From assembly GCF_000015665.1 (NCBI RefSeq), contig NC_008817.1:868001-932000 (forward strand): a stretch of DNA of 64,000 nucleotides, in the 5' to 3' direction. The DNA is from Prochlorococcus marinus str. MIT 9515 (lineage in GTDB: Bacteria > Cyanobacteriota > Cyanobacteriia > PCC-6307 > Cyanobiaceae). Of this stretch, positions 1 through 64,000 are shown in pieces; position 1 is the first letter of the stretch, and each line of letters begins with the position of its first letter. The notes under the pieces are model-generated. The model was not told the DNA's origin and made no database searches. It was given only the letters and a program-made list of their open reading frames with translations. A program made the position numbers and the translations under genes.

Positions 1-1
1 A

Positions 2-109
2 ATTAAACAAAAAACATTAACAAGACCTAACGTAAGAAAATGGATTGATCAAAAAACCATAAGAAAAATAATAATTGTAAAAGGTAAAATAATGAATATT
101 GTTGTTTAA
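2..109 (+). CDS. leuS: Leucyl-tRNA synthetase, C-terminal fragment (cut by window edge)
   Basis: An open frame enters from the left edge and ends in TAA just before the pgi stop codon. Its 35 residues are basic and finish with IIIVKGKIMNIVV. This resembles the conserved C-terminal end of bacterial LeuRS, the appended domain that contacts the tRNA elbow. Only this tail is visible, so the call rests on one short motif. The gene converges on pgi with no bases between the two stop codons. Confidence 0.65.
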   Translation: MKQKTLTRPNVRKWIDQKTIRKIIIVKGKIMNIVV

Positions 110-1693
110 TTATTTACTATTTTTTTTAATGATTATTGAAATAGGGTTTGACCAATCTCCTTTTATTAGATAATCATCATTGCCAAAGCACATCTGACGT
201 ATTATAAAAAATATTGGTTCAGATGTTGAATTCTCAATAAGAGAAGTAATTTTTTTTATTGAGAATTCTTCTCCATTATTTAATAATTCAGTAACTTTTT
301 TTTGATATTCAAGTATTTCTGCTGCTGCTTTTTTACCTGCTTCAACTCCAGGTTGATCATAAGCATTTATATCAACTAATTCTGCGTAAAAAGAAACAGC
401 TCGCTCAAATAATGCAATTAAGGCTCCGAGAGTTAAACAATTTAATTTATCTAAGGTAATTGTTATGCTTTGTCTGTTTTCGTTAGATAATGCTGATCTT
501 GTACCTTGCAAAAATCCAGATAAAAATTCTTTAGGATTTTCAGAACCAAAATATTTATTGTCATCAGGAATATCAAGTAACTCTATGAAAACACAAAAGA
601 AATTATCAATTCCATCTCTTAACTGTTGAACATATGCATGTTGATCAGTGGAGCCTTTGTTACCAAAAACAGAAATTCCTTGATGAACTATTTTACCCTT
701 TCTATTGAATTTTTTTCCTAATGATTCCATAACTAGTTGTTGAAGATATTTACTAAATACTTGTAACCTGTCTCTGTAAGGTAATACGACCATATCTCTT
801 TTCCCTATTCCATTTCCAGAAAAAAACCAAGCCGAAGAAAGTAATGCAGCTGGATTATCTTTAATGTTAGTTATCCGGGTTAACTCATCCATTATGGATG
901 CTCCTCTAATAAATTCAGAGACATCTTGATTAATAAGGGCTAAAGGAAGCAGGCCAACTGAGCTCGTTATACTTGTTCTTCCGCCAACCCAATCAGGTAA
1001 ATTAAAGATTTTTAACCAATTCTCTAATTTTGCTTTTTTATATAGTTGACTATTTTTCATTGTTATAGCTATTGCATTTGAATTCCACAATATATTTTTA
1101 TCTTCAACATGCCTCTTAATTATATTCATTGCTATTTTGGGTTCAGGTGTTCCACCTGACTTACTTACAACGACAAATAATGTGGTAGGCAATTTGTCCG
1201 ATAATTCATCTAATTTCTCACTTATTAAGAATGGATCAATATTATCAATGTATGAAAAATTTAATCCAACAGAATTTTCTTGTAATGCTTCAGTTATTAG
1301 TAATGGTCCTAGACCACTTCCTCCAATACCTATCCATAAAACATCAGTATAAGTTTGATTTTTATTATTTTTAATTATACCCTTTAAAACCTTATCTCCA
1401 AATTCTGAAATATCTCTAATATCTTTAATAATTTCATCCTTTATAAATGTATTTGGAGCTATAGATGGATTTCTTAACCAATAATGCCCAACTTGTCTTT
1501 TCTCATCTATATTTGAAATCGCACCTGCTTCTAATTCCTTTATGGAGGAAAAGACACCTATAAATTTATTTTCTAAAGATGAAATTTGATCATAAGAAAA
1601 ATTAATTTTGCTGATATCTAACCAAATATTTATTTTTTGGTCATACCAGAGGTAATCACAATATTTGTCCCAAGAATTAAAATCATTATTCAT
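110..1693 (-). CDS. pgi: Glucose-6-phosphate isomerase
   Basis: Cytosolic enzyme that interconverts glucose-6-phosphate and fructose-6-phosphate, linking glycogen turnover, the oxidative pentose phosphate pathway and gluconeogenesis. The 527 residues match the shorter cyanobacterial form of the family. Visible motifs are GIGGSGLGP (122-130), the sugar-phosphate loop [10 protein letters not shown] (175-184), MESLGK with the catalytic Glu near 323, [11 protein letters not shown] with His352, and [12 protein letters not shown] with the catalytic Lys near 454. All key residues are present. The ATG start leaves a normal N-terminus. The promoter must lie in the AT-rich 183-bp gap shared with the divergent purN. 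Confidence 0.97.
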
Positions 1694-1876
1694 TTTATAT
1701 TTTTGACTTTTTCTGATTTTATTTATTATATCTAGTTTATTGCTTGTAAATACTAATCATTTCAATTTATTTAGTTATATTATTTTTAAATAATAATGTT
1801 TGTGATTTTAAATAATTAATATAAAGGGTTTTATTTATTTATTTCTGATTTATTATTCAATTAAAAATATCAGATT

Positions 1877-2533
1877 TTGGATAAGTCATTCAATTATTTA
1901 ATTTCACCCGAGACTATAAAACTTAGGGGATTTTCACCAAAATTAAAAATTGCAATTTTAGCTTCAGGTGAAGGATCAAATTTTCAGGAATTAATTGACC
2001 TATCTAAATCTAATAAATTTGATATTGATATTAGAATTCTAATTACAAATAAATCAGATGCTGGTTGTATATCAAGAGCAAAAAAATCTAATATTTCCTA
2101 CAAGATAATTAAAAAATCTGACAATGAAAATAACGATTGTTTTGAGGAGGAAATTATCAACACTATAAAAAATTATGATGTAGAACTTATTGTTATGGCA
2201 GGATGGATGAAAATTATGTCATCGAGATTTGTTAATGTATTTAGGAGTAAAATAATAAATATTCATCCATCCTTACTTCCTTCCTTTAAAGGAAATAATG
2301 CGATTAAAGAAGCCATAAAACATGATTCCAAGATCACTGGTTGTTCAGTACATTTTGTAGAACCTGAAGTTGATAGCGGTGACCTAATTATGCAAGCAGC
2401 ATTACCTATTCTTGATCAAGACAACTTAGAGACCATATCGAAGAAAATACATTTTTTGGAACATAAGATTTTACCACTCTCAATTTCGCAGGCAGGATTT
2501 ATAGTAAGAAATAGCTTCAAGGGTAATGATTAA
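1877..2533 (+). CDS. purN: Phosphoribosylglycinamide formyltransferase
   Basis: Transfers a formyl group from 10-formyl-THF to GAR, the third step of purine synthesis. Motifs are ASGEGSN (29-35), NIHPSLLPSFKG (128-139, with catalytic Asn128 and His130) and VEPEVDSGDLI (161-171, with Asp166). The frame opens with TTG and about 23 residues precede the first strand (KIAILASG), slightly more than in E. coli PurN; no ATG lies between. The 3' end overlaps the convergent argC by 17 bp. It is divergent from pgi. Confidence 0.95.
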   Translation: MDKSFNYLISPETIKLRGFSPKLKIAILASGEGSNFQELIDLSKSNKFDIDIRILITNKSDAGCISRAKKSNISYKIIKKSDNENNDCFEEEIINTIKNYDVELIVMAGWMKIMSSRFVNVFRSKIINIHPSLLPSFKGNNAIKEAIKHDSKITGCSVHFVEPEVDSGDLIMQAALPILDQDNLETISKKIHFLEHKILPLSISQAGFIVRNSFKGND

Positions 2534-3572
2534 TCATTTCTAATCCATTATTTAATGGTAAACCAGATATAAGATTAAGATTTTGTATAGCTTGACCTGT
2601 TTGTCCTTTAAGTAAATTATCTATTACTGATAATAAAATAATTCTTCCATTTCTATTATCAACTTTAACGGATAAGTGAATTTCGTTTGTATTTTTGACC
2701 CATTTGGTGGAAGGGTAAATATCAACAGGTAAAACTCTAATATTAGAATAGTTTCTATAGAAATTTTCTAATATAATTCTACAATCAGAAGAAGTTAAGC
2801 CTGGATCTCTTAATCTTCCATATATTGTCGAATGCATACCTCTTATCATTGGTAATAAATGCGGAGTGAATAATAGTTCAATATCGTTACCTGAAATAAA
2901 ACTCGCGATTTGCTCTATTTCAGAAGTATGTCTATGATTAATTAATCCATATGCAGAAAGGCCATCTCCACATTCCGAAAATAATAATTTTTGACTAGAT
3001 TCTCTTCCACCACCTGATGTACCACTTTTAGAATCTATTATTATGCCCTCATTATCAATAATTCCTTGAGATAAAAAGGGGATTAGAGGAATTAGAGCAG
3101 AAGTTGGATAACAACCAGGACATGCTATTAACCTTGCTTTAGAAATATCTTTATTATTAATTTCAGGGAGACCATAAACTGCTTCCTTACACAAATCATC
3201 ATCATCTCTTTTATATTTTGCCGCTTCATTAGAGTAAATTCTTTTCCATTGTTCAAGAGACTTGTATCTATAATCGGCTGATAAATCAATTACTTTTACA
3301 CCTTTTTCTAATAAACCTCTTGTTAAAGTAGAAGAAATTCCATTCGGTAAGCAAAGTAAAGCAACATCTGCTTTATCAGCGATCCTGTCTATGGATATTT
3401 TTTCAATTAAATTATTCGAGTCTAATTTTATAAATGGAAAATTATCACTCCATTTTGTTCCTGAAGTTTTATACCCTCCTAAATAGGATATTTTGTAGTT
3501 TTTATTATCCTTTAATAAATTTACTGATTGTATTCCCCCGTAACCAGTAGCACCAACTATTGCAACATTCAT
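2517..3572 (-). CDS. argC: N-acetyl-gamma-glutamyl-phosphate reductase
   Basis: NADPH-dependent reduction of N-acetylglutamyl phosphate to the semialdehyde, third step of arginine synthesis. The N-terminal Rossmann motif GATGYGG lies at 7-13. The catalytic Cys154 lies in CPGCYPTSA, and a His-containing segment (LINHRHTSEIEQ) follows near residue 215. The 351-residue length is normal. The gene stands alone, overlapping purN tail to tail, and is divergent from ribBA across 88 bp that must hold both promoters. Confidence 0.96.
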   Translation of the reverse strand: MNVAIVGATGYGGIQSVNLLKDNKNYKISYLGGYKTSGTKWSDNFPFIKLDSNNLIEKISIDRIADKADVALLCLPNGISSTLTRGLLEKGVKVIDLSADYRYKSLEQWKRIYSNEAAKYKRDDDDLCKEAVYGLPEINNKDISKARLIACPGCYPTSALIPLIPFLSQGIIDNEGIIIDSKSGTSGGGRESSQKLLFSECGDGLSAYGLINHRHTSEIEQIASFISGNDIELLFTPHLLPMIRGMHSTIYGRLRDPGLTSSDCRIILENFYRNYSNIRVLPVDIYPSTKWVKNTNEIHLSVKVDNRNGRIILLSVIDNLLKGQTGQAIQNLNLISGLPLNNGLEMINHYP

Positions 3573-3660
3573 ATCTCTTTATTGGCAAACTTTAAGTTAG
3601 GATTAATAGTGTTGAAATAAACAATAATTAAAACACTTTTTTCTATCTTGAATAGTAATA

Positions 3661-5394
3661 ATGAAAGAAACAAGTCCCAAATCAAATAATGGAACAATTT
3701 TGGATAATAATGAAAAGTTTAAAATAGAATTTGATCAGATAAGCGATGCATTAGCTGCTATAAGGAATGGAGAATGCATCATTGTAGTTGATGATGAAAG
3801 AAGAGAAAATGAAGGAGATTTAATTTGCGCTGCTCAGTTTGCAACTCCTCAACAAATTAACTTTATGGCAACTGAAGGAAGAGGACTTATATGCTTAGCA
3901 ATGCAAGGAGATAAATTAGATGCATTAGATCTTCCTTTAATGGTTGATCGAAATACTGATAAGAATCAAACTGCCTTTACTGTATCAATAGATGCTGGGC
4001 CAGAGAATAATGTAACTACAGGCATATCAGCAGAGGATAGAGCTAAAACTATACAAGTAGCAATAAATCCTTCAACGAAACCTGAAGATTTAAGAAGACC
4101 TGGACACATATTTCCACTTAGAGCAAAAAAAGGAGGAGTCCTAAAAAGGGCAGGACATACCGAGGCTGCTGTTGACATTGCGGCAATGTCTGGTCTATAT
4201 CCTGCTGGTGTTATTTGCGAAATCCAAAATCCGGATGGCTCTATGTCTCGACTGCCTCAACTTAAGGAATATGCTAAAGAATGGGGAATGAAGTTAATAT
4301 CTATTGCAGACCTTATTAGTTATAGATTTCAAAACGAAAGATTTGTTTATAGAAAATCAGAGACAATTCTTCCAAGTATTTTTGGTAATTTCAAAGCATA
4401 TGGATACATAAATGATCTTGACGGCTCTGAACATATTGCATTAGTAAAGCAAAAATCAAATAAATTAAGTGAACCAGTTTTAGTAAGGATGCATTCAGAA
4501 TGTTTAACAGGAGATGCTTTTGGCTCACTACGATGTGACTGCAGACCTCAGCTTGAAGCGGCATTATCTAGGATAGAAAAAGAAGGCGAGGGAGTAGTTG
4601 TTTATTTAAGACAAGAAGGAAGAGGGATCGGTTTGATTAATAAATTAAAAGCATACAGCCTACAAGATGGAGGTTTGGATACTGTGGAAGCAAATGAAAA
4701 ATTAGGTTTTCCCGCTGACCTCAGGAATTATGGAGTTGGAGCTCAAATATTAACTGACTTAGGTATCAAAAAATTAAAACTACTAACTAATAATCCTAGG
4801 AAAATTGCAGGATTAGGTGGTTATGGAATAGAGGTTACTGAGAGAGTTCCACTAGTCATATGTCCTGGAGATCATAATGCTGAATATTTAAATGTAAAAA
4901 GACAAAAACTTGGTCACTTATTAGAAGAAGATAAAATAAATTCTAGATTTGTGGACCCATATATTGCTATTTTCTTAGATGGTGATTACAAATCGATTGA
5001 TTTAGTTCCTATCAAAAATAAAACATTTGAATTCTGTACCAAAAAAAATATAAATATTATGTTAGAGAGTTCTCCAAGATTATTAGCTTTTTGGAATAGA
5101 CCAAAATTAGTATGGAGAATATTACATGATAAAAACAGAGAAGATTTCACAATAAACGATAATGAAATTAAAAATATAGAAATTTTTATTAAGTTTTTAT
5201 CTGAATTTGATAAAAGCTCGAAAGTTGGTATTATCGTCTCCAAAAATATCGAGCAGGCGTTACATCCGAAAAATAACATTAAATTGAAAAATACAAAGTT
5301 TTCAATAAAAAATGATTATTTATATTCCTCTACTAGAAAATTTAATCTTGATAAAGAAACTTTTAGTATTATATTTAATAAAGATTTAGCTTAG
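3661..5394 (+). CDS. ribBA: Bifunctional DHBP synthase / GTP cyclohydrolase II with extra C-terminal domain
   Basis: Catalyses both entry reactions of riboflavin synthesis: ribulose-5-phosphate to DHBP, and GTP ring opening. The RibB half (about 25-225) has the acidic metal loop [11 protein letters not shown] (44-54) and [10 protein letters not shown] (163-172). The RibA half (about 230-420) has the zinc ligands Cys281, Cys292 and Cys294 in [17 protein letters not shown], and RQEGRGIGL (317-325). After the usual RibA end near 435, about 140 more residues follow. They are Lys/Asn/Ile-rich and match no domain I know; the ordinary RibBA is about 400-430 residues. The stop overlaps the convergent cyclophilin stop by 4 bp. 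Confidence 0.96.
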
Positions 5395-5828
5395 ACTAAG
5401 CTAGCTTTAATAATTTTTGATCCGTTTGTAAGTTTTAAAACAATATCCATATCTTCTGTTTTTCCAAAGACAGTATGAACTCCGTCTAAATGAGGTTGAG
5501 ATTCATAGACTATAAAAAATTGGCTACCACCAGTATCTTTACCTGCATGTGCCATAGAAAGTGAACCTTTAAGATGTTTATTTGAATTAATTTCGCATTT
5601 AATATTGTATCCCGGTCCCCCTGTCCCAGGCATTCCTGAAGATCCTTCGCGGGTATTAGGGCAACCTCCCTGAGCCATAAAGCCAGGGATGACGCGGTGA
5701 AAGGCCAAACCGTCATAAAAACCTTCAGTAATTAATTTTGTGAAATTATTAACTGTATTAGGTGCGTCATTGGTAAATAATTCAATATTAATAATGCCTG
5801 CATCAGTTTCAAATAAAGCTTTTGTCAT
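5391..5828 (-). CDS. Cyclophilin-type peptidyl-prolyl cis-trans isomerase
   Basis: Small single-domain cyclophilin of 145 residues without signal peptide or membrane segment, so probably cytosolic. Family motifs are [13 protein letters not shown] (43-55, with catalytic Arg45), the Gly-rich [13 protein letters not shown] and GGSQFFI (100-106). The end [11 protein letters not shown] has His where human CypA has the cyclosporin-contacting Trp, as is common in bacterial PpiB. It converges on ribBA and lies upstream of nothing on its strand, so it may be the last gene after DUF3110. Confidence 0.93.
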
Positions 5829-5864
5829 TTTAAATTTTATACTTTGATATTTGCATAATAAACG

Positions 5865-6245
5865 TTAAAGAAGCTTTTCAAGATTCTCCTTAATGGAATT
5901 TAAATCAATATTTTCATCTTTATGTTCATCTTCGTTCCAATTCTCTACTTCTAAATTTTTTTGAGGGGGAGAGATTAATAATCTATCCTCTGCCGTTTTT
6001 GGAACAAAATTCTTCTCAACTAATTTACATTCATAATCTAATTTGATACAAAAATCTCTAATTTCATCGATCGAAATCATTTCTACAGAGGGTAAGGGGA
6101 AATCTTGAGCCTCTAAAAGTCCACAGTAACGTTCTGCGTCTTCTTTTTCTTCAAACATTAAAACTATAGTTCTACCTTTTAGTTCTATTGAATGTATACC
6201 TTCTTTTTCTGTTCCGAAGTTATAAAGTAAAACATAAATATTCAT
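5865..6245 (-). CDS. DUF3110 family protein
   Basis: Soluble 126-residue protein of unknown function. The first 60 residues (MNIYVLLYNFGTEKEGIHSI, then FEEKEDAERYCGLLEAQDFP) are typical of the cyanobacterial DUF3110 family. The tail from about 85 is acidic and probably disordered. It lies 36 bp downstream of dnaJ on the same strand, so co-transcription with the chaperone genes is plausible, but a chaperone role is only inferred from position. Confidence 0.75.
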   Translation of the reverse strand: MNIYVLLYNFGTEKEGIHSIELKGRTIVLMFEEKEDAERYCGLLEAQDFPLPSVEMISIDEIRDFCIKLDYECKLVEKNFVPKTAEDRLLISPPQKNLEVENWNEDEHKDENIDLNSIKENLEKLL

Positions 6246-6281
6246 AAGAACATCCTAGCGTAAATAAATATTATTTAACTA

Positions 6282-7208
6282 TTAATCTGATAGTGATAAT
6301 TCTTGAAGCCTTGTATACAAAGCAATTTCTTCATCATTAATATCAGCAGGAATAACTACAAGAATTTCGACAAACTGATCCCCAATGTTATCTCCAAAAA
6401 TCAAACCTCTCCCTTTTAATCTAAGTAATCTTCCAGTCGATGACTTTGGAGGAACTTGAAGAGTTACATTTCCATCAAGAGTAGGAACTTCTACTGCACA
6501 ACCAAGAAGAGCATCTGGCGGAAACAACTCTAATTTATAAAGAACACGTAAGCCGTCTATGCGAAGTCCATTTTTAGTTTGGACCTTTAATTGTAAATAA
6601 TGGTCCTTTCCACCTTTTGCAATATTCTCTAACCTTAATCTCCAACCATCTCCAGCAAATGGTGGAGTATCTACTTCTACAACAGTTTGATCTTCTAGTT
6701 CTATTAATATAGATGCTCCACTCAAAGCTTCTTCTGGAGTTAATTCGATAATAGTTTCGATATCTTGATGAAGTTTTACTGGTGGTGGTTCATCTGGAGA
6801 TGTTGCTGGGTAGTCATAATTATTAAATACTTCATCTTGTTTTTCTTCTTCATAAACATCAGAGAAGTTATCATCATAATATTCGTTATCTAACTCAGAT
6901 TTATATTCAAAGCCAAATAGGGAATTTAAATAATCCTTATATTCAGGAAACCCTGTACTGAAGTTATTTATGTTTTCATCATTAGAAGAATTAAAATCTT
7001 TAGAGGTAACTCTTCTGTCAGGATTTCGTAAGAATTCGTAAGCTTCATTAATTAGTTTAAATCTCTCTTCAGCATTAATATCATTTTTATTTAAATCAGG
7101 ATGCCATTTTCTAGCTTCCCTTCGAAAGGCCTTTTTAAGTTCATTATCATCAAATTCGTAGGATAAACCTAAAATCGATAAGTAGTCTTTTTTAGAGGAA
7201 GTAGTCAT
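6282..7208 (-). CDS. dnaJ: DnaJ-type co-chaperone lacking the zinc finger (CbpA-like)
   Basis: Hsp40 partner that stimulates DnaK ATPase. The J domain (about 6-70) contains WHPD with the essential HPD at 36-38. An acidic linker (70-150) replaces the Gly/Phe and CxxCxGxG zinc regions. The C-terminal substrate-binding fold (about 150-300) carries LEDQTVVEVDTPPFAGDGWR. I chose the ATG at 7208, which gives MTTSSKKDYL. A start 33 bp further upstream would add 11 residues that match nothing. The chosen start overlaps the end of dnaK, suggesting translational coupling. Confidence 0.92.
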   Translation of the reverse strand: MTTSSKKDYLSILGLSYEFDDNELKKAFRREARKWHPDLNKNDINAEERFKLINEAYEFLRNPDRRVTSKDFNSSNDENINNFSTGFPEYKDYLNSLFGFEYKSELDNEYYDDNFSDVYEEEKQDEVFNNYDYPATSPDEPPPVKLHQDIETIIELTPEEALSGASILIELEDQTVVEVDTPPFAGDGWRLRLENIAKGGKDHYLQLKVQTKNGLRIDGLRVLYKLELFPPDALLGCAVEVPTLDGNVTLQVPPKSSTGRLLRLKGRGLIFGDNIGDQFVEILVVIPADINDEEIALYTRLQELSLSD

Positions 7209-9189
7209 TGTCCCACGGATCGTCGTTCCTAGAATTACCATACCTCGAATCTCTATAATTTCTATTCATTTGATTATCCCAAGGATCATCATCCCAGTAA
7301 TCATCTGAAAATAATTCATCTTTTAAGGAACCAAAGGTATTTTTAATGCCTTGTAAGGGATTATTATCAACTTTCTTCACAGACGCAAATTTTCTATTTA
7401 AACCAAAAAGAGCTTCTTGTAAGGAGCTTACAGAAATTTCTAATTCTTGAGGATCATTATCATCTATAAATTCCTCCACATCTTGAATTGCAATTTCTAC
7501 TGCCCTTTGTTGTCGCTCTGCTCCATATGGACCAAATTCTAAGGCAGCATCTCTTAACCTCCTTTCAGCTTGAGCAATTAATGTAAGTGCATTGTTTTTC
7601 CTATCAATTACTGATCGTTTCATCCTATCTTCAGTTGCTTTTGATTTAGCTTCAGCGATCATCATATTAATTTCCTGTTCATTAAGATTAGAACCCCCAG
7701 TAATACTTACTGTTTGTTTTCTTCCAGTGGTTCTATCAGTTGCACTCACTTCTAGCAAACCATTTGCGTCAATGTCGAAAGCTACTTGTACTTGAGGGAT
7801 TCCCCTAGGAGCTGGAGGAATTCCTGACAATCTAAATTTTCCTAACGATTTATTCTCAGAGGCTAATGGTCTCTCTCCTTGTCTTATCTGTACAACGACC
7901 GATGATTGATTAGATTCCGAAGTACTAAAAACATCTGATTGTCTAACAGGTATTGGGGTATTACGTGGAATAAGCACCTTCATAAGTCCACCAATAGTTT
8001 CTAATCCTAAAGATAAAGGAGTAACATCATTTAAAAGTAAATCACGTAAATCTCCACTAATTATTCCTGATTGTATTGCCGCACCAATTGCCACAACTTC
8101 ATCCGGATTTACAGACTGACATGGTTCATTAGGAACAAGAGTCTTAACTAGTTGTTGAACCATTGGTATACGTGTGCTTCCACCAACAAGAACGACTTCA
8201 TCTATTTCATCAGCATTCCAACCAGAATCCTCTAAAGCAATCTGAACGGGTTCAAGCAACCTGTCAAGAAGATCTTCAGATAAAGATTCAAATAATTTCC
8301 TGTCAAAATCCTCTTCAATATGTAATGGACCATCATCGTTTGTCGTTATAAAAGGTAATGAAATTTTAGTTTTTTGCAACCCTGACAATTCACATTTAGC
8401 TTTCTCAGCGGCTTCGCTAAGTCTTTGATAAGCTTGTCTATCTCGTCTTAAATCAATCTTGTGTTTCTCAAGAAATCTTTCGGCAATCCAATCAACTATT
8501 TTGGAATCAAAGTTATTACCTCCTAGTTGAGTGTCTCCACAGGTGGCTTTTACATCAAAAACGCCATTAGATATCCTCAATAAAGAGACATCGAAAGTAC
8601 CTCCCCCCAAATCAAAAACTAATACATTATGAGAGGAGCTTTTTTCAAAACCATACGCTAGAGCTGCTGCAGTAGGTTCATTTAAGATTCTATCAACTTT
8701 TATCCCAGCCAATAATGCAGAATCCTTGGTAGCTTGCCTTTGAGACTCATTAAAATAGGCAGGAACAGTTATTACGGCAGAATCAATAGTATCTCCTAAA
8801 TAAGTTTCAGCGTCATTGATTAATTTTCTTATTATGGAACTTATCAATTCTTCTGGAGCATACTCCCGCTTAGTAAATGGACTTAGTATCCTCACACTTC
8901 CATTATCATTCGATTTGACATTATATGGGACAGAAATACTCGTTTCATCAAGTTCGTCCCAATCCCTACCTACGAATCTTTTTAAGTTATAAAATGTATT
9001 TTTAGGATTCAAAACAAGTTGCCTTCTAGCCTGATCACCAATAACTATTTCAGAGTTTTTGGTAAAACCAACTATTGAAGGAGTGGTTCTTGTACCTTCT
9101 GAATTTGCAATCACAATGGGGCGACCGGCCTCTATAACTCCTATCACGGAGTTAGTAGTGCCTAAATCAATTCCAACTATTTGCCCCAT
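7192..9189 (-). CDS. dnaK: Hsp70 chaperone DnaK, cyanobacterial paralogue with WDN-rich tail
   Basis: ATP-driven chaperone. The N-terminal ATPase opens with GIDLGTTNSVIGV (5-17) and has the phosphate loop DLGGGTFDVSLL. The substrate-binding domain begins near DVTPLSLGLETIGG, and a helical lid follows. The last 55 residues are not a normal DnaK end: they are rich in Asp, Trp, Asn, Arg and Tyr and contain DDPWDN twice. Cyanobacteria carry several DnaK paralogues, and one is linked to a dnaJ gene as here. Which paralogue number applies cannot be settled from sequence alone. The dnaJ start codon lies inside this gene. Confidence 0.95.
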   Translation of the reverse strand: MGQIVGIDLGTTNSVIGVIEAGRPIVIANSEGTRTTPSIVGFTKNSEIVIGDQARRQLVLNPKNTFYNLKRFVGRDWDELDETSISVPYNVKSNDNGSVRILSPFTKREYAPEELISSIIRKLINDAETYLGDTIDSAVITVPAYFNESQRQATKDSALLAGIKVDRILNEPTAAALAYGFEKSSSHNVLVFDLGGGTFDVSLLRISNGVFDVKATCGDTQLGGNNFDSKIVDWIAERFLEKHKIDLRRDRQAYQRLSEAAEKAKCELSGLQKTKISLPFITTNDDGPLHIEEDFDRKLFESLSEDLLDRLLEPVQIALEDSGWNADEIDEVVLVGGSTRIPMVQQLVKTLVPNEPCQSVNPDEVVAIGAAIQSGIISGDLRDLLLNDVTPLSLGLETIGGLMKVLIPRNTPIPVRQSDVFSTSESNQSSVVVQIRQGERPLASENKSLGKFRLSGIPPAPRGIPQVQVAFDIDANGLLEVSATDRTTGRKQTVSITGGSNLNEQEINMMIAEAKSKATEDRMKRSVIDRKNNALTLIAQAERRLRDAALEFGPYGAERQQRAVEIAIQDVEEFIDDNDPQELEISVSSLQEALFGLNRKFASVKKVDNNPLQGIKNTFGSLKDELFSDDYWDDDPWDNQMNRNYRDSRYGNSRNDDPWDNDYFL

Positions 9190-9395
9190 AGTATTACTTG
9201 ATTAATTAAAAGTTATCCTTAACCAATAATTTAATCAATTTAAATTCTTTAATATGTATACATATAATAATAAAAATCATTTATTTTCAACGTTGTTTAA
9301 ATAAATAAACTTATTTTTATTGATAAAAGACAACTTATAAATAGTTAATGTATTTTATATATTATTGACTAGTAAAAATTCTAGTTGATATTTTA

Positions 9396-9415
9396 TATTT
9401 TAATCGATTAAAATA
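9396..9415. repeat. 20-bp perfect palindrome beside tRNA-Ser
   Basis: TATTTTAATCGATTAAAATA is fully self-complementary and sits 3 bp beyond the 3' end of the tRNA-Ser gene. As RNA it would form a 9-bp AU-rich stem. It has no long T-tract, so it is at best a weak terminator or a processing signal for the tRNA precursor; a DNA-binding site is also possible. The remaining bases between here and dnaK (about 200 bp) are AT-rich with no open frame or motif that I can support. Confidence 0.5.
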
Positions 9416-9418
9416 AAA

Positions 9419-9505
9419 CGGAGAGAGAGGGATTCGAACCCTCGATAAAGTTGCCTCTATACAGCATTTCCAGTGCTGCGCCTTCAACCACTCGGCCACC
9501 TCTCC
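9419..9505 (-). tRNA. trnS-GGA: tRNA-Ser (anticodon GGA)
   Basis: An 87-nt cloverleaf. The acceptor GGAGAGG pairs with TCTCTCC with one G-U, followed by discriminator G. The D-arm contains GCCGAGTGGTTGAAGGC. The anticodon stem CAGCA/TGCTG has loop CTGGAAA, so the anticodon is GGA. A long variable arm is typical of class II tRNA-Ser. The T-arm is GAGGG-TTCGAAT-CCCTC. CCA is not encoded. It reads serine codons UCC and UCU. Confidence 0.97.
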
Positions 9506-9554
9506 GAAGATTTATATTTTACCCTTTTAATATCCCATTGTTGAGGAAAGTTAC

Positions 9555-9929
9555 TTGAACAAGACTTATAAAGTCACTATTAGGAATAAAGAAACTGGTA
9601 AAATATATCAGGAAAATATCAGTGATGAGGAATATATCCTAAAAGAATTTGAAAAAAAAGGATTAAAGCTTCCATTTTCTTGTAGAAATGGATGCTGCAC
9701 CAGCTGTGCCGTAAAAATTGTTTCAGGTAAACTTACGCAACCTGAAGCCATGGGAGTATCTCAAGAGTTAAAAGATAAAGGTTATGCTCTTCTTTGTGTT
9801 GCGAAAGTGATAGAAGATATTGAAGTTGAGACAACGTATTATGATGAAGTTTATGATTTACAATTTGGACAGTATTTTGGAAAGGGTACTACTAGAAAAG
9901 CACCTCCATGGGAATTTGAGGAAGATTAA
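9555..9929 (+). CDS. Plant-type [2Fe-2S] ferredoxin with C-terminal extension
   Basis: Soluble electron carrier. Four cysteines have the classical spacing C43-X4-C48-X2-C51-X29-C81 in SCRNGCCTSCAVK and GYALLCVAK. The family core is about 97 residues. Here about 25 more follow, with an acidic/aromatic end (APPWEFEED), so this is probably not the major PetF but a specialised ferredoxin. The start is TTG, 50 bp from the divergent tRNA-Ser. The next gene begins 5 bp after the stop, suggesting an operon with the phosphatase gene. Confidence 0.93.
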   Translation: MNKTYKVTIRNKETGKIYQENISDEEYILKEFEKKGLKLPFSCRNGCCTSCAVKIVSGKLTQPEAMGVSQELKDKGYALLCVAKVIEDIEVETTYYDEVYDLQFGQYFGKGTTRKAPPWEFEED

Positions 9930-9934
9930 TTATA

Positions 9935-10783
9935 ATGTTTGAAATTAATGTTATTGATGAAATAAAATCAGAATTCGATTTAACGAATCTCACCCAAATA
10001 GCAAAGGATACTGCACTAATAGGTAATGAGATTCTCATTAAAAATTATAATAAAATACAAACAATTACTTCAAAGGGAAGAAAAGGTGATTTAGTTACAA
10101 ACGTAGATTTAGAAGTTGAAGAAAAGATCAAGGAGTATCTATCAGCAAAAACACCAAATATTTCAATACATGCAGAAGAATCTGGAAAGTTAATAAAGTC
10201 TTCTAAGTTGACTTGGTGCATCGATCCATTAGATGGAACTACTAATTATTCCCACGGATATCCTTTCTTTGGTACTTCAGTAGGTCTTTTATATAAAAAC
10301 AATCCAATACTAGGTGCTATATCGGTTCCTTACTTAAATGAACTTTATTCTGCCTGTATTGGAAAAGGATCATACTGTAATAATAAAAAAATAAGAGTCT
10401 CTAATACTTCTAAACTTATTGAAAGTCTTCTTGTTACTGGTTTTTCTTATGACAGATTTGATATTGAAGATAATAATTATTCTGAATTTTGTTACTTAAC
10501 ACATAAAACAAGAGGAGTAAGGAGAGGTGGAGCTGCGGCGGTAGATTTAGCATTTGTTGCTTCGGGAAAGGTAGATGGATACTGGGAAAGAGGCTTAGAA
10601 ATTTGGGATTTAGCTGCTGGTGCTATTATTGTAAAAGAAGCTGGTGGAATTATTTCTGATTATCCAAATGGTGAATTTAGCCTTAGTTCGGGAAGAATAT
10701 TGGCTTGCAGTCCAAAATTAGAAGAAGAACTTAAATTAGAACTAGGAAACGTAACTCCTTTTAATAAAAACATTTATACTTAA
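9935..10783 (+). CDS. Inositol monophosphatase family protein
   Basis: Mg2+-dependent, Li+-sensitive-type phosphomonoesterase. Metal-binding motifs are all present: Glu81-Glu82 in HAEESG, DPLDGTTNYSHG (97-108) and WDLAAGAIIVKEAGG near 224-238. Length is 282 residues. The substrate could be inositol-1-phosphate, histidinol phosphate or another sugar phosphate; this family cannot be assigned by motif alone. The HisZ-like gene follows 22 bp downstream, which slightly favours a histidine-pathway role, but that is inference. Confidence 0.88.
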   Translation: MFEINVIDEIKSEFDLTNLTQIAKDTALIGNEILIKNYNKIQTITSKGRKGDLVTNVDLEVEEKIKEYLSAKTPNISIHAEESGKLIKSSKLTWCIDPLDGTTNYSHGYPFFGTSVGLLYKNNPILGAISVPYLNELYSACIGKGSYCNNKKIRVSNTSKLIESLLVTGFSYDRFDIEDNNYSEFCYLTHKTRGVRRGGAAAVDLAFVASGKVDGYWERGLEIWDLAAGAIIVKEAGGIISDYPNGEFSLSSGRILACSPKLEEELKLELGNVTPFNKNIYT

Positions 10784-10805
10784 AAATGCAATTTATAATA
10801 TTAAT

Positions 10806-11957
10806 ATGAGTGATATAAAAGAATTTAATTTAATAGATGTAAGGAATAATTCCACAATTGTTAATGATTTAAATAATGTATATAAGCTTTGGGGTTACGA
10901 AGAAGTTTCACCTTCATTTATTAATAACCTTGACACAATTAAAGGTAGTGAAGTAATCAATGAGGATGAACTTATTGGAATAGTTAGTAATAATTCATTA
11001 TGCTTAAGACCTGAAATGACAACATCAATTGTTAAGTTAACTTCAACAAGATTATTAAATAAGAAGAGACCAATAAGGCTTTATAACAGTGGTATTGTAT
11101 TTAACAAAAAACAAAGCTATAAAAATACTTATAAATTTCAAGAAAATTTACAAAGTGGTATTGAACTAATTAGTTATGATACAAAATTTCCCGAAATTGA
11201 AGTAATAAATATATTATTTGATGCTATTGATAATATAAATTTAATAGAGAATAGTAATCTTACTCTCCTTGTCAGTACAACAAAAATAATGGATTTAATT
11301 TTATTTAATTATAAAAATAATAATTATGAGGAAATTAAAAAATGTATGGTTAACCTCGATCAAGAATCATTGAATAGATTAAATATTGATAAAAATGATC
11401 AAACTATATTAAAGGAGTTAATCTTTACGAGAGGAGAACCAGAAATCATACTTAAAAAGCTTAAAAATATTTACGGTTACAATGATGTTATTAAGGAACT
11501 TGAAAACTTTTTTAATACTTTATCTAAAATTGCGAAAAGATATAATATTAAAATACAACTTGATCCTACATATCAACCTCATCTTAATTTATATGCAGGT
11601 ATAGTTTTCCAACTTATATGCGAAAATAGTTTTGTTAAAACAATTATTGCAAAAGGTGGAAGGTATGACGAATTAGTAAGGTACTTCAATCCTAATGAAA
11701 AAATAATTAATGGAATTGGTTTTACAATCTCTATAGATAATTTAAGGGAATTAATTATTGACGATTCGCAATCTAAAAAGAAAGTATTGTTGTTATTTAA
11801 AGATTCTTGCTTATTAGATAAAGGTATAAACGAGCAAAAAGCTTTGCAAAAAAAAGGAATAACTACAATATTACATTTGAATCCATGCAATGAAAATTCA
11901 AAAGCTAATATTCTTATGAAAGAACATAATTGTACAGAAATACAATGGATAAAATAA
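10806..11957 (+). CDS. hisZ: HisZ-like ATP phosphoribosyltransferase regulatory subunit
   Basis: Paralogue of the histidyl-tRNA synthetase catalytic core that serves as regulatory subunit for the short form of HisG. Class II motifs are recognisable: LRPEMTTSI (67-75), RLYNSGIVFN (91-100) and GGRYDELVRYF near 281-291. At 383 residues it lacks a convincing HisS anticodon-binding domain and is shorter than HisS. Sequence is divergent and Asn/Ile/Lys-rich. No hisG lies in this window, so the partner would be encoded elsewhere. Confidence 0.8.
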   Translation: MSDIKEFNLIDVRNNSTIVNDLNNVYKLWGYEEVSPSFINNLDTIKGSEVINEDELIGIVSNNSLCLRPEMTTSIVKLTSTRLLNKKRPIRLYNSGIVFNKKQSYKNTYKFQENLQSGIELISYDTKFPEIEVINILFDAIDNINLIENSNLTLLVSTTKIMDLILFNYKNNNYEEIKKCMVNLDQESLNRLNIDKNDQTILKELIFTRGEPEIILKKLKNIYGYNDVIKELENFFNTLSKIAKRYNIKIQLDPTYQPHLNLYAGIVFQLICENSFVKTIIAKGGRYDELVRYFNPNEKIINGIGFTISIDNLRELIIDDSQSKKKVLLLFKDSCLLDKGINEQKALQKKGITTILHLNPCNENSKANILMKEHNCTEIQWIK

Positions 11958-12102
11958 AAATCTCTCTTTAAAATTTTTAAAGAATAAAAAACTAGAAACT
12001 TTTATTTGTTAATTCAATATTTTAAGTACGGACAATACTCCTGTTAATGGTTGATTAAGCCGAAAATAGGAAATAAGATTTAATAAATTTGTATTTTTAA
12101 AA

Positions 12103-14007
12103 ATGGAAAAAGGTGAAATCAGAATTAATACTGAAAATATATTTCCAATAATAAAAAAAGCTGTATATTCAGACCATGAAATATTTTTAAGAGAATTAGT
12201 AAGTAATGCGGTAGATGCAATTAGTAAAAGAAGGATGGCCTCAATGGCTGGTGATTGTGAAAATTCAGATAAACCTCAGGTCAAAATCACTATTGACAGG
12301 GAGAAATCTATATTAAAAATTTCTGATAATGGTATCGGAATGAATGATGATGAAATTAAAAAATACATAAACCAAGTAGCATTTTCTAGTGCGGAAGAAT
12401 TTTTAACAAAATACAAGCAAGGAAATGATGAATTTATAGGTCATTTTGGATTAGGATTTTATTCTAGTTTTATGGTTGCTGACAGAGTTGACATTCTAAC
12501 CAAATCAGCAATAAGTGACAGTAAAGCTTTTAATTGGTCATGTGATGGTTCACCTAATTTCACCTTAGAAGAATCTGAGAGAGATTCAGTTGGGACTGAT
12601 GTAATCCTTCATTTAATGGATGAAGAGAAAGAGTTTATAGAACCTGAAAGAATTAAATCCTTAATAAAAAAATATTGTGACTTTATGCCTATAGATGTGC
12701 TTTTAGAGGGTGAAATAATTAATAAAAAAAATCCCCCATGGAGAAAACAACCAAATGAATTAAAAGATGAAGATTATATTGAGCTATACAAATATCTATA
12801 TCCATTTCAAGGTGATCCTCTCCTATGGATACATCTAAATACAGATTATCCATACGACATACAAGGAATTTTATATTTTCCAAAACTAACAGGTAGAGCT
12901 GATTGGGAAAAAGGTGAAATTAAACTATTTTGTAATCAGGTATTTGTAAGCGACTCAATTAAAGAAATTGTACCTAAATATTTATTACCCTTAAGAGGAG
13001 TAATTGATTCAACAGATATACCTTTAAATGTAAGTAGAAGTGCCTTACAAACTGATAGAAAAGTAAGATCAATTTCATCCTTCATATCAAAAAAAATTGC
13101 CAATAAGCTAAAGGATTTACTCAAAAATTCTCCTGAATTTTATACACAGATATGGGACTCTATTTCTGCCTTTATTAAGATTGGTGCCATAGAAGACGAA
13201 AAGTTTGCTGATCTCGTAGAAAATAGTATTATTTTTGAAACAATTATAAATTCAGACAAAGATATAACAAAATATATTGATGATAAATCTCTTATAAAAT
13301 CTAATGATAAATTTTACACAACCCTATCAAATTACAAAGATAGAAATAACATTACCGATTCCAAAAAAATTATTTATTGTTCTGATGTAATTGGTCAATC
13401 CAGCGCATTAAATATTTGTCTCTCTGATAACAAAGAAGTGATCAAATCTGATCCATTAATAGATGCACAATTTCTTCCATGGATAGAAAGTAAGCATGAT
13501 AATTATCAATTTCAAAGAGTTGACTCAGAAATAAATGAGCTTGAAGATAAAGATTCAAAAGAAATTGTTGATAAAGATGGGAAATCAAGCACAGACAATC
13601 TAAAGGATATTATTTCAAAAGCATTAAATAATGAAAAAGTAACTGTAAAAATTCAATCTCTTACTAATAAAGATGCTCCTCCAGCAATGATATTGTTACC
13701 GGAACAAATGAGAAGAATAAATGATATGGGAGCATACATGGAACAAAAGATGCCTAGCTTACCTGAATATCATGTCCTATTAATAAATAAAGAGCATCCT
13801 TTAATTTTAGGATTAAGTAATATGACCGGAAGCAAATTAATTCTTGATAAAAAAGATCCAGGTGAAAACCCTTTAGCATCAAAAATTGCTAATCATGTTT
13901 ATGACATGGCCAAATTAAGTGTGGGAGGATTAGATCAAGAACAAATTATAAATTTGCAAAATAATAATGCCGATTTAATTTCAGATTTACTTAAATCATC
14001 AACATAA
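12103..14007 (+). CDS. htpG: Hsp90 chaperone HtpG
   Basis: ATP-dependent chaperone dimer. The GHKL ATPase has FLRELVSNAVDAI (28-40, with Glu31, Asn35 and Asp38), DNGIGM (75-80) and GHFGLGFYS (113-121). The middle domain contains the catalytic-loop region RGVIDSTDIPLNVSR. The C-terminal third is the dimerisation domain. Length of 634 is normal for bacteria. The 145-bp upstream gap contains a short inverted repeat, TCTTTAAAA facing TTTTAAAGA, just after hisZ. I recognise no heat-shock operator. Confidence 0.96.
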   Translation: MEKGEIRINTENIFPIIKKAVYSDHEIFLRELVSNAVDAISKRRMASMAGDCENSDKPQVKITIDREKSILKISDNGIGMNDDEIKKYINQVAFSSAEEFLTKYKQGNDEFIGHFGLGFYSSFMVADRVDILTKSAISDSKAFNWSCDGSPNFTLEESERDSVGTDVILHLMDEEKEFIEPERIKSLIKKYCDFMPIDVLLEGEIINKKNPPWRKQPNELKDEDYIELYKYLYPFQGDPLLWIHLNTDYPYDIQGILYFPKLTGRADWEKGEIKLFCNQVFVSDSIKEIVPKYLLPLRGVIDSTDIPLNVSRSALQTDRKVRSISSFISKKIANKLKDLLKNSPEFYTQIWDSISAFIKIGAIEDEKFADLVENSIIFETIINSDKDITKYIDDKSLIKSNDKFYTTLSNYKDRNNITDSKKIIYCSDVIGQSSALNICLSDNKEVIKSDPLIDAQFLPWIESKHDNYQFQRVDSEINELEDKDSKEIVDKDGKSSTDNLKDIISKALNNEKVTVKIQSLTNKDAPPAMILLPEQMRRINDMGAYMEQKMPSLPEYHVLLINKEHPLILGLSNMTGSKLILDKKDPGENPLASKIANHVYDMAKLSVGGLDQEQIINLQNNNADLISDLLKSST

Positions 14008-14046
14008 ATAATATGTTAAAATTAGTAATAATATTTATCAAATAAT

Positions 14047-14283
14047 ATGTCTAGAGTTTGTGAATTAACTGGAGCAAGAGCGAACAATGGGATGGCAGTA
14101 AGTCACTCCCATATTCGTACTAAGAAGCTACAACAAGTAAACCTTCAGAAAAGGAGACTTTGGTGGCAAGAAGGCAAAAAGTGGATCAACATAAAAATCA
14201 GTACCAAGGCATTAAAGTCTATACAAAAAGTAGGTTTAGATAAAGTTGCGAAGACAAATGGGGTGGATCTTAATAAGTTCTAA
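14047..14283 (+). CDS. rpmB: 50S ribosomal protein L28
   Basis: A 78-residue basic protein of the large subunit. [20 protein letters not shown] and the following [17 protein letters not shown] are the standard L28 N-terminal signature. The gene lies 39 bp after htpG and 5 bp before the PrxQ-like gene, in a same-strand run. Confidence 0.97.
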
Positions 14284-14288
14284 ATTAG

Positions 14289-14822
14289 ATGAAGAGTTTA
14301 TTTAGTATTTTTATAATAATAATTTCATTTTTTTTTAATTTCAAATCTGTAATTGCCTTTGATTATGCCCCAGAAGTGGGAGATATTGCTCCTAGTTTTC
14401 ATTTAGAAGGAATAAACAAAAATATCAAATCAAAAAAAATATGGGACTCTAATGAATTAAAAGGCAAATGGGTAGTTTTATACTTTTATCCTAAGGATTT
14501 CAGTGCTGGTTGTACTCTGGAAGCCAAAGGTTTTTCTAAATTAAAAAAAGACTTTTCAAAATACAATGCTGAAATAATTGGAATAAGTGCTGACAAAGAA
14601 GAAACACATGAAAGTTTTTGTAGTGAACAATCAATAAATTACACTTTATTATCTGACCCAAATGGAACTATTAGTGAAAAATATGGTTCTTGGATCCCTC
14701 CTTATTCTGATAGAAATACTTTTTTGATTTCACCAAAAGGAGAAATAGTATTCAGATGGATAAGTGTCTTACCTATAAACCATGCGAAAGAAGTTCTTAA
14801 TGTATTAAAGAAAAATATATAA
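14289..14822 (+). CDS. Exported PrxQ/BCP-like peroxiredoxin
   Basis: Thiol peroxidase of the BCP/PrxQ family. Residues 1-23 form a signal peptide with a long hydrophobic stretch ending SVIA, so the mature protein should lie in the periplasm or thylakoid lumen. The core has YFYPKDFSAGCTLEA with peroxidatic Cys75. Typical PrxQ has a resolving Cys five residues later; here that position is Lys80. Cys111 in ESFCSEQ is the only other cysteine in the mature chain. It may act as a one-Cys enzyme or use Cys111 or an external thiol. Confidence 0.88.
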   Translation: MKSLFSIFIIIISFFFNFKSVIAFDYAPEVGDIAPSFHLEGINKNIKSKKIWDSNELKGKWVVLYFYPKDFSAGCTLEAKGFSKLKKDFSKYNAEIIGISADKEETHESFCSEQSINYTLLSDPNGTISEKYGSWIPPYSDRNTFLISPKGEIVFRWISVLPINHAKEVLNVLKKNI

Positions 14823-14825
14823 ATT

Positions 14826-15128
14826 TTGCACGAACTCTCCTTTGGCACATGGTTAATTCATATTAGTTCAGTAATAGAATGGATATTTTCAATTTTTATA
14901 ATTTATAAAATAAGTACGTTTAAAAATTTTAACATTTATTACTGGTTAAGTCTTGCAATGATTCCCAATTTAATAGGAGCTATGTGTGCAATAACATGGC
15001 ATATTTTCGATAATCAAACAGCACTATATGGGTTAGTTACACTTCAAGGAATATTTACTTTTATAGGAAACTCAACATTAGCGATAGCTGCATTTGCTAT
15101 TTATAAATATGAGGAATCTTATTTATGA
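14826..15128 (+). CDS. DUF2499 membrane protein
   Basis: A 100-residue integral membrane protein with about three hydrophobic segments (roughly 9-30, 38-58 and 68-92). The N-terminus HELSFGTWLIHISSVIEW is the conserved start of the cyanobacterial/plastid DUF2499 family, which supports the TTG start only 3 bp after the preceding stop. It overlaps the DUF3593 gene by 4 bp (ATGA). The two families usually occur together, so a joint membrane function is likely, but it is unknown. Confidence 0.78.
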   Translation: MHELSFGTWLIHISSVIEWIFSIFIIYKISTFKNFNIYYWLSLAMIPNLIGAMCAITWHIFDNQTALYGLVTLQGIFTFIGNSTLAIAAFAIYKYEESYL

Positions 15129-15448
15129 ATGATTTTTTTTTAAGATTTATAGATTTCTTGTCAAAATTTGATAATACAGCTTTGTTTGCAGCATCAATAA
15201 TCCCATATTCAATTTTTTTATATTTTCTGTATAAAATAAAATCGATTAACAAACTAATCAAAACTGGATTTTCATTAACTGTGTTGTTTGTATTTATAAC
15301 TATTGTAATTTCTATATATTCATTAAGTTATTTGAATTTAACGCTTGTGGAAGTTGACGTACTTCATGGCTCAGCTGAATTTTTTTTAACGTTAAGTGAT
15401 GCAGTGATTTTAGTAGGATTTATAAAAATGTTTAAAGTCATTAGATAA
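15125..15448 (+). CDS. DUF3593 membrane protein
   Basis: A 107-residue protein with three predicted membrane segments. The motif DNTALFAASIIPYSIFLYFLY near the N-terminus and the HGSAEFFLTLSDAVILVGF-type segment near the C-terminus are characteristic of the cyanobacterial DUF3593 family. It is translationally coupled to DUF2499 through the ATGA overlap. Function unknown; conservation with photosynthetic lineages suggests a thylakoid or envelope role by inference. Confidence 0.75.
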   Translation: MNDFFLRFIDFLSKFDNTALFAASIIPYSIFLYFLYKIKSINKLIKTGFSLTVLFVFITIVISIYSLSYLNLTLVEVDVLHGSAEFFLTLSDAVILVGFIKMFKVIR

Positions 15449-15470
15449 ATAACTCTTAAGACCTTTTACA

Positions 15471-15494
15471 ATTTTGTGTTTTTTTGCACAAAAT
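15471..15494. other. 8-bp stem-loop upstream of psaK
   Basis: ATTTTGTG and CACAAAAT form a perfect 8-bp stem around an 8-nt T-rich loop. It lies between DUF3593 and psaK. It could terminate the upstream transcript weakly or lie in the psaK 5' untranslated region; a downstream -10-like TATAAA follows at about 15505. Confidence 0.4.
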
Positions 15495-15525
15495 GTAGGA
15501 AGATATAAAAAAATAACATTTTCTT

Positions 15526-15789
15526 ATGCTTACAACATTATTTGCCGCGGCATCTGCTCCAGCAACCTTTGAATGGTCTCCAAAATGTGCTGTAGTGATG
15601 ATTGCATGTAATATATTGGCTTATGCAATAGCGAGAGCAACAATAAGAAAACCAACAGACGGTTTTATGATGCCTAATGCTAGATTTTTCGGAGGATTAA
15701 GTCATGGTGCTTTTGTAGGAGCTAATTGTTTAGGTCATTTATTAGGAGTGGGTTCCATATTGGGTCTTGCTTCAAGAGGAGTTTTGTAA
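15526..15789 (+). CDS. psaK: Photosystem I reaction centre subunit X (PsaK)
   Basis: Peripheral two-helix PSI subunit that contacts antenna chlorophylls. The 87 residues include WSPKCAVVMIACNILAYAIA (first helix), the stromal loop with RKPTDGFMMPNARFFGG and the second helix with SHGAFVGANCLGHLLGVGSI, all typical of PsaK. The N-terminal LFAAASAPATFEW is the short processed-type leader seen in cyanobacterial PsaK. It converges on dxs with a 10-bp gap. Confidence 0.95.
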   Translation: MLTTLFAAASAPATFEWSPKCAVVMIACNILAYAIARATIRKPTDGFMMPNARFFGGLSHGAFVGANCLGHLLGVGSILGLASRGVL

Positions 15790-15799
15790 AAAGTTATAT

Positions 15800-17695
15800 T
15801 TAGAAATTTTTTATTAAATTGAATCTATTAATAATATTCTCAGACATCTGATTGGGCATAAGACCTAATTGTGTTTTGCTTTGATCAGGTGAAGCATGGT
15901 CAACTAATACATCTGGTATTCCAATTCTAAAAACAGGAATGTTAATATCATTATCATTTAATAATTCAACGATTGCAGAGCCAAATCCTCCAATCAAAGT
16001 ACCCTCTTCCATAGTTACAACTTTTTTAATTTTATTTGCTAAAGGTAGTATTAAGTCTTTATCAAGAGGTCTTACAAACCTAGCATTAATGACACAAGGT
16101 GATATATTTTTATCTTTTAATAATTTTGATGTTTCAATAGCTGAGGAAACCATAGATCCATAAGCAACTATAAGAATATCCTCCCCATCTTCTAATATTT
16201 CGCCTTCACCAATATTTAAAGGTTCCCATCCTTCATCCATAACTGCAACACCACGCCCTGAACCTCTAGGGATACGTAATGCAGTAGGACCTTTATGATT
16301 AATTGAAGTAATTAACATTCTCTGCAATTCGGCTTCATCCTTTGGTGCCATCAAGACAAAATTTGGAATTGATCTCATATAGCTAATATCGTACTGACCT
16401 TGGTGTGTAGGACCATCAGCACCTACGATACCCGCCCGGTCAAGAACAAAAGAGACTGGCAAATTTTGAATACCAACATCATGAATTAATTGATCAAAAG
16501 CACGTTGTAGGAAGGTGCTGTAAATAGCAACTACAGGTTTTAGACCATCGCATGACATGCCTGCAGCAAGAGTAACAGCATGTTGTTCTGCTATACCAAC
16601 ATCTATATATTGTTCAGGAATATTCTTCTGTAACAAATCAAGGCCTGTTCCTGTAGCCATAGCAGCTGTGATACCAATTACTTTACTGTCTTGTTCACAA
16701 ATTTTCAAAAGAGTTTGGCCAAATATTTTACTATAACTAACTGGTTTAGGTTTACTTGATGGGATAGATTTTCCAGTTGTTAAATTGAAGGATGACTGAG
16801 CATGATAACCTACTTGATCCGCTTCAGCGTATGGATATCCCTTTCCTTTAGTTGTAACCACGTGAACAAGTACAGGTTTTTTAAGTCTATGAGCAGCATT
16901 AAAAGTATTAATAAGATTAGAAATATCATGACCTTGAATTGGACCCATATATGTAAAACCAAGTTCTTCAAAAACTGCACCAACTTTAGGAACAGCTAAT
17001 CTTCTCACGCTTCCTTTTATAGTTTTTAATTCTTCAGGTAGATCCTTGCCTATAAGCGGAATATTTTTAACACTTTCTTGAACACTATTTGATAAAAATT
17101 GTAAAGGAGGACTTAATCTAACTTTATTTAGATAGGTAGAAAGGGCTCCAACAGGTGGAGAGATAGACATGTCATTATCGTTAAGTATTACTAAAAAAGG
17201 AGTCTCTGGTAAGGTCCCTGCATGATTTATAGCTTCTAAAGCCATTCCACCTGTTAGTGCTCCATCTCCTATAACAGCAACGCATTTATGATTTTCACCT
17301 TTAGCATCTCTTGCAATTGCCATTCCCAAAGCTGCTGAAATAGAGGTACTTGCATGACCTGCTCCAAAATGGTCGAAAATACTTTCAGAGCGTTTTAGAT
17401 AACCTGCTATGCCTTTTTGTTGACGTAAAGAATCGAATTCATTAAAACGTCCAGTAACTAATTTATGTGGATAAGCTTGATGACCAACATCCCAAACAAC
17501 TTTGTCGAAATCAAGATCTAATGTTTGATATAAAGCAAGTGTTAATTCAACTACGCCTAGTCCAGGACCTAAATGACCTCCACTTGTTGAAACTACCTGC
17601 AAATGTCTTTCTCTTATCTGACAGGCAATTTCTTCTAATTGTGATACCGTTAAGCCATGTAATTGATTTGGATGGCTTAACTCACTTAAAAGCAT
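15800..17695 (-). CDS. dxs: 1-deoxy-D-xylulose-5-phosphate synthase
   Basis: First enzyme of the MEP isoprenoid pathway: condenses pyruvate and glyceraldehyde-3-phosphate using thiamine diphosphate. Motifs are [15 protein letters not shown] (69-83), [10 protein letters not shown] (111-120), the ThDP motif GDGALTGG...NDN (143-174) and [18 protein letters not shown] with the catalytic Glu. Transketolase C-terminal domain is intact; 631 residues is normal. It stands alone. ispE of the same pathway lies about 24 kb away. Confidence 0.97.
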
Positions 17696-17811
17696 TATAA
17701 AAAAATATTATCTTATATAATCTAAGACGTTAAGGTGCAAAATGAGTATTTTTTTTGAAATAGATTATGTAATGTTTTATTAGATTAATAATTAATGCTA
17801 AAAATATACAT

Positions 17812-19353
17812 ATGGAAGATTATTTTAAAAAAATACTTCAGGCTCAAGTCTATGAAGTTGCTAAAAAAACACCTTTAGAAAAAGCAAATAATTTAAGTAA
17901 AGCACTTAAAAATAATATTTTTTTGAAAAGAGAGGATCTTCAAGATGTATTTTCTTTCAAAATAAGAGGAGCTTTTAATAAAATGAGGCAACTAACTCCA
18001 TCACAACTTACAAATGGAGTCATAACATCAAGTGCTGGTAATCATGCGCAAGGGGTTGCATTAAGTGCGTTAAAATTAAATTGTAGTGCAACAATATTGA
18101 TGCCTATAACAACACCTTTAGTAAAAGTAAATGCTGTTAGAAATTTAAAAGCAAAGGTAATCTTATTCGGCGACAATTATGATGAAGCATATAAAGAAGC
18201 CATACGTATTAGTGAAGAGAATAATTTATGTTTTATTCATCCATTTGATGATACGGATGTAATAGCTGGTCAAGGTACTATCGCTATTGAATTAGAACAA
18301 CAACTACAAGATCCACCAGAAGCAATTTACATCGCTGTGGGGGGAGGAGGACTGATAGCTGGTATTTCAATATATATAAAGAAGATTTGGCCTAAAGTAC
18401 AAATAATTGGTGTAGAGCCTGAAGATGCTGCTGCAATGTCTAAATCCTTAAAAAGGCTTGAAATAATAGAATTATCTTCAGTTGGTCAGTTTGCTGATGG
18501 TGTAGCAGTAAAAAAGGTTGGAGAAAAAACCTTTGAAATTGGCAAAACACATATAGACAAAATGATAACTGTAAATACCGATGAAATTTGTTCCGCTATT
18601 AAGGATGTTTTCGAAGATACAAGATCAATCTTAGAGCCAGCTGGTGCTTTATCCATTGCTGGCATGAAAAAAGATATATATGAATCCAATTACATAAATA
18701 AAAATATGATTGCTATTGCCTGTGGAGCAAATATGAATTTTGAAAGGCTTAGATTTGTTGCGGAAAGAGCAGCACTTGGTGAGTACAAAGAATCAATGTT
18801 TGCAGTTGAAATACCAGAAAAGGCAGGTAGTTTAATTGATTTCTGTAGTTTGTTAAATACTAGAAATTTAACTGAATTTAGTTATAGGATGTCCAACTCA
18901 ATAAATGCTCAGATTTTTGTAGGCATAGAGGTTAATGGAGTAAATGACAAAGAAAAACTTTTAAATGAATTCAGGAAATCAAATTATCCTTTTATAGATA
19001 TCAGTAAAGATGAATTATCTAAAAACCATTTAAGACATATGGTAGGTGGGCGACTACCCCAAAAATTTACAAAATTAGACAATTCAAAACATATCGAATT
19101 GTTATATAGATTTGAGTTTCCAGAAAGACCGGGAGCATTAATAAATTTTCTAAAAAAAATGAAAACAAATTGGACAATCAGCATATTTCACTATAGAAAT
19201 CATGGATCTGATGTAGGAAAAATTGTTATAGGAGTGTTAATAGATAATGCTGAAATTAATTACTGGAATAAATTTGTTGAATTTTTAGGATATAAATATT
19301 GGGATGAAACTAATAATCCAACATATAAATTGTTCCTTGGTGCATCAGAATAA
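17812..19353 (+). CDS. ilvA: Threonine dehydratase, biosynthetic
   Basis: PLP enzyme that deaminates threonine to 2-oxobutyrate for isoleucine synthesis. The PLP lysine is Lys50 in FSFKIRGAFNK. SSAGNHAQG (73-81) and the phosphate loop GGGGLIAG (about 178-185) follow. The C-terminal 180 residues hold two ACT-like regulatory repeats (AVEIPEKAGSLIDF, then RFEFPERPGALINF), so isoleucine/valine control is expected. The length of 513 matches the long biosynthetic form. Confidence 0.96.
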   Translation: MEDYFKKILQAQVYEVAKKTPLEKANNLSKALKNNIFLKREDLQDVFSFKIRGAFNKMRQLTPSQLTNGVITSSAGNHAQGVALSALKLNCSATILMPITTPLVKVNAVRNLKAKVILFGDNYDEAYKEAIRISEENNLCFIHPFDDTDVIAGQGTIAIELEQQLQDPPEAIYIAVGGGGLIAGISIYIKKIWPKVQIIGVEPEDAAAMSKSLKRLEIIELSSVGQFADGVAVKKVGEKTFEIGKTHIDKMITVNTDEICSAIKDVFEDTRSILEPAGALSIAGMKKDIYESNYINKNMIAIACGANMNFERLRFVAERAALGEYKESMFAVEIPEKAGSLIDFCSLLNTRNLTEFSYRMSNSINAQIFVGIEVNGVNDKEKLLNEFRKSNYPFIDISKDELSKNHLRHMVGGRLPQKFTKLDNSKHIELLYRFEFPERPGALINFLKKMKTNWTISIFHYRNHGSDVGKIVIGVLIDNAEINYWNKFVEFLGYKYWDETNNPTYKLFLGASE

Positions 19354-19435
19354 ATATAAGGTAACTTGGGTAAGAGTTAGGTAGAAAAAAATTAATCAAG
19401 CTGATCTTATTACTACAAAATCACCAGACATAGAC

Positions 19436-19918
19436 TTGGTTACCAGAGTTGAGGCTGTTCTTTATCTTAAAGGGAGGCCTATATCAAAAAAGAATCTTTC
19501 AGAAATTACTAATACAGATATAAATTCAATTGACAATGCATTAAAAGAATTAAAAGAAAAATATTCAAACTCAAAATCAGCAATTGAATTAAATGAAGTT
19601 AATAATACGTTTTGTCTAGAATTAAAATCAACACTCAATGAATATGTAGAAGATTTATTACCATCAGAATTAAGGACATCAGAATTAAGGACATTGGCAA
19701 CAATTGCAATTAAGAAAAAAATATTGCAATCAGATCTAATAGTTTTAAGAGGATCAGGCGCTTATGAACATATAAAGGAATTAATAAATAAAAAATTCAT
19801 TATTAAACGTAAACAAAAAGATGGAAGATCGTATTGGTTATCATTATCTGAAAAGTTTTTTCAAACTTTTGCTGTCAGCAATGAATATTTATCGCAAATA
19901 GGCGGCAATAAAAAGTAA
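19436..19918 (+). CDS. scpB: Segregation and condensation protein B
   Basis: Winged-helix partner of ScpA and SMC in the chromosome condensation complex. The opening VTRVEAVLYLKGRPISKKNL and the ELRTLATIAIKKKILQSDL region match the family. The TTG start is the only one that keeps the conserved N-terminus. At 160 residues it is on the short side. The DNA contains an in-frame tandem 15-bp duplication giving SELRTSELRT around residues 76-85. yggT follows 30 bp downstream. Confidence 0.87.
   Translation: MVTRVEAVLYLKGRPISKKNLSEITNTDINSIDNALKELKEKYSNSKSAIELNEVNNTFCLELKSTLNEYVEDLLPSELRTSELRTLATIAIKKKILQSDLIVLRGSGAYEHIKELINKKFIIKRKQKDGRSYWLSLSEKFFQTFAVSNEYLSQIGGNKK
19662..19691 (+). repeat. Tandem 15-bp duplication inside scpB
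   Basis: CATCAGAATTAAGGA occurs twice head to tail with no mismatch, adding five codons (SELRT repeated) to scpB without a frameshift. The perfect identity in an otherwise fast-drifting AT-rich gene suggests a recent slippage event. Confidence 0.9.
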
Positions 19919-19948
19919 ATGTTAGAATAATTAAAACACTGTAAAATA

Positions 19949-20227
19949 ATGTTATCTGAGATTTTTGCTGTATTAGGTCAAACTTTATCAATTTATTCAT
20001 TTATTTTGATTATTAGAATTTTATTGACATGGTTTCCCGGAATTGATTGGAGCAATGGAATATTATCAGCATTAACATCCATAACAGATCCATACTTAAA
20101 TATATTTAGAGGAATTATTCCACCTATAGGTGGATTTGATATTTCATCATTATTAGCTTTTCTCCTACTTAATGTTATTCAAAACCTAATTACAAACCTA
20201 CAATATGCCAGTTTAGGTTATGGTTAA
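19949..20227 (+). CDS. YggT family membrane protein
   Basis: A 92-residue protein with two membrane segments. Family signatures are ILIIRILLTWFPGIDW and DPYLNIFRGIIPPIGGFDIS. Plastid and cyanobacterial members (YlmG/CCB3-like) have been linked to nucleoid distribution, division and cytochrome b6 maturation; which applies here cannot be said. It lies 30 bp after scpB, in keeping with a chromosome or cell-division context, and converges on the MazG-like gene with a 2-bp gap. Confidence 0.88.
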   Translation: MLSEIFAVLGQTLSIYSFILIIRILLTWFPGIDWSNGILSALTSITDPYLNIFRGIIPPIGGFDISSLLAFLLLNVIQNLITNLQYASLGYG

Positions 20228-20229
20228 TA

Positions 20230-20559
20230 TCAACGATCATCTCCTGACCCAGATATTCTACCTTTAGCCGCTCTTGATTTTAATTTTTCTAAATTTTGTA
20301 AGGCAACATCTTCTAAGTTAAAATCAAACTCATTGCAAAGATTAGATAAATACCATAAAACATCACCCAGCTCTTTTTTTATACCATTTTTGGATTCTGC
20401 ATCAAATATTCCTTTTTTATCTCTAATTACCTTTTTGACTTTTTCTGCAACTTCACCAGCTTCGCCAACTAAACCAAGGGTTGGATATATATTGTTTGAT
20501 CCTAGATTTGGATATTGAGCTGTCAATCGAGCTTTTTTCTGATAAGTTTTGAAATCCAT
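20230..20559 (-). CDS. MazG-like nucleotide pyrophosphohydrolase
   Basis: All-alpha NTP pyrophosphatase domain of 109 residues. The metal-binding pattern is visible: GLVGEAGEVAEKV (ExxE) and KELGDVLWYLSNLC (ExxD). This is a single small domain, not full MazG, so it probably removes non-canonical or excess (d)NTPs. Monocistronic; it is divergent from pyk across 61 bp. Confidence 0.85.
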   Translation of the reverse strand: MDFKTYQKKARLTAQYPNLGSNNIYPTLGLVGEAGEVAEKVKKVIRDKKGIFDAESKNGIKKELGDVLWYLSNLCNEFDFNLEDVALQNLEKLKSRAAKGRISGSGDDR

Positions 20560-20620
20560 AGATTAAATAACTAACTTTAGGTATGTTAAATTTATTTATA
20601 TCTAGCAATATTATTTATAT

Positions 20621-22411
20621 ATGTCGAATATTGATTTAAAAAGAAGAACAAAAATTGTAGCAACAATTGGACCAGCTACTCAGTCTGAAGAAGTAATTAC
20701 TGATCTTATAAAGGCTGGGGTAACAACATTCCGATTAAATTTTTCCCATGGCGATCATAAAGATCATGAAGAAAGGATTAAAACTATAAGAAAAGTTTCT
20801 AAAAATCTTGATCTAGATGTAGGAATACTACAAGATCTGCAAGGACCTAAAATAAGACTAGGAAGATTTAAAGATGGTCCCGTTAAAGTAAAAAAAGGAG
20901 ATAAATTTACATTGACTTCTAACGAAGTTGAATGCACTAAAAGTATTGCAAACGTTACTTATAATAGACTCGCGCAGGAAGTTACCGAAGGCAAAAGAAT
21001 ATTATTAGACGATGGTAAAATTGAAATGATTGTTGAAAAGGTTGACTTACCAAATAATTTATTAAAGTGTAAAGTAACTGTCGGTGGGGTACTTTCTAAC
21101 AATAAAGGAGTTAATTTTCCAGATGTGCAATTATCGGTAAAAGCTTTAACTGATAAAGATATAGATGATCTTGAATTTGGATTAACCGCTGGAGTAGATT
21201 GGATAGCTCTAAGTTTTGTAAGAAACCCCTCAGATATTAATGAAATAAAAAATTTAATAAATAAGAGTGGGCAATCAATACCTGTGATAGCAAAAATTGA
21301 AAAATTTGAAGCAATAGATCAAATAGATTCAATACTACCCTTGTGTGATGGAGTTATGGTTGCAAGAGGAGATTTAGGAGTTGAAATGCCAGCGGAGGAA
21401 GTTCCACTTTTACAAAAAGAGTTAATAAGGAAAGCTAATACATTTGGGATCCCTATAATCACGGCTACACAAATGCTTGACTCCATGGCATCAAATCCCA
21501 GACCAACACGAGCGGAAGTTAGTGATGTGGCTAACGCAATTCTTGATGGGACTGATGCAGTTATGCTCTCAAATGAAACTGCCGTAGGTGACTATCCTGT
21601 AGAGGCTGTTGAAACTATGGCTACTATTGCCAGAAGAATTGAAAGAGATTATCCATTAAAAGCAATCGAGAGTAATCTGCCTAGTACTATCCCAAATGCA
21701 ATAAGTGCTGCAGTAAGCAATATTGCGAGGCAGCTTGACGCTGGAGCAATAATTCCTTTAACTAAATCAGGATCCACAGCACGTAATGTAAGTAAGTTCA
21801 GACCACCTACTCCTATCCTTGCCACGACTACTGAGAAGAGTGTCGCAAGAAGATTACAACTTGTGTGGGGAGTGACACCATTATTAGTAAAATCTGACGA
21901 TAGAACAGCAAGAACATTTAGTATTGCAATGCAAATAGCTCAAGAAATGGGGATTCTTAAGCAAGGAGACTTAGTAGTACAAACTGCTGGAACTTTGACA
22001 GGAATAAGTGGATCTACTGACCTTATAAAAGTTGGCCTAGTAAGAAAAGTGATAACCCGAGGAATATCAATTGGAGAAATAGGTGTTACAGGTAAAGCGA
22101 GAAATATAGAAACAAGTCTTGATTTATCATTAATAACTCACGGTGAAATATTATTTGTATCTAAGAATCTATTAAAAGATTTACCTTACTCAAAAAAAAT
22201 CACAGGCATCGTTACTGATGAAACTGTTGATGAATGTTATAAGATTTTTAAAAAAAATAAAATTAAAATATCTTCAATTTGTAATTTATCTACTATTGAT
22301 AATCAGGTAACAAATGGTGATGTAATAACACTACAACTTAATGAAGGAGTAATTTATATGGGACAGATAGAGGAAGATGAAGAGGCACTAGACAGATATA
22401 AATATGTCTAG
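20621..22411 (+). CDS. pyk: Pyruvate kinase with C-terminal mobile-domain extension
   Basis: Converts PEP and ADP to pyruvate and ATP. Core motifs are RLNFSHG (38-44), AKIEKFEA with the catalytic Lys (224-231), ARGDLGVEMP (248-257) and ATQMLDSM (282-289). At 596 residues it is about 120 longer than the E. coli enzyme. The extension (roughly 480-596, with ITHGEILFVSKNLL) resembles the PEP-utilising mobile domain found on cyanobacterial and Bacillus-type pyruvate kinases. The stop overlaps the ABC permease start by 8 bp. Confidence 0.96.
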   Translation: MSNIDLKRRTKIVATIGPATQSEEVITDLIKAGVTTFRLNFSHGDHKDHEERIKTIRKVSKNLDLDVGILQDLQGPKIRLGRFKDGPVKVKKGDKFTLTSNEVECTKSIANVTYNRLAQEVTEGKRILLDDGKIEMIVEKVDLPNNLLKCKVTVGGVLSNNKGVNFPDVQLSVKALTDKDIDDLEFGLTAGVDWIALSFVRNPSDINEIKNLINKSGQSIPVIAKIEKFEAIDQIDSILPLCDGVMVARGDLGVEMPAEEVPLLQKELIRKANTFGIPIITATQMLDSMASNPRPTRAEVSDVANAILDGTDAVMLSNETAVGDYPVEAVETMATIARRIERDYPLKAIESNLPSTIPNAISAAVSNIARQLDAGAIIPLTKSGSTARNVSKFRPPTPILATTTEKSVARRLQLVWGVTPLLVKSDDRTARTFSIAMQIAQEMGILKQGDLVVQTAGTLTGISGSTDLIKVGLVRKVITRGISIGEIGVTGKARNIETSLDLSLITHGEILFVSKNLLKDLPYSKKITGIVTDETVDECYKIFKKNKIKISSICNLSTIDNQVTNGDVITLQLNEGVIYMGQIEEDEEALDRYKYV

Positions 22412-23633
22412 GAATATATCTTTTAAAGAAGCTTTTAAAATGGCTTGCAAAACATTAGTTTCTAATAAATTGAGAAGTTCCCTTACTATGTTGGGGATAG
22501 TTATAGGAAATGCTTCAGTAATAACACTTGTTGGCCTAGGAAGAGGGGCTCAAACTCTAGCTAAAAACCAATTAAGTAACTTAGGGGCGAATGTGTTATT
22601 TATAGTTCCAGGGAACAACGATACCCGAAGAAGAGGTATTTCATTTCCTAAAAATCTTGTTTTAGAGGATTCAATTGCAATTAATAATCAAGTCCCGAGT
22701 GTTAAAAAAGTTGCTCCACAAATCTCTGCAAATGAAATTGTTCAGTCAAATTCAAAAAGTTTAAATATTTCAATCGCTGGAGTCACACCAGAATTTCTAA
22801 AAGTAAGAAGTTTTGAAGTAGATGAAGGTAGATTCATCTCTGAGAGTGATGTTAATTCAGCTAGAAGTTTTGTTGTGATAGGTCCTGATCTAAAAGAAGA
22901 ATTTTTCAAAGGGAAAAAAGTAATTGGAAAAAAAATAAGAATAAAAGACCATACTTATGAAATAATTGGAATGTTAAAACCGAAGGGCGCTGTTTTCGGT
23001 AGTAATCAAGATAAAAATGCATATATCCCACTTACTACAATGGTGAACAGAATTACAGGGAAAGACCCTACATACGGAGTTAGTTTAAGTTTTATAAGTG
23101 TAGAGGCAATTAATAAAAACAAAACCAGTGCTGCGAAGTTTCAAATTACAAATTTATTACGTCAAAGACATAACATAATTAGAGACGATGATTTTGCCGT
23201 TAGATCTCAAGAAGATGCATTAAGCATAGTCACGAATATTACAAGTGGTCTTACTTTTTTACTAGCAGGTATCGGAGCCGTATCACTAATTGTTGGCGGT
23301 ATAGGGATAATGAATATAATGCTTGTTTCTGTTAGCGAAAGAACAGAGGAGATTGGTCTTAGAAAGGCAATAGGTGCTAGACAATCAGATATTCTTATTC
23401 AATTTTTATTTGAGGCATTAATACTATCTACTATTGGAGGTTTAGTGGGAACAACAACTGGTCTAACAGGCGTATTTCTTTTAGGAGTAATTACTCCATT
23501 ACCCGCCTCTGTTGGATTAACAACAACTTTTTCTACAATGATAATTTCAGGTTCAATAGGACTTATCTTTGGAGTATTACCAGCAAAAAGAGCATCAAAA
23601 TTAGATCCGATTGTCGCTCTAAGAAGTTTGTAA
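22404..23633 (+). CDS. MacB/FtsX-type ABC transporter permease
   Basis: A 409-residue permease with one N-terminal membrane helix, a large extracytoplasmic domain (about 50-270) and three C-terminal helices. The signatures LRSSLTMLGIVIGNASVITL and SVSERTEEIGLRKAIGARQ are diagnostic of the MacB superfamily (LolC/MacB type). No ATPase is fused or adjacent, so the ATPase and any membrane-fusion partner must be encoded elsewhere. Overlap with pyk suggests coupled translation rather than related function. Confidence 0.88.
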   Translation: MSRNISFKEAFKMACKTLVSNKLRSSLTMLGIVIGNASVITLVGLGRGAQTLAKNQLSNLGANVLFIVPGNNDTRRRGISFPKNLVLEDSIAINNQVPSVKKVAPQISANEIVQSNSKSLNISIAGVTPEFLKVRSFEVDEGRFISESDVNSARSFVVIGPDLKEEFFKGKKVIGKKIRIKDHTYEIIGMLKPKGAVFGSNQDKNAYIPLTTMVNRITGKDPTYGVSLSFISVEAINKNKTSAAKFQITNLLRQRHNIIRDDDFAVRSQEDALSIVTNITSGLTFLLAGIGAVSLIVGGIGIMNIMLVSVSERTEEIGLRKAIGARQSDILIQFLFEALILSTIGGLVGTTTGLTGVFLLGVITPLPASVGLTTTFSTMIISGSIGLIFGVLPAKRASKLDPIVALRSL

Positions 23634-23646
23634 AACTAATTTATAT

Positions 23647-24222
23647 ATGCTCAATTTTAATAAAATTATTGAGGTACTTACAAGTCTACAAATTATTATA
23701 ATTTCTACTTTTATTCCCTTCAGCATATCTCTACCATTCACAAATAAACTTAATCAGATATTAGATATACCTATGTCTTTGCAAATACCATCAATTATAA
23801 TAATTACCTTAATTTTCAAGCGTGAGGTTGTAATAATATCATATAGTATCTATCTATTAATAGGTTTATTCTTTTTACCAATATTTCAAAATGGTGGATC
23901 AGTAGGCTATATTCTAACTCCAAACTTTGGATACTTATTAGGTATATATCCTTTAATTAATATTATTAATAAAGTAAATAAAATAAATAGGAAAATTCAT
24001 TATTATGATCTATTGCGATATGGAGTATTAGGAATATGTAGTACGCATATTATAGGTATCATTTATAGTTCCATTCAAATATTATATTTTAAACAACCAG
24101 ATACATTGATATATAATATTTCAAAATACTCATTTGGAAAGTTTTTTTACCACTTACTAATGCTAATACCGATAACTTTATTAAGTAAATTTCTTAATAT
24201 TAAATATAGAAATAAAAAATAA
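23647..24222 (+). CDS. bioY: BioY-like biotin transporter substrate-binding subunit
   Basis: A 191-residue membrane protein with about six hydrophobic segments. It has the layout of BioY S components: a PMSLQIPSIIIITLI segment, then YLLIGLFFLPIFQNGGSVGYILTPNFGYLLGIYP-type glycine/proline loops. These match the PvtlQ and GlPvFagg..G......PtgGYl pattern known for BioY. Sequence is divergent, so biotin specificity is likely but not certain. No EcfA or EcfT gene is adjacent. It shares one base with lspA. Confidence 0.68.
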   Translation: MLNFNKIIEVLTSLQIIIISTFIPFSISLPFTNKLNQILDIPMSLQIPSIIIITLIFKREVVIISYSIYLLIGLFFLPIFQNGGSVGYILTPNFGYLLGIYPLINIINKVNKINRKIHYYDLLRYGVLGICSTHIIGIIYSSIQILYFKQPDTLIYNISKYSFGKFFYHLLMLIPITLLSKFLNIKYRNKK

Positions 24223-24680
24223 TGATAAATATTATATATAATAGATTTTATTTTATTTTATTAAGTACATTAGTTTTTCTGTCTGATCAATACGCAAAAA
24301 TTTTTGTTAGTACAAATTTTAAATCATTAATAAATAAAAGCTTTTTAATTTTTAGTCTTGATTATGTAAAAAATTTCGGAGCTGCTTTCAATCTATTTAG
24401 TGGTAATAGGATTTTCTTATCACTTATAAGCATAATAATTACTATACTACTTATATATTTTATTTTAAATAAAAAAAATATTAGTAATTTAGAATTACTA
24501 AGTTTTAGCTTTATATTAGGCGGTACATTAGGAAATGGAATAGATAGAATAAATAAGGGATATGTTATAGACTATATAAATTTAAACTTTATAAATTTTC
24601 CTGTATTTAATATTGCAGATATTTCAATTAATATTGGCCTCATATTAATTATATATAGTTTTATTAAATTCAAAAGATAA
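24222..24680 (+). CDS. lspA: Lipoprotein signal peptidase (signal peptidase II)
   Basis: Inner-membrane aspartyl protease that cleaves prolipoprotein signal peptides. The four-helix fold of 152 residues carries NFGAAFNLFSG (51-61) and the catalytic aspartates Asp117 in GYVIDYINL and Asp133 in FNIADISIN; GNGIDR (104-109) is also conserved. The start ATG shares its A with the previous stop, and the GTPase gene follows after 2 bp, indicating one transcript. Confidence 0.93.
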   Translation: MINIIYNRFYFILLSTLVFLSDQYAKIFVSTNFKSLINKSFLIFSLDYVKNFGAAFNLFSGNRIFLSLISIIITILLIYFILNKKNISNLELLSFSFILGGTLGNGIDRINKGYVIDYINLNFINFPVFNIADISINIGLILIIYSFIKFKR

Positions 24681-24682
24681 TA

Positions 24683-26173
24683 ATGTATAAGTTTATATTT
24701 AAATACTATAAATACTTATTTATTTTAATATTTATTTATTTTCTATTATCCTTACTTAGAAATATTTTTAATCTATATTTCTTTATGATTTTACTTATTA
24801 TTTTATCGTATTTTTATAATAAAAATAAAAAAGTATTTAAAAAAGTTGTATATAAGATTATTTTTAATAATAAGAAAAATATTCCGTTCAAGAATAATTA
24901 TGGTGCTGCAATAAATATTCTTGAAAGTATAGAAGAAATTAATAAAAAAATATCTAATAAAGTAGAGTCAGAGTTATTAATATACGAAAAAAATAAATTA
25001 ACAGAACAATTAAAATATGGAGATTACAATGTTATTTTATTTGGAGCTGGATCCTCTGGAAAAACATCAATAGCAAGAGCATTATTAAAAAACTTAATTG
25101 GAAAAATTTCGCCAACAATTGGAACCACAAAAAATATTGCAAGTTATAAAATCAGAATCCCAATTCTAAAAAGAAATATAAATATAATTGATACTCCAGG
25201 CTTATTTGAGGCATCAATAGATGGAGAAAAAAGAGAAAAATCTACAATAATTGAGGCATCAAAATCAGATCTTATCCTTTTTGTTTTAGATCAGGACATT
25301 AATAAGTTTGAACTATATTTAATTAGAGAATTACTAGAGTTGAGAAAAAAAATAATAATTGTACTAAATAAATGTGATTTAAGATCAGAGAAACAAAATA
25401 ATAATATTAAAGAAAATATTATTTCAATGACATCCTCAAAAAAAATAAAAATCTCAGTAGTAAAAACCATTGCTTCAAATAATTTATCTCCAAACCATTC
25501 ATTAGGCTCAATAGATGTTAGTAATTTATTTAAAGAAGTAATAGAAACCCTTGATGAGAACGGAGAAGAGTTATTAGCTGATAATATTCTTTTTAGATGT
25601 AATAAATTAGGTCTAATTAGTAAAAAAGTAATTTCTGAACAAAGAGAGTCAAGTGCTATAAGGGTAATAAATAAATATACTTGGATAACCGGAGGAGTAA
25701 TACTGGTTAACCCTTTGCCTGTTGTTGATTTTATAACAACAACATCTGTAAATGTTCAAATGATCCTTGAGATTTCAAAAATATATAATGTCAGGCTAAG
25801 TAAAATTGAAGCAGTTGATTTATCAAAATCATTAATAACTACACTTGCCAAACTAGGAATATTAAAAGGGGGTTTGAATGTTATTACAACTGCATTATCT
25901 TCTAATTTTACTACCATCTATATTTCAAAATCAATACAATCTTTAACCTCATGTTGGTTAATAAAAATAGTTGGTTTATCAATAATTGAATATTTTAAAA
26001 ATGGACAAAATTGGGGAGATGCCGGGATTCAAGAAGTTATTGATGATATTTACAAATTAAATAAACGTGAACAATTTTTAAATAAATTTATTAAAGAAGC
26101 AATTAATAAAATCAACATTAAAGAAGATAATCAATCTCAAAGAAAACTACCGCCATATTTTCAGAAAGATTAG
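24683..26173 (+). CDS. Membrane-anchored GTPase with DUF697 domain
   Basis: Two N-terminal membrane segments (about 10-45) precede a GTPase domain: G1 GAGSSGKT (121-128), TIGTTKN as probable G2, DTPG (170-173) and NKCD (229-232). The C-terminal 330-470 region, with GGVILVNPLPVVDFITTTSV, is a YcjF-like DUF697 domain that often associates with membranes. The cellular role is unknown. The 3' end overlaps a 59-codon ORF on the other strand by 56 bp. Confidence 0.85.
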   Translation: MYKFIFKYYKYLFILIFIYFLLSLLRNIFNLYFFMILLIILSYFYNKNKKVFKKVVYKIIFNNKKNIPFKNNYGAAINILESIEEINKKISNKVESELLIYEKNKLTEQLKYGDYNVILFGAGSSGKTSIARALLKNLIGKISPTIGTTKNIASYKIRIPILKRNINIIDTPGLFEASIDGEKREKSTIIEASKSDLILFVLDQDINKFELYLIRELLELRKKIIIVLNKCDLRSEKQNNNIKENIISMTSSKKIKISVVKTIASNNLSPNHSLGSIDVSNLFKEVIETLDENGEELLADNILFRCNKLGLISKKVISEQRESSAIRVINKYTWITGGVILVNPLPVVDFITTTSVNVQMILEISKIYNVRLSKIEAVDLSKSLITTLAKLGILKGGLNVITTALSSNFTTIYISKSIQSLTSCWLIKIVGLSIIEYFKNGQNWGDAGIQEVIDDIYKLNKREQFLNKFIKEAINKINIKEDNQSQRKLPPYFQKD

Positions 26174-26297
26174 TTATTTGTTCATTTAATAACGATCTAA
26201 AATCAAAAACTGTTATTAAGAGTAAGTACATAATACATATTATTATTGAAATAAAACCCGTAATGATCGCTATAAATTTTGATCTGCTAATATTCAT
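26118..26297 (-). CDS. Putative 59-residue single-pass membrane protein
   Basis: An ATG-initiated frame begins 5 bp after the stop of the PLP decarboxylase gene on the same strand. It encodes NISRSKFIAII, then a strongly hydrophobic segment (about 8-30: ITGFISIIICIMYLLLITVF), then DFRSLLNEQITNLSENMAV. A basic N-terminus, one helix and a YLLLITVFDFRS boundary resemble small membrane proteins seen beside this decarboxylase in marine picocyanobacteria, as far as I recall. The last 56 bp lie inside the convergent GTPase gene. Function unknown. Confidence 0.55.
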   Translation of the reverse strand: MNISRSKFIAIITGFISIIICIMYLLLITVFDFRSLLNEQITNLSENMAVVFFEIDYLL

Positions 26298-26302
26298 AAG
26301 TT

Positions 26303-27685
26303 TTAATGAAGTAATTTCAAGAGTTCTTTGATATGAGTTCTATCAGTATTGAAATTCCCTAACACTGCTCTTAAAAAATATCTATTTTTAATAAGAGGTC
26401 TAGAAAGCATAAAATTATTTTTCATAAGACTTATTCTTTTATCTAAAGTCCATGCATCTGATTCATTTTTATTCATACTTTTTGGTAGAAATGAAACTAT
26501 ATGCAAGGGACCTGAACATAATTCATATTGTTCTTTACTTAAATTATCTTCAAAAAATTTCCTTTTCTCAATGGACGAACTTAAGACATCCTCTATGCCT
26601 TTCATTCCAAGATATCTTAAACCTAACCAAAGTTTTATAATTTCAGCAGGTCTAGATCCTTGAATTCCAAGTTCACCTCTATTTAAAAAATTATCTTCAG
26701 AAGAAATATAAGGTAATCCTGTAGCAAAGGTATTCTTAAGTACTTCTATATCTGAGACTAATAATATAGATGAAGTTTTTGCAATCCCAAGAATTTTCTG
26801 AGGATTAATAGTTATTGAATTAGCAAAATTAACATGACTAATTCCATTAATTGGGATTTTAGTAATCGCAAAAATACCACCAATAGAACCATCAATATGT
26901 AGCCAAATATTTCTCTCTTTACAAATTCTGCTTATCTTCTCAATAGGATCTATTGCTCCACGTATTGTTGTGCCAAGAGTAGCAACTATGGAAAATATTT
27001 TTTTACCTTCCCTATAACATTTATCAATAATCTTTTTGAGATCAATAATATCCATACAACCATCATTATCTGTTTTGACCTTTATTAGATTGTTTTTGTC
27101 TAAACCCATAATTAAGGTACATTTTATGAATGATGAATGGGCATCTTCACTAATTAAAAAAACAGCGTTATGATCTGATGCAAGTCCAGCTTGATTCCGT
27201 GCGGCCACTAATGCATTTAAATTACTTAAAGTCCCACCGCTTGCTGCTATCCCTCCAGAAGATTCAGTAAAGCCAATTTTTTTTGAGAACCATTTACAAA
27301 TTGATTCCTCAAGAAGAGAAATACTTGGTGATAGTTCATGTGCGAGAAGATTATTATTTAAGCTAGCAGCTATTAAATCTCCCAAAATAGAGATAATCAG
27401 AGGTGGGGGATCGAGGTGTGCTAGTGATCCTGGGTGTACTGGATTAAAAGAGCTATAAATGAGACTTTCAATCTCAGAGAATAATACATCTGTTGACTTT
27501 CCAGTTTCATCTGGAACTGAACACTTGAAATTATTATCTATTGGTAAAGGGCCTAATTTTTCAGCATTTGAAAACCAATTGCAAATAACTTTGGAGGTTT
27601 TATTGAGAAGAGCAATAAAACTATCGTTACTTCCTGAATATGTAGGGAATAGTTTTTCTTTTTTATTAATTGAATCTACAGTCAT
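26303..27685 (-). CDS. PLP-dependent group II amino acid decarboxylase
   Basis: Fold-type I PLP enzyme of the aromatic-amino-acid / glutamate / diaminobutyrate decarboxylase group, 460 residues. Visible elements are HPGSLAHLDPPP (84-95), the cofactor loop GGTLSNLNAL (150-159), WLHIDGSIGG (261-270, with Asp265 for the pyridine nitrogen) and the Schiff-base lysine Lys297 in NPQKILGIAKTSS. The usual HisLys pair is GlnLys here, as in some distant members. Substrate cannot be predicted. It is divergent from tadA across 62 bp. Confidence 0.87.
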   Translation of the reverse strand: MTVDSINKKEKLFPTYSGSNDSFIALLNKTSKVICNWFSNAEKLGPLPIDNNFKCSVPDETGKSTDVLFSEIESLIYSSFNPVHPGSLAHLDPPPLIISILGDLIAASLNNNLLAHELSPSISLLEESICKWFSKKIGFTESSGGIAASGGTLSNLNALVAARNQAGLASDHNAVFLISEDAHSSFIKCTLIMGLDKNNLIKVKTDNDGCMDIIDLKKIIDKCYREGKKIFSIVATLGTTIRGAIDPIEKISRICKERNIWLHIDGSIGGIFAITKIPINGISHVNFANSITINPQKILGIAKTSSILLVSDIEVLKNTFATGLPYISSEDNFLNRGELGIQGSRPAEIIKLWLGLRYLGMKGIEDVLSSSIEKRKFFEDNLSKEQYELCSGPLHIVSFLPKSMNKNESDAWTLDKRISLMKNNFMLSRPLIKNRYFLRAVLGNFNTDRTHIKELLKLLH

Positions 27686-27747
27686 TCTATAAAAAATTTA
27701 TTTAAGTAATTTATGATATTTATAAATGGGAATTACTACTAATAATA

Positions 27748-28245
27748 ATGAATCATGATTTTGAAATTCAACATAGAGAAATTACTAATATAGATTATAT
27801 TAAATGGATGAGATCTATTTTAAGAAGATCAGATGAAGTCGGGAAAGTGGAATTACCAATAACGGCATTTATAATAGATGAGAGAGGAAGATGTATTGGA
27901 AGAGGAAGTAATAAAAGAGAAACTAATAATGATCCTTTAGGTCATGCTGAACTAATAGCACTTAGGCAAGCGTCTTGGATTAAAAATGATTGGCGATTTA
28001 ATGAATGCAGCATTATTGTTAATTTAGAACCTTGTACAATGTGTGCGGCAGCGTTAGTTCAAGCAAGAATGGGGAATGTTATATATGGTGCTGAAGATCA
28101 TAAGAGAGGTGGTTTCGGAGGTACTATTGATCTATCTAAACACGAAAGCGCTCATCATAAAATGAATGTCATACGGGGAATATTAGATAAGGATTGCGAA
28201 AATAGAATAAAGATTTGGTTTAAAAAGTTGAGGAATCAAAAATAG
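27748..28245 (+). CDS. tadA: tRNA-specific adenosine deaminase
   Basis: Deaminates A34 to inosine in tRNA-Arg(ACG). Zinc site: His66 with catalytic Glu68 in GHAELIAL, and Cys96/Cys99 in EPCTMCAAALVQARM. The 165 residues include a short N-terminal extension relative to E. coli TadA. The 3' end overlaps the convergent aminotransferase gene by 26 bp. Confidence 0.93.
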   Translation: MNHDFEIQHREITNIDYIKWMRSILRRSDEVGKVELPITAFIIDERGRCIGRGSNKRETNNDPLGHAELIALRQASWIKNDWRFNECSIIVNLEPCTMCAAALVQARMGNVIYGAEDHKRGGFGGTIDLSKHESAHHKMNVIRGILDKDCENRIKIWFKKLRNQK

Positions 28246-29404
28246 TAAATTTCTTTAATTCAGTATCGAATAAATTTAATAATCGATCAACATTTTCATC
28301 ACTTGAATTAAATCCCATTAAACCAATACGCCATACTTTGCCTGATAAAGAACCTAAACCATTTCCTATCTCGATACCAAAATTTTTTAATAAATGATTC
28401 CTAAATGCGTCGCCGTCAACTCTAGAAGGAATTTTTACTGTTGTAAGCGTAGGTAATCTATTTTCGCTAGAAACATGTAGTTCCATTCCTAAAGATTCTA
28501 AACCTTTCCATAATTTAATTGCATTAGAATTATGTCTTTCCCATATATTTTTCAAACCTTCATTGGCTATCAATCTCAACCCCTCTCTTATTGCAAAATT
28601 CATATTAACAGGTGCTGTGTGGTGATAAACCCGATCAGAGCCCCAATATTTATTCAATAAAGATAAATCTAAATACCAATTTGGAACTTTAGAAGATCTT
28701 GAACTAAGTTTATCTTCAGCTCTTTTATTCATTGTAAAAGGGCTTAATCCAGGAGGGCAGCTTAGACCTTTTTGGCTGCAACTATAAGCAAGGTCAATTT
28801 TCCATTTATCAATATAAAGTTCTAGCGCTCCTAAAGATGTAACTGCATCAACCAGGAACAAGCAATTATTTTCTCTGCATAAATCTCCAATGCCTTCAAG
28901 AGGTTGCAATACTCCAGTAGATGTTTCAGCATGAACAATAGCAAAAATGGCTGGTTTATTTGTTTCGATTTCATATTTAATCTCTTCAAAAGTAAAAGCT
29001 TCACCCCATTCTTTATCAATTACAGATACTTCTGCTTTATATCTGGATGCCATATCTACCAAACGATCCCCAAAATATCCTTTTCTTGCAATAAGAATTT
29101 TTTCACCTGGTTCAATAAAATTTGCTATCGAGGCTTCCATAGCTGCGCTGCCAGTACCACTCATTGGTAAAGTTATTCGATTATTACACTGCCATGTATA
29201 TCTCAGTAATTTTTGAACATCAGACATTAATTCTATGTAAGCATCATCTAAATGCCCTATTGGATTAAGTGATAAAGCCTTTAGAACTTCAGGATGAGCA
29301 TTTGAAGGACCAGGTCCTAATAAAAGTCTTGAAGGAACGTAAGTTTTACCCAGGAGAGGTAAATTCTCTTCATTTATAGTTGAAATGAGTTTTGTTTCAG
29401 TCAA
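28220..29404 (-). CDS. Class V aminotransferase (alanine/serine-glyoxylate type)
   Basis: PLP enzyme of the alanine-glyoxylate / serine-glyoxylate aminotransferase family, 394 residues. It has LLGPGPSNAHPEVL (28-41), the cofactor segment MSGTGSAAMEAS (81-92), Asp186 in FLVDAVTSLG and the Schiff-base Lys212 in SCSQKGLSCPPGL. A photorespiratory role converting glyoxylate to glycine is the obvious one in a cyanobacterium, but the amino donor cannot be read from sequence. Divergent from glnA across 214 bp. Confidence 0.9.
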   Translation of the reverse strand: MTETKLISTINEENLPLLGKTYVPSRLLLGPGPSNAHPEVLKALSLNPIGHLDDAYIELMSDVQKLLRYTWQCNNRITLPMSGTGSAAMEASIANFIEPGEKILIARKGYFGDRLVDMASRYKAEVSVIDKEWGEAFTFEEIKYEIETNKPAIFAIVHAETSTGVLQPLEGIGDLCRENNCLFLVDAVTSLGALELYIDKWKIDLAYSCSQKGLSCPPGLSPFTMNKRAEDKLSSRSSKVPNWYLDLSLLNKYWGSDRVYHHTAPVNMNFAIREGLRLIANEGLKNIWERHNSNAIKLWKGLESLGMELHVSSENRLPTLTTVKIPSRVDGDAFRNHLLKNFGIEIGNGLGSLSGKVWRIGLMGFNSSDENVDRLLNLFDTELKKFTIFDSSTF

Positions 29405-29554
29405 AACCTTTTATAGTGTTACTTTTAAATTAAACTAAATTCTCCATTAAAGCGATGAATGTTTAAAGAAATTCATTCAATCTAAATATTTAAGCTAACA
29501 ATTAGTAAACATATAACTTGAAACACTCAAAGAACTAAGCAAGTGTTGAAAAAA

Positions 29555-29568
29555 GTTATCGTTGATAC
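29555..29568 (+). promoter_or_regulatory. NtcA-type activator site upstream of glnA
   Basis: GTTATCGTTGATAC matches GTAN8TAC with one mismatch (GTT for GTA). It is followed exactly 22 bp later by a TAN3T -10 box. This spacing is the class II architecture known for NtcA-activated nitrogen promoters, which supports function despite the mismatch. Confidence 0.75.
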
Positions 29569-29590
29569 ATAATTAGATTCATCAACTTAC

Positions 29591-29596
29591 TAATTT
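29591..29596 (+). promoter_or_regulatory. glnA -10 element
   Basis: TAATTT fits the TAN3T form of -10 boxes in NtcA-dependent promoters. It would place transcription start near 29603, leaving a leader of only about 16 nt before the ATG. A second AT-rich TATATA element lies nearer the start codon and could serve instead. Confidence 0.6.
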
Positions 29597-29618
29597 TATT
29601 TCAAGTATATAAAAAGCA

Positions 29619-31040
29619 ATGGCTAAGTCTCCCCAAGATGTTCTAAGTCAAATCAAGGATGAAGGAATTGAACTCATCGATCTAAAATTCACAGACATTC
29701 ATGGAAAATGGCAACATCTAACTTTGACATCGGACATGATAGAGGAAGAATCATTCACTGAAGGTTTAGCCTTTGATGGATCTTCAATAAGAGGTTGGAA
29801 AGCTATTAATGCATCAGATATGTCAATGGTGCCTGATTCTAGTACTGCATGGATTGATCCTTTTTATAAACATAAAACCTTAAGCATGATTTGCTCTATT
29901 CAAGAGCCAAGAAGTGGGGCTCCATATGATAGATGTCCAAGATCATTAGCACAAAAGGCACTAAGTTATCTAGATTCCACGGGGATAGCAGATACTGCTT
30001 TTTTTGGACCAGAGCCAGAATTCTTTTTATTTGATGACGTCAGATATGATTCAAAGGAGGGAGGGTGCTTTTATAGTGTAGATACTAACGAAGCTCCTTG
30101 GAATACTGGAAGAACAGAAGAAGGTGGGAACTTAGGATATAAAATTCAATATAAAGAAGGATATTTTCCAGTAGCACCTAATGACACTGCACAAGATATA
30201 AGATCTGAAATGTTATTACTAATGGGTGAATTAGGCATTCCAACTGAGAAGCATCACCATGAAGTAGCCGGAGCAGGACAACATGAACTTGGAATGAAAT
30301 TTGATTCCCTAATTAATGCTGCTGATAATGTAATGACATATAAATATGTTGTAAGAAACGTAGCCAAAAAATACGGCAAAACTGCCACCTTTATGCCAAA
30401 ACCTGTTTTTAACGATAATGGAACAGGTATGCATGTTCATCAAAGTTTGTGGAAAAGTGGTCAACCTTTATTTTTTGGTGAAGGTTCATATGCAAATCTA
30501 TCTCAAACAGCAAGATGGTATATCGGAGGTATTTTGAAGCACGCTCCATCATTCCTTGCATTTACTAATCCAACTACTAATAGCTATAAAAGATTAGTTC
30601 CAGGTTTTGAAGCGCCAGTAAATTTAGTTTATTCTGAAGGAAATCGCTCGGCAGCTGTAAGAATCCCTTTAACAGGACCTAGTCCAAAAGCTAAAAGATT
30701 AGAATTTAGATCAGGAGATGCACTTGCTAACCCTTATTTAGCATTTTCTGTAATGATGTTAGCTGGCATTGATGGTATTAAAAATCAAATAGATCCTGGT
30801 GATGGAGTAGATGTGGATCTATTTGAATTACCAGCCGAAGAGCTCGCAAAAATAGATACAGTTCCCTCATCTCTAAACGACTCATTAAATGCGCTTAAAA
30901 CAGACAAAGACTATTTATTAGCTGGAGGAGTATTCACAGAAGATTTCATAGATAATTTCATTGATATTAAGTATGAAGAGGTCCAACAATTAAGACAGAG
31001 ACCTCATCCTCATGAATTTTTCATGTACTATGACGCTTAA
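29619..31040 (+). CDS. glnA: Glutamine synthetase type I
   Basis: Dodecameric GSI that fixes ammonium onto glutamate. Landmarks are DIHGKWQH (26-33), FDGSSIRGW (52-60), the metal site GPEPEFFLF (130-138), AGAGQHELG (217-225), [10 protein letters not shown] (267-276), the flexible-loop and glutamate region NRSAAVRIP (342-350) and [15 protein letters not shown] (361-375). Length is 473. The Tyr that is adenylylated in enterobacteria is replaced by Phe402 in VDLFELP, so adenylylation at that site is impossible. NtcA-type promoter upstream and strong terminator downstream make it monocistronic. Confidence 0.98.
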
Positions 31041-31078
31041 ATCGCAGATAAACATTTAAGCATTTTTTAAAATGTCAT

Positions 31079-31121
31079 TTTGAGAATTATCACAAATAAT
31101 TCTCAAATTGATTTTTTTTTT
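31079..31121 (+). terminator. Rho-independent terminator of glnA
   Basis: TTTGAGAATTAT pairs perfectly with ATAATTCTCAAA (12 bp) around the 5-nt loop CACAA. A short ATTG spacer and a run of ten T follow. It is the clearest intrinsic terminator in the window and lies 38 bp after the glnA stop. Confidence 0.9.
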
Positions 31122-31149
31122 GTTGAAATATAGTTAAGTAGTAAAAAAA

Positions 31150-32205
31150 ATGTCAAGAGAACCAATTTCAAAAATCGCTTATAAAACACTTCAACAGGGA
31201 AAAAGTATTGCTGGACTAGCTCATAAGGAATTAAGTACAAGGATCATGAATTTTATTCTTCCTGACAATAAATTTGGCAATTTAGATATAGATAAAAAGC
31301 TCTTGGTTGATATTCAAAATTCAATGGATCGTCTCAGAGAAGAGGATTGGGATGATGCTGAAAAAAATATTTATCCTCAAAAATTACTATTTGATGAACC
31401 TTGGCTAAGATATTTGACCCAATATCCAAAAATTTGGTTAGATATGCCAAACACATGGGACAGAAGAAGAAAACAAAATTATAATGATCTTCCTAAAAAT
31501 ATTGATAATGAGAACTACCCAAAATATTATTTAAGAAACTTTCATCATCAGACAGACGGATATTTATCAGATTTTTCAGCAAGTATTTATGATTTGCAAG
31601 TAGAAATTCTTTTTAACGGAAGTGCCGATGCTATGAGGAGAAGAATAATTAAACCACTTAAGGAAGGTTTAAATAATTTTAGCAGTCGAAAAAAAAGTTC
31701 TTTAAACATACTAGATGTTGCTACAGGTTCCGGTAGAACACTTAAACAGTTGAGAGGGGCATTTCCTAAAGAAAAGATAATGGGATTAGATTTGTCTGGA
31801 TCCTACTTAAAGGAAGCCAGCAGATTTATTTCAAATTTAGATGGTGATTTAATTGAATTAATTAAAGGTAACGCTGAAGAATTACCATTCGAAGAAAATA
31901 CCCTCCAAGGAATTACATGTGTTTATTTATTTCATGAATTACCTAGAACTGTAAGAGAGAATGTCTTAAAAGAATTTTTTAGAGTACTTGAACCGGGTGG
32001 CAGTTTAATACTGGCTGATTCGATACAAGTAAGTGATTCTCCTGATTTTATAAAGATAATGGAAAATTTCTATAAATCATTTCATGAACCATTTTATTGT
32101 GATTACATCAAAGAAGACATAACTACTAAAATAAAAGAAATTGGTTTTAACAATGTAAAATCAAATTCTTTTTTCATGACTAAAGTATGGTCTGCTATAA
32201 AATAG
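31150..32205 (+). CDS. SAM-dependent methyltransferase (type 11) with N-terminal extension
   Basis: A class I methyltransferase: motif I LDVATGSGRT (188-197), acidic LDLSGSYLKEA (213-223) and the later LPFEENTLQGITCVYLFHEL region fit the type 11 fold. The first 150 residues are a separate segment with the WDRRRKQNYNDLP and YLRNFHHQTDGYLSDFSASI patches, which I associate with a cyanobacterial subfamily. Substrate unknown. A small unknown gene follows 20 bp downstream. Confidence 0.8.
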   Translation: MSREPISKIAYKTLQQGKSIAGLAHKELSTRIMNFILPDNKFGNLDIDKKLLVDIQNSMDRLREEDWDDAEKNIYPQKLLFDEPWLRYLTQYPKIWLDMPNTWDRRRKQNYNDLPKNIDNENYPKYYLRNFHHQTDGYLSDFSASIYDLQVEILFNGSADAMRRRIIKPLKEGLNNFSSRKKSSLNILDVATGSGRTLKQLRGAFPKEKIMGLDLSGSYLKEASRFISNLDGDLIELIKGNAEELPFEENTLQGITCVYLFHELPRTVRENVLKEFFRVLEPGGSLILADSIQVSDSPDFIKIMENFYKSFHEPFYCDYIKEDITTKIKEIGFNNVKSNSFFMTKVWSAIK

Positions 32206-32225
32206 AGAGATAATATAAAATTGCC

Positions 32226-32480
32226 ATGAATAACTGGGACGAAGATATTATAGAACTTGCACAAAAATTGAATTCTAAACTAAAAATTAATCATATTGAT
32301 TGGCACAAACTTAAGGGAAAAAAAATAAATAGATCGGCAGAACTAATCTCAGCCGCTTTATGCCAACTACTAATTTCAGAGAATGAAAAAGATACCATAA
32401 ATTATTTGGAAGAAAGTATAAAATGGCTTAAAGGAATTAATATAGATAAACCCTGTCCAAGTAAAAACTCATCTCTTTAA
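32226..32480 (+). CDS. Small conserved-looking protein of unknown function
   Basis: An 84-residue soluble, Lys/Ile-rich, mostly helical protein. It has no signal peptide or membrane segment and I recognise no motif; the segment INRSAELISAALCQLLISEN is the most protein-like part. It lies 20 bp after the methyltransferase gene and overlaps the convergent RsbW-like gene by 12 bp. Its position suggests a cotranscribed partner of the methyltransferase, without evidence of role. Confidence 0.62.
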   Translation: MNNWDEDIIELAQKLNSKLKINHIDWHKLKGKKINRSAELISAALCQLLISENEKDTINYLEESIKWLKGINIDKPCPSKNSSL

Positions 32481-32912
32481 TGCCAATTGGAGTCGGTTAC
32501 CTTTATTACTCCATCTAATATCATCAAAACATTCGTTTATGATATATAGACCACGCCCATTCAACGCACTAAGTTTTTCAGGCAATTTATAAATTCTTTT
32601 TTTTATTTCTAACCCATTACCTTGATCTTGAATCTGCCAAACGCACCAGTTAGGAGTAATAATTCTTCGAACTCTGATTGATTTTTTAGGATCTAATTTA
32701 TTGCCATGGGTAACAGCATTTATAAGAGCTTCATGCAAACCAAGTCTTGTTCGATATGAATATTGCGAAGTCTTTAAGGGTTCTAACAATAAATCGACAA
32801 AATCATTTAGTTGTATTGATGAGTCTAATTCAAAATTAGACCAGTTAATTGTTGGCCTATATAGTAAGTTTGTAATAAAATTCAAAAGAATTTTGCCCTG
32901 AAAAAAGGACAT
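32469..32912 (-). CDS. RsbW-like anti-sigma/serine kinase ATPase domain
   Basis: A 147-residue GHKL ATPase of the HATPase_c_2 (RsbW/SpoIIAB) type. The N box LHEALINAVTHGNKLD (about 58-73), G1-like QIQDQGNGLE and G2-like GRGLYIINECFDDI are visible. Such proteins bind sigma factors or phosphorylate STAS antagonists on serine. No sigma factor or STAS gene is adjacent, but a STAS-only protein is encoded at 56925-57290. Whether the two interact is inference. Confidence 0.84.
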   Translation of the reverse strand: MSFFQGKILLNFITNLLYRPTINWSNFELDSSIQLNDFVDLLLEPLKTSQYSYRTRLGLHEALINAVTHGNKLDPKKSIRVRRIITPNWCVWQIQDQGNGLEIKKRIYKLPEKLSALNGRGLYIINECFDDIRWSNKGNRLQLALKR

Positions 32913-32961
32913 AACTTTGTGACTATATTAATCACATATTAACTTATCAAAGAGCTCAAGA

Positions 32962-33696
32962 TCAAAGAATATTATTATGCCTCAAAGAAATTGCTGGATG
33001 CCTTAGTATCGAGTCCATAAGTCTAACGCCTCTTAGTTGATTTATTAATGGCATGTGTCCATCAGGTGCATCTAAAGACCAGCTAAACGAACCTGGATAT
33101 CTAGTCCAATATCCATCTTTTTTCCACCCTATCTTTGGCCATAACAATTCATATTTTTTTTCAACTGACTTCAGAATTTTTGCCTGTATTGAGAAACCAA
33201 ACCTACCATTTGAATAAATACTCCATAATCTATCTATAGTTTGAAGATCAGTGCCAGACATACTATTAACCTCACTATAAAAAACATATCCACGATTTAC
33301 AGCGAGCTTTCCAGCAAGTTGTCTTAAATATGAACTTGTTAATCTATCAGCCTCCTCAAAATTTTGTTCTAATAATTTCAACTGGAGTTCTTCATAATTA
33401 ATATTTTTATCTGAATAGGTAACAAACCAATTATTGTATTTTTTATCTTTAAAAAAAAGTGGTTTATGTTTTTTTAATACTTGTAATAACCAACCAGCTG
33501 CCCAATCATCACCTTCTTGATCAAAATCATCAAATATTTTTGTACCAAACACAAATAAATTATCAACTTCTGATTCAATTTCTGATAATAATTTTAGTCT
33601 TTTTCGTTGATTAGATTCAACAAATTTTTTAACTAAAGCTAATGTACTCTTATAATGGTAATCTTGATCTTTGTTTTTCATTTCTAATAAACTCAT
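32962..33696 (-). CDS. gun4: GUN4 tetrapyrrole-binding protein
   Basis: Porphyrin-binding activator of Mg-chelatase, needed for chlorophyll synthesis and feedback in the tetrapyrrole pathway. Residues 1-80 form a helical N-terminal domain. The GUN4 core (about 100-235) has FEEADRLT (113-120), DLQTIDRLWSIYSNGRFGFS (150-169) and a GHMPLINQLRG segment near the end. Two starts are possible, Met1 and Met6. The start lies only 18 bp from the divergent mnmH start, so the two promoters must overlap each other or the neighbouring coding sequence. Confidence 0.93.
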   Translation of the reverse strand: MSLLEMKNKDQDYHYKSTLALVKKFVESNQRKRLKLLSEIESEVDNLFVFGTKIFDDFDQEGDDWAAGWLLQVLKKHKPLFFKDKKYNNWFVTYSDKNINYEELQLKLLEQNFEEADRLTSSYLRQLAGKLAVNRGYVFYSEVNSMSGTDLQTIDRLWSIYSNGRFGFSIQAKILKSVEKKYELLWPKIGWKKDGYWTRYPGSFSWSLDAPDGHMPLINQLRGVRLMDSILRHPAISLRHNNIL

Positions 33697-33714
33697 CTAA
33701 TATTTAAACCATCT

Positions 33715-34767
33715 ATGTACTCCAAAAGAGAAGAACTAGAGAAATTTAGGAAGCGTAACGGACCACTTATCGATGTTAGAAGTCCCGGAGAATATTATAA
33801 AGGAAATATGCCAAATTCTATAAATATTCCGTTATTTGATAATGAAGAGAGATCAATAGTAGGAACTATATATAAAAAGCATGGAAGAGAAAAAGCAGTA
33901 ATTCAAGGTTTGGAATTTATAGCTGAGAAAATAGAAACTATTGTGAATAAATTATTTGAGACTATTAATGATTATAATTCTAAAAATTATATTTCAAAAT
34001 TAGAAGAGCCTACTTTAAAAATTTACTGTGCTAGAGGTGGAATGAGGTCTCAAAGTATATCTTGGCTTTTAGAAAAATACAATCAGAGAAGCGTTATATT
34101 GGAAAATGGTTATAAAAGATATAGAAAATGGATTTTAGAAAGCTTTAATCAAGAGTGGAAAATAATTGTTATTGGAGGTAAAACCGGTACAGGGAAAACT
34201 AAATTATTAAAATTACTTGATAAAAACAATTATCAAATAATTGATTTAGAAGGGTTAGCTTGCCATAGGGGAAGTACTTTTGGAGGCCTAGGAATGAGAG
34301 AACAACCTTCAAATGAACAATTTGAAAATAAAATAGCAGAGGAGCTAAAAGGATTTAAAAAAAACAATAAAATATTCGTTGAAGCAGAAAGTTCAAATAT
34401 TGGAAAATGTAAAATCCCTCATGAGTTTTTTAATCAAATGAAAACAGCAGAAAGAATTGAGATCAAAAAAAGTGAATCAAATCGTTTAGAAGAATTAATA
34501 CAAACATATAGTATCTTCCAAGAAAAAGACCTTATAGAAGCAGTTTTAAGAATAAAAAAAAGACTAGGTCCACAAAGAACAAAAAATGCAATTGAGTCAA
34601 TAAAAATTAAAGATTGGAAATCAGTTTGCAAATCTGTTTTAGAATATTATGATAAATGCTATGAATATGAAAAAACTGGTAAAAACAATATAAAAGTAAT
34701 TGACATGACTGATATATTTGACGATCAAAAAACTTTGAGATTAATAAAAGAATTTATGAAATTCTAA
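33715..34767 (+). CDS. mnmH: tRNA 2-selenouridine / geranyl-2-thiouridine synthase
   Basis: Replaces sulfur of 2-thiouridine-34 by selenium (through a geranylated intermediate) in tRNAs for Lys, Glu and Gln. The N-terminal rhodanese domain has LIDVRSPGEY (18-27) and the catalytic Cys105 in YCARGGMRSQS. A P-loop domain follows with Walker A GGKTGTGKT (154-162) and ACHRGSTFGGLG. Length of 350 is normal. A selenophosphate synthase (SelD) is required for the selenium step and is not in this window. Confidence 0.93.
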   Translation: MYSKREELEKFRKRNGPLIDVRSPGEYYKGNMPNSINIPLFDNEERSIVGTIYKKHGREKAVIQGLEFIAEKIETIVNKLFETINDYNSKNYISKLEEPTLKIYCARGGMRSQSISWLLEKYNQRSVILENGYKRYRKWILESFNQEWKIIVIGGKTGTGKTKLLKLLDKNNYQIIDLEGLACHRGSTFGGLGMREQPSNEQFENKIAEELKGFKKNNKIFVEAESSNIGKCKIPHEFFNQMKTAERIEIKKSESNRLEELIQTYSIFQEKDLIEAVLRIKKRLGPQRTKNAIESIKIKDWKSVCKSVLEYYDKCYEYEKTGKNNIKVIDMTDIFDDQKTLRLIKEFMKF

Positions 34768-34822
34768 ATTTTAACGAAATTTGCTTTTATTATCTACAAT
34801 ATGAAATTAACCCCTAATTATT

Positions 34823-35176
34823 ATGGCAGCAAATAACTTAGCAAAGATTCAATTTTATGAAGGAACTAATGAACCAGTGGTGCCTGAGATTAGATTAACA
34901 AGAGGTAATGATGGAACTACTGGACAAGCTATATTTATATTCGAAAAACCTCAGGCATTATCTTCAATAACTGAGGGAGAAATTACAGGTATGAGAATGA
35001 TTGATTCTGAGGGAGAAATCATGACAAGAGAAGTTAAAGTTAAATTTGTAGATGGTGAACCAATGTATTTAGAAGGTACATATATTTGGAAAACTAAATC
35101 TGATTTTGATAGATTCATGAGATTTGCGAATAGTTATGCCAAATCAAATGGTTTAGGATATTCTGAAAAGAAGTAA
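34823..35176 (+). CDS. psb28: Photosystem II assembly factor Psb28
   Basis: Small soluble factor that binds PSII assembly intermediates on the cytoplasmic side near CP47. The 117 residues contain [19 protein letters not shown] near the N-terminus, [20 protein letters not shown] and a [20 protein letters not shown]-type end, all Psb28 signatures. It lies 55 bp after mnmH and 14 bp before the next gene. Confidence 0.96.
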
Positions 35177-35190
35177 GTAGATTGTAAAAG

Positions 35191-36234
35191 TTGAGTAGTT
35201 CCTTCTATTTTAAATTTGCAGTAGTAATAATATCCTTTTTAATAGTATGGACATTAAGAGATTTCCTGCTTCTAATAATTTGTTCGTTAGTAATATCGAA
35301 TGTAGTTAGTAATTTATGTAATCAAATACAATCCATTTTAAAACTACCAAGATTCTTTTCTTTATTAATTGTTATATTCGGAATATCATTCATAATATTT
35401 ATTATTTCTATTCTTGTCTTACCTCCTTTCGTAAGAGAATTTAATGAGATTTTAATAGACATTCCAAATGGGTTATCAAAAATTAATGTATTAATCAACT
35501 CTAACCTTAATAAATTTAACGATTTACTTTATGGTGAAGAATCTGAGAATGTAGTTGACATATTTAGCCTTGTTAACGATGTAGTTCCAATTCCAGATGG
35601 AGCTACTATTGCCAAGGCGATTCAAGAAAGTTTTGTAAATATAATTAATTTAGCTGGAAACCTCGGGACTGGGCTGATAAGAATAATCTTTGTTTTAGTT
35701 GTAAGTTTTATGATATCAATTGAACCAAAAGCTTATAAAGAAGGAGTGCTCCTTATTGTTCCCAAAGTTTATAGAAATAAATCCAGAATTATATTGGACA
35801 AGTGTAATGTTGCATTAACAAATTGGACTTTTTCTATAGTTATAAGTTCATTATCTGTAGGTTTATTATCATTAATTGTTTTATCAATCTTAGATGTTAA
35901 ATATGTAGTATCAAATGCAATTATTGCTATGACCTTAAACATAATTCCTAACATCGGACCTGTTTTAAGTGGAATATTTCCAGTTTCAATAGCACTTTTA
36001 GACAATTTTTGGAAACCAGTAGCTGTTTTTGGTGCCTACATAATCATTCAGAATATAGAAAGTTATGTCATCATGCCTTTTATTTTGAAGAAAAAAACAA
36101 ATTTACTTCCTGGGTTAACATTAATATCTCAATTTGGACTTACTTTCATCTTTGGACCTTTAGGTTTAGTCTTATCTTTGCCAATTGCGGTTGTAACACA
36201 AGTTTTAATCAAAGAGATCATTAATGAAAATTAA
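35191..36234 (+). CDS. AI-2E family (PerM-like) membrane transporter
   Basis: A 347-residue polytopic protein with about seven or eight hydrophobic segments. LNIIPNIGPVLSGIFPVSIA and FILKKKTNLLPGLTLISQFG are recognisable AI-2E/PerM family segments. The family name reflects TqsA; other members are Na+/H+ antiporters, so substrate is unknown and quorum sensing should not be assumed. TTG start 14 bp after psb28. It converges on a 60-residue gene. Confidence 0.85.
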   Translation: MSSSFYFKFAVVIISFLIVWTLRDFLLLIICSLVISNVVSNLCNQIQSILKLPRFFSLLIVIFGISFIIFIISILVLPPFVREFNEILIDIPNGLSKINVLINSNLNKFNDLLYGEESENVVDIFSLVNDVVPIPDGATIAKAIQESFVNIINLAGNLGTGLIRIIFVLVVSFMISIEPKAYKEGVLLIVPKVYRNKSRIILDKCNVALTNWTFSIVISSLSVGLLSLIVLSILDVKYVVSNAIIAMTLNIIPNIGPVLSGIFPVSIALLDNFWKPVAVFGAYIIIQNIESYVIMPFILKKKTNLLPGLTLISQFGLTFIFGPLGLVLSLPIAVVTQVLIKEIINEN

Positions 36235-36240
36235 GTAATT

Positions 36241-36423
36241 TCAGTTGTTTAATTTCCTATATAAATATGGATAAGAAAAAAGAATAAAGAAAGAGAGAGG
36301 ATGTTTAGATAATGAAAAAAATAAAGAATTAAAGGTAAAATGATCACTTAGAATTTTTAATTCTGTAGATAGATCTATTAAAACCAACGAGAATAATAAA
36401 ATTAAATAGTAATTTATTTTCAT
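36241..36423 (-). CDS. Small putative membrane protein upstream of nothing, downstream of secF
   Basis: A 60-residue frame with ATG start, 17 bp after the secF stop on the same strand. The N-terminal helix (about 4-17) leads into VLIDLSTELKILSDHFTF and then KHPLSFFILFSYPYLYRKL. The DLSTEL...DHFT and HPL pattern reads as conserved rather than random, and I have the impression of picocyanobacterial homologues, but I cannot confirm them here. Function unknown; cotranscription with secDF is likely. Confidence 0.6.
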   Translation of the reverse strand: MKINYYLILLFSLVLIDLSTELKILSDHFTFNSLFFSLSKHPLSFFILFSYPYLYRKLNN

Positions 36424-36440
36424 TAATTTGAAACTTTCAT

Positions 36441-37358
36441 TTAATCTTTAATTAGAAAAGAAGGTGCTAATAGGATACTTGAATAACTCCCAATTAGAAT
36501 TCCCAGTGACAAGGATACAGAAAACCAAAAGAGTGAATATGAACCAAAAATCATAAGTGTTAGTAGTGGTATTAATGTTGTAATGCTAGTGAAGAGTGTT
36601 CTTCGAAAAGATTCATTAACAGAAATTTGGATTGTGTTGTTAAAATCCTCTGGGTTTTGTTTTAAATTTTCCCTAATCCTATCAAAAATGACAACCGTAT
36701 CATTAACAGAATAGCCAGCTATTGTTAATAAAGAAACTGCAAACAGACTATTTACCTCAATTGAGACAAGTACACCTAACCAAGAAAAAATGCCAAAAAC
36801 AATAAATAAATCATGGAATAAAGCTAATAAAGCAAACAATGCATATTTCTTATCAAATCGAATAGAGATATATAAAGATATTGCAAATAAAGAAACTAAT
36901 AAGGAGGTTGCACAATTGATAAGTAGTTTTTTACCTAGTTTTGGACCTATAATTCTCGAGTTTTTACTTTCATAATTTAAAGGACCTAAAACTTCATCAA
37001 CATTAGAAATTAAATAATTTGATTCCTCTATTGTTAAATAAGGAGTCCGAATCGAAATTAAACTATTATTATTTTGAATTTGTAATTTAATATTATTTAA
37101 GAGTTTTTTATTATTAGAAAATTTTTTAAGTTTTTCAATAACTAAATCTGGTGAGATATTTTTACATTCTTTTTCACAAATCCTTTCAATTCTTAATTCA
37201 TTACCGCCAATAAAATCCATTCCAAGATTAATAGGTTTTTTAAATGAAGTATTAAAAGTTGAATATATAATTCCTATTAAACTTAACAATATAAGAAAAG
37301 ATGAAAATCCAAATATATTATTTTTATTTTTAATTAAGTTAAAATTAAATGAAGCCAT
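36441..37358 (-). CDS. secF: Protein translocase subunit SecF
   Basis: RND-type partner of SecD that uses proton motive force to help export through SecYEG. The 305 residues contain LGMDFIGGNELRI (45-57), a periplasmic domain, and a five-helix C-terminal part with the signature AGYSVNDTVVIFDRIREN near 213-230. Located 24 bp downstream of secD in the same operon. Confidence 0.96.
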   Translation of the reverse strand: MASFNFNLIKNKNNIFGFSSFLILLSLIGIIYSTFNTSFKKPINLGMDFIGGNELRIERICEKECKNISPDLVIEKLKKFSNNKKLLNNIKLQIQNNNSLISIRTPYLTIEESNYLISNVDEVLGPLNYESKNSRIIGPKLGKKLLINCATSLLVSLFAISLYISIRFDKKYALFALLALFHDLFIVFGIFSWLGVLVSIEVNSLFAVSLLTIAGYSVNDTVVIFDRIRENLKQNPEDFNNTIQISVNESFRRTLFTSITTLIPLLTLMIFGSYSLFWFSVSLSLGILIGSYSSILLAPSFLIKD

Positions 37359-37382
37359 GAACTAAATAATTAATAATTTAAA

Positions 37383-38843
37383 TTAGAGGGGATTAGACCT
37401 ATTTAAATACAGATTTTTTTGTCTTAAAGATTGATAAGTAGTCAAAAATCTTAAAATTGTTTTGGAGCAATTTAATGAGGTAAATAAACTTATCACAACA
37501 CCAATGCCAAGTGTTGCAGCAAATCCTTTTACAAAATTAGTTCCTAAGAAAAACAAAACTAAACAACTTACAAGGGTTGTAATATGACCATCGATAATGG
37601 ATGAATTAGCTCTTAGGAATCCACTATCAATTGATCTTATAAGAGTATTACCATTTAAAAGTTCTTCTCTAATCCTTTCAAAAATTAAAACATTTGCATC
37701 TACGGCCATACCAATACTTAAAATTAATCCAGCAATTCCTGGTAATGTTAAAGTCACGGGGATTAAAGAATAAAGAGCTAAGTTGAAAAACCCGTAAAAA
37801 ATTAACGAAATTACAGAAACAAATCCAAGAATTCTATAATTAAAAATCATAAATATTCCAACAAACATCAATCCACAAATAGCGGCATAAAGACTCTTCA
37901 AAATATTTTTCGATCCAAGTAAAGGACCTATTGTATTAGTTTCAACAATTTCAATAGGTAAAGGCAAAGAACCACCTTTGAGTTGAACTTCTAGTTCTCT
38001 GGCGTTCTCAGCTGAAAAATTTCCACTTATAGTTGCTGACCCACCCGTGATGCCAGTATTTATAAATTGACTTCCCACACTAGCTTCGCTGATAGATTCC
38101 CCATCAAGAACAATTGACAAAAGTTGATCAGTACCTGCTATCGATTTAGTAATTTCCGCAAATTTGTCACCACCTTCACTACTAAAGGATAATAAAACCT
38201 CCCAATTGTTATTAGTTTGCTCTTGCCTTCTACCAGCATTTACTAAATCTTTTCCTGATAAATCTGTTTTGTTGAACAGATTTACAATTTCATTACTTAT
38301 AAATTTTTTAGTATCGACCAATCTATCAAATAATTGCTGATTTTTAGAAGAATAATTAATATCCTTTTCTAATTCAGTTAGATTATCATAAAAGTTTAAA
38401 GAAATATCTACATTTCTTTTATTATCAATATTGAATTGATCGATCAAATCGTTTATTTTTATCCTCTGTATTTGAAGATTATTTAGTTCAGATATTGTGT
38501 TTTCTTTTTGAGTTCTAAATTCTAATAAAGCAGTTTTACCTAATATCCTTGAAGCTGATAAAGGGTTTTGCTCTCCTGGTAACTCTAAAATTAATTGATC
38601 TCGTCCTAAGGTTTGTAAATTAGACTCTGCCACTCCTAAATTATTTACACGTTTATCTAAAACTGCATTGACAGCCTCTAACTCTTCTTTTGTAACTTTC
38701 CCATCCTCTTTAACTAATTGAAGAGTTAGTTGAGAACCTCCTTTTAAATCTAGACCTAATTGTAATGGGAAATTAATTAATAAATAAATAGATAAAGTCA
38801 GTAAGAAAATAATAAAAAAAAACCAACCTTGCCTTTTTTTCAT
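37383..38843 (-). CDS. secD: Protein translocase subunit SecD
   Basis: A 486-residue translocase subunit with an N-terminal helix, LGLDLKGGSQLTLQL (29-43), a large periplasmic P1/P4 region (about 45-310) and the RND helices with SIGMAVDANVLIFERIREE. The P1 head contains an insertion rich in charged residues (about 100-190), common in cyanobacterial SecD. The start lies 3 bp after the pdhB stop, so pdhB, secD and secF look like one transcript. Confidence 0.96.
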   Translation of the reverse strand: MKKRQGWFFFIIFLLTLSIYLLINFPLQLGLDLKGGSQLTLQLVKEDGKVTKEELEAVNAVLDKRVNNLGVAESNLQTLGRDQLILELPGEQNPLSASRILGKTALLEFRTQKENTISELNNLQIQRIKINDLIDQFNIDNKRNVDISLNFYDNLTELEKDINYSSKNQQLFDRLVDTKKFISNEIVNLFNKTDLSGKDLVNAGRRQEQTNNNWEVLLSFSSEGGDKFAEITKSIAGTDQLLSIVLDGESISEASVGSQFINTGITGGSATISGNFSAENARELEVQLKGGSLPLPIEIVETNTIGPLLGSKNILKSLYAAICGLMFVGIFMIFNYRILGFVSVISLIFYGFFNLALYSLIPVTLTLPGIAGLILSIGMAVDANVLIFERIREELLNGNTLIRSIDSGFLRANSSIIDGHITTLVSCLVLFFLGTNFVKGFAATLGIGVVISLFTSLNCSKTILRFLTTYQSLRQKNLYLNRSNPL

Positions 38844-38846
38844 TTC

Positions 38847-39830
38847 TTAAATACTCCCATTGATTATTTCTTCTACTTTTTCGACTATTTGATGCGGTTG
38901 AATTATTGTTAAATTTTCTAAATTACCATTATAAGGAGTAGGAATATCCTGACTAGATAATCTTATAGGTCTATGATCAAGATCATCAAAACATTCTTCT
39001 GTAATCAAAGCAATCAATTCTGCTCCAATTCCTCCAGTTTTCATACATTCTTCTACAATAATTACATTATTAGTTTTTTTAATAGATTTCGAAATTGTTT
39101 TCATATCAAAAGGTTTTAAACTTATCAGATCTATTAATTCGACATCGATATTCTTCTTATCTAACTCTTCAATAGCTTTTAAACAATGATGTCTCATTCT
39201 TGAATAGGTAAGAATCGTAATATCTTTCCCCTCTTTGACTATGTCAGCTTGATCTAAAGAACAGATATAATCTCCCTCAGGCAATTCCTCAGATAAATTG
39301 TATAAAAGGACATGTTCAAAAAATAAAACGGGATTATTGTCCCTTATAGCAGCTTTCATTAATCCTTTTGCATTTGTGGGGGTACTACAAGCAACTATCT
39401 TGATCCCAGGAACTGCGTGAAAGTAAGCCTCTAATCTTTGACTATGTTCAGCGCCTAGTTGTCTCCCAACACCGCCAGGGCCACGAACAACTGCAGGTAT
39501 TTTATAATTGCCCCCACTTGTATATCTGAGCATGCCCATATTATTAGAAATTTGATTAAAGGCTAATAGTAGAAATCCCATGTTCATACCTTCCACTATC
39601 GGTCTTAATCCTGTCATTGCAGCACCAACTGCCATCCCCGTAAAACTATTTTCGGCAATTGGAGTATCTAAAACTCTTAATTCGCCATATTTTTCATATA
39701 GATCTTTAGTGACTTTATAAGAACCACCATATTGGCCTACATCTTCTCCCATAACGCAAACGTTTACATCATTTGCCATCTCTTCATCAATTGCTTCTTT
39801 CAAAGCATTAAATAATAAAGTACTAGCCAC
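38847..39830 (-). CDS. pdhB: Pyruvate dehydrogenase E1 component, beta subunit
   Basis: Beta subunit of the ThDP-dependent E1 heterotetramer that decarboxylates pyruvate. [15 protein letters not shown] (27-41), catalytic Glu60 in [18 protein letters not shown] and the C-terminal [14 protein letters not shown] segment are typical. GTG start; 327 residues is normal. The alpha subunit gene is not in the window, as usual for split cyanobacterial pdh genes. The neighbours secD and secF are a positional rather than functional link. Confidence 0.96.
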
Positions 39831-39881
39831 GAGTAATTCCCTAATTGATCATATATATAAATTTATACCATCAAGGTTAAA

Positions 39882-39977
39882 TTAGCCTCCTTCTACAAAA
39901 GTTATAAGTAGTAATATTGACAAAATCATGCCGGGAGACAGCAAAAGTATTAACAGGCCTAAGTCATGAACAGACAT
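39882..39977 (-). CDS. Putative 31-residue membrane protein upstream of pdhB
   Basis: An ATG frame encodes SVHDLGLLILLLSPGMILSI and ends LLLITFVEGG before TAA: one transmembrane helix with a short polar start. Its size and composition are like the small single-helix subunits of photosynthetic or NDH complexes, but it does not match PsaM, PsbM, PsbT, PetN, PetG or PetL as I know them. A TATAAT-like element lies about 25 bp upstream. pdhB begins 51 bp downstream on the same strand. It is short enough that chance cannot be excluded. Confidence 0.5.
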   Translation of the reverse strand: MSVHDLGLLILLLSPGMILSILLLITFVEGG

Positions 39978-40012
39978 TAAAAAACATTAGTTTTATTTAT
40001 AATATTATTAAT

Positions 40013-40330
40013 TTATTTTTTTTTAACCAAAAAACTTCGAATAAATACAATAAAAAGACCTAAACCTATAAAAGCAAAGGAAAAGGTTAATAAGAAAGAC
40101 AAACCAATAATTAATGTATTAATGCTAGAAGATATACTTTGTACGATTTCGGATGTATTGGATGGTTTGTGAATTGCAAAATAAATTGCAATTTTATTAC
40201 TTATAAAATAAAAAAATAGACAAAGAAGAAAACTTGTTAATGAACCAGTTATAAAACTTAAGGGGCCTTTTTCAGGGATATTTTGATTTTTAATAACATC
40301 GTTAATATTGGATGATTTTTCATTATTCAT
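40013..40330 (-). CDS. DUF3082 membrane protein
   Basis: A 105-residue protein with a polar N-terminus (1-20) and two or three membrane segments. PEKGPLSFITGSLTSFLLC and the FAFIGLGLFIVFIRS end match the cyanobacterial DUF3082 family. Function unknown. It lies 22 bp downstream of ispE and shares its strand with rsmA and ispE, so it probably ends that operon. Confidence 0.75.
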   Translation of the reverse strand: MNNEKSSNINDVIKNQNIPEKGPLSFITGSLTSFLLCLFFYFISNKIAIYFAIHKPSNTSEIVQSISSSINTLIIGLSFLLTFSFAFIGLGLFIVFIRSFLVKKK

Positions 40331-40352
40331 TTTCTATAGAAAAAAAAGGTTT

Positions 40353-41291
40353 TTACAAAAAGGTTATGCCACTATTAATTAATTTACAGACCCACGCTTC
40401 AAATCCATTATTATTAAACATTTTATGATTTTGTTCAAAAACTTCATTAGCCTTATTTATATCTTTAAAAAGAGCAAAACATGTTGGGCCAGATCCACTC
40501 ATTGAAAAAGATAAACAATTTTGCAAATTTGAGAGAAGATATAATGCCTTCTTTACAGAATCATTTTCTTTTTCAACGATAATTTGTAAATCATTTTTTA
40601 CTTTTATAATCTGATTTGAAGAATTAAGATCATTAAATCCGTTTATTCTCAAATCATTTCTGATATCATTTGTTTTTTCAGATTCAGTTAAAAAATTTGA
40701 GCAATATTCCTTACTATATTTTTTGTAAGTATCTGCAGTTGAGATTGAAATATTTGGATTTTTTAAGAGTATTACGCCATAATCAAATTTAGAATTATAA
40801 TTTTCAAGAATTTCTCCCCTTCCAAAACAAAATTGGCATCCTCCGTTTATAAAAAAAGGTACATCTGATCCTAGTTTTGAGGAAAGTGAAAGCATAGTTT
40901 CGTTATCAAGATCCAAATCCCATAATTTATTAAGTCCAATTATTGTTGCGGCTGCATTGCTGGAACCTCCAGCTAAACCAGCACCAATAGGAATATTTTT
41001 TTTAAGAAAGATATTAGCTCCTAAATCTTTTTTTTTTGATATATCTTTTACATAATTTGCTGCTTTTATTATTAAGTTATCATCCTTGAGACTTAAATCT
41101 TTGTTATTAGACTTTAATTCAATATCACCTATTTGATTATTCTCAAATTCTATATAGTCAAAAAGATCAATATTCTGCATTATCATTGCTAATTCATGAT
41201 ATCCATCCTCTCTTTTTCCGATAATTTCAAGATGGAGGTTTATCTTCGCAGGTGATTTCACACAAATTTTAGTTGTAGATAATTTTGTCAT
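40353..41291 (-). CDS. ispE: 4-diphosphocytidyl-2-C-methyl-D-erythritol kinase
   Basis: GHMP kinase of the MEP isoprenoid pathway. SPAKINLHL (13-21), the ATP loop PIGAGLAGGSSNAAA (101-115) and the C-terminal SMSGSGPTCFALF are diagnostic. Length is 312. It starts 4 bp after the rsmA stop, a pairing (ksgA-ispE) seen in many bacteria. Confidence 0.96.
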   Translation of the reverse strand: MTKLSTTKICVKSPAKINLHLEIIGKREDGYHELAMIMQNIDLFDYIEFENNQIGDIELKSNNKDLSLKDDNLIIKAANYVKDISKKKDLGANIFLKKNIPIGAGLAGGSSNAAATIIGLNKLWDLDLDNETMLSLSSKLGSDVPFFINGGCQFCFGRGEILENYNSKFDYGVILLKNPNISISTADTYKKYSKEYCSNFLTESEKTNDIRNDLRINGFNDLNSSNQIIKVKNDLQIIVEKENDSVKKALYLLSNLQNCLSFSMSGSGPTCFALFKDINKANEVFEQNHKMFNNNGFEAWVCKLINSGITFL

Positions 41292-41295
41292 TTTA

Positions 41296-42126
41296 CTAAT
41301 TCTTATTTGTTATTTTAATACATCCCTCTGCAAGCTTAATCCATTTATTAATTGAAATATCTTGAGGTCTTGAATTAAAGCATATTTCAGATAATTCAGC
41401 TAATTTCTTAATCTCATCCTCTGAGAGGATTGAATTAAGAGTATTTCTAATCATTTTTCTTCTTGAATTAAATGAAATTTGAAGAAGTTTATCTATATAT
41501 CTCTCTAGTTTAATATCTAATCGTTTCTCAGGCCTCAATGGTTCAAAAACAACCAAAGAAGAAAATACTTTTGGAGGTGGGTTAAAAGATGATGGAGGCA
41601 CATCGCATATTCTTTTTATGTTAGAGATAAGTTGCATCCTCACACTCATAGCTCCTGCATTCTTACTACTTTCTTTAGATAAAATCCTATCCACAACATC
41701 CTTCTGCATTAAGAAAATTATTTTCTTGTAATTATTCTTACTAACTATTCCTAATCTTCCAATAAAAATATCCAATATTGGACCTGTAATATTATAAGGA
41801 ATATTTGCAATCACTTTTGTAATTTTTTTATTTATGGAGTCAAGATTTGTTGAAAGGATATCGCCTTGTTGAAGTGAAAACTTTTTATCATTTCTAAATT
41901 TATTATTTAAAAGGTCAATTAAATCTTTATCCAATTCGACGGCATGTAATCTACTAATTTTTGAATCTAACAATTTCGATGTTAAAGCCCCTTTTCCCGG
42001 ACCAATTTCTAGAATAAAATCTTTTTCATCGAGTTCAGCGACTTCTTTTATTTTTTCCAATATTAAATTATTAACCAACCAATGTTGTCCAAATCTTTTT
42101 TTTTGATGATGGTTCTTAAAATTCAT
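41296..42126 (-). CDS. rsmA: 16S rRNA m6,2A1518/A1519 dimethyltransferase
   Basis: Dimethylates two adenosines in helix 45 late in 30S assembly. [12 protein letters not shown] (9-20), the SAM motif [12 protein letters not shown] (38-49) and the catalytic NIPY (108-111) are intact. I place the start at the ATG giving MNFKNHH. The frame remains open for 44 more codons upstream, but those encode a Phe/Leu/Asn-rich stretch unlike the family and would run across the divergent gene's start. Length is then 276, as expected. Confidence 0.95.
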
Positions 42127-42184
42127 CCAAAAGAGAAATATTATGTTTAAATTAAATATATAGTTTATATCTTTATTAAATTGT

Positions 42185-42496
42185 ATGGGCCTATCAAAAA
42201 AGAATTTAGGTAAACTCAATACTTTTAAAAAAAATAATAATTTGTTTAACAATAACAATTTAATTCAAAATCCTCAAAAACTTTCTAATCCGAAAAAATT
42301 TGAAGAACCTTCTAAGATTTTTTATTCGATAATTGATAACTCAGATAATCTAAATGAGACAGTAGAAGCAAATCAATTATTAAAAAAAAGTGAGGACTGT
42401 TTTCATAATATAAATTCAAGAAAACCTAGTTCCTCAAAAAATCTATCTATCGAAGATGAGCTTTATGACGAATTTAATTATCTTCTTGATGAATAG
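42185..42496 (+). CDS. Asn/Lys/Ser-rich hypothetical protein
   Basis: A 103-residue low-complexity protein with no hydrophobic segment. The N-terminal third is Asn-rich ([12 protein letters not shown]), and the acidic end [14 protein letters not shown] could be a short helix or interaction motif. It is probably disordered. I do not recognise it. It is divergent from rsmA (58 bp between starts) and 20 bp upstream of rlmH, so it may be cotranscribed with the latter. Confidence 0.55.
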
Positions 42497-42516
42497 AGAA
42501 ATTTTTCTTTTTTTTC

Positions 42517-42930
42517 ATGCTTAAGGCTAACAGGCTATCAATATATGCTATTGGTAAAATTAAAAAAAAATGGATAAGAGAAGGAATTAATCAATACAAA
42601 AAAAGAATGCCTGATCTTATTATTAATGAATCCAAGAGTTTTAATATAGATAATATTCGAGTTAATAATATTATTATTTGCCTTACTGAAGAAGGTAAAT
42701 CTTTTAGTTCAACTGAACTAACCTCCTTACTTTTGAATTTTAAAAATAAAAAAATTAATTTTCTCATTGGAGATGCCGATGGAATTCCTTCAGATATTAA
42801 AGACAAATCACATCTTCTACTAAGCCTCTCTCCTCTTACTTTTCCTCATGAACTTGCAAGATTAATTCTAGTCGAACAAATTTATAGAGTTATTTCTATT
42901 TCTAATGGTTCGCCTTACCATCGTGCCTAA
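42517..42930 (+). CDS. rlmH: 23S rRNA pseudouridine-1915 N3-methyltransferase
   Basis: SPOUT-class enzyme acting on helix 69 of 23S rRNA. The trefoil knot residues are visible in [11 protein letters not shown] (81-91) and in [16 protein letters not shown] (109-124) with SNGSPYHR at the C-terminus. At 137 residues it is slightly shorter than the usual 155, with loss in the mid-loop; catalytic elements are kept. Confidence 0.94.
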
Positions 42931-42994
42931 AGAGAAAATTTAAAATTATTATATAAAATCTTAAAACAGACACAATTTCAATATTTTAATATAT

Positions 42995-43008
42995 AGTATA
43001 TATGTACT
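42995..43008 (+). promoter_or_regulatory. LexA-like SOS operator upstream of umuD
   Basis: AGTATATATGTACT fits the cyanobacterial LexA consensus RGTACNNNDGTWCB with one mismatch (T for C at position 5) and is almost palindromic. It ends 8 bp before the preferred umuD ATG and overlaps an apparent -10 (TATAGT), so repressor binding would block the promoter directly. Confidence 0.68.
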
Positions 43009-43016
43009 ATATAAAA

Positions 43017-43433
43017 ATGCATTCTTCTGATTTGACTTTTAAAAAGGTGAAAATTCCATTATTAAGTGATTCGGTCTCAGCAGGTTTCCCATCTCCTGCA
43101 GATGACTATACTGAGGAAAATATTGATTTGAATGAGCATTTAATATCTAATCCTTTTAGTACTTTTTTTCTTAGAGTTAAAGGTGACTCAATGATAAATT
43201 CAGGAATTAAAGATAAAGATTTAATAATAGTAGATAAGAGTTTAACTGCTAAACCAGGGAATATCATCATTGCGATGATAGATGGAGAATTTACAATAAA
43301 AAGATTATCTATAAGAAATAATGAATTATATTTAAAAGCAGAAAATCATAATTACCCGGACTTCAGTTTTAGGAATCATGTTGATATACAGATTTGGGGA
43401 GTTGTAATTTATTCAATACATAGTTACTTATGA
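43017..43433 (+). CDS. umuD: SOS mutagenesis protein UmuD (S24 autoprotease)
   Basis: LexA-type self-cleaving subunit of DNA polymerase V. With the start at the ATG encoding MHSSDLTF the protein has 138 residues: cleavage site Ala22-Gly23 in SVSAGFPSPADDY, catalytic Ser58 in VKGDSM and Lys95 in FTIKRL. An earlier in-frame ATG at 43002 would add five residues, but it lies inside the LexA-like operator and near the expected transcription start, so I reject it. The stop overlaps umuC by 4 bp. Confidence 0.94.
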   Translation: MHSSDLTFKKVKIPLLSDSVSAGFPSPADDYTEENIDLNEHLISNPFSTFFLRVKGDSMINSGIKDKDLIIVDKSLTAKPGNIIIAMIDGEFTIKRLSIRNNELYLKAENHNYPDFSFRNHVDIQIWGVVIYSIHSYL

Positions 43434-44722
43434 AAAGCAAAAGCTCAATTACTGAAGCAATAGCTCTCATAGATGCTAATAATTTTTACGCATCATGCGA
43501 ACAAAGTATTAATCCACATTTAAGGAATAAACCAGTAGTAATCCTATCTAATAATGATGGATGCATTATCGCAAGAAGTCCTGAAGCTCGTGCTTTGAGA
43601 ATCAAAATGGGAATTCCTTATTTTAAAGTAAAAAAAAAATTGAATAGCTTAGGAGTAGCAGTTTTAAGTTCAAATTACTCTCTCTATGGAGATATGAGCA
43701 AGAGATTAATGAATTTATTAAAGGATTATTCTGAAGAGATCGAGATTTACTCTATAGATGAAGCCTTTGTCTCAATTCTGAGACCTAAAGATAAAAATTT
43801 AAATCCTTGGGCAAGAAAAGTAAGGTGCTTAATATATCAAAATTTAGGAATAACTTTAACAATCGGAATAGCAGAAAACAAAGTAAGAGCAAAAATTGCT
43901 AATAAACTAGCTAAGAATATAGATTCTTCAGCAGGAATATTTGATTTAGTCAGAATCCATGATGAGACTAATTACTTAAGAAAAATTAGTGTGGGAAAGG
44001 TATGGGGTGTCGGGAAACAAACATCTAATTGGTTACAGAGCAAAGGGATTAAAAATGTCAATGAATTAAGAGATATGGATGAAAATGAAATCATTAAGAA
44101 ATTAGGTATTATCGGGAAAAGATTACAACTTGAATTAAGAGGAGAGAAATGTCTTCCGATAGAAACAAGTAAGAAGCCAAAGAAAGAGATTCAAGTAAGT
44201 AGAAGCTTTGGTAAGCCAATTACAAAATTAGAAGATTTGACTCAAGCATTAGCAATTTATGCAATAAAGGCATCCGAGAAAATGAGAAATCAAAATTTAA
44301 AATCATCTACCATTACTATATTTACAAGAACTAGTCATTATTCAAATCATGCTTATCAAAAAAGTGCTTATAAAAAACTTATCAATGCAACAGATAACAC
44401 AAGTACTATTTTAAAAATAGTAGTTGAATTATCTAAAGAGATTTATACGCCGGGATATAAATTATCTAAAGCTGGAGTTTTAATGCAGGATTTAACTAAT
44501 TGCAAATATTTACAAAAATCAATTATCAATAATGAATTTCAAGAAGACTCAAAAAAAACTATACGACTTATGAAAACAATTGACTCCTTGAATAAAAGAT
44601 ATAATAATGAAGTAATTACTTGGGCAATTGCAAAAAAACAACAAGTATGGGCAATGAATAGAAATTCATTAAGTTCCGGATCTACAACAGATATTAAAAA
44701 AATTCCAAATATAATTAAATAA
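43430..44722 (+). CDS. umuC: DNA polymerase V catalytic subunit UmuC
   Basis: Y-family translesion polymerase. The catalytic acids are Asp14 in ALIDANNFYASCEQ and Asp110-Glu111 in IYSIDEAFVSI. GCIIARSPEAR (44-54) is the fingers region. A helix-hairpin-helix stretch near VWGVGKQTSNWLQSKGI and a little-finger domain follow. Length of 430 is normal. Translationally coupled to umuD; the HETTH gene begins 8 bp after its stop. Confidence 0.96.
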   Translation: MKSKSSITEAIALIDANNFYASCEQSINPHLRNKPVVILSNNDGCIIARSPEARALRIKMGIPYFKVKKKLNSLGVAVLSSNYSLYGDMSKRLMNLLKDYSEEIEIYSIDEAFVSILRPKDKNLNPWARKVRCLIYQNLGITLTIGIAENKVRAKIANKLAKNIDSSAGIFDLVRIHDETNYLRKISVGKVWGVGKQTSNWLQSKGIKNVNELRDMDENEIIKKLGIIGKRLQLELRGEKCLPIETSKKPKKEIQVSRSFGKPITKLEDLTQALAIYAIKASEKMRNQNLKSSTITIFTRTSHYSNHAYQKSAYKKLINATDNTSTILKIVVELSKEIYTPGYKLSKAGVLMQDLTNCKYLQKSIINNEFQEDSKKTIRLMKTIDSLNKRYNNEVITWAIAKKQQVWAMNRNSLSSGSTTDIKKIPNIIK

Positions 44723-44730
44723 AAAGGAAT

Positions 44731-45189
44731 ATGTTTGAATTTATATTATTTATAAACAAAATTGATAAAGAAATAATAGAACTAATCAATAAATCAAATC
44801 ATTCAATAGAGGAAAATACAGATCTTTGTCTTATAGATGAAAAGTTTGTAGGTTTTTATAAAAAGAGAGAAAAAGCGATCGTTATATGTACTGAAAACGC
44901 TAAAAAATTAGGCGGTTATAGAGAAGACAAACGTTACGACAATCACAAAACAAGTCTATATATAAAAAGAGCATTAAGGCATGAGACAACGCATCTAGTC
45001 CAGTATTGCAATAACAACAAACCTACAGGAGTAATTAAAAACATAGAAGATAAAATTCATGTAGGAAAATTAAAAGCTTTAAAAAATTCAGTAAGAATAT
45101 CTGGAAATTATGAAAAAGAATTAGAGGCTTATGTTATGGAAGACAAGCCAAGAAAAGTAAGAGAGATAATTAAAAGCTATTGTTTATAA
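44731..45189 (+). CDS. Putative zinc metallopeptidase-like protein in the umuDC cassette
   Basis: A 152-residue soluble protein I do not recognise as a whole. RALRHETTHLVQYC holds an HExxH zinc signature at 84-88. About 44 residues later, EKELEAYVMEDKP (128-140) supplies a Glu in the position and style of the third ligand of gluzincins such as ImmA/IrrE. The rest is Lys/Asn/Glu-rich with no membrane segment. It lies 8 bp after umuC and shares the putative LexA-controlled transcript. A role in damage-induced proteolysis is speculative. Confidence 0.7.
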   Translation: MFEFILFINKIDKEIIELINKSNHSIEENTDLCLIDEKFVGFYKKREKAIVICTENAKKLGGYREDKRYDNHKTSLYIKRALRHETTHLVQYCNNNKPTGVIKNIEDKIHVGKLKALKNSVRISGNYEKELEAYVMEDKPRKVREIIKSYCL

Positions 45190-45201
45190 ATTCGTTTAAA
45201 G

Positions 45202-47238
45202 TTATTGATTAGAAGAAAAATTTCCACACCGTTGTTTATCAAGAAGATTAATGTGCTGTCTTTCTAGATAATATAATTCTTGAAATTTTATAGCATCAGA
45301 GTTTAAATCATTAAAGACATCATCAATCTCTTTATTCGATTCTGAAGATTCTAATAAAGAATTATCGATTAAAATAGAAATACAGTTTTCTAAAGTTTTA
45401 AGTCTTTGAGAACCCCAAGATTCAATAAGATGTCTACACCTTTTTAATGATTTGTATCTTTCTAAAAGAGACAAGGTTCCGAGAAGATTATGTTTAGGAT
45501 TTTTTAAAGTAGTTAAAAATAATTCATCTGGATTAATAAAAGTATTTATTTTATTTAAGACTTCTAAATTATTAAGAGCTAAGTGATCAGGCAATAGTGA
45601 AATTAAATTTAGAGAAATAAAGTCATTATTAAGTTTTTGATTATTTGAATTTCTCAAATCATCTAAATAATTTGAACCAAAATTATTTCCTTCTATTGTT
45701 GAAATAGAGTCCCAAATGAGACGAATATATTCAGTGTTAAATTTTTCTATTTCTCTTTTAAGCAATTCTTCACGAATAAAAAGTCTGTATTCAGGACAAT
45801 GTATATAGTAATAAATAATCTCTGATTCATTTTTTTCACGTTGACTTATTTCATTTGGCTGTTCAAATTTTTTTGATCTTCCATGCCAACGAAACCCTTT
45901 AACTTGTTTTCTTAAGTCTTCTTCAAATTTGATAGCTAATCTCGCTTGCCCCATACTTAATCTTTCAGAGACTTTTTGCAAATAGTGAGTTCTTGTAGCA
46001 GATTGAGGAAGTTTGCTTAATAACTTAACTAAAGAGGAAATAACGTTCTGAAAAATATCAGATTTAGATAAATCCTTATTCTCAAAAATTTGATCAATTT
46101 CCCAATCTATCCAAAAAGAAGCGTTATCTATTAAATTTATATAATCTTCTGGAGTGTTTCTTTTAAGATACTCATCAGGATCTTTAAATGATTTTATTTG
46201 GAGTATTTTTAGATTTATTTGGTCATGAAGTGATAAGATTTCGACCTCGTTTATAACTCTTTTAGTAGCTAATATCCCTGCATTATCAGAATCAAAATTA
46301 ATTATTATATTTTTACTATCGGTACATCTACAAAGTTGGGAAATTTGATATTTATTTAACGCTGTTCCGAGAGAAGCAACAGAATTCGTAATGCCTTTTG
46401 CATGAAGTGAAATAACATCAAAATAACCTTCCACTACAACAGCCTTATCACTTTTTCTAATATTGCTGGATGCTTTATCAAACGCAAATAGCATTTTACC
46501 CTTCTCAAAAACTTCCGATTCGGGAGAATTTAAATATTTTGGTTCTTGACCATCAAGAGATCTTCCTCCAAAAGCAACCACTCGCCCTTGCATATCAAAA
46601 ATAGGAACTATCAATCTATTTCTAAAGCGATCATAGACCTTATCAGAATTTTCTTTAGAGACAACAAGACCTGCACTTAAAATTAACTTCAAAGGGAATT
46701 TCTCTACTTTTGAGAGATAATTGAATAAATCGTTCCATGAATTTGGAGCAAAACCTAATTGAAAATCATTAATATTTTTAATATTTAAATTTCTTTGCGA
46801 AGTTAAATAGTTTAGGGCCTCTTTACCCAAGGAATTATTTAATTGTGAAACAAACCAATCTTTTGTAACTCGAAGAATCTTATAAAGTTCTTCTCTTCTA
46901 GATAATTGTTTTTTATAAACCTCTTGTTGAGGGCCATCAACATTTATAACATTTATATCATTCTTTTTTGCGAGAGAGAGGACTACGTCTGTAAAGTTAT
47001 TACGAGTAAACTCCATTAAAAATTTAATAGAATTACCTCCAGCTCCACATGAGAAACAATAATAAAATTGTTTCGCAGGAGAAACTGTCATGGACGGCTT
47101 ATTATCATCATGAAAAGGGCATATCCCAACAAATTCTTTTCCCTTTTTCTTTAAGACAATATGTTCAGAAATAACATCTACAATATCTGCCTTATCTTTA
47201 ACCTCCTGGATAGTTCTTGGATGTATTGAAGGTCCCAT
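45202..47238 (-). CDS. dnaG: DNA primase
   Basis: Synthesises RNA primers for replication. The N-terminal CHC2-type zinc ribbon has Cys40, His43, Cys61 and Cys64 (GICPFHDDNKPSM and YYCFSCGAGGN). The TOPRIM core includes VVEGYFDVISLHAKG and NFDSDNAG. The C-terminal 200 residues are the divergent DnaB-binding part. 678 residues is normal for cyanobacteria. It is convergent with the umuDC cassette (12-bp gap). Confidence 0.96.
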   Translation of the reverse strand: MGPSIHPRTIQEVKDKADIVDVISEHIVLKKKGKEFVGICPFHDDNKPSMTVSPAKQFYYCFSCGAGGNSIKFLMEFTRNNFTDVVLSLAKKNDINVINVDGPQQEVYKKQLSRREELYKILRVTKDWFVSQLNNSLGKEALNYLTSQRNLNIKNINDFQLGFAPNSWNDLFNYLSKVEKFPLKLILSAGLVVSKENSDKVYDRFRNRLIVPIFDMQGRVVAFGGRSLDGQEPKYLNSPESEVFEKGKMLFAFDKASSNIRKSDKAVVVEGYFDVISLHAKGITNSVASLGTALNKYQISQLCRCTDSKNIIINFDSDNAGILATKRVINEVEILSLHDQINLKILQIKSFKDPDEYLKRNTPEDYINLIDNASFWIDWEIDQIFENKDLSKSDIFQNVISSLVKLLSKLPQSATRTHYLQKVSERLSMGQARLAIKFEEDLRKQVKGFRWHGRSKKFEQPNEISQREKNESEIIYYYIHCPEYRLFIREELLKREIEKFNTEYIRLIWDSISTIEGNNFGSNYLDDLRNSNNQKLNNDFISLNLISLLPDHLALNNLEVLNKINTFINPDELFLTTLKNPKHNLLGTLSLLERYKSLKRCRHLIESWGSQRLKTLENCISILIDNSLLESSESNKEIDDVFNDLNSDAIKFQELYYLERQHINLLDKQRCGNFSSNQ

Positions 47239-47329
47239 TTATATATTTTCTAAAAAGATGTCCTAATTATCATTATGTTATAAGTCAATCCTTTAAAAGA
47301 ATCTACTTAATTTCACAATAAAATTATTT

Positions 47330-48223
47330 TTGGTAATGTTGAAAGATTTTCTAAATCAAAATAATAAATCATTTAATAAAATTAATTTAATATTTGCTTC
47401 ATTCTTCTTTAGTCTTATGACTCTTTGCGTGAAGAAGATCGATAATGGGATACCTATATACGAATTGGTATTCTTTAGATCATTATTCAGCTTGTTAATA
47501 ACATCTTTGATAATTAATAAAAGGAAAGTAAATCCTTGGGGAAAGAACAAACCATTACTTATACTAAGAGGCCTTTTAGGGACAATAGCTTTAGTTTGTA
47601 TATTTTATGCTATTCGCAATATGCCTTTAAATATTTCTACTGTTATTCAATATACATACCCTATATTTATATCTATATTTGCAGGAATTCTAATAAACGA
47701 AAAAATCTCTAAGAATATAATTATTGCATCTTTAGCAGGTTGGTTTGGTATATTAATCATCTTAAATCCATATCAATTATCAAGTTTAAACATTGAGATA
47801 GATAAAATATCTGTATTAATAGCATTTCTTGGTGCCATATCAACCTCGCTTGCCTACATTACTGTCAAAAAATTATCCTTATCGGAAGATATCTTTGTAA
47901 TAATTAAATACTTTCCATTAATATCTGTAATTACATTATCACCAATAGTATTTTTTAATTGGGTAACACCAAATATTAACGATTTAATATGGATCATAGG
48001 TATAGGAATGTTTACCCAAGCAGGGCAAACATTTTTAACCATTGGATTAAAGAAATTACCAACTTCGGAAGCCGCTACGATAAACTATTTGCAAGTACTT
48101 TTTGGCTCTATTTGGGGAATTATTTTCTTCAATGAATTAATAAACATAAACTTTATAATAGGCTCATTACTTGTTTTGTTAGGAACTATTATTTCTACTA
48201 GCAAAATTATGAAAAAGATTTAA
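47330..48223 (+). CDS. EamA-type (DMT superfamily) transporter
   Basis: A 297-residue protein with about ten membrane helices arranged as two EamA repeats. FFRSLFSLLITSLIINKRK, RGLLGTIALVCIFYAIRNMP and YLQVLFGSIWGIIFFNE are typical. Possible starts are TTG at 47330 and ATG at 47336. Members export amino acids, nucleotides or other metabolites; substrate cannot be inferred. Confidence 0.86.
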   Translation: MVMLKDFLNQNNKSFNKINLIFASFFFSLMTLCVKKIDNGIPIYELVFFRSLFSLLITSLIINKRKVNPWGKNKPLLILRGLLGTIALVCIFYAIRNMPLNISTVIQYTYPIFISIFAGILINEKISKNIIIASLAGWFGILIILNPYQLSSLNIEIDKISVLIAFLGAISTSLAYITVKKLSLSEDIFVIIKYFPLISVITLSPIVFFNWVTPNINDLIWIIGIGMFTQAGQTFLTIGLKKLPTSEAATINYLQVLFGSIWGIIFFNELININFIIGSLLVLLGTIISTSKIMKKI

Positions 48224-48245
48224 AATATAAAAAAAAGTATTTTTA

Positions 48246-48596
48246 ATGAAATTATTCTTATTAGCACTTTTCAGTTTTTATCCATTTCTTCAAGTAAAAG
48301 CATCAACCCCTAAATCCGTAACATGTACCAGGACTGAGTATAGGGAAGAATATATTCCAGGGACAAAATCAAGCCCTGGATATGTTAGAAATTATGAAAT
48401 TGACGTGGAAATTCCATGTGGTGGAGAGAAAGCCAATAATATTGATGACAATGACTGTAGTGAAGGGTCAGTAATAGGTGGTCTTCTTGGCGCTGGATTA
48501 GCTCTCTCTTCATCTAGGGGCAAAGACAGATTTTGGGCTGTTCCAGCAGGTGGAACCGCCGGTGCTCTTATCGGATGTCAGGTGGATGGTGGTTAA
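48246..48596 (+). CDS. Secreted glycine-zipper protein of unknown function
   Basis: A 116-residue protein with a signal peptide (about 1-20, ending VKAS). Four Cys in the mature part (CTRTEY, IPCGGE, DDCSEG-like and GCQVDGG) suggest one or two disulphides. A Gly/Ala-rich stretch (GSVIGGLLGAGLAL and AVPAGGTAGALIG) resembles glycine-zipper membrane or envelope proteins. The segment YREEYIPGTKSSPGYVRNYE is unfamiliar. The stop abuts the ruvA TTG start directly. Confidence 0.68.
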   Translation: MKLFLLALFSFYPFLQVKASTPKSVTCTRTEYREEYIPGTKSSPGYVRNYEIDVEIPCGGEKANNIDDNDCSEGSVIGGLLGAGLALSSSRGKDRFWAVPAGGTAGALIGCQVDGG

Positions 48597-49283
48597 TTGA
48601 TTAGTTGGGTAAAGGGAAAATTAGTAAGTTCATGGCAAACTAATAATAAATTTTATATTCTAATAAATTGTCAGGGATTAGGCTACGAAATTCAGACAAT
48701 AGAATCTGTTTTTAATGAATTAAATTCAAAAAATGTTTCTGATAAAGAAATTATACTTTGGTTAAAACACATCAAAAAAGAAGATTCTGATTCACTTTTT
48801 GGCTTTTTCACTAAGGATCAAAGAGATTTTTTTATTCAAATCCTAAATATTAAAGGTATTGGATCTCAAATAGGAATTGCATTATTAAATAAATTTACTT
48901 TAAATCAAATAATTAATGCAATATCAAATAATGACAAGAAATTGATAAGTTCTGTTCAAGGAATTGGACAAAAAATGACAGATCGAATAATACTTGAATT
49001 GAAAAGTAAAGTATTTACTCAACAAATTGAAAAAGAAAATTTAAAAACAAATAATTTTCTTGAAGAGAATAAAGAATTAAATTCAATTTTTGAAGATCTT
49101 GAGCTAACACTTCAATCTCTAAATTACCCAAATAAAAAAATTAAAAACTTGTTCCCTAAACTCATTAATGATATTAAAGATAATAAAATAGCGACATTAG
49201 AAATAAATTCCATTTCGTTTGAAAGCTTACTAAAAGAAGCAATGAACTATTTAGACAAAAATAGTAGTAATTTAGGCCAATAA
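48597..49283 (+). CDS. ruvA: Holliday junction DNA helicase subunit RuvA
   Basis: Tetrameric Holliday-junction-binding protein that recruits RuvB for branch migration. The N-terminal OB fold has CQGLGYEIQTIES; two helix-hairpin-helix motifs follow in ILNIKGIGSQIGIALLNKF and SSVQGIGQKMTDRIILELK. The C-terminal domain III (about 170-228) matches the RuvB-contact region. TTG start immediately follows the previous stop, so translation is coupled. No ruvB or ruvC is present. Confidence 0.94.
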   Translation: MISWVKGKLVSSWQTNNKFYILINCQGLGYEIQTIESVFNELNSKNVSDKEIILWLKHIKKEDSDSLFGFFTKDQRDFFIQILNIKGIGSQIGIALLNKFTLNQIINAISNNDKKLISSVQGIGQKMTDRIILELKSKVFTQQIEKENLKTNNFLEENKELNSIFEDLELTLQSLNYPNKKIKNLFPKLINDIKDNKIATLEINSISFESLLKEAMNYLDKNSSNLGQ

Positions 49284-49315
49284 CGTAGTAAAGTGGTAAT
49301 AAGTAGATAAATTTA

Positions 49316-49585
49316 ATGACTCTAGATACAGCTGAAAAACAAAAACTAATTGAATCTCATCAAGTACATCCAACAGATACTGGATCAGTTGAGATACAAG
49401 TTGCAATGATCTCTGAAAGGATTACAAAATTAAGTGAACATCTTCAAGGAAATATTCATGATTACGCTTCTAGGCAAGGCTTATTAAAAATGATAGGTAA
49501 AAGGAAAAGGTTGCTATCATATATAAAAGGTAAAGATCCCAAAAACTATCAAGACCTTATTAAAAAAATTGGAATCAGAGGATGA
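49316..49585 (+). CDS. rpsO: 30S ribosomal protein S15
   Basis: An 89-residue protein that binds 16S rRNA early in 30S assembly. [20 protein letters not shown] and the [20 protein letters not shown] stretch are the canonical S15 signature. It lies 32 bp after ruvA. Confidence 0.98.
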
Positions 49586-49594
49586 ATTCCTTTA

Positions 49595-50041
49595 ATGAAA
49601 AAAAAACAATCTAAAAAGAAAAACTTTACAAAAAAGAAAAAGATAGTTGAGAGTGATGCCTTTAGAAGTATAGAAAAAAAGGTCCCAACAATAACCTCCA
49701 ATACTAAAAAATCAACTGGAATACCAAAATATGTAGCTGACAGGATGGCAAGAAGAATCTTTTTTACTGCAGGAATACCAACAATCATGGGTATGTCCGT
49801 ATTTGTTGTAAGTTATATAATTGTCACAAGAAATATTGCTGAAATACCTCCTTCTTCAACGATAGCAATATCGGCATTATTCTTCTTACTAGGACTAGGG
49901 GGGCTAAGTTTTGGCATATTATCTGCAAGTTGGGATAAAGAACCGGGAAGTTTTTTTGGTATAGAAAATATTCCCTTGAATATTGAAAGAGCGAAGGCTG
50001 CTTTTAAACCAGCATCTCAAAATTTTGATAAGAAACAGTAA
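49595..50041 (+). CDS. PAM68-like photosystem II assembly protein
   Basis: A 148-residue membrane protein of the DUF3464/PAM68 family. A very basic N-terminus (KKKQSKKKNFTKKKK) precedes VADRMARRIFFTAGIPTIMG and two membrane helices (about 62-84 and 92-112). The C-terminal SWDKEPGSFFGIENIPLN patch is conserved in the family, which promotes early PSII assembly in Arabidopsis and Synechocystis. It begins 9 bp after rpsO and converges on dnaE with a 1-bp gap. Confidence 0.86.
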   Translation: MKKKQSKKKNFTKKKKIVESDAFRSIEKKVPTITSNTKKSTGIPKYVADRMARRIFFTAGIPTIMGMSVFVVSYIIVTRNIAEIPPSSTIAISALFFLLGLGGLSFGILSASWDKEPGSFFGIENIPLNIERAKAAFKPASQNFDKKQ

Positions 50042-50042
50042 A

Positions 50043-53000
50043 TTAGGCAATCAACGATTTTAAATTTACTTGGAAAGATTTATCAGAGAGTAATTTCGTA
50101 ACACCCACAATATCTCCTACGCAAAACTGATCTCCAAACTTAACATAGGTTGTGGATTCATTATTCTTAACTGCTGCTAATACTGGAATTTTAATTCCAC
50201 ATTTATCCCTATCTGGTTTAAATTTTACTAAGCAATCTCTTATTGTGTTTTGAATTCTTATATCTGAGGCTTGGGAATTATCAAGGTCAATAACAAGTAA
50301 TTTAAGATTATCTATTTCTCTACAATCATCAATAATTAGTTGTGTCTTATCACTTTTTTTATCAATAGTTCCCCAAACTAATAGTCTGGTATCAGTAAGT
50401 AAAAATTCAGATAATCTACAATATGTTTTTGGGAATACTATTGCCTCGCAAGTTCCAGATAGATCCTCTAACTGAACAATTGCCATTCTGTCACCTTTTC
50501 TAGTCGTAATTTGCTTTAATTCAGGAATCATTCCAACCAAAGACACTTTAGTTCTATCGTGAGAGTTTTCTAACTGAGAAATACTTATAGGCGAAACAAG
50601 CTTAGCTGGCTTTGCAAGATGTTTTAAAGGATGATCTGATAAATAAAAACCTAAAAGTTGCTTTTCTAGTTTTAGCTTTTCTATTAGGGAATAATCATCA
50701 ACTTTGGATCCTTTAGGTAAGGAAAATTCCTTATGTTCAATATTACTGATGGAGTCAAACAAATTTCCTTGCCCAGAGATCCGATCACGATTTCGTGAGG
50801 AAGCCCATTCCATTACATAATCAAGATCAGAAAATAGTTGAGCTCTATTTTTATTCTCGGAAAATTCATCAAGAGCTCCACAATGAATTAAAGATTCAAG
50901 ATTTCTTTTATTTAAAATATTTGAAGGTAGACGATCACATAAATCAGAAAATGATTTAAAATTTCCTAGTTTGTTACGATTCTCTATTATATTTTTTATG
51001 GCAGAATCTCCTAGATTTTTAATAGCAGATAACCCAAATAATATTTGATCCTTTTTAACAGTAAAGTCAATTCCAGATGAATTAATACTTGGAGAAATGA
51101 CTTCTATTCCCATTGAATAACAATTAGAAATATACCTCTGCATTTTGTCGCTTGAACCAGCATTAACACTTAGTAAAGAAGCCATATAAGCTACTGGATA
51201 ATGAGCTTTTAAAAAAGCAGTTTGATAAGTAACTGCTCCATATGCAGTGGAATGACTTTTATTAAAACAATATTCAGCGAATAGAACCATCTGATCAAAA
51301 AGATCATTAGCAATTTTTTTATCTACCCCTTTCTTACAAGCTCCCTCAATAAATATATTGCGATGTTTAACCATCTCAGATACTTTCTTTTTACCCATTG
51401 CTCTGCGTAATAAGTCAGCATCACCAAGAGAATAGCCTGCCAAATCTTGAGCAATTTTCATAATTTGCTCTTGATAAACCATTATTCCATAAGTTTCAGT
51501 AAGAATTGATTTAATTAAAGGATGAGGAAAATCTATTTTTTCACTCCCATTTTTTCTATTGATAAACTTTGGTATGAGACCAGCATCAAGAGGTCCTGGT
51601 CTATATAAGGCTAAAATTGAGGAGATATCTTCAAGAGAATTTGGCTTAAAGTCTTTGACAACTTGTTTCATCCCGGAGGATTCTAGTTGAAAGATGCCTT
51701 CCAAATCTCCTCTTCCAATAAGATCAAAAGTTTTATTATCATTTGGAGGTAATTCATCAACATTGATTTTTTGTCCCGTGGAGGACTCTATTAAAGAAAT
51801 TGTCTTATCAATCATCGTAAGATTTTTAAGACCTAAAAAGTCCATTTTCAATAATCCTAGCGATTCAATGTCATCCATTGAATATTGAGTGATTATTTGT
51901 CCTTCATTATTCCTTTGAAGAGGGACAAGCATATCTAAAGACTCTGATGCTATTACAACACCCGCAGCGTGCACACCATATGTTTTATTAGTTCCCTCTA
52001 TTCTTAATGCTAAGTCAACCCATCTTTTTACCTTACTATCTTTTAAATATTTATCTCTGAATTCAGGACTGGGAGATTTTTTATCAATCATTTCATTGAG
52101 CTTATATGGTTTTCCTCTTACAACTGGTATTAACTTTGCCAACTTGTCAGATTCCCCATAAGGGATATCTAGAACTCTGGCAACATCCTTGAGTACAGCT
52201 TTAGATGTCATTTTGTTAAAGGTAATTATTTGAGCCACTTTATCTTCGCCATATCTATTAGTTACATAATCAATAACTTCGCTTCTCCTATCTATACAAA
52301 AATCTGTATCAATATCAGGCATTGACTTTCTTGCCGGGTTTAAGAATCTCTCAAATAACAATCCATGTTTAACAGGATCAATATTTGTAATTTGAAGAGA
52401 AAATGCAACCAATGAACCTGCAGCAGATCCTCTCCCAGGACCAACAGGTATTGAATTATCTCTAGCAAATTTTATATAGTCCCAAACGACTAGAAAATAA
52501 TCTGGGAAGCCCATGTCATTGATTATTTTTAATTCTGAGGATAATCTTTTGGTATAAATCTCATCAACTTCATCTAAATTAGCTTTATTAAGTCGTTTTA
52601 AAAGACCCTCCTTAGATATTTTTGTCAAAAAGGATAAAGAATCCTTCTCTTCTTTTAATGGAAATTTAGGCATTCTATAGGTTCCAAACAAATCAAAAAC
52701 TTCAATCTTTTGAGAAACCTCAACCGTATTATTAATAGCTTCTTTAATAGATTCATTATCAATATGATCATTAAAAAGTCTAAGCATTTCAATCTCACTT
52801 TTAATATATTCTGTTCCTGTATACCTCAATCTCTTTTCATCACTTATTAATTTTCCTGTAAGGACACAAAGTAATGCATCATGTGCTTCAACATCCATAT
52901 TCGAAATGTAATGAGCATCATTAGTAGCAATAACTTTAATTTGATATTTTTTACCAATTCTAATCATTTCAACATTCACAATCCTGTCTTCCATGGAGCC

Positions 53001-53540
53001 ATGATCTTGTATTTCTAAATAAAAATCCTCTCCTAATAAATTTTTATACCAACATGCAATATTTTCAGCTACATCTATCCTTCCTTTTAATATTGCTTGA
53101 GGTATTTCTCCACCTAAACATGCTGTTGAAATAATAAGACCATCTTTGTATTTTTCTAAAAGAGATTTATCAATACATGGTCTAGAAAAAATACCTCGAC
53201 CCCTCATCCCATTAAGATGGCTAATTGTCGTTAATTTAACAAGATTCTTATAGCCTTCATGATTTTTTGCTAAAACCACCAAATGGTATCTTTTTTCCTT
53301 CTTTGGTTGAGGATCGTCAATAGAACCATTAATGATATACATTTCATTACCAATAATTGGTTTTATACCTTTGTCTTTGCATTTTTTAACTAAGTCAAGA
53401 ACTCCATACATTACTCCATGATCAGTTAAGGCAATTGACTCCATTCCAAGTTCTGATGCCCTATCAACTATTTTCGAAACTTGACTTGCTCCATCTAGAA
53501 GACTGTAATCGCTGTGATTATGAAGTGGAACGAATCCCAT
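50043..53540 (-). CDS. dnaE: DNA polymerase III alpha subunit
   Basis: Replicative polymerase. The PHP domain opens with LHNHSDYSLLDGASQVSKI; polymerase acids lie in SMPDIDTDFC (about 405-415) and GPGRGSAAGSLVAFSL contributes to the nucleotide site. C-terminally there are tandem HhH and an OB domain (KVSLVGMIPELKQITTRKG). The 1165 residues are continuous with no split-intein, unlike the divided dnaE of many other cyanobacteria. It lies downstream of gatA on the same strand. Confidence 0.97.
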   Translation of the reverse strand: MGFVPLHNHSDYSLLDGASQVSKIVDRASELGMESIALTDHGVMYGVLDLVKKCKDKGIKPIIGNEMYIINGSIDDPQPKKEKRYHLVVLAKNHEGYKNLVKLTTISHLNGMRGRGIFSRPCIDKSLLEKYKDGLIISTACLGGEIPQAILKGRIDVAENIACWYKNLLGEDFYLEIQDHGSMEDRIVNVEMIRIGKKYQIKVIATNDAHYISNMDVEAHDALLCVLTGKLISDEKRLRYTGTEYIKSEIEMLRLFNDHIDNESIKEAINNTVEVSQKIEVFDLFGTYRMPKFPLKEEKDSLSFLTKISKEGLLKRLNKANLDEVDEIYTKRLSSELKIINDMGFPDYFLVVWDYIKFARDNSIPVGPGRGSAAGSLVAFSLQITNIDPVKHGLLFERFLNPARKSMPDIDTDFCIDRRSEVIDYVTNRYGEDKVAQIITFNKMTSKAVLKDVARVLDIPYGESDKLAKLIPVVRGKPYKLNEMIDKKSPSPEFRDKYLKDSKVKRWVDLALRIEGTNKTYGVHAAGVVIASESLDMLVPLQRNNEGQIITQYSMDDIESLGLLKMDFLGLKNLTMIDKTISLIESSTGQKINVDELPPNDNKTFDLIGRGDLEGIFQLESSGMKQVVKDFKPNSLEDISSILALYRPGPLDAGLIPKFINRKNGSEKIDFPHPLIKSILTETYGIMVYQEQIMKIAQDLAGYSLGDADLLRRAMGKKKVSEMVKHRNIFIEGACKKGVDKKIANDLFDQMVLFAEYCFNKSHSTAYGAVTYQTAFLKAHYPVAYMASLLSVNAGSSDKMQRYISNCYSMGIEVISPSINSSGIDFTVKKDQILFGLSAIKNLGDSAIKNIIENRNKLGNFKSFSDLCDRLPSNILNKRNLESLIHCGALDEFSENKNRAQLFSDLDYVMEWASSRNRDRISGQGNLFDSISNIEHKEFSLPKGSKVDDYSLIEKLKLEKQLLGFYLSDHPLKHLAKPAKLVSPISISQLENSHDRTKVSLVGMIPELKQITTRKGDRMAIVQLEDLSGTCEAIVFPKTYCRLSEFLLTDTRLLVWGTIDKKSDKTQLIIDDCREIDNLKLLVIDLDNSQASDIRIQNTIRDCLVKFKPDRDKCGIKIPVLAAVKNNESTTYVKFGDQFCVGDIVGVTKLLSDKSFQVNLKSLIA

Positions 53541-53618
53541 ATTTAAACAATTTATATTTACAAGATAGAGAATATTTTAAAAATTTCTATGTTTAACTCA
53601 CACAAATTAATTATTAAT

Positions 53619-55073
53619 TCAAATTTCAATACTAGGTTTTCTCTTCATGACGTCAGCATCCTTTTCAAATATATTTGCGACGTTTAATATTCGATGCTCC
53701 TCCAAAACATTCCCGATTAATTGAAGACCAATAGGTAAGCCTTTTTTATCAAATCCACATGGAATACTAATTGCTGGTAGCCCTGCAAGATTAGCTGGAA
53801 CAGTTAAAAGATCTGACAAATACATAGATAAAGGATCGTTTATAAAATCACCTTTCAAGAATGCAGTAGTAGGGCATGTAGGGGTTAATAAAACATCTAC
53901 CTTATCAAAAGCACTATCAAAATCCTTTCTAATTAAAGTTCTTACTCTCTGAGCTTTCTTATAATAAGCATCACTATATCCGGCAGATAAAGCATACGTA
54001 CCAATCAAAATTCTTCTTTGTACTTCATTTCCAAAGCCTTCTGCTCTACTTTTAGAGATCATTTCTACTAAATTAGTATCTCCATCTGATCTATATCCAT
54101 ATTTAACTCCATCATATCTTGCCAAATTAGCAGAGGCCTCACATGGAGCTATTACATAATAAGTTGCTATTCCATCATTAAATCTTGGACATTTTACATC
54201 ATGAATTTCAGCACCCAGAGATTTGAGTCTATCTACAGCTGATAAAACAGATAATTTGACTTCTTGATCAAGTCCAGGATGATTAAAGCATTCTTCAATA
54301 ATTCCAATTTTTAAACCTTTAATAGATTTATCCAAATCAGATAAATAATTTGGTACTGGTTTATCAAGGCAAGTAGAATCAAGAGGATCCTTTCCGGACA
54401 TGGAATATAGTATTTCAGCTGCATCAGAAACAGTATTTGTAATTGGACCAATTTGATCTAGAGAGCTTGCAAAAGCAATTAATCCCCATCTACTGACTCT
54501 TCCATAGGTGGGTTTCAAACCCACTACACCACAAAAAGATGCAGGCTGTCTGATAGATCCCCCAGTATCAGAACCAATAGAGGCTGCACATAAACCAGCA
54601 GCTACTGAAGCAGCGCTACCCCCAGAACTACCTCCTGGAACTCTTTTTGTATCCCAAGGGTTTGAAGTTGTACCAAATACGGAAGTCTCTGTAGAACTGC
54701 CCATTGCGAATTCATCAAGATTAGTTTTTCCAAGAAAAATACCACCCGATGACCATAATTTACCTGAGACAGTAGACTCGTATGGAGAAACAAAGTCTTG
54801 AAGCATTTTACTTGAACAAGAGGTTACTACTCCTTTAGTACAAATATTATCTTTTATCGCAATGGGTATTCCTGCAAGAGGCGGTAATTGTTCATTATTA
54901 CTAATTAATTTATCTATTTGTTCAGATTGAGAGTTCGCTATTTCTTTTGTTAAGCAAGTATAGGCATTTATTTTTGGATCTAATGAATCAATTTTCAAAA
55001 AAAATTCATTAATTAACTCCTTAACTGAGGCATTTCCACTTTTAATTTCCTTTCGAAAAGAATTAAAGTTCAT
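53619..55073 (-). CDS. gatA: Glutamyl-tRNA(Gln) amidotransferase subunit A
   Basis: Amidase subunit of GatCAB, which makes Gln-tRNA(Gln) from Glu-tRNA(Gln). The Ser-cisSer-Lys triad is visible: Lys74 in [12 protein letters not shown], Ser149 in GGSSGGSAA and Ser173 in [14 protein letters not shown]. Length is 484. gatB and gatC are elsewhere. It sits between DUF1816 and dnaE in the minus-strand run. Confidence 0.97.
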
Positions 55074-55106
55074 ATCAAGATAGAGTTTTTGAGATTAATT
55101 TAATTA

Positions 55107-55322
55107 TCAAACAGTTAATGGTTCTTCTCTTTTACATCTAATAATACTATGTTGAATATCTATTGAACCCTCATCAGAAAGATCATTAAGGAATTTTTTT
55201 AAATTTTTATTTAAACTACGTTTTGTTAGAAATGGTCCGTACCAATAAGTTGCAGCAGGAGTTACTGTTTCAACTTTAGCCCACCACGCCAAACCAAGTT
55301 TGTTACCAAAATTTCTAATCAA
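55107..55322 (-). CDS. DUF1816 protein
   Basis: A 71-residue basic protein starting with TTG. LGLAWWAKVETVTPAATYWY and FLTKRSLNKNLKKFLNDLS match the cyanobacterial DUF1816 family, which in phycobilisome strains overlaps the CpcD-like linker fold. In this lineage its role is unknown. It lies 33 bp upstream of gatA. Confidence 0.8.
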   Translation of the reverse strand: MIRNFGNKLGLAWWAKVETVTPAATYWYGPFLTKRSLNKNLKKFLNDLSDEGSIDIQHSIIRCKREEPLTV

Positions 55323-55360
55323 TTTAATTAGCCTTCTGTTTAAGACTATAAGTTCTTGTC

Positions 55361-55376
55361 AAATTGTATACAATTT
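55361..55376. repeat. 16-bp perfect palindrome between DUF1816 and rlmB
   Basis: AAATTGTATACAATTT is fully self-complementary and lies about 40 bp upstream of the DUF1816 TTG start. A 16-bp dyad in a promoter-sized gap (151 bp) could be an operator for the DUF1816-gatA-dnaE genes or an RNA hairpin. High AT content makes chance palindromes more frequent. Confidence 0.35.
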
Positions 55377-55473
55377 TTGAGTAATTATTCAATAAATAAT
55401 AGTCAAATGGATAAATATATTGAAATAACGATATAAATTCATCCTGATTTTAAATTTTTCGTGTTTAGTCACA

Positions 55474-56523
55474 CTAAATATTTGACAAATAACATAAGGA
55501 AATAGCTGCTGCTACAGAAGCATTTAAACTAGAAGTTTTGCCTCTAAGAGGTATCTTAAGCAAGTAATCACATTTTTTTTGCGTGAGCAAAGATATTCCT
55601 TTATTTTCAGCTCCAACAACTACTACAATTGGTGCCTTTTGATCAAATTTAGAAATAGGAATTTGCCCATCCCCTGATAATCCAACAATTAGAAAACCAT
55701 TTTTCTTTAATTCATCTATTGCTCTATTTAGATTCACAACTCTACTTACAGGTATATGTTCTAATGCTCCAGCAGCAACTTTTGCAACAGTTCCAGTTAA
55801 TCCTGCAGATCTTCTTTGAGGAATTATTATACCTTTACAATCAAAAGCTTCTGCAGATCTAATAATTGCTCCTAAATTATGAGGATCAGTTATGCCATCT
55901 AATGCTACAAAAATAGGATTATTAGACTTACTTTTAGTTATACCAATCAATTTATCTAAAGATAAAGTTTGAGAAGTTGCTAACTGCAACGCAACTCCTT
56001 GATGAACGGCACCGGATGTTAATTGGGAAAGTCGTGACCAAGATACTTCTTCAACTAAAACACCTTTAGATTTTAGATCCTTTAATAACAAAAAAAATTT
56101 TTCTGACGAAAATATTTCTGAAGTACACCAAATTCTGTTAATTGGTCTTTCAGTATTTAATGTCGCAAATACTGAATGCTTACCCCATATCCAATCATCA
56201 AAAGTTTTGACATTGGTATTTATTAATAAATTTTTGGAACTATTTTCAGCATACTTTTCTGCTTTTGTATTATTTGTAGAAATTTTTCTTTTGGGTTGAA
56301 TGAAATTATTTCTAGATTTTGCTTTTGATCTTAAAATATTATATTCATTACCTTTGAAATCATCACTTTTTTTTAAATTAGTTCTTTCAAAAGTATTATT
56401 TTTAATTGAGTTAAATCTTTCACCTTTAAAATCATTAGATTTTTCTCGATTTTTAGATTGTGATCTTCTTGAATATTTATCATTATTTTTTCTTGAATAA
56501 TTATTTTTAGAAAAATTTTTCAT
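55474..56523 (-). CDS. rlmB: SpoU-family rRNA 2'-O-methyltransferase (RlmB-like)
   Basis: SPOUT RNA methyltransferase. Residues 1-110 are a Lys/Arg/Asn/Ser-rich extension with repeated SDDFKG-like phrases. A substrate-binding domain follows (WIWGKHSVFATLN, about 111-123) and then the catalytic knot with HNLGAIIRSAEAFDCKGIII, VVGAENKGIS and IPLRGKTSSLNASVA. Target is probably G2251 of 23S rRNA by similarity to RlmB, but other TrmH-family targets are possible. It follows mrnC by 12 bp. Confidence 0.88.
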   Translation of the reverse strand: MKNFSKNNYSRKNNDKYSRRSQSKNREKSNDFKGERFNSIKNNTFERTNLKKSDDFKGNEYNILRSKAKSRNNFIQPKRKISTNNTKAEKYAENSSKNLLINTNVKTFDDWIWGKHSVFATLNTERPINRIWCTSEIFSSEKFFLLLKDLKSKGVLVEEVSWSRLSQLTSGAVHQGVALQLATSQTLSLDKLIGITKSKSNNPIFVALDGITDPHNLGAIIRSAEAFDCKGIIIPQRRSAGLTGTVAKVAAGALEHIPVSRVVNLNRAIDELKKNGFLIVGLSGDGQIPISKFDQKAPIVVVVGAENKGISLLTQKKCDYLLKIPLRGKTSSLNASVAAAISLCYLSNI

Positions 56524-56535
56524 AGTTTTATTAAG

Positions 56536-56928
56536 TTATATACACTCTAGGTATTCAAAAATTTTAGACAATCTTTTAGGGTCCTTTAAAAACAACCAAC
56601 CAATTAAAGTTTCAAAACCGGTGGCTCTTGAATAAACAACAGGATCTGAGGACTTTGGAAATCTCTTTGTTTTATTTCTAGCTCGCCTTACTAAATTAAT
56701 TTCAAAAGAGTTTAACAAATGTTCTATATCATCCAATGATTTTGATTGAGCTTGAGCTTTAACTTCATTTACAACTGAAAGATGGAGTTCTTTAGACTTT
56801 AAAGGTATATGTACATGACGTAATCTTTGATGTAACTCCCATACAGAATCCCCAAGCCAAGCAAGTTGAATAACACCTATCTCATCAGGAGAACCGTAAG
56901 GTGTAAGATTTTTTATCCAATAATTCAA
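56536..56928 (-). CDS. mrnC: Mini-ribonuclease III
   Basis: Dimeric RNase III-like nuclease without the double-stranded RNA-binding domain; in Bacillus it matures 23S rRNA. The 130 residues include IQLAWLGDSVWELHQRLRH with the catalytic Asp and Glu-type positions and a KAQAQSKSLDDIEHLL segment. The start codon is TTG; it overlaps the TGA of the upstream STAS gene (TTGA), so translation is likely coupled. rlmB, also acting on 23S rRNA, follows. Confidence 0.88.
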   Translation of the reverse strand: MNYWIKNLTPYGSPDEIGVIQLAWLGDSVWELHQRLRHVHIPLKSKELHLSVVNEVKAQAQSKSLDDIEHLLNSFEINLVRRARNKTKRFPKSSDPVVYSRATGFETLIGWLFLKDPKRLSKIFEYLECI

Positions 56929-57290
56929 TTCTTCAAATAAATTAATGCATCTTCAACTGTAGCCTTCAAATGAAGAAAGTCTCCTAATCGTACTAATTTA
57001 ATAGTTTGAGCAACTCTAGAATTTCCAACCACCGAAAAACCAATTTTAAGTTTTTTGCATTCCTTGGAAGTTTGAACAAGTGCACCTAAACCTGATGAGT
57101 CAAGGAAATCAATTTTGCTTAAGTCAATTACAAATGGTTGAGGATCGTTTTTTAGGGTATTAGTAATAAAAGTTTTAAATTGCTTTTCAGAAAATGCATC
57201 TAATTGCCCTTTAAAAGTAAAAACAATAATATTTGTCTTTACTTCAATATTCCCTCTTAAGGAAACAGTTAGCTTTTGGAAATCTTCTAT
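56925..57290 (-). CDS. STAS-domain protein (anti-sigma factor antagonist-like) with non-canonical start
   Basis: An open frame of about 121 codons ends in TGA overlapping mrnC. It encodes LTVSLRGNIEV, FTFKGQLDAFSEKQFK, then DLSKIDFLDSSGLGALVQ, a STAS domain with the phosphorylatable Ser of the DSSG motif near residue 65-66, and VARTIKL-type closing helices. An in-frame TAA lies just upstream, and no ATG, GTG or TTG occurs before about residue 87. A GGAGGG Shine-Dalgarno lies 5 bp before ATC and 8 bp before ATA, so one of these must start translation. I give the ATA start. Confidence 0.85.
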   Translation of the reverse strand: MEDFQKLTVSLRGNIEVKTNIIVFTFKGQLDAFSEKQFKTFITNTLKNDPQPFVIDLSKIDFLDSSGLGALVQTSKECKKLKIGFSVVGNSRVAQTIKLVRLGDFLHLKATVEDALIYLKN

Positions 57291-57298
57291 GATTTAAT

Positions 57299-57304
57299 CC
57301 CTCC
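57299..57304 (-). promoter_or_regulatory. Strong Shine-Dalgarno of the STAS gene
   Basis: Read on the minus strand it is GGAGGG. It stands out because most genes here have weak sites. Its spacing fits ATC (5 nt) or ATA (8 nt) as start codon and helps explain how a non-standard start could work. Confidence 0.75.
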
Positions 57305-57356
57305 AAGGAAAATAAATTTATTAAATGTAATTATCAAATCAAAAAGAATCAACATG

Positions 57357-58496
57357 TCAACATCTTTCTAACATTAGAGAAACAAAATTTTCAAATAAAT
57401 AATCTGAGTCGTGAGGTCCCGGGCTTGCCTCTGGGTGATATTGAACACTAAATATAGGCTTATTTTTAAGTTTCAATCCAGCGACAGTTTTATCATTAAG
57501 GTTAAGATGAGTTATTTCAACAATTTCATTTGATAAGGAATTTGGATCTATGGCAAAACCATGATTCTGACTCGTTATTTCAACATTATTATTCATCCCA
57601 CAGGGATGATTTAAACCACGATGTCCAAAAGGTAATTTATATGTTTCCCCTCCTAATGCCAAACCAAAAATTTGATGACCAAGACAAATTCCAAACATAG
57701 GAATTTTTCCATAATTTATTAGTGATTTAGCTAAATTAATCCCATCAAGAACAGTAGAAGGATCACCTGGACCATTCGAAAAAAATATCCCATCAGGATT
57801 ATTGCCTAAAACATCTTCAAAAGAAGAATGTGAAGGCAATACCAATACCTCACATCCATGTGAAACTAATCTATTAAGAATTGATTTTTTGATACCAAAA
57901 TCAATTGCCACAATTTTTAATTTATTTTTTGTACCAATATCCTTTTTTCTTATATCAAAACTTGTCTTAGTGGTCTCTTTCCAAAAATAATTATTCTTTG
58001 TTGAAACTTCTCTTGATAAATTTAAACCATTCATATCCGGAGCATTAGAAATAAGCTTAAGACAACTATCTAAATTATTATTTTCTGAAGTTATAAGACC
58101 ATTCATCGAACCGTTAGATCTTAAAATTTTGACAAGTGCTCTCGTATCAACTCCATAAAGTCCAATAATATTATTATCAATCAGCCACTGATTTAGGCTT
58201 ATTTGGGATCTCCAATTACTATTATTATTTGAGTAATTACGAACTATTAATCCTTTAACACAGTTGTCTGATTCAGAATCTTCGAAATTAATTCCTGTAT
58301 TTCCTATCTCAGGATATGTAAATGTTAGTATTTGACCAAAATAACTTGGATCCGTTATTACTTCTTGATAACCAGTCATACCAGTATTAAAAACAATTTC
58401 GCCTAGAGTTGTACCGACGGCACCAAATGAATAACCAGAAAAAGTAGTCCCGTTACTTAAAACAAGTTTTGCATTTTTCTTAAAAGGATGATTCAT
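57357..58496 (-). CDS. carA: Carbamoyl-phosphate synthase small subunit
   Basis: Glutaminase subunit supplying ammonia to CarB for arginine and pyrimidine synthesis. N-terminal domain has GEIVFNTGMTGYQEVITDPS (32-51). The class I amidotransferase triad is Cys271 in FGICLGHQIFGLALGG with His and Glu in QYHPEASPGP near 354-362. Length is 379. carB is not in the window. It lies between trpD and the STAS gene. Confidence 0.97.
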   Translation of the reverse strand: MNHPFKKNAKLVLSNGTTFSGYSFGAVGTTLGEIVFNTGMTGYQEVITDPSYFGQILTFTYPEIGNTGINFEDSESDNCVKGLIVRNYSNNNSNWRSQISLNQWLIDNNIIGLYGVDTRALVKILRSNGSMNGLITSENNNLDSCLKLISNAPDMNGLNLSREVSTKNNYFWKETTKTSFDIRKKDIGTKNKLKIVAIDFGIKKSILNRLVSHGCEVLVLPSHSSFEDVLGNNPDGIFFSNGPGDPSTVLDGINLAKSLINYGKIPMFGICLGHQIFGLALGGETYKLPFGHRGLNHPCGMNNNVEITSQNHGFAIDPNSLSNEIVEITHLNLNDKTVAGLKLKNKPIFSVQYHPEASPGPHDSDYLFENFVSLMLERC

Positions 58497-58514
58497 TAAT
58501 TAAAAAAATGTTTC

Positions 58515-59543
58515 TTATGTCTCAAGATAAGCTTTCAAACTTAAAAATTTATCCCACGGTTTTGCTTTACTCATAGAAAACAAAGCTTTTTCAAACCCTT
58601 TTTCAATATCCTTTTCAATACCCGCCACCCAAAGAACTAATGAAGTATTTAAAGCCACAACATCAATATGAGCTTTTTGACCGGAACCCTTCAAAACAGA
58701 TTCCAATATATTTTCATAAGATTGATTATTTGATACGATCAAATCATTATTTGAGGTATTTTGAAAATTAAAATCAGAAACATTGAGTATTGAATGTTTT
58801 AGCTGACCATTATCTACAAAGATAATTTTATTATCGCCTTCTAATGAAGCCTCATCAAGGCCTCCATAGCCATGAACAACTATTGCTCTATCCATTCCCA
58901 TTTTATTTAAAGCAGAAGCCATAGGAGTAAGAAGATCTTCAGAAGCAACGCCTAAAACTTGTGCATTAGGTCTTAATGGATTTACTAATGGGCCTAATTG
59001 ATTAAAGATTGTTCTGATACCAAGCGCTTTTCGTAAGGGAGCTAATTTAATCAATGATTTATGCCAAATAGGAGCAAATAAAAAAGTTATCCCAATATCA
59101 TCTATTGCAGAAATTACTTTATCTAAAGAAGAATTTAAATTAATCCCAAGATTAGACAAAACATCTGCAGAACCAACTTTTCCACTGGCACTTTTATTTC
59201 CATGTTTTGCTATATTTACACCACAGGCAGAGGCAACAAAGGCAACAGCTGTAGAGATATTAAATGTATTTGAACCATCACCGCCAGTACCACAAGTATC
59301 AACCATAAACAAATCCGGCCTATCAATAGGCAGTTTACAAGCGTTCAAGAGCTCTTCTGCCATACAAGACAATTCCATACCTGTGGCGCCTTTAGCTCTT
59401 AATGCACTTAAAAAGGCTCCTGTTTGAACATCTAATATTTCATTATTTAACCACCTTTTCATCAAAACTCTTGAAGTTTCATCATCAAGGTTATGTCCAA
59501 AAAGTAATTGATCTAGAATTTCTGAATTTTTTTTATTAGACAT
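58515..59543 (-). CDS. trpD: Anthranilate phosphoribosyltransferase
   Basis: Second step of tryptophan synthesis from chorismate: transfers phosphoribose from PRPP to anthranilate. [20 protein letters not shown] (81-100) and [20 protein letters not shown] are the PRPP and metal-binding signatures. Length is 342. It is not clustered with other trp genes here; carA follows 18 bp downstream. Confidence 0.97.
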
Positions 59544-59568
59544 TTATTATTAAATAATGATTAAGTGT

Positions 59569-59865
59569 TCAATTAGAGGTATCAAAACCTGAACCGACTA
59601 GATCTTTAGTGGTATTTGAAGGTCTAAAGTTATTTGACCATAATTTCTTAGTCTTAGAAAAAAGTATATCCTTTGTAATATTCCAAAATTTTAGTGTTTT
59701 ATTGATATCATCCTTAATCTCAATTTCACCAGGAAAGTTATCATAACGATTAATTAATCTAGCTAAATTAATTAAATCGATATCTTCTGGCATCTGTTTA
59801 CTTATAAGTGAATCTATAATCTTTTTATCAGTTGCATGTAATGGATGAGTTTGTTCATTGCTCAT
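59569..59865 (-). CDS. DUF3288 family protein
   Basis: A soluble protein of 98 residues. The opening SNEQTHPLHATDKKIIDSL and the LARLINRYDNFPGEIEIKDD block are the signature of cyanobacterial DUF3288. I use the internal ATG, because the upstream four residues (MVFI) are not part of the conserved start. Function unknown. It begins the ten-gene minus-strand run that ends with dnaE. Confidence 0.76.
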   Translation of the reverse strand: MSNEQTHPLHATDKKIIDSLISKQMPEDIDLINLARLINRYDNFPGEIEIKDDINKTLKFWNITKDILFSKTKKLWSNNFRPSNTTKDLVGSGFDTSN

Positions 59866-59944
59866 AATAAAAACCAAATCATTAATAAAACTAGCTCACA
59901 TATTCTAAAATGAAACATTATCTTAATCATATGGGAAATATTAA

Positions 59945-61690
59945 ATGAAGAATCTTAAATTAAAAGTAATAATAAAGTATCTTAAACCGTATAAGAAAGA
60001 GTTTTTATATGGAGGCATAGCTCTTTTAGCAGTAAACATTTTAAGTGTTTTAATTCCATTAGAAGTCAAAAACATAATTGATCAATTGAAAGATGGATTT
60101 TCTCCAAATTTCATTATTTCTAAATCATTATGGCTAATGTTTCTTGCTACCTGTATGGGTCTCATAAGATTATTTTCTAGGCAGATTGTTTTTGGAATTG
60201 GAAGAAAAGTTGAAGTTAATCTTCGTCAAAAATTATTTGATCATTTAATAACTCAAGATCCAGATTGGATTCAAAAAAAAGGCAGTGGAGATCTTATTAG
60301 CAGAGCAACCAGTGATGTTGAAAACATTAGGAGACTTTTAGGTTTTACAGTTTTAAGTCTTTGCAATATCGTTCTTGCTTATTCTCTAACAATTCCTTCA
60401 ATGTTATCGATTAATAAAACTTTAACAGTTTCCGCATTAATGATATTTCCATTGATTTTAGTAATGGTAAGTTTATTTGGAGGGAGGATGGTGAGTCAAC
60501 GAAAAATACAGCAAGAATCACTCTCTAAACTAAGCGATTTAATACAAGAAGATTTATCAGGCATAAGCGCTATTAAAATATATGCCCAAGAAGATGTTGA
60601 GAAGAAAGAATTCAATAATTACAATAGAATTTATCGAGACTCAGCAATAAAACTTGCAAGAACAGCAAGTACATTATTCCCACTTTTACAAGGCATATCT
60701 TCCATTTCACTACTTATACTTTTAGGTCTAGGGACCTCTCAACTTGAAAATGGATTCATCACTATTGGAGGATTAGTTGCCTTAATATTATTTGTCGAAA
60801 GACTTGTATTTCCAACAGCTCTATTAGGATTTACATTAAATACTTTTCAATTGGGACAAGTTAGTATTGATAGAGTTGAAGAGATATTTCAAAACACTCC
60901 AAAAATTGTAGATAAACCAAAAGCCAAATTCATAAAGAAAAAAGTAAATGGATTTATTGAAGCAAAAGATTTAAAAATAAGATATGAGGATTCAAAATTC
61001 AACTCATTGAATGGATTAAATTTTAAAATTAAACCGGGAGAACTTGTCGCAATAGTTGGACCAGTTGGATGTGGGAAAACCACCTTAACAAAATCATTAG
61101 GTAGAACTATTGAAGTTCCAGATGGACAATTATTTTTAGATAGTGTTGACATCAAGGATATTAAATTAACAGATTTAAGAAAACACATTTCTATCGTTCC
61201 CCAAGAAGCATTTTTGTTTACATCTACAATTTCAGAAAATTTAAAATTTGGAGAACCAACAGCTTCCAAATTAAGAGTTAAAAAAAGCGCGGTAAATGCC
61301 GGATTAATTGATGACATTAATAGTTTTCCTGAAGGTTTTAAGACAATAGTTGGGGAAAGAGGCATTACACTTAGCGGTGGGCAACGCCAAAGAACAGCTT
61401 TAGGTAGGGCACTTTTAGTTGATGCTTCTGTTGTGGTCTTGGATGATGCTTTAGCAAGTGTGGACAATAAAACTGCTGCTAAAATTATTGAGGAGATGAG
61501 AGAAAACAAAAGCAAAACAATATTAATGATTAGTCACCAATTATCTGTAGCAGCTACCTGTGACAGGGTCCTTGTAATGGATAAAGGTGAAATAGTGCAA
61601 GAGGGGATCCACAAAGATTTGATAAAAAGAAAAGGACTATATAAAAAACTTTGGGAAAGAGAAATAGCTACCAATAAAATAGTTAGTTAA
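59945..61690 (+). CDS. ABC exporter, fused membrane and ATPase domains
   Basis: A half-transporter of 581 residues (MsbA/HlyB type I exporter fold). Six membrane helices span about 20-300. The ATPase has Walker A GPVGCGKT (372-379), Q-loop Gln420, signature LSGGQ (476-480) and Walker B VVVLDDALASVD (496-507). The usual catalytic Glu after Walker B is Asp501, as in non-canonical halves of heterodimeric exporters, so it may pair with another half encoded elsewhere. Substrate unknown. msrA follows 22 bp downstream. Confidence 0.9.
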   Translation: MKNLKLKVIIKYLKPYKKEFLYGGIALLAVNILSVLIPLEVKNIIDQLKDGFSPNFIISKSLWLMFLATCMGLIRLFSRQIVFGIGRKVEVNLRQKLFDHLITQDPDWIQKKGSGDLISRATSDVENIRRLLGFTVLSLCNIVLAYSLTIPSMLSINKTLTVSALMIFPLILVMVSLFGGRMVSQRKIQQESLSKLSDLIQEDLSGISAIKIYAQEDVEKKEFNNYNRIYRDSAIKLARTASTLFPLLQGISSISLLILLGLGTSQLENGFITIGGLVALILFVERLVFPTALLGFTLNTFQLGQVSIDRVEEIFQNTPKIVDKPKAKFIKKKVNGFIEAKDLKIRYEDSKFNSLNGLNFKIKPGELVAIVGPVGCGKTTLTKSLGRTIEVPDGQLFLDSVDIKDIKLTDLRKHISIVPQEAFLFTSTISENLKFGEPTASKLRVKKSAVNAGLIDDINSFPEGFKTIVGERGITLSGGQRQRTALGRALLVDASVVVLDDALASVDNKTAAKIIEEMRENKSKTILMISHQLSVAATCDRVLVMDKGEIVQEGIHKDLIKRKGLYKKLWEREIATNKIVS

Positions 61691-61712
61691 ATAAAATTAT
61701 ACTGATATTAAA

Positions 61713-62441
61713 ATGTTTAAATTCCTAAAAAAAATCATGAATAAAAACGAAACAATTTCGGAAAATAAAAATAATTTCCTCCATAGAATACTAAATACAA
61801 ACATAAGAGAGGAACCTAATTCTCAAGAGGATTCAATAATATTTGGATGCGGGTGTTTCTGGGGGGCTGAAAAATGTTTTTGGAAACTTCCTGGAATCGT
61901 TACAACTTCAGTAGGTTATGCGGGAGGAGAGAAGAAAAACCCTACATACTATGAAGTATGTTCAGGTATTACTGGTCATGCAGAAGTGGTTAAGGTGGTT
62001 TGGAATATCAATGAGTTAGATATAAGTGATTTATTAAAAATGTTTTGGGAATGTCATGATCCAACTCAAAAAAATAGACAAGGTAATGATATGGGAACTC
62101 AATATAGATCAACAATTTACTACACAAATAAAAATAGTAAAGACATAATTAACTTAAGCAAAGAAGCTTATCAAAAAGAGCTTACAGCTAATAATTTCGG
62201 GGAAATCGAAACAGAGATAAAAATGATTGACACTTATTATTATGCAGAAGAATATCACCAGCAATATTTAGCTGTAGAGGGAAGTAGGCAATATTGTTCA
62301 GCATCACCAACTAAAGTAAAGTTGGGAAATTTTAATGGCAGCAATTACAGACTACCGAAAGAAATCTGGGATAATTTTAATTGGGACATAGATAAATGTG
62401 TATTGAGATCTAATAATAAACCTATAGAGATTAACAAATGA
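61713..62441 (+). CDS. msrA: Peptide methionine sulfoxide reductase MsrA
   Basis: Reduces methionine-S-sulfoxide in proteins. The catalytic GCFWG lies at 47-51 with nucleophilic Cys48. Further family motifs are PTYYEVCSGITGHAEVVKV and QYRSTIYYTN, with a resolving Cys in YCSASPTKV near the C-terminus. A 40-residue polar N-terminal extension precedes the core; an ATG at residue 9 is an alternative start. Total 242 residues. Confidence 0.95.
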   Translation: MFKFLKKIMNKNETISENKNNFLHRILNTNIREEPNSQEDSIIFGCGCFWGAEKCFWKLPGIVTTSVGYAGGEKKNPTYYEVCSGITGHAEVVKVVWNINELDISDLLKMFWECHDPTQKNRQGNDMGTQYRSTIYYTNKNSKDIINLSKEAYQKELTANNFGEIETEIKMIDTYYYAEEYHQQYLAVEGSRQYCSASPTKVKLGNFNGSNYRLPKEIWDNFNWDIDKCVLRSNNKPIEINK

Positions 62442-62468
62442 GAGTCATTTATATTTATAGTATTGTTA

Positions 62469-62542
62469 CGGGGCGTAGCGCAGTTTGGTAGCGCACCACT
62501 TTGGGGTAGTGGGGGTCGTGGGTTCAAATCCCGCCGTTCCGA
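62469..62542 (+). tRNA. trnP-GGG: tRNA-Pro (anticodon GGG)
   Basis: A 74-nt cloverleaf. Acceptor CGGGGCG pairs with CGTTCCG (two G-U), discriminator A; D-arm has GTAGCGCAGTTTGGTAGCGC; anticodon stem CCACT/AGTGG around loop TTGGGGT gives anticodon GGG; T-arm GTGGG-TTCAAAT-CCCGC. CCA is not encoded. It reads proline codons CCC and CCU. It ends 1 bp before the next gene's stop codon on the other strand. Confidence 0.95.
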
Positions 62543-62701
62543 TTAAGTTGCAGAATCATCATTATTTATTAAAGATTTATACAGCTTATAAGAGCTTATT
62601 CCAACAGCAATGAAAGTAAATGAAGAAAAAATTGCACATATTATTATAGTAAGATTAGAAACTTCAACCTCACCAAGTTGATATGATATAAAAAAATCCA
62701 T
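62543..62701 (-). CDS. Small single-helix membrane protein
   Basis: A 52-residue frame from an ATG giving DFFISYQLGEVEVSNLTIII, then a helix (about 18-38) and GISSYKLYKSLINND. An upstream TTG would add 11 residues, but that extension reads as less conserved in style. SYQLGEVEVSNLTI followed by one membrane segment looks like a genuine conserved small protein, possibly thylakoidal. I cannot name it. It lies 60 bp downstream of uppP and adjoins the tRNA-Pro 3' end. Confidence 0.55.
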   Translation of the reverse strand: MDFFISYQLGEVEVSNLTIIICAIFSSFTFIAVGISSYKLYKSLINNDDSAT

Positions 62702-62761
62702 TCTTAAAACAATATTCAAAACACTAACATACAAGCAGTTTAATATTTTTATTATTACTAG

Positions 62762-63562
62762 TTATAAATTTAAAATAATTAATATCCCAAAAACCAACCT
62801 ATAGTAAATAAATATTTTGAGTCCATTAGAGGAAACATATTTTAATAAGAAATCAATAGCTAATAAAGAAGAGAAGAAGGTTGTGATTAAACCAACAAAA
62901 AGAGGAAGAAATGGAAATGTTGAGAATTCATTTATCGAAGTAATAAACTCAACAAAAGCTGCCAACGAGATCGAAGGAATGCCCAAGAGAAAAGAAAATT
63001 TTGCGGCATCTTTCCTATCCCAACCAGATAAGAGTGCCATAGAAATAGTAGCTCCAGAACGGGACACGCCTGGAATAATTGCAAACGCTTGCGAAATTCC
63101 GATAAATAAACTATTGCGATATTTATGATTACTTAAATTAATAAATTTATTAGTCGAAATATCTGCTAAAAACATAATTAAAGACATTAATATAGACACT
63201 ACTGCTATAGAAAAATTTGAACGGAAGAAGGAATTAGAGAAATCAGTAACAAAAAGTTTTACAATACCACCAATTAAAACAATTGGAATTGTTCCTATAA
63301 AGATAGATTTATATATTTTATTTGAAAAAAAAGAAGGTCTAAGTATTTTTGAATTTGAATTAATAGTATTAAAAATATATTTTCTAAAATACCAAAATAT
63401 TGCAAGAACACTTCCGATTTGTATAATTGCAGACAATGAAGAGCCAGGATCTTTTACACCGAATAATTGAGATATAATCTTTAAATGAGCAGTACTACTT
63501 ACAGGTATAAATTCCGTTAATCCTTGAATTATTCCATAAAAAATAAATTTTAAAAAATCCAA
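62762..63562 (-). CDS. uppP: Undecaprenyl-diphosphatase
   Basis: Integral membrane phosphatase that recycles the peptidoglycan carrier lipid. The two active-site blocks are EFIPVSSTAHLK (17-28) and PGVSRSGATISMALLSG (about 163-179), with catalytic Glu, Ser and Arg. The 266 residues form about eight helices. No neighbouring peptidoglycan gene. Confidence 0.95.
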   Translation of the reverse strand: MDFLKFIFYGIIQGLTEFIPVSSTAHLKIISQLFGVKDPGSSLSAIIQIGSVLAIFWYFRKYIFNTINSNSKILRPSFFSNKIYKSIFIGTIPIVLIGGIVKLFVTDFSNSFFRSNFSIAVVSILMSLIMFLADISTNKFINLSNHKYRNSLFIGISQAFAIIPGVSRSGATISMALLSGWDRKDAAKFSFLLGIPSISLAAFVEFITSINEFSTFPFLPLFVGLITTFFSSLLAIDFLLKYVSSNGLKIFIYYRLVFGILIILNL

Positions 63563-63905
63563 TATTTTTTAATTTAAGACATTCTTCTAATAATAATATC
63601 AATTAAAGAAATTACAATTTATATTCTCATAAGACAAGTTAAGTTAGAAATATCATTAAAAAATTTGCTATAAAATTACTTTTTCTTCCTAAATCTTTTT
63701 ATATAAGCCGACTTTGTTAAATCTAATTATTAATTAATATTAGAATTTAGAAAAAAGGATTCGGAGGAAGTCCTAAGGTCTTGGGATTAACAAGCCAATT
63801 TTTATGGAAAATATTTAGACATGCAAAATCCAAGAAAGATTTACCAACAATTCTGGCAATTTAATAATTAATGGACGCGCATATGTAGCGGTATTTCTAA
63901 TTAAG
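63563..63905. other. 343-bp region without a supported gene
   Basis: AT-rich sequence between uppP and the edge gene. It contains one less AT-rich block (63761-63803) with a compact hairpin TCCTAA-GGTC-TTGGGA at about 63770-63785. The minus strand has a 37-codon open frame (63747-63860) ending in NPKTLGLPPNPFF, but its only plausible start is a TTG at codon 10. It might be a decayed gene, a small RNA or a promoter region; none is supported. Confidence 0.4.
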
Positions 63906-64000
63906 TTATCTTTTCACATCATGAGCACAACCGTCACCTTTATAATTCTCACTTTCGTAAAAGTCATTTTTTGTCCCAAAATATGCAGTTAATAATACAA
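63906..64000 (-). CDS. C-terminal end of an unrecognised protein (cut by window edge)
   Basis: An open frame enters from the right edge on the minus strand and reads TAYFGTKNDFYESENYKGDG followed by CAHDVKR and TAA. The composition (aromatic and charged, one Cys) looks like real coding sequence rather than noise, but only 30 residues are visible and I cannot identify it. Confidence 0.45.
   Translation of the reverse strand, partial: VLLTAYFGTKNDFYESENYKGDGCAHDVKR

Follow-up and report, generated by a model that had tools for sequence, protein, structure and literature searches.

How is a gene translated when its reading frame offers no ATG, GTG or TTG until most of the protein has been encoded? 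This question is raised by a STAS-domain frame on the minus strand of the window analysed here, a stretch of 64 kb from Prochlorococcus marinus str. MIT 9515. Between its stops the frame (57293..56925) encodes 122 amino acids, and the first ATG, GTG or TTG appears only at residue 88. A sequence-only reading had already placed the open STAS domain right after an in-frame TAA with no canonical start before residue 87, and our coordinates agree. Read 5′ to 3′ on the minus strand, the order is GGAGGG (57299–57304), AT, TAA (57294–57296), ATC (57291–57293), ATA (57288–57290) and then GAA GAT TTC CAA. The TAA closes the frame upstream and a TGA (56925–56927) ends it; these two stops and the Shine–Dalgarno motif GGAGGG are read directly from the sequence. 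GGAGGG lies 5 nt from ATC and 8 nt from ATA, and the same spacings in the earlier reading were verified. Counted from ATA, the gene (56925–57290) has 121 codons plus the stop.

Among the stop-to-stop ORFs of at least 80 aa in the 64-kb window, 13 of 103 run past their midpoint without a canonical start. Ten of these 13, taking in all five of at least 100 aa, were inspected, and the STAS ORF was the sole one without large overlap by other reading frames. Its protein matches Pfam PF01740 (E = 3.5e-21; 75.4 bits against a cut-off of 22.6) and the NCBIfam anti-sigma factor antagonist family TIGR00377 (71.5 bits; cut-off 53.45), and its sequence matches in the PDB include SpoIIAA (1th8 and 1tid) and TM1442 (1sbo). 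The motif D64 S65 S66 G67, with its phosphorylatable serine, is invariant in the alignment of relatives. The protein thus resembles SpoIIAA/RsbV in having a STAS domain and a phosphorylatable serine, but differs from SpoIIAA in that its score falls short of the threshold of TIGR02886, the SpoIIAA equivalog.

The start codon among relatives

Genomes were searched at the level of the genus (266), the family (271, with a 90% completeness filter), the class (291) and the phylum (292), plus further sets. A STAS orthologue was found in 290 of the 291 genomes of class Cyanobacteriia, mostly as a single match each; G682 is the only class genome without a detectable one, either through loss or through a gap in its assembly. 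In the phylum-wide sample of 292 genomes, all matches at E ≤ 1e-10 belong to this class, and no orthologue was found in other classes of Cyanobacteriota. The start was then tallied over 244 non-identical loci from across Cyanobacteriia, anchored on the downstream TVSLRG motif and not on the start itself. At the position of the window's ATA, 241 of the 244 loci carry ATA, ATT or ATC (ATH; AUH in the mRNA), and the remaining three, which contain a small insertion, have their ATC or ATA one codon or four codons upstream. Overall the start codon is ATA in 117 loci, ATT in 91 and ATC in 36, while ATG, GTG or TTG occurs there in none of the 244. The codon is AUA in this strain, AUU in most cyanobacteria and AUC in many Synechococcus. 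Two loci excluded by the motif filter, L075 and L077, likewise read ATC ATA. The start is ATT in L314, which we take to be Gloeobacter violaceus, in L307 and L301, presumably Thermosynechococcus BP-1 and UCYN-A, and in a further genome that we take to be Synechococcus elongatus. Judged by codon conservation, the comparison shows the AUH codon to be the STAS initiation site, and the aligned loci indicate that this start is retained across the whole class Cyanobacteriia. The earlier proposal of a rare start was therefore real, although its Prochlorococcus-level scope was too narrow for a class-wide feature.

The proposal had left the choice between ATC and ATA open. The comparison backs AUH and makes ATA the likelier of the two: ATA is most likely the start in this strain, because the neighbouring ATC codon varies among relatives while ATA, ATC or ATT never fails at the next position. 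Across loci, the preceding codon reads ATC (94), CCC (27), GCT (23), GCC (22), GTT (13), ATT (12), GTC (8) or ACC (8), and AAA also occurs. Initiation at ATC would place the start 5 nt from the Shine–Dalgarno motif, like the ATT of most other cyanobacteria, rather than 8, and ATC is present at that place in most high-light Prochlorococcus strains. We nevertheless regard it as unlikely, since the codon is GTC, ACC or AAA in L013, L018, L034, L081, L083 and L085 (GTC in L013, ACC in L018 and L083, and AAA in L085, each then followed by ATA) and CCC or GCC in Synechococcus, and the next codon is ATA, ATC or ATT without exception. The two starts predict different N-terminal peptides in high-light Prochlorococcus, MEDFQK from ATA and MIEDFQK from ATC.

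A single transition would suffice to turn an ATG into the ATA seen here, by sequencing error or by a mutation private to the strain. However, comparison of the start region with other Prochlorococcus, which the sequence-only reading had suggested as a check, found ATA in every high-light locus, and the other cyanobacteria examined all carry ATH, in isolates, single cells and metagenome-assembled genomes alike. The chance that ATA is an artefact or a strain-specific change is negligible, and this explanation was rejected because relatives share ATA or another ATH codon.

Could the AUH start be a frozen ancestral relic that plays no regulatory role? Rare starts of other genes could persist by drift, but AUG is only one third-base change away, and of the at least 14 changes at the third base of the start codon on the gene tree, all were among A, C and T and none was to G. 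Four-fold degenerate control columns of the same gene underwent 38–75 changes and carry G in about 8–35% of loci. Since high-light Prochlorococcus contributes about 105 of the 244 loci, sampling is uneven and locus counts are not independent trials, so the count of changes on the tree, which makes up for this in part, is the fairer figure. Synonymous choice differs as well: ATA is the start in 104/104 high-light strains against 28% among the gene's other isoleucine codons, and ATT in 83 of the 92 remaining (non-Cyanobiaceae) rows against 55%, in groups that were set by motif with a few rows misassigned. The strong Shine–Dalgarno motif and the pyrimidine context described below have also been retained. 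A relic is thus improbable, and these patterns of sequence evolution show that selection maintains AUH and excludes AUG.

The leader and possible upstream starts

A Shine–Dalgarno match of at least 5 nt lies ahead of ATH in 210 of the 244 loci; when aligned, the spacing is mostly 5 or 9 nt. Positions −2 and −1 before ATH are both pyrimidines in 235/244 loci, whereas the count before the next codons ranges from 1 to 127 of 244. Work cited in PMC5622118 proposed that a dipyrimidine at these positions may signal initiation in cyanobacteria. In the window, the last two bases of ATC (57291–57293), which forms part of the leader, supply the pyrimidines at −2 and −1 of the ATA start. For comparison, the window holds 41 ATG ORFs of at least 150 aa, with starts that are mechanical longest-ORF starts and not curated; an SD-like 4-mer precedes four of them and a dipyrimidine at −2 and −1 precedes six. 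The STAS Shine–Dalgarno motif stands out because SD-like sequences are scarce ahead of ATG ORFs in the window.

Translation might instead begin further upstream and reach the STAS frame by frameshifting, or an upstream in-frame start might be joined to the ORF. An ATG, GTG or TTG does lie in the open upstream frame in 65 of the 244 loci, and 18 loci carry an ATG in frame farther up. In the other 179 loci there is no such codon between the upstream stop and ATH. In-frame stops occur at varied places, mostly close to ATH (median 6 codons away; at most 2 codons in 89 loci; at most 10 codons upstream in 149/240), and only 6 of 244 loci combine an upstream canonical codon and an SD-like match of at least 5 nt, mostly at unrelated places. 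No upstream start common to any lineage was found among the 244 loci. We consider an upstream start or frameshift highly improbable and rejected it on the ground that no lineage has kept an upstream start. Three high-light loci, L074, L172 and L195, have a TTG two codons before ATA, ahead of the ATC ATA pair; this would favour an upstream start in these strains and is possibly a recent canonical alternative.

Upstream of the Shine–Dalgarno motif lies a probable −10 element, TACATT (57324–57329, minus strand), for which promoter function is suggested by its spacing. The gap from its end to ATH is 30–33 nt here and in most Synechococcus-type loci, where the element reads TACACT, and TTTGATAATTACATTT is present at the −10 region in 97 of 107 high-light strains. 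Because this −10-like element sits about 30–33 nt ahead of the start, the STAS gene probably has its own promoter and a short leader.

Ssr1600, its published start and neighbouring genes

Ssr1600 of Synechocystis acts as an anti-sigma factor antagonist, binding and releasing an anti-sigma factor; it is phosphorylated by Slr1861, and together the two control SigC (Kurkela et al. 2025, PMC12329169). Its abundance is critical, and overexpression slows growth in high CO2 (PMC12329169). The antibody used was raised against a peptide that, without its leading C, is CLHNSLAEAIAATTEG (PMC12329169), and this C-terminal peptide, LHNSLAEAIAATTEG, is present in L240 and L275, both members of the STAS family studied here. 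The near-universal and mostly single match per genome, the mrnC neighbourhood (see below) and the C-terminal peptide in L240 and L275 together identify the window's STAS protein, by homology, as the orthologue of Ssr1600, the anti-SigC antagonist. The two belong to the same family and share the DSSGLG phosphorylation site; they differ in that the published start of Ssr1600 is a TTG that lies six codons after the AUU found here. The published residues Leu24 and Ser59/Ser60 correspond to L30 and S65/S66 when numbered from AUH, an offset of six.

If the published annotation holds (TTG start, Ser59/Ser60 numbering; Kurkela et al., PMC12329169), translation would begin at Leu7, the first residue of LTVSLRG. 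Codon 7 is indeed TTG in L277, the nearest match to the published Synechocystis sequence by this codon, on which its link to PCC 6803 rests. However, the sister Synechocystis genomes L275 and L276 have CTG and CTA there, respectively, although their leader, Shine–Dalgarno motif and ATT are identical to those of L277; the STAS match lies at 1501–1866 in these loci. Over the 244 loci codon 7 reads TTA (77), CTA (70), CTG (49), TTG (36), CTT (7) or CTC (5). Furthermore, the Shine–Dalgarno motif would lie 23–27 nt off, and residue 1 is preserved among loci, as is the reading frame through residues 1–6. A start at Leu7 is very unlikely and was rejected, as codon 7 is not TTG in most loci or in the sister Synechocystis genomes. 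The published ssr1600 start is very probably six codons too late, because the supposed TTG is CTG or CTA in sisters with the same ATT, Shine–Dalgarno motif and leader. An AUU start predicts that the N-terminal peptide in Synechocystis is AEPLNLTVSLR, if Met is removed, or MAEPLNLTVSLR. The initiation codon TTG was changed to ATG in the published constructs (PMC12329169), which would lack the first six codons and have lost the native weak start.

Downstream of the STAS gene lies mrnC (56536–56928, minus strand), encoding Mini-ribonuclease III (Ribonuclease_3 domain, E = 1.6e-19), with a TTG start that overlaps the STAS stop. Among loci with enough flank, 155/164 have mrnC as the next gene on that strand (106/106 in Cyanobiaceae and 49/58 elsewhere). 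This adjacency and overlap suggest that STAS may be translationally coupled to a ribosome-maturation gene. The carA ORF (57357–58496, minus strand) lies upstream, and in each of the 110 Cyanobiaceae loci whose flank is long enough carA occupies this place on the strand of the STAS gene. The same window also contains, some 24 kb away from STAS, the only HATPase_c_2 protein found in the genome (32469–32912, minus strand; RsbW/SpoIIAB-like; 54.4 bits). By analogy with the Slr1861/Ssr1600 pair (PMC12329169), this protein is a candidate cognate kinase.

Output from a weak start codon

How might a start that avoids AUG serve an anti-sigma factor antagonist? We consider it likely that this Ssr1600 orthologue, probably from a promoter of its own, is translated from AUH behind a strong Shine–Dalgarno motif, with the weak codon capping its synthesis. 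The mRNA would be transcribed from that promoter and translated from AUH, and the codon would hold synthesis to a fraction of AUG output. Capped Ssr1600 would in turn leave the anti-sigma kinase not titrated out. A cap would matter because the amount of SigC-type sigma factor that gets to RNA polymerase is set by the level of Ssr1600 relative to the anti-sigma kinase. Cells probably keep Ssr1600 production low on purpose, since the odd start has been kept throughout the class.

Starts of this kind are already known. IF3 discriminates against the AUU start of its own gene, infC (PMC9410913), and infC of E. coli and S. aureus (AUU or AUA) resembles the STAS gene in its conserved AUH, its strong Shine–Dalgarno motif and its avoidance of AUG. 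In S. aureus, AUU and AUA starts behind strong Shine–Dalgarno motifs give about 10% of AUG output, with ccpN reaching as much as 30% in rich medium (PMC13009471). Genes that do not encode IF3 also have AUH starts, namely E. coli pcnB (AUU; cited in PMC9410913) and S. aureus cvfC1 (AUU) and ccpN (AUA), the latter two with conserved strong Shine–Dalgarno motifs and an output limited by the start codon (PMC13009471). cvfC1 (staphylococci) and ccpN (S. aureus and B. subtilis) are found in narrower groups, whereas the STAS start spans a bacterial class and, unlike those of pcnB, cvfC1 and ccpN, alternates between AUU, AUC and AUA without AUG. What appears to be new here, from the comparison of genomes, is this class-wide range. 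No earlier report of an AUH start in the STAS gene was found in the open-access literature, which is not proof of absence.

The sequence-only reading had likened the gene to infC as an autoregulatory device. The rare codon and the strong Shine–Dalgarno motif bear out this analogy, but literal autoregulation is unlikely because the product is an anti-sigma antagonist and not a translation factor, unlike IF3 from infC. Since IF3 rejects AUH starts, STAS output may still track IF3, and control of the start by IF3 is plausible by analogy. Less certainly, IF3 availability or translation status may also steer STAS output, which would tie growth-limiting sigma activity, and perhaps the neighbouring mrnC, to the state of the ribosome. 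More tentatively still, and doubtful as it stands, antagonist synthesis might follow IF3 or 30S status throughout oxygenic cyanobacteria, so that translation capacity, together with mrnC, would set sigma choice. Of 30 cyanobacterial infC loci (L245–L274), 27 could be parsed; most have an ATG, GTG or TTG candidate near the N-terminus and a few are unclear, and no conserved AUH start was found across the 27. A shared IF3 circuit is therefore unsupported by the infC route, and feedback through an AUH start of cyanobacterial infC is unlikely, as most of the infC loci read show no such start. No obvious canonical start was seen nearby in the infC loci L264, L267 and L269.

Only a few genes in bacteria are known to prefer AUU, AUA or AUC to AUG as their start, and the STAS gene, whose product regulates growth and the response to carbon, adds one that is kept class-wide. 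The start-codon rules of gene finders likely truncate it or miss it in many genomes. The STAS start offers a simple way to ask if sigma-factor control depends on the fidelity of translation initiation.
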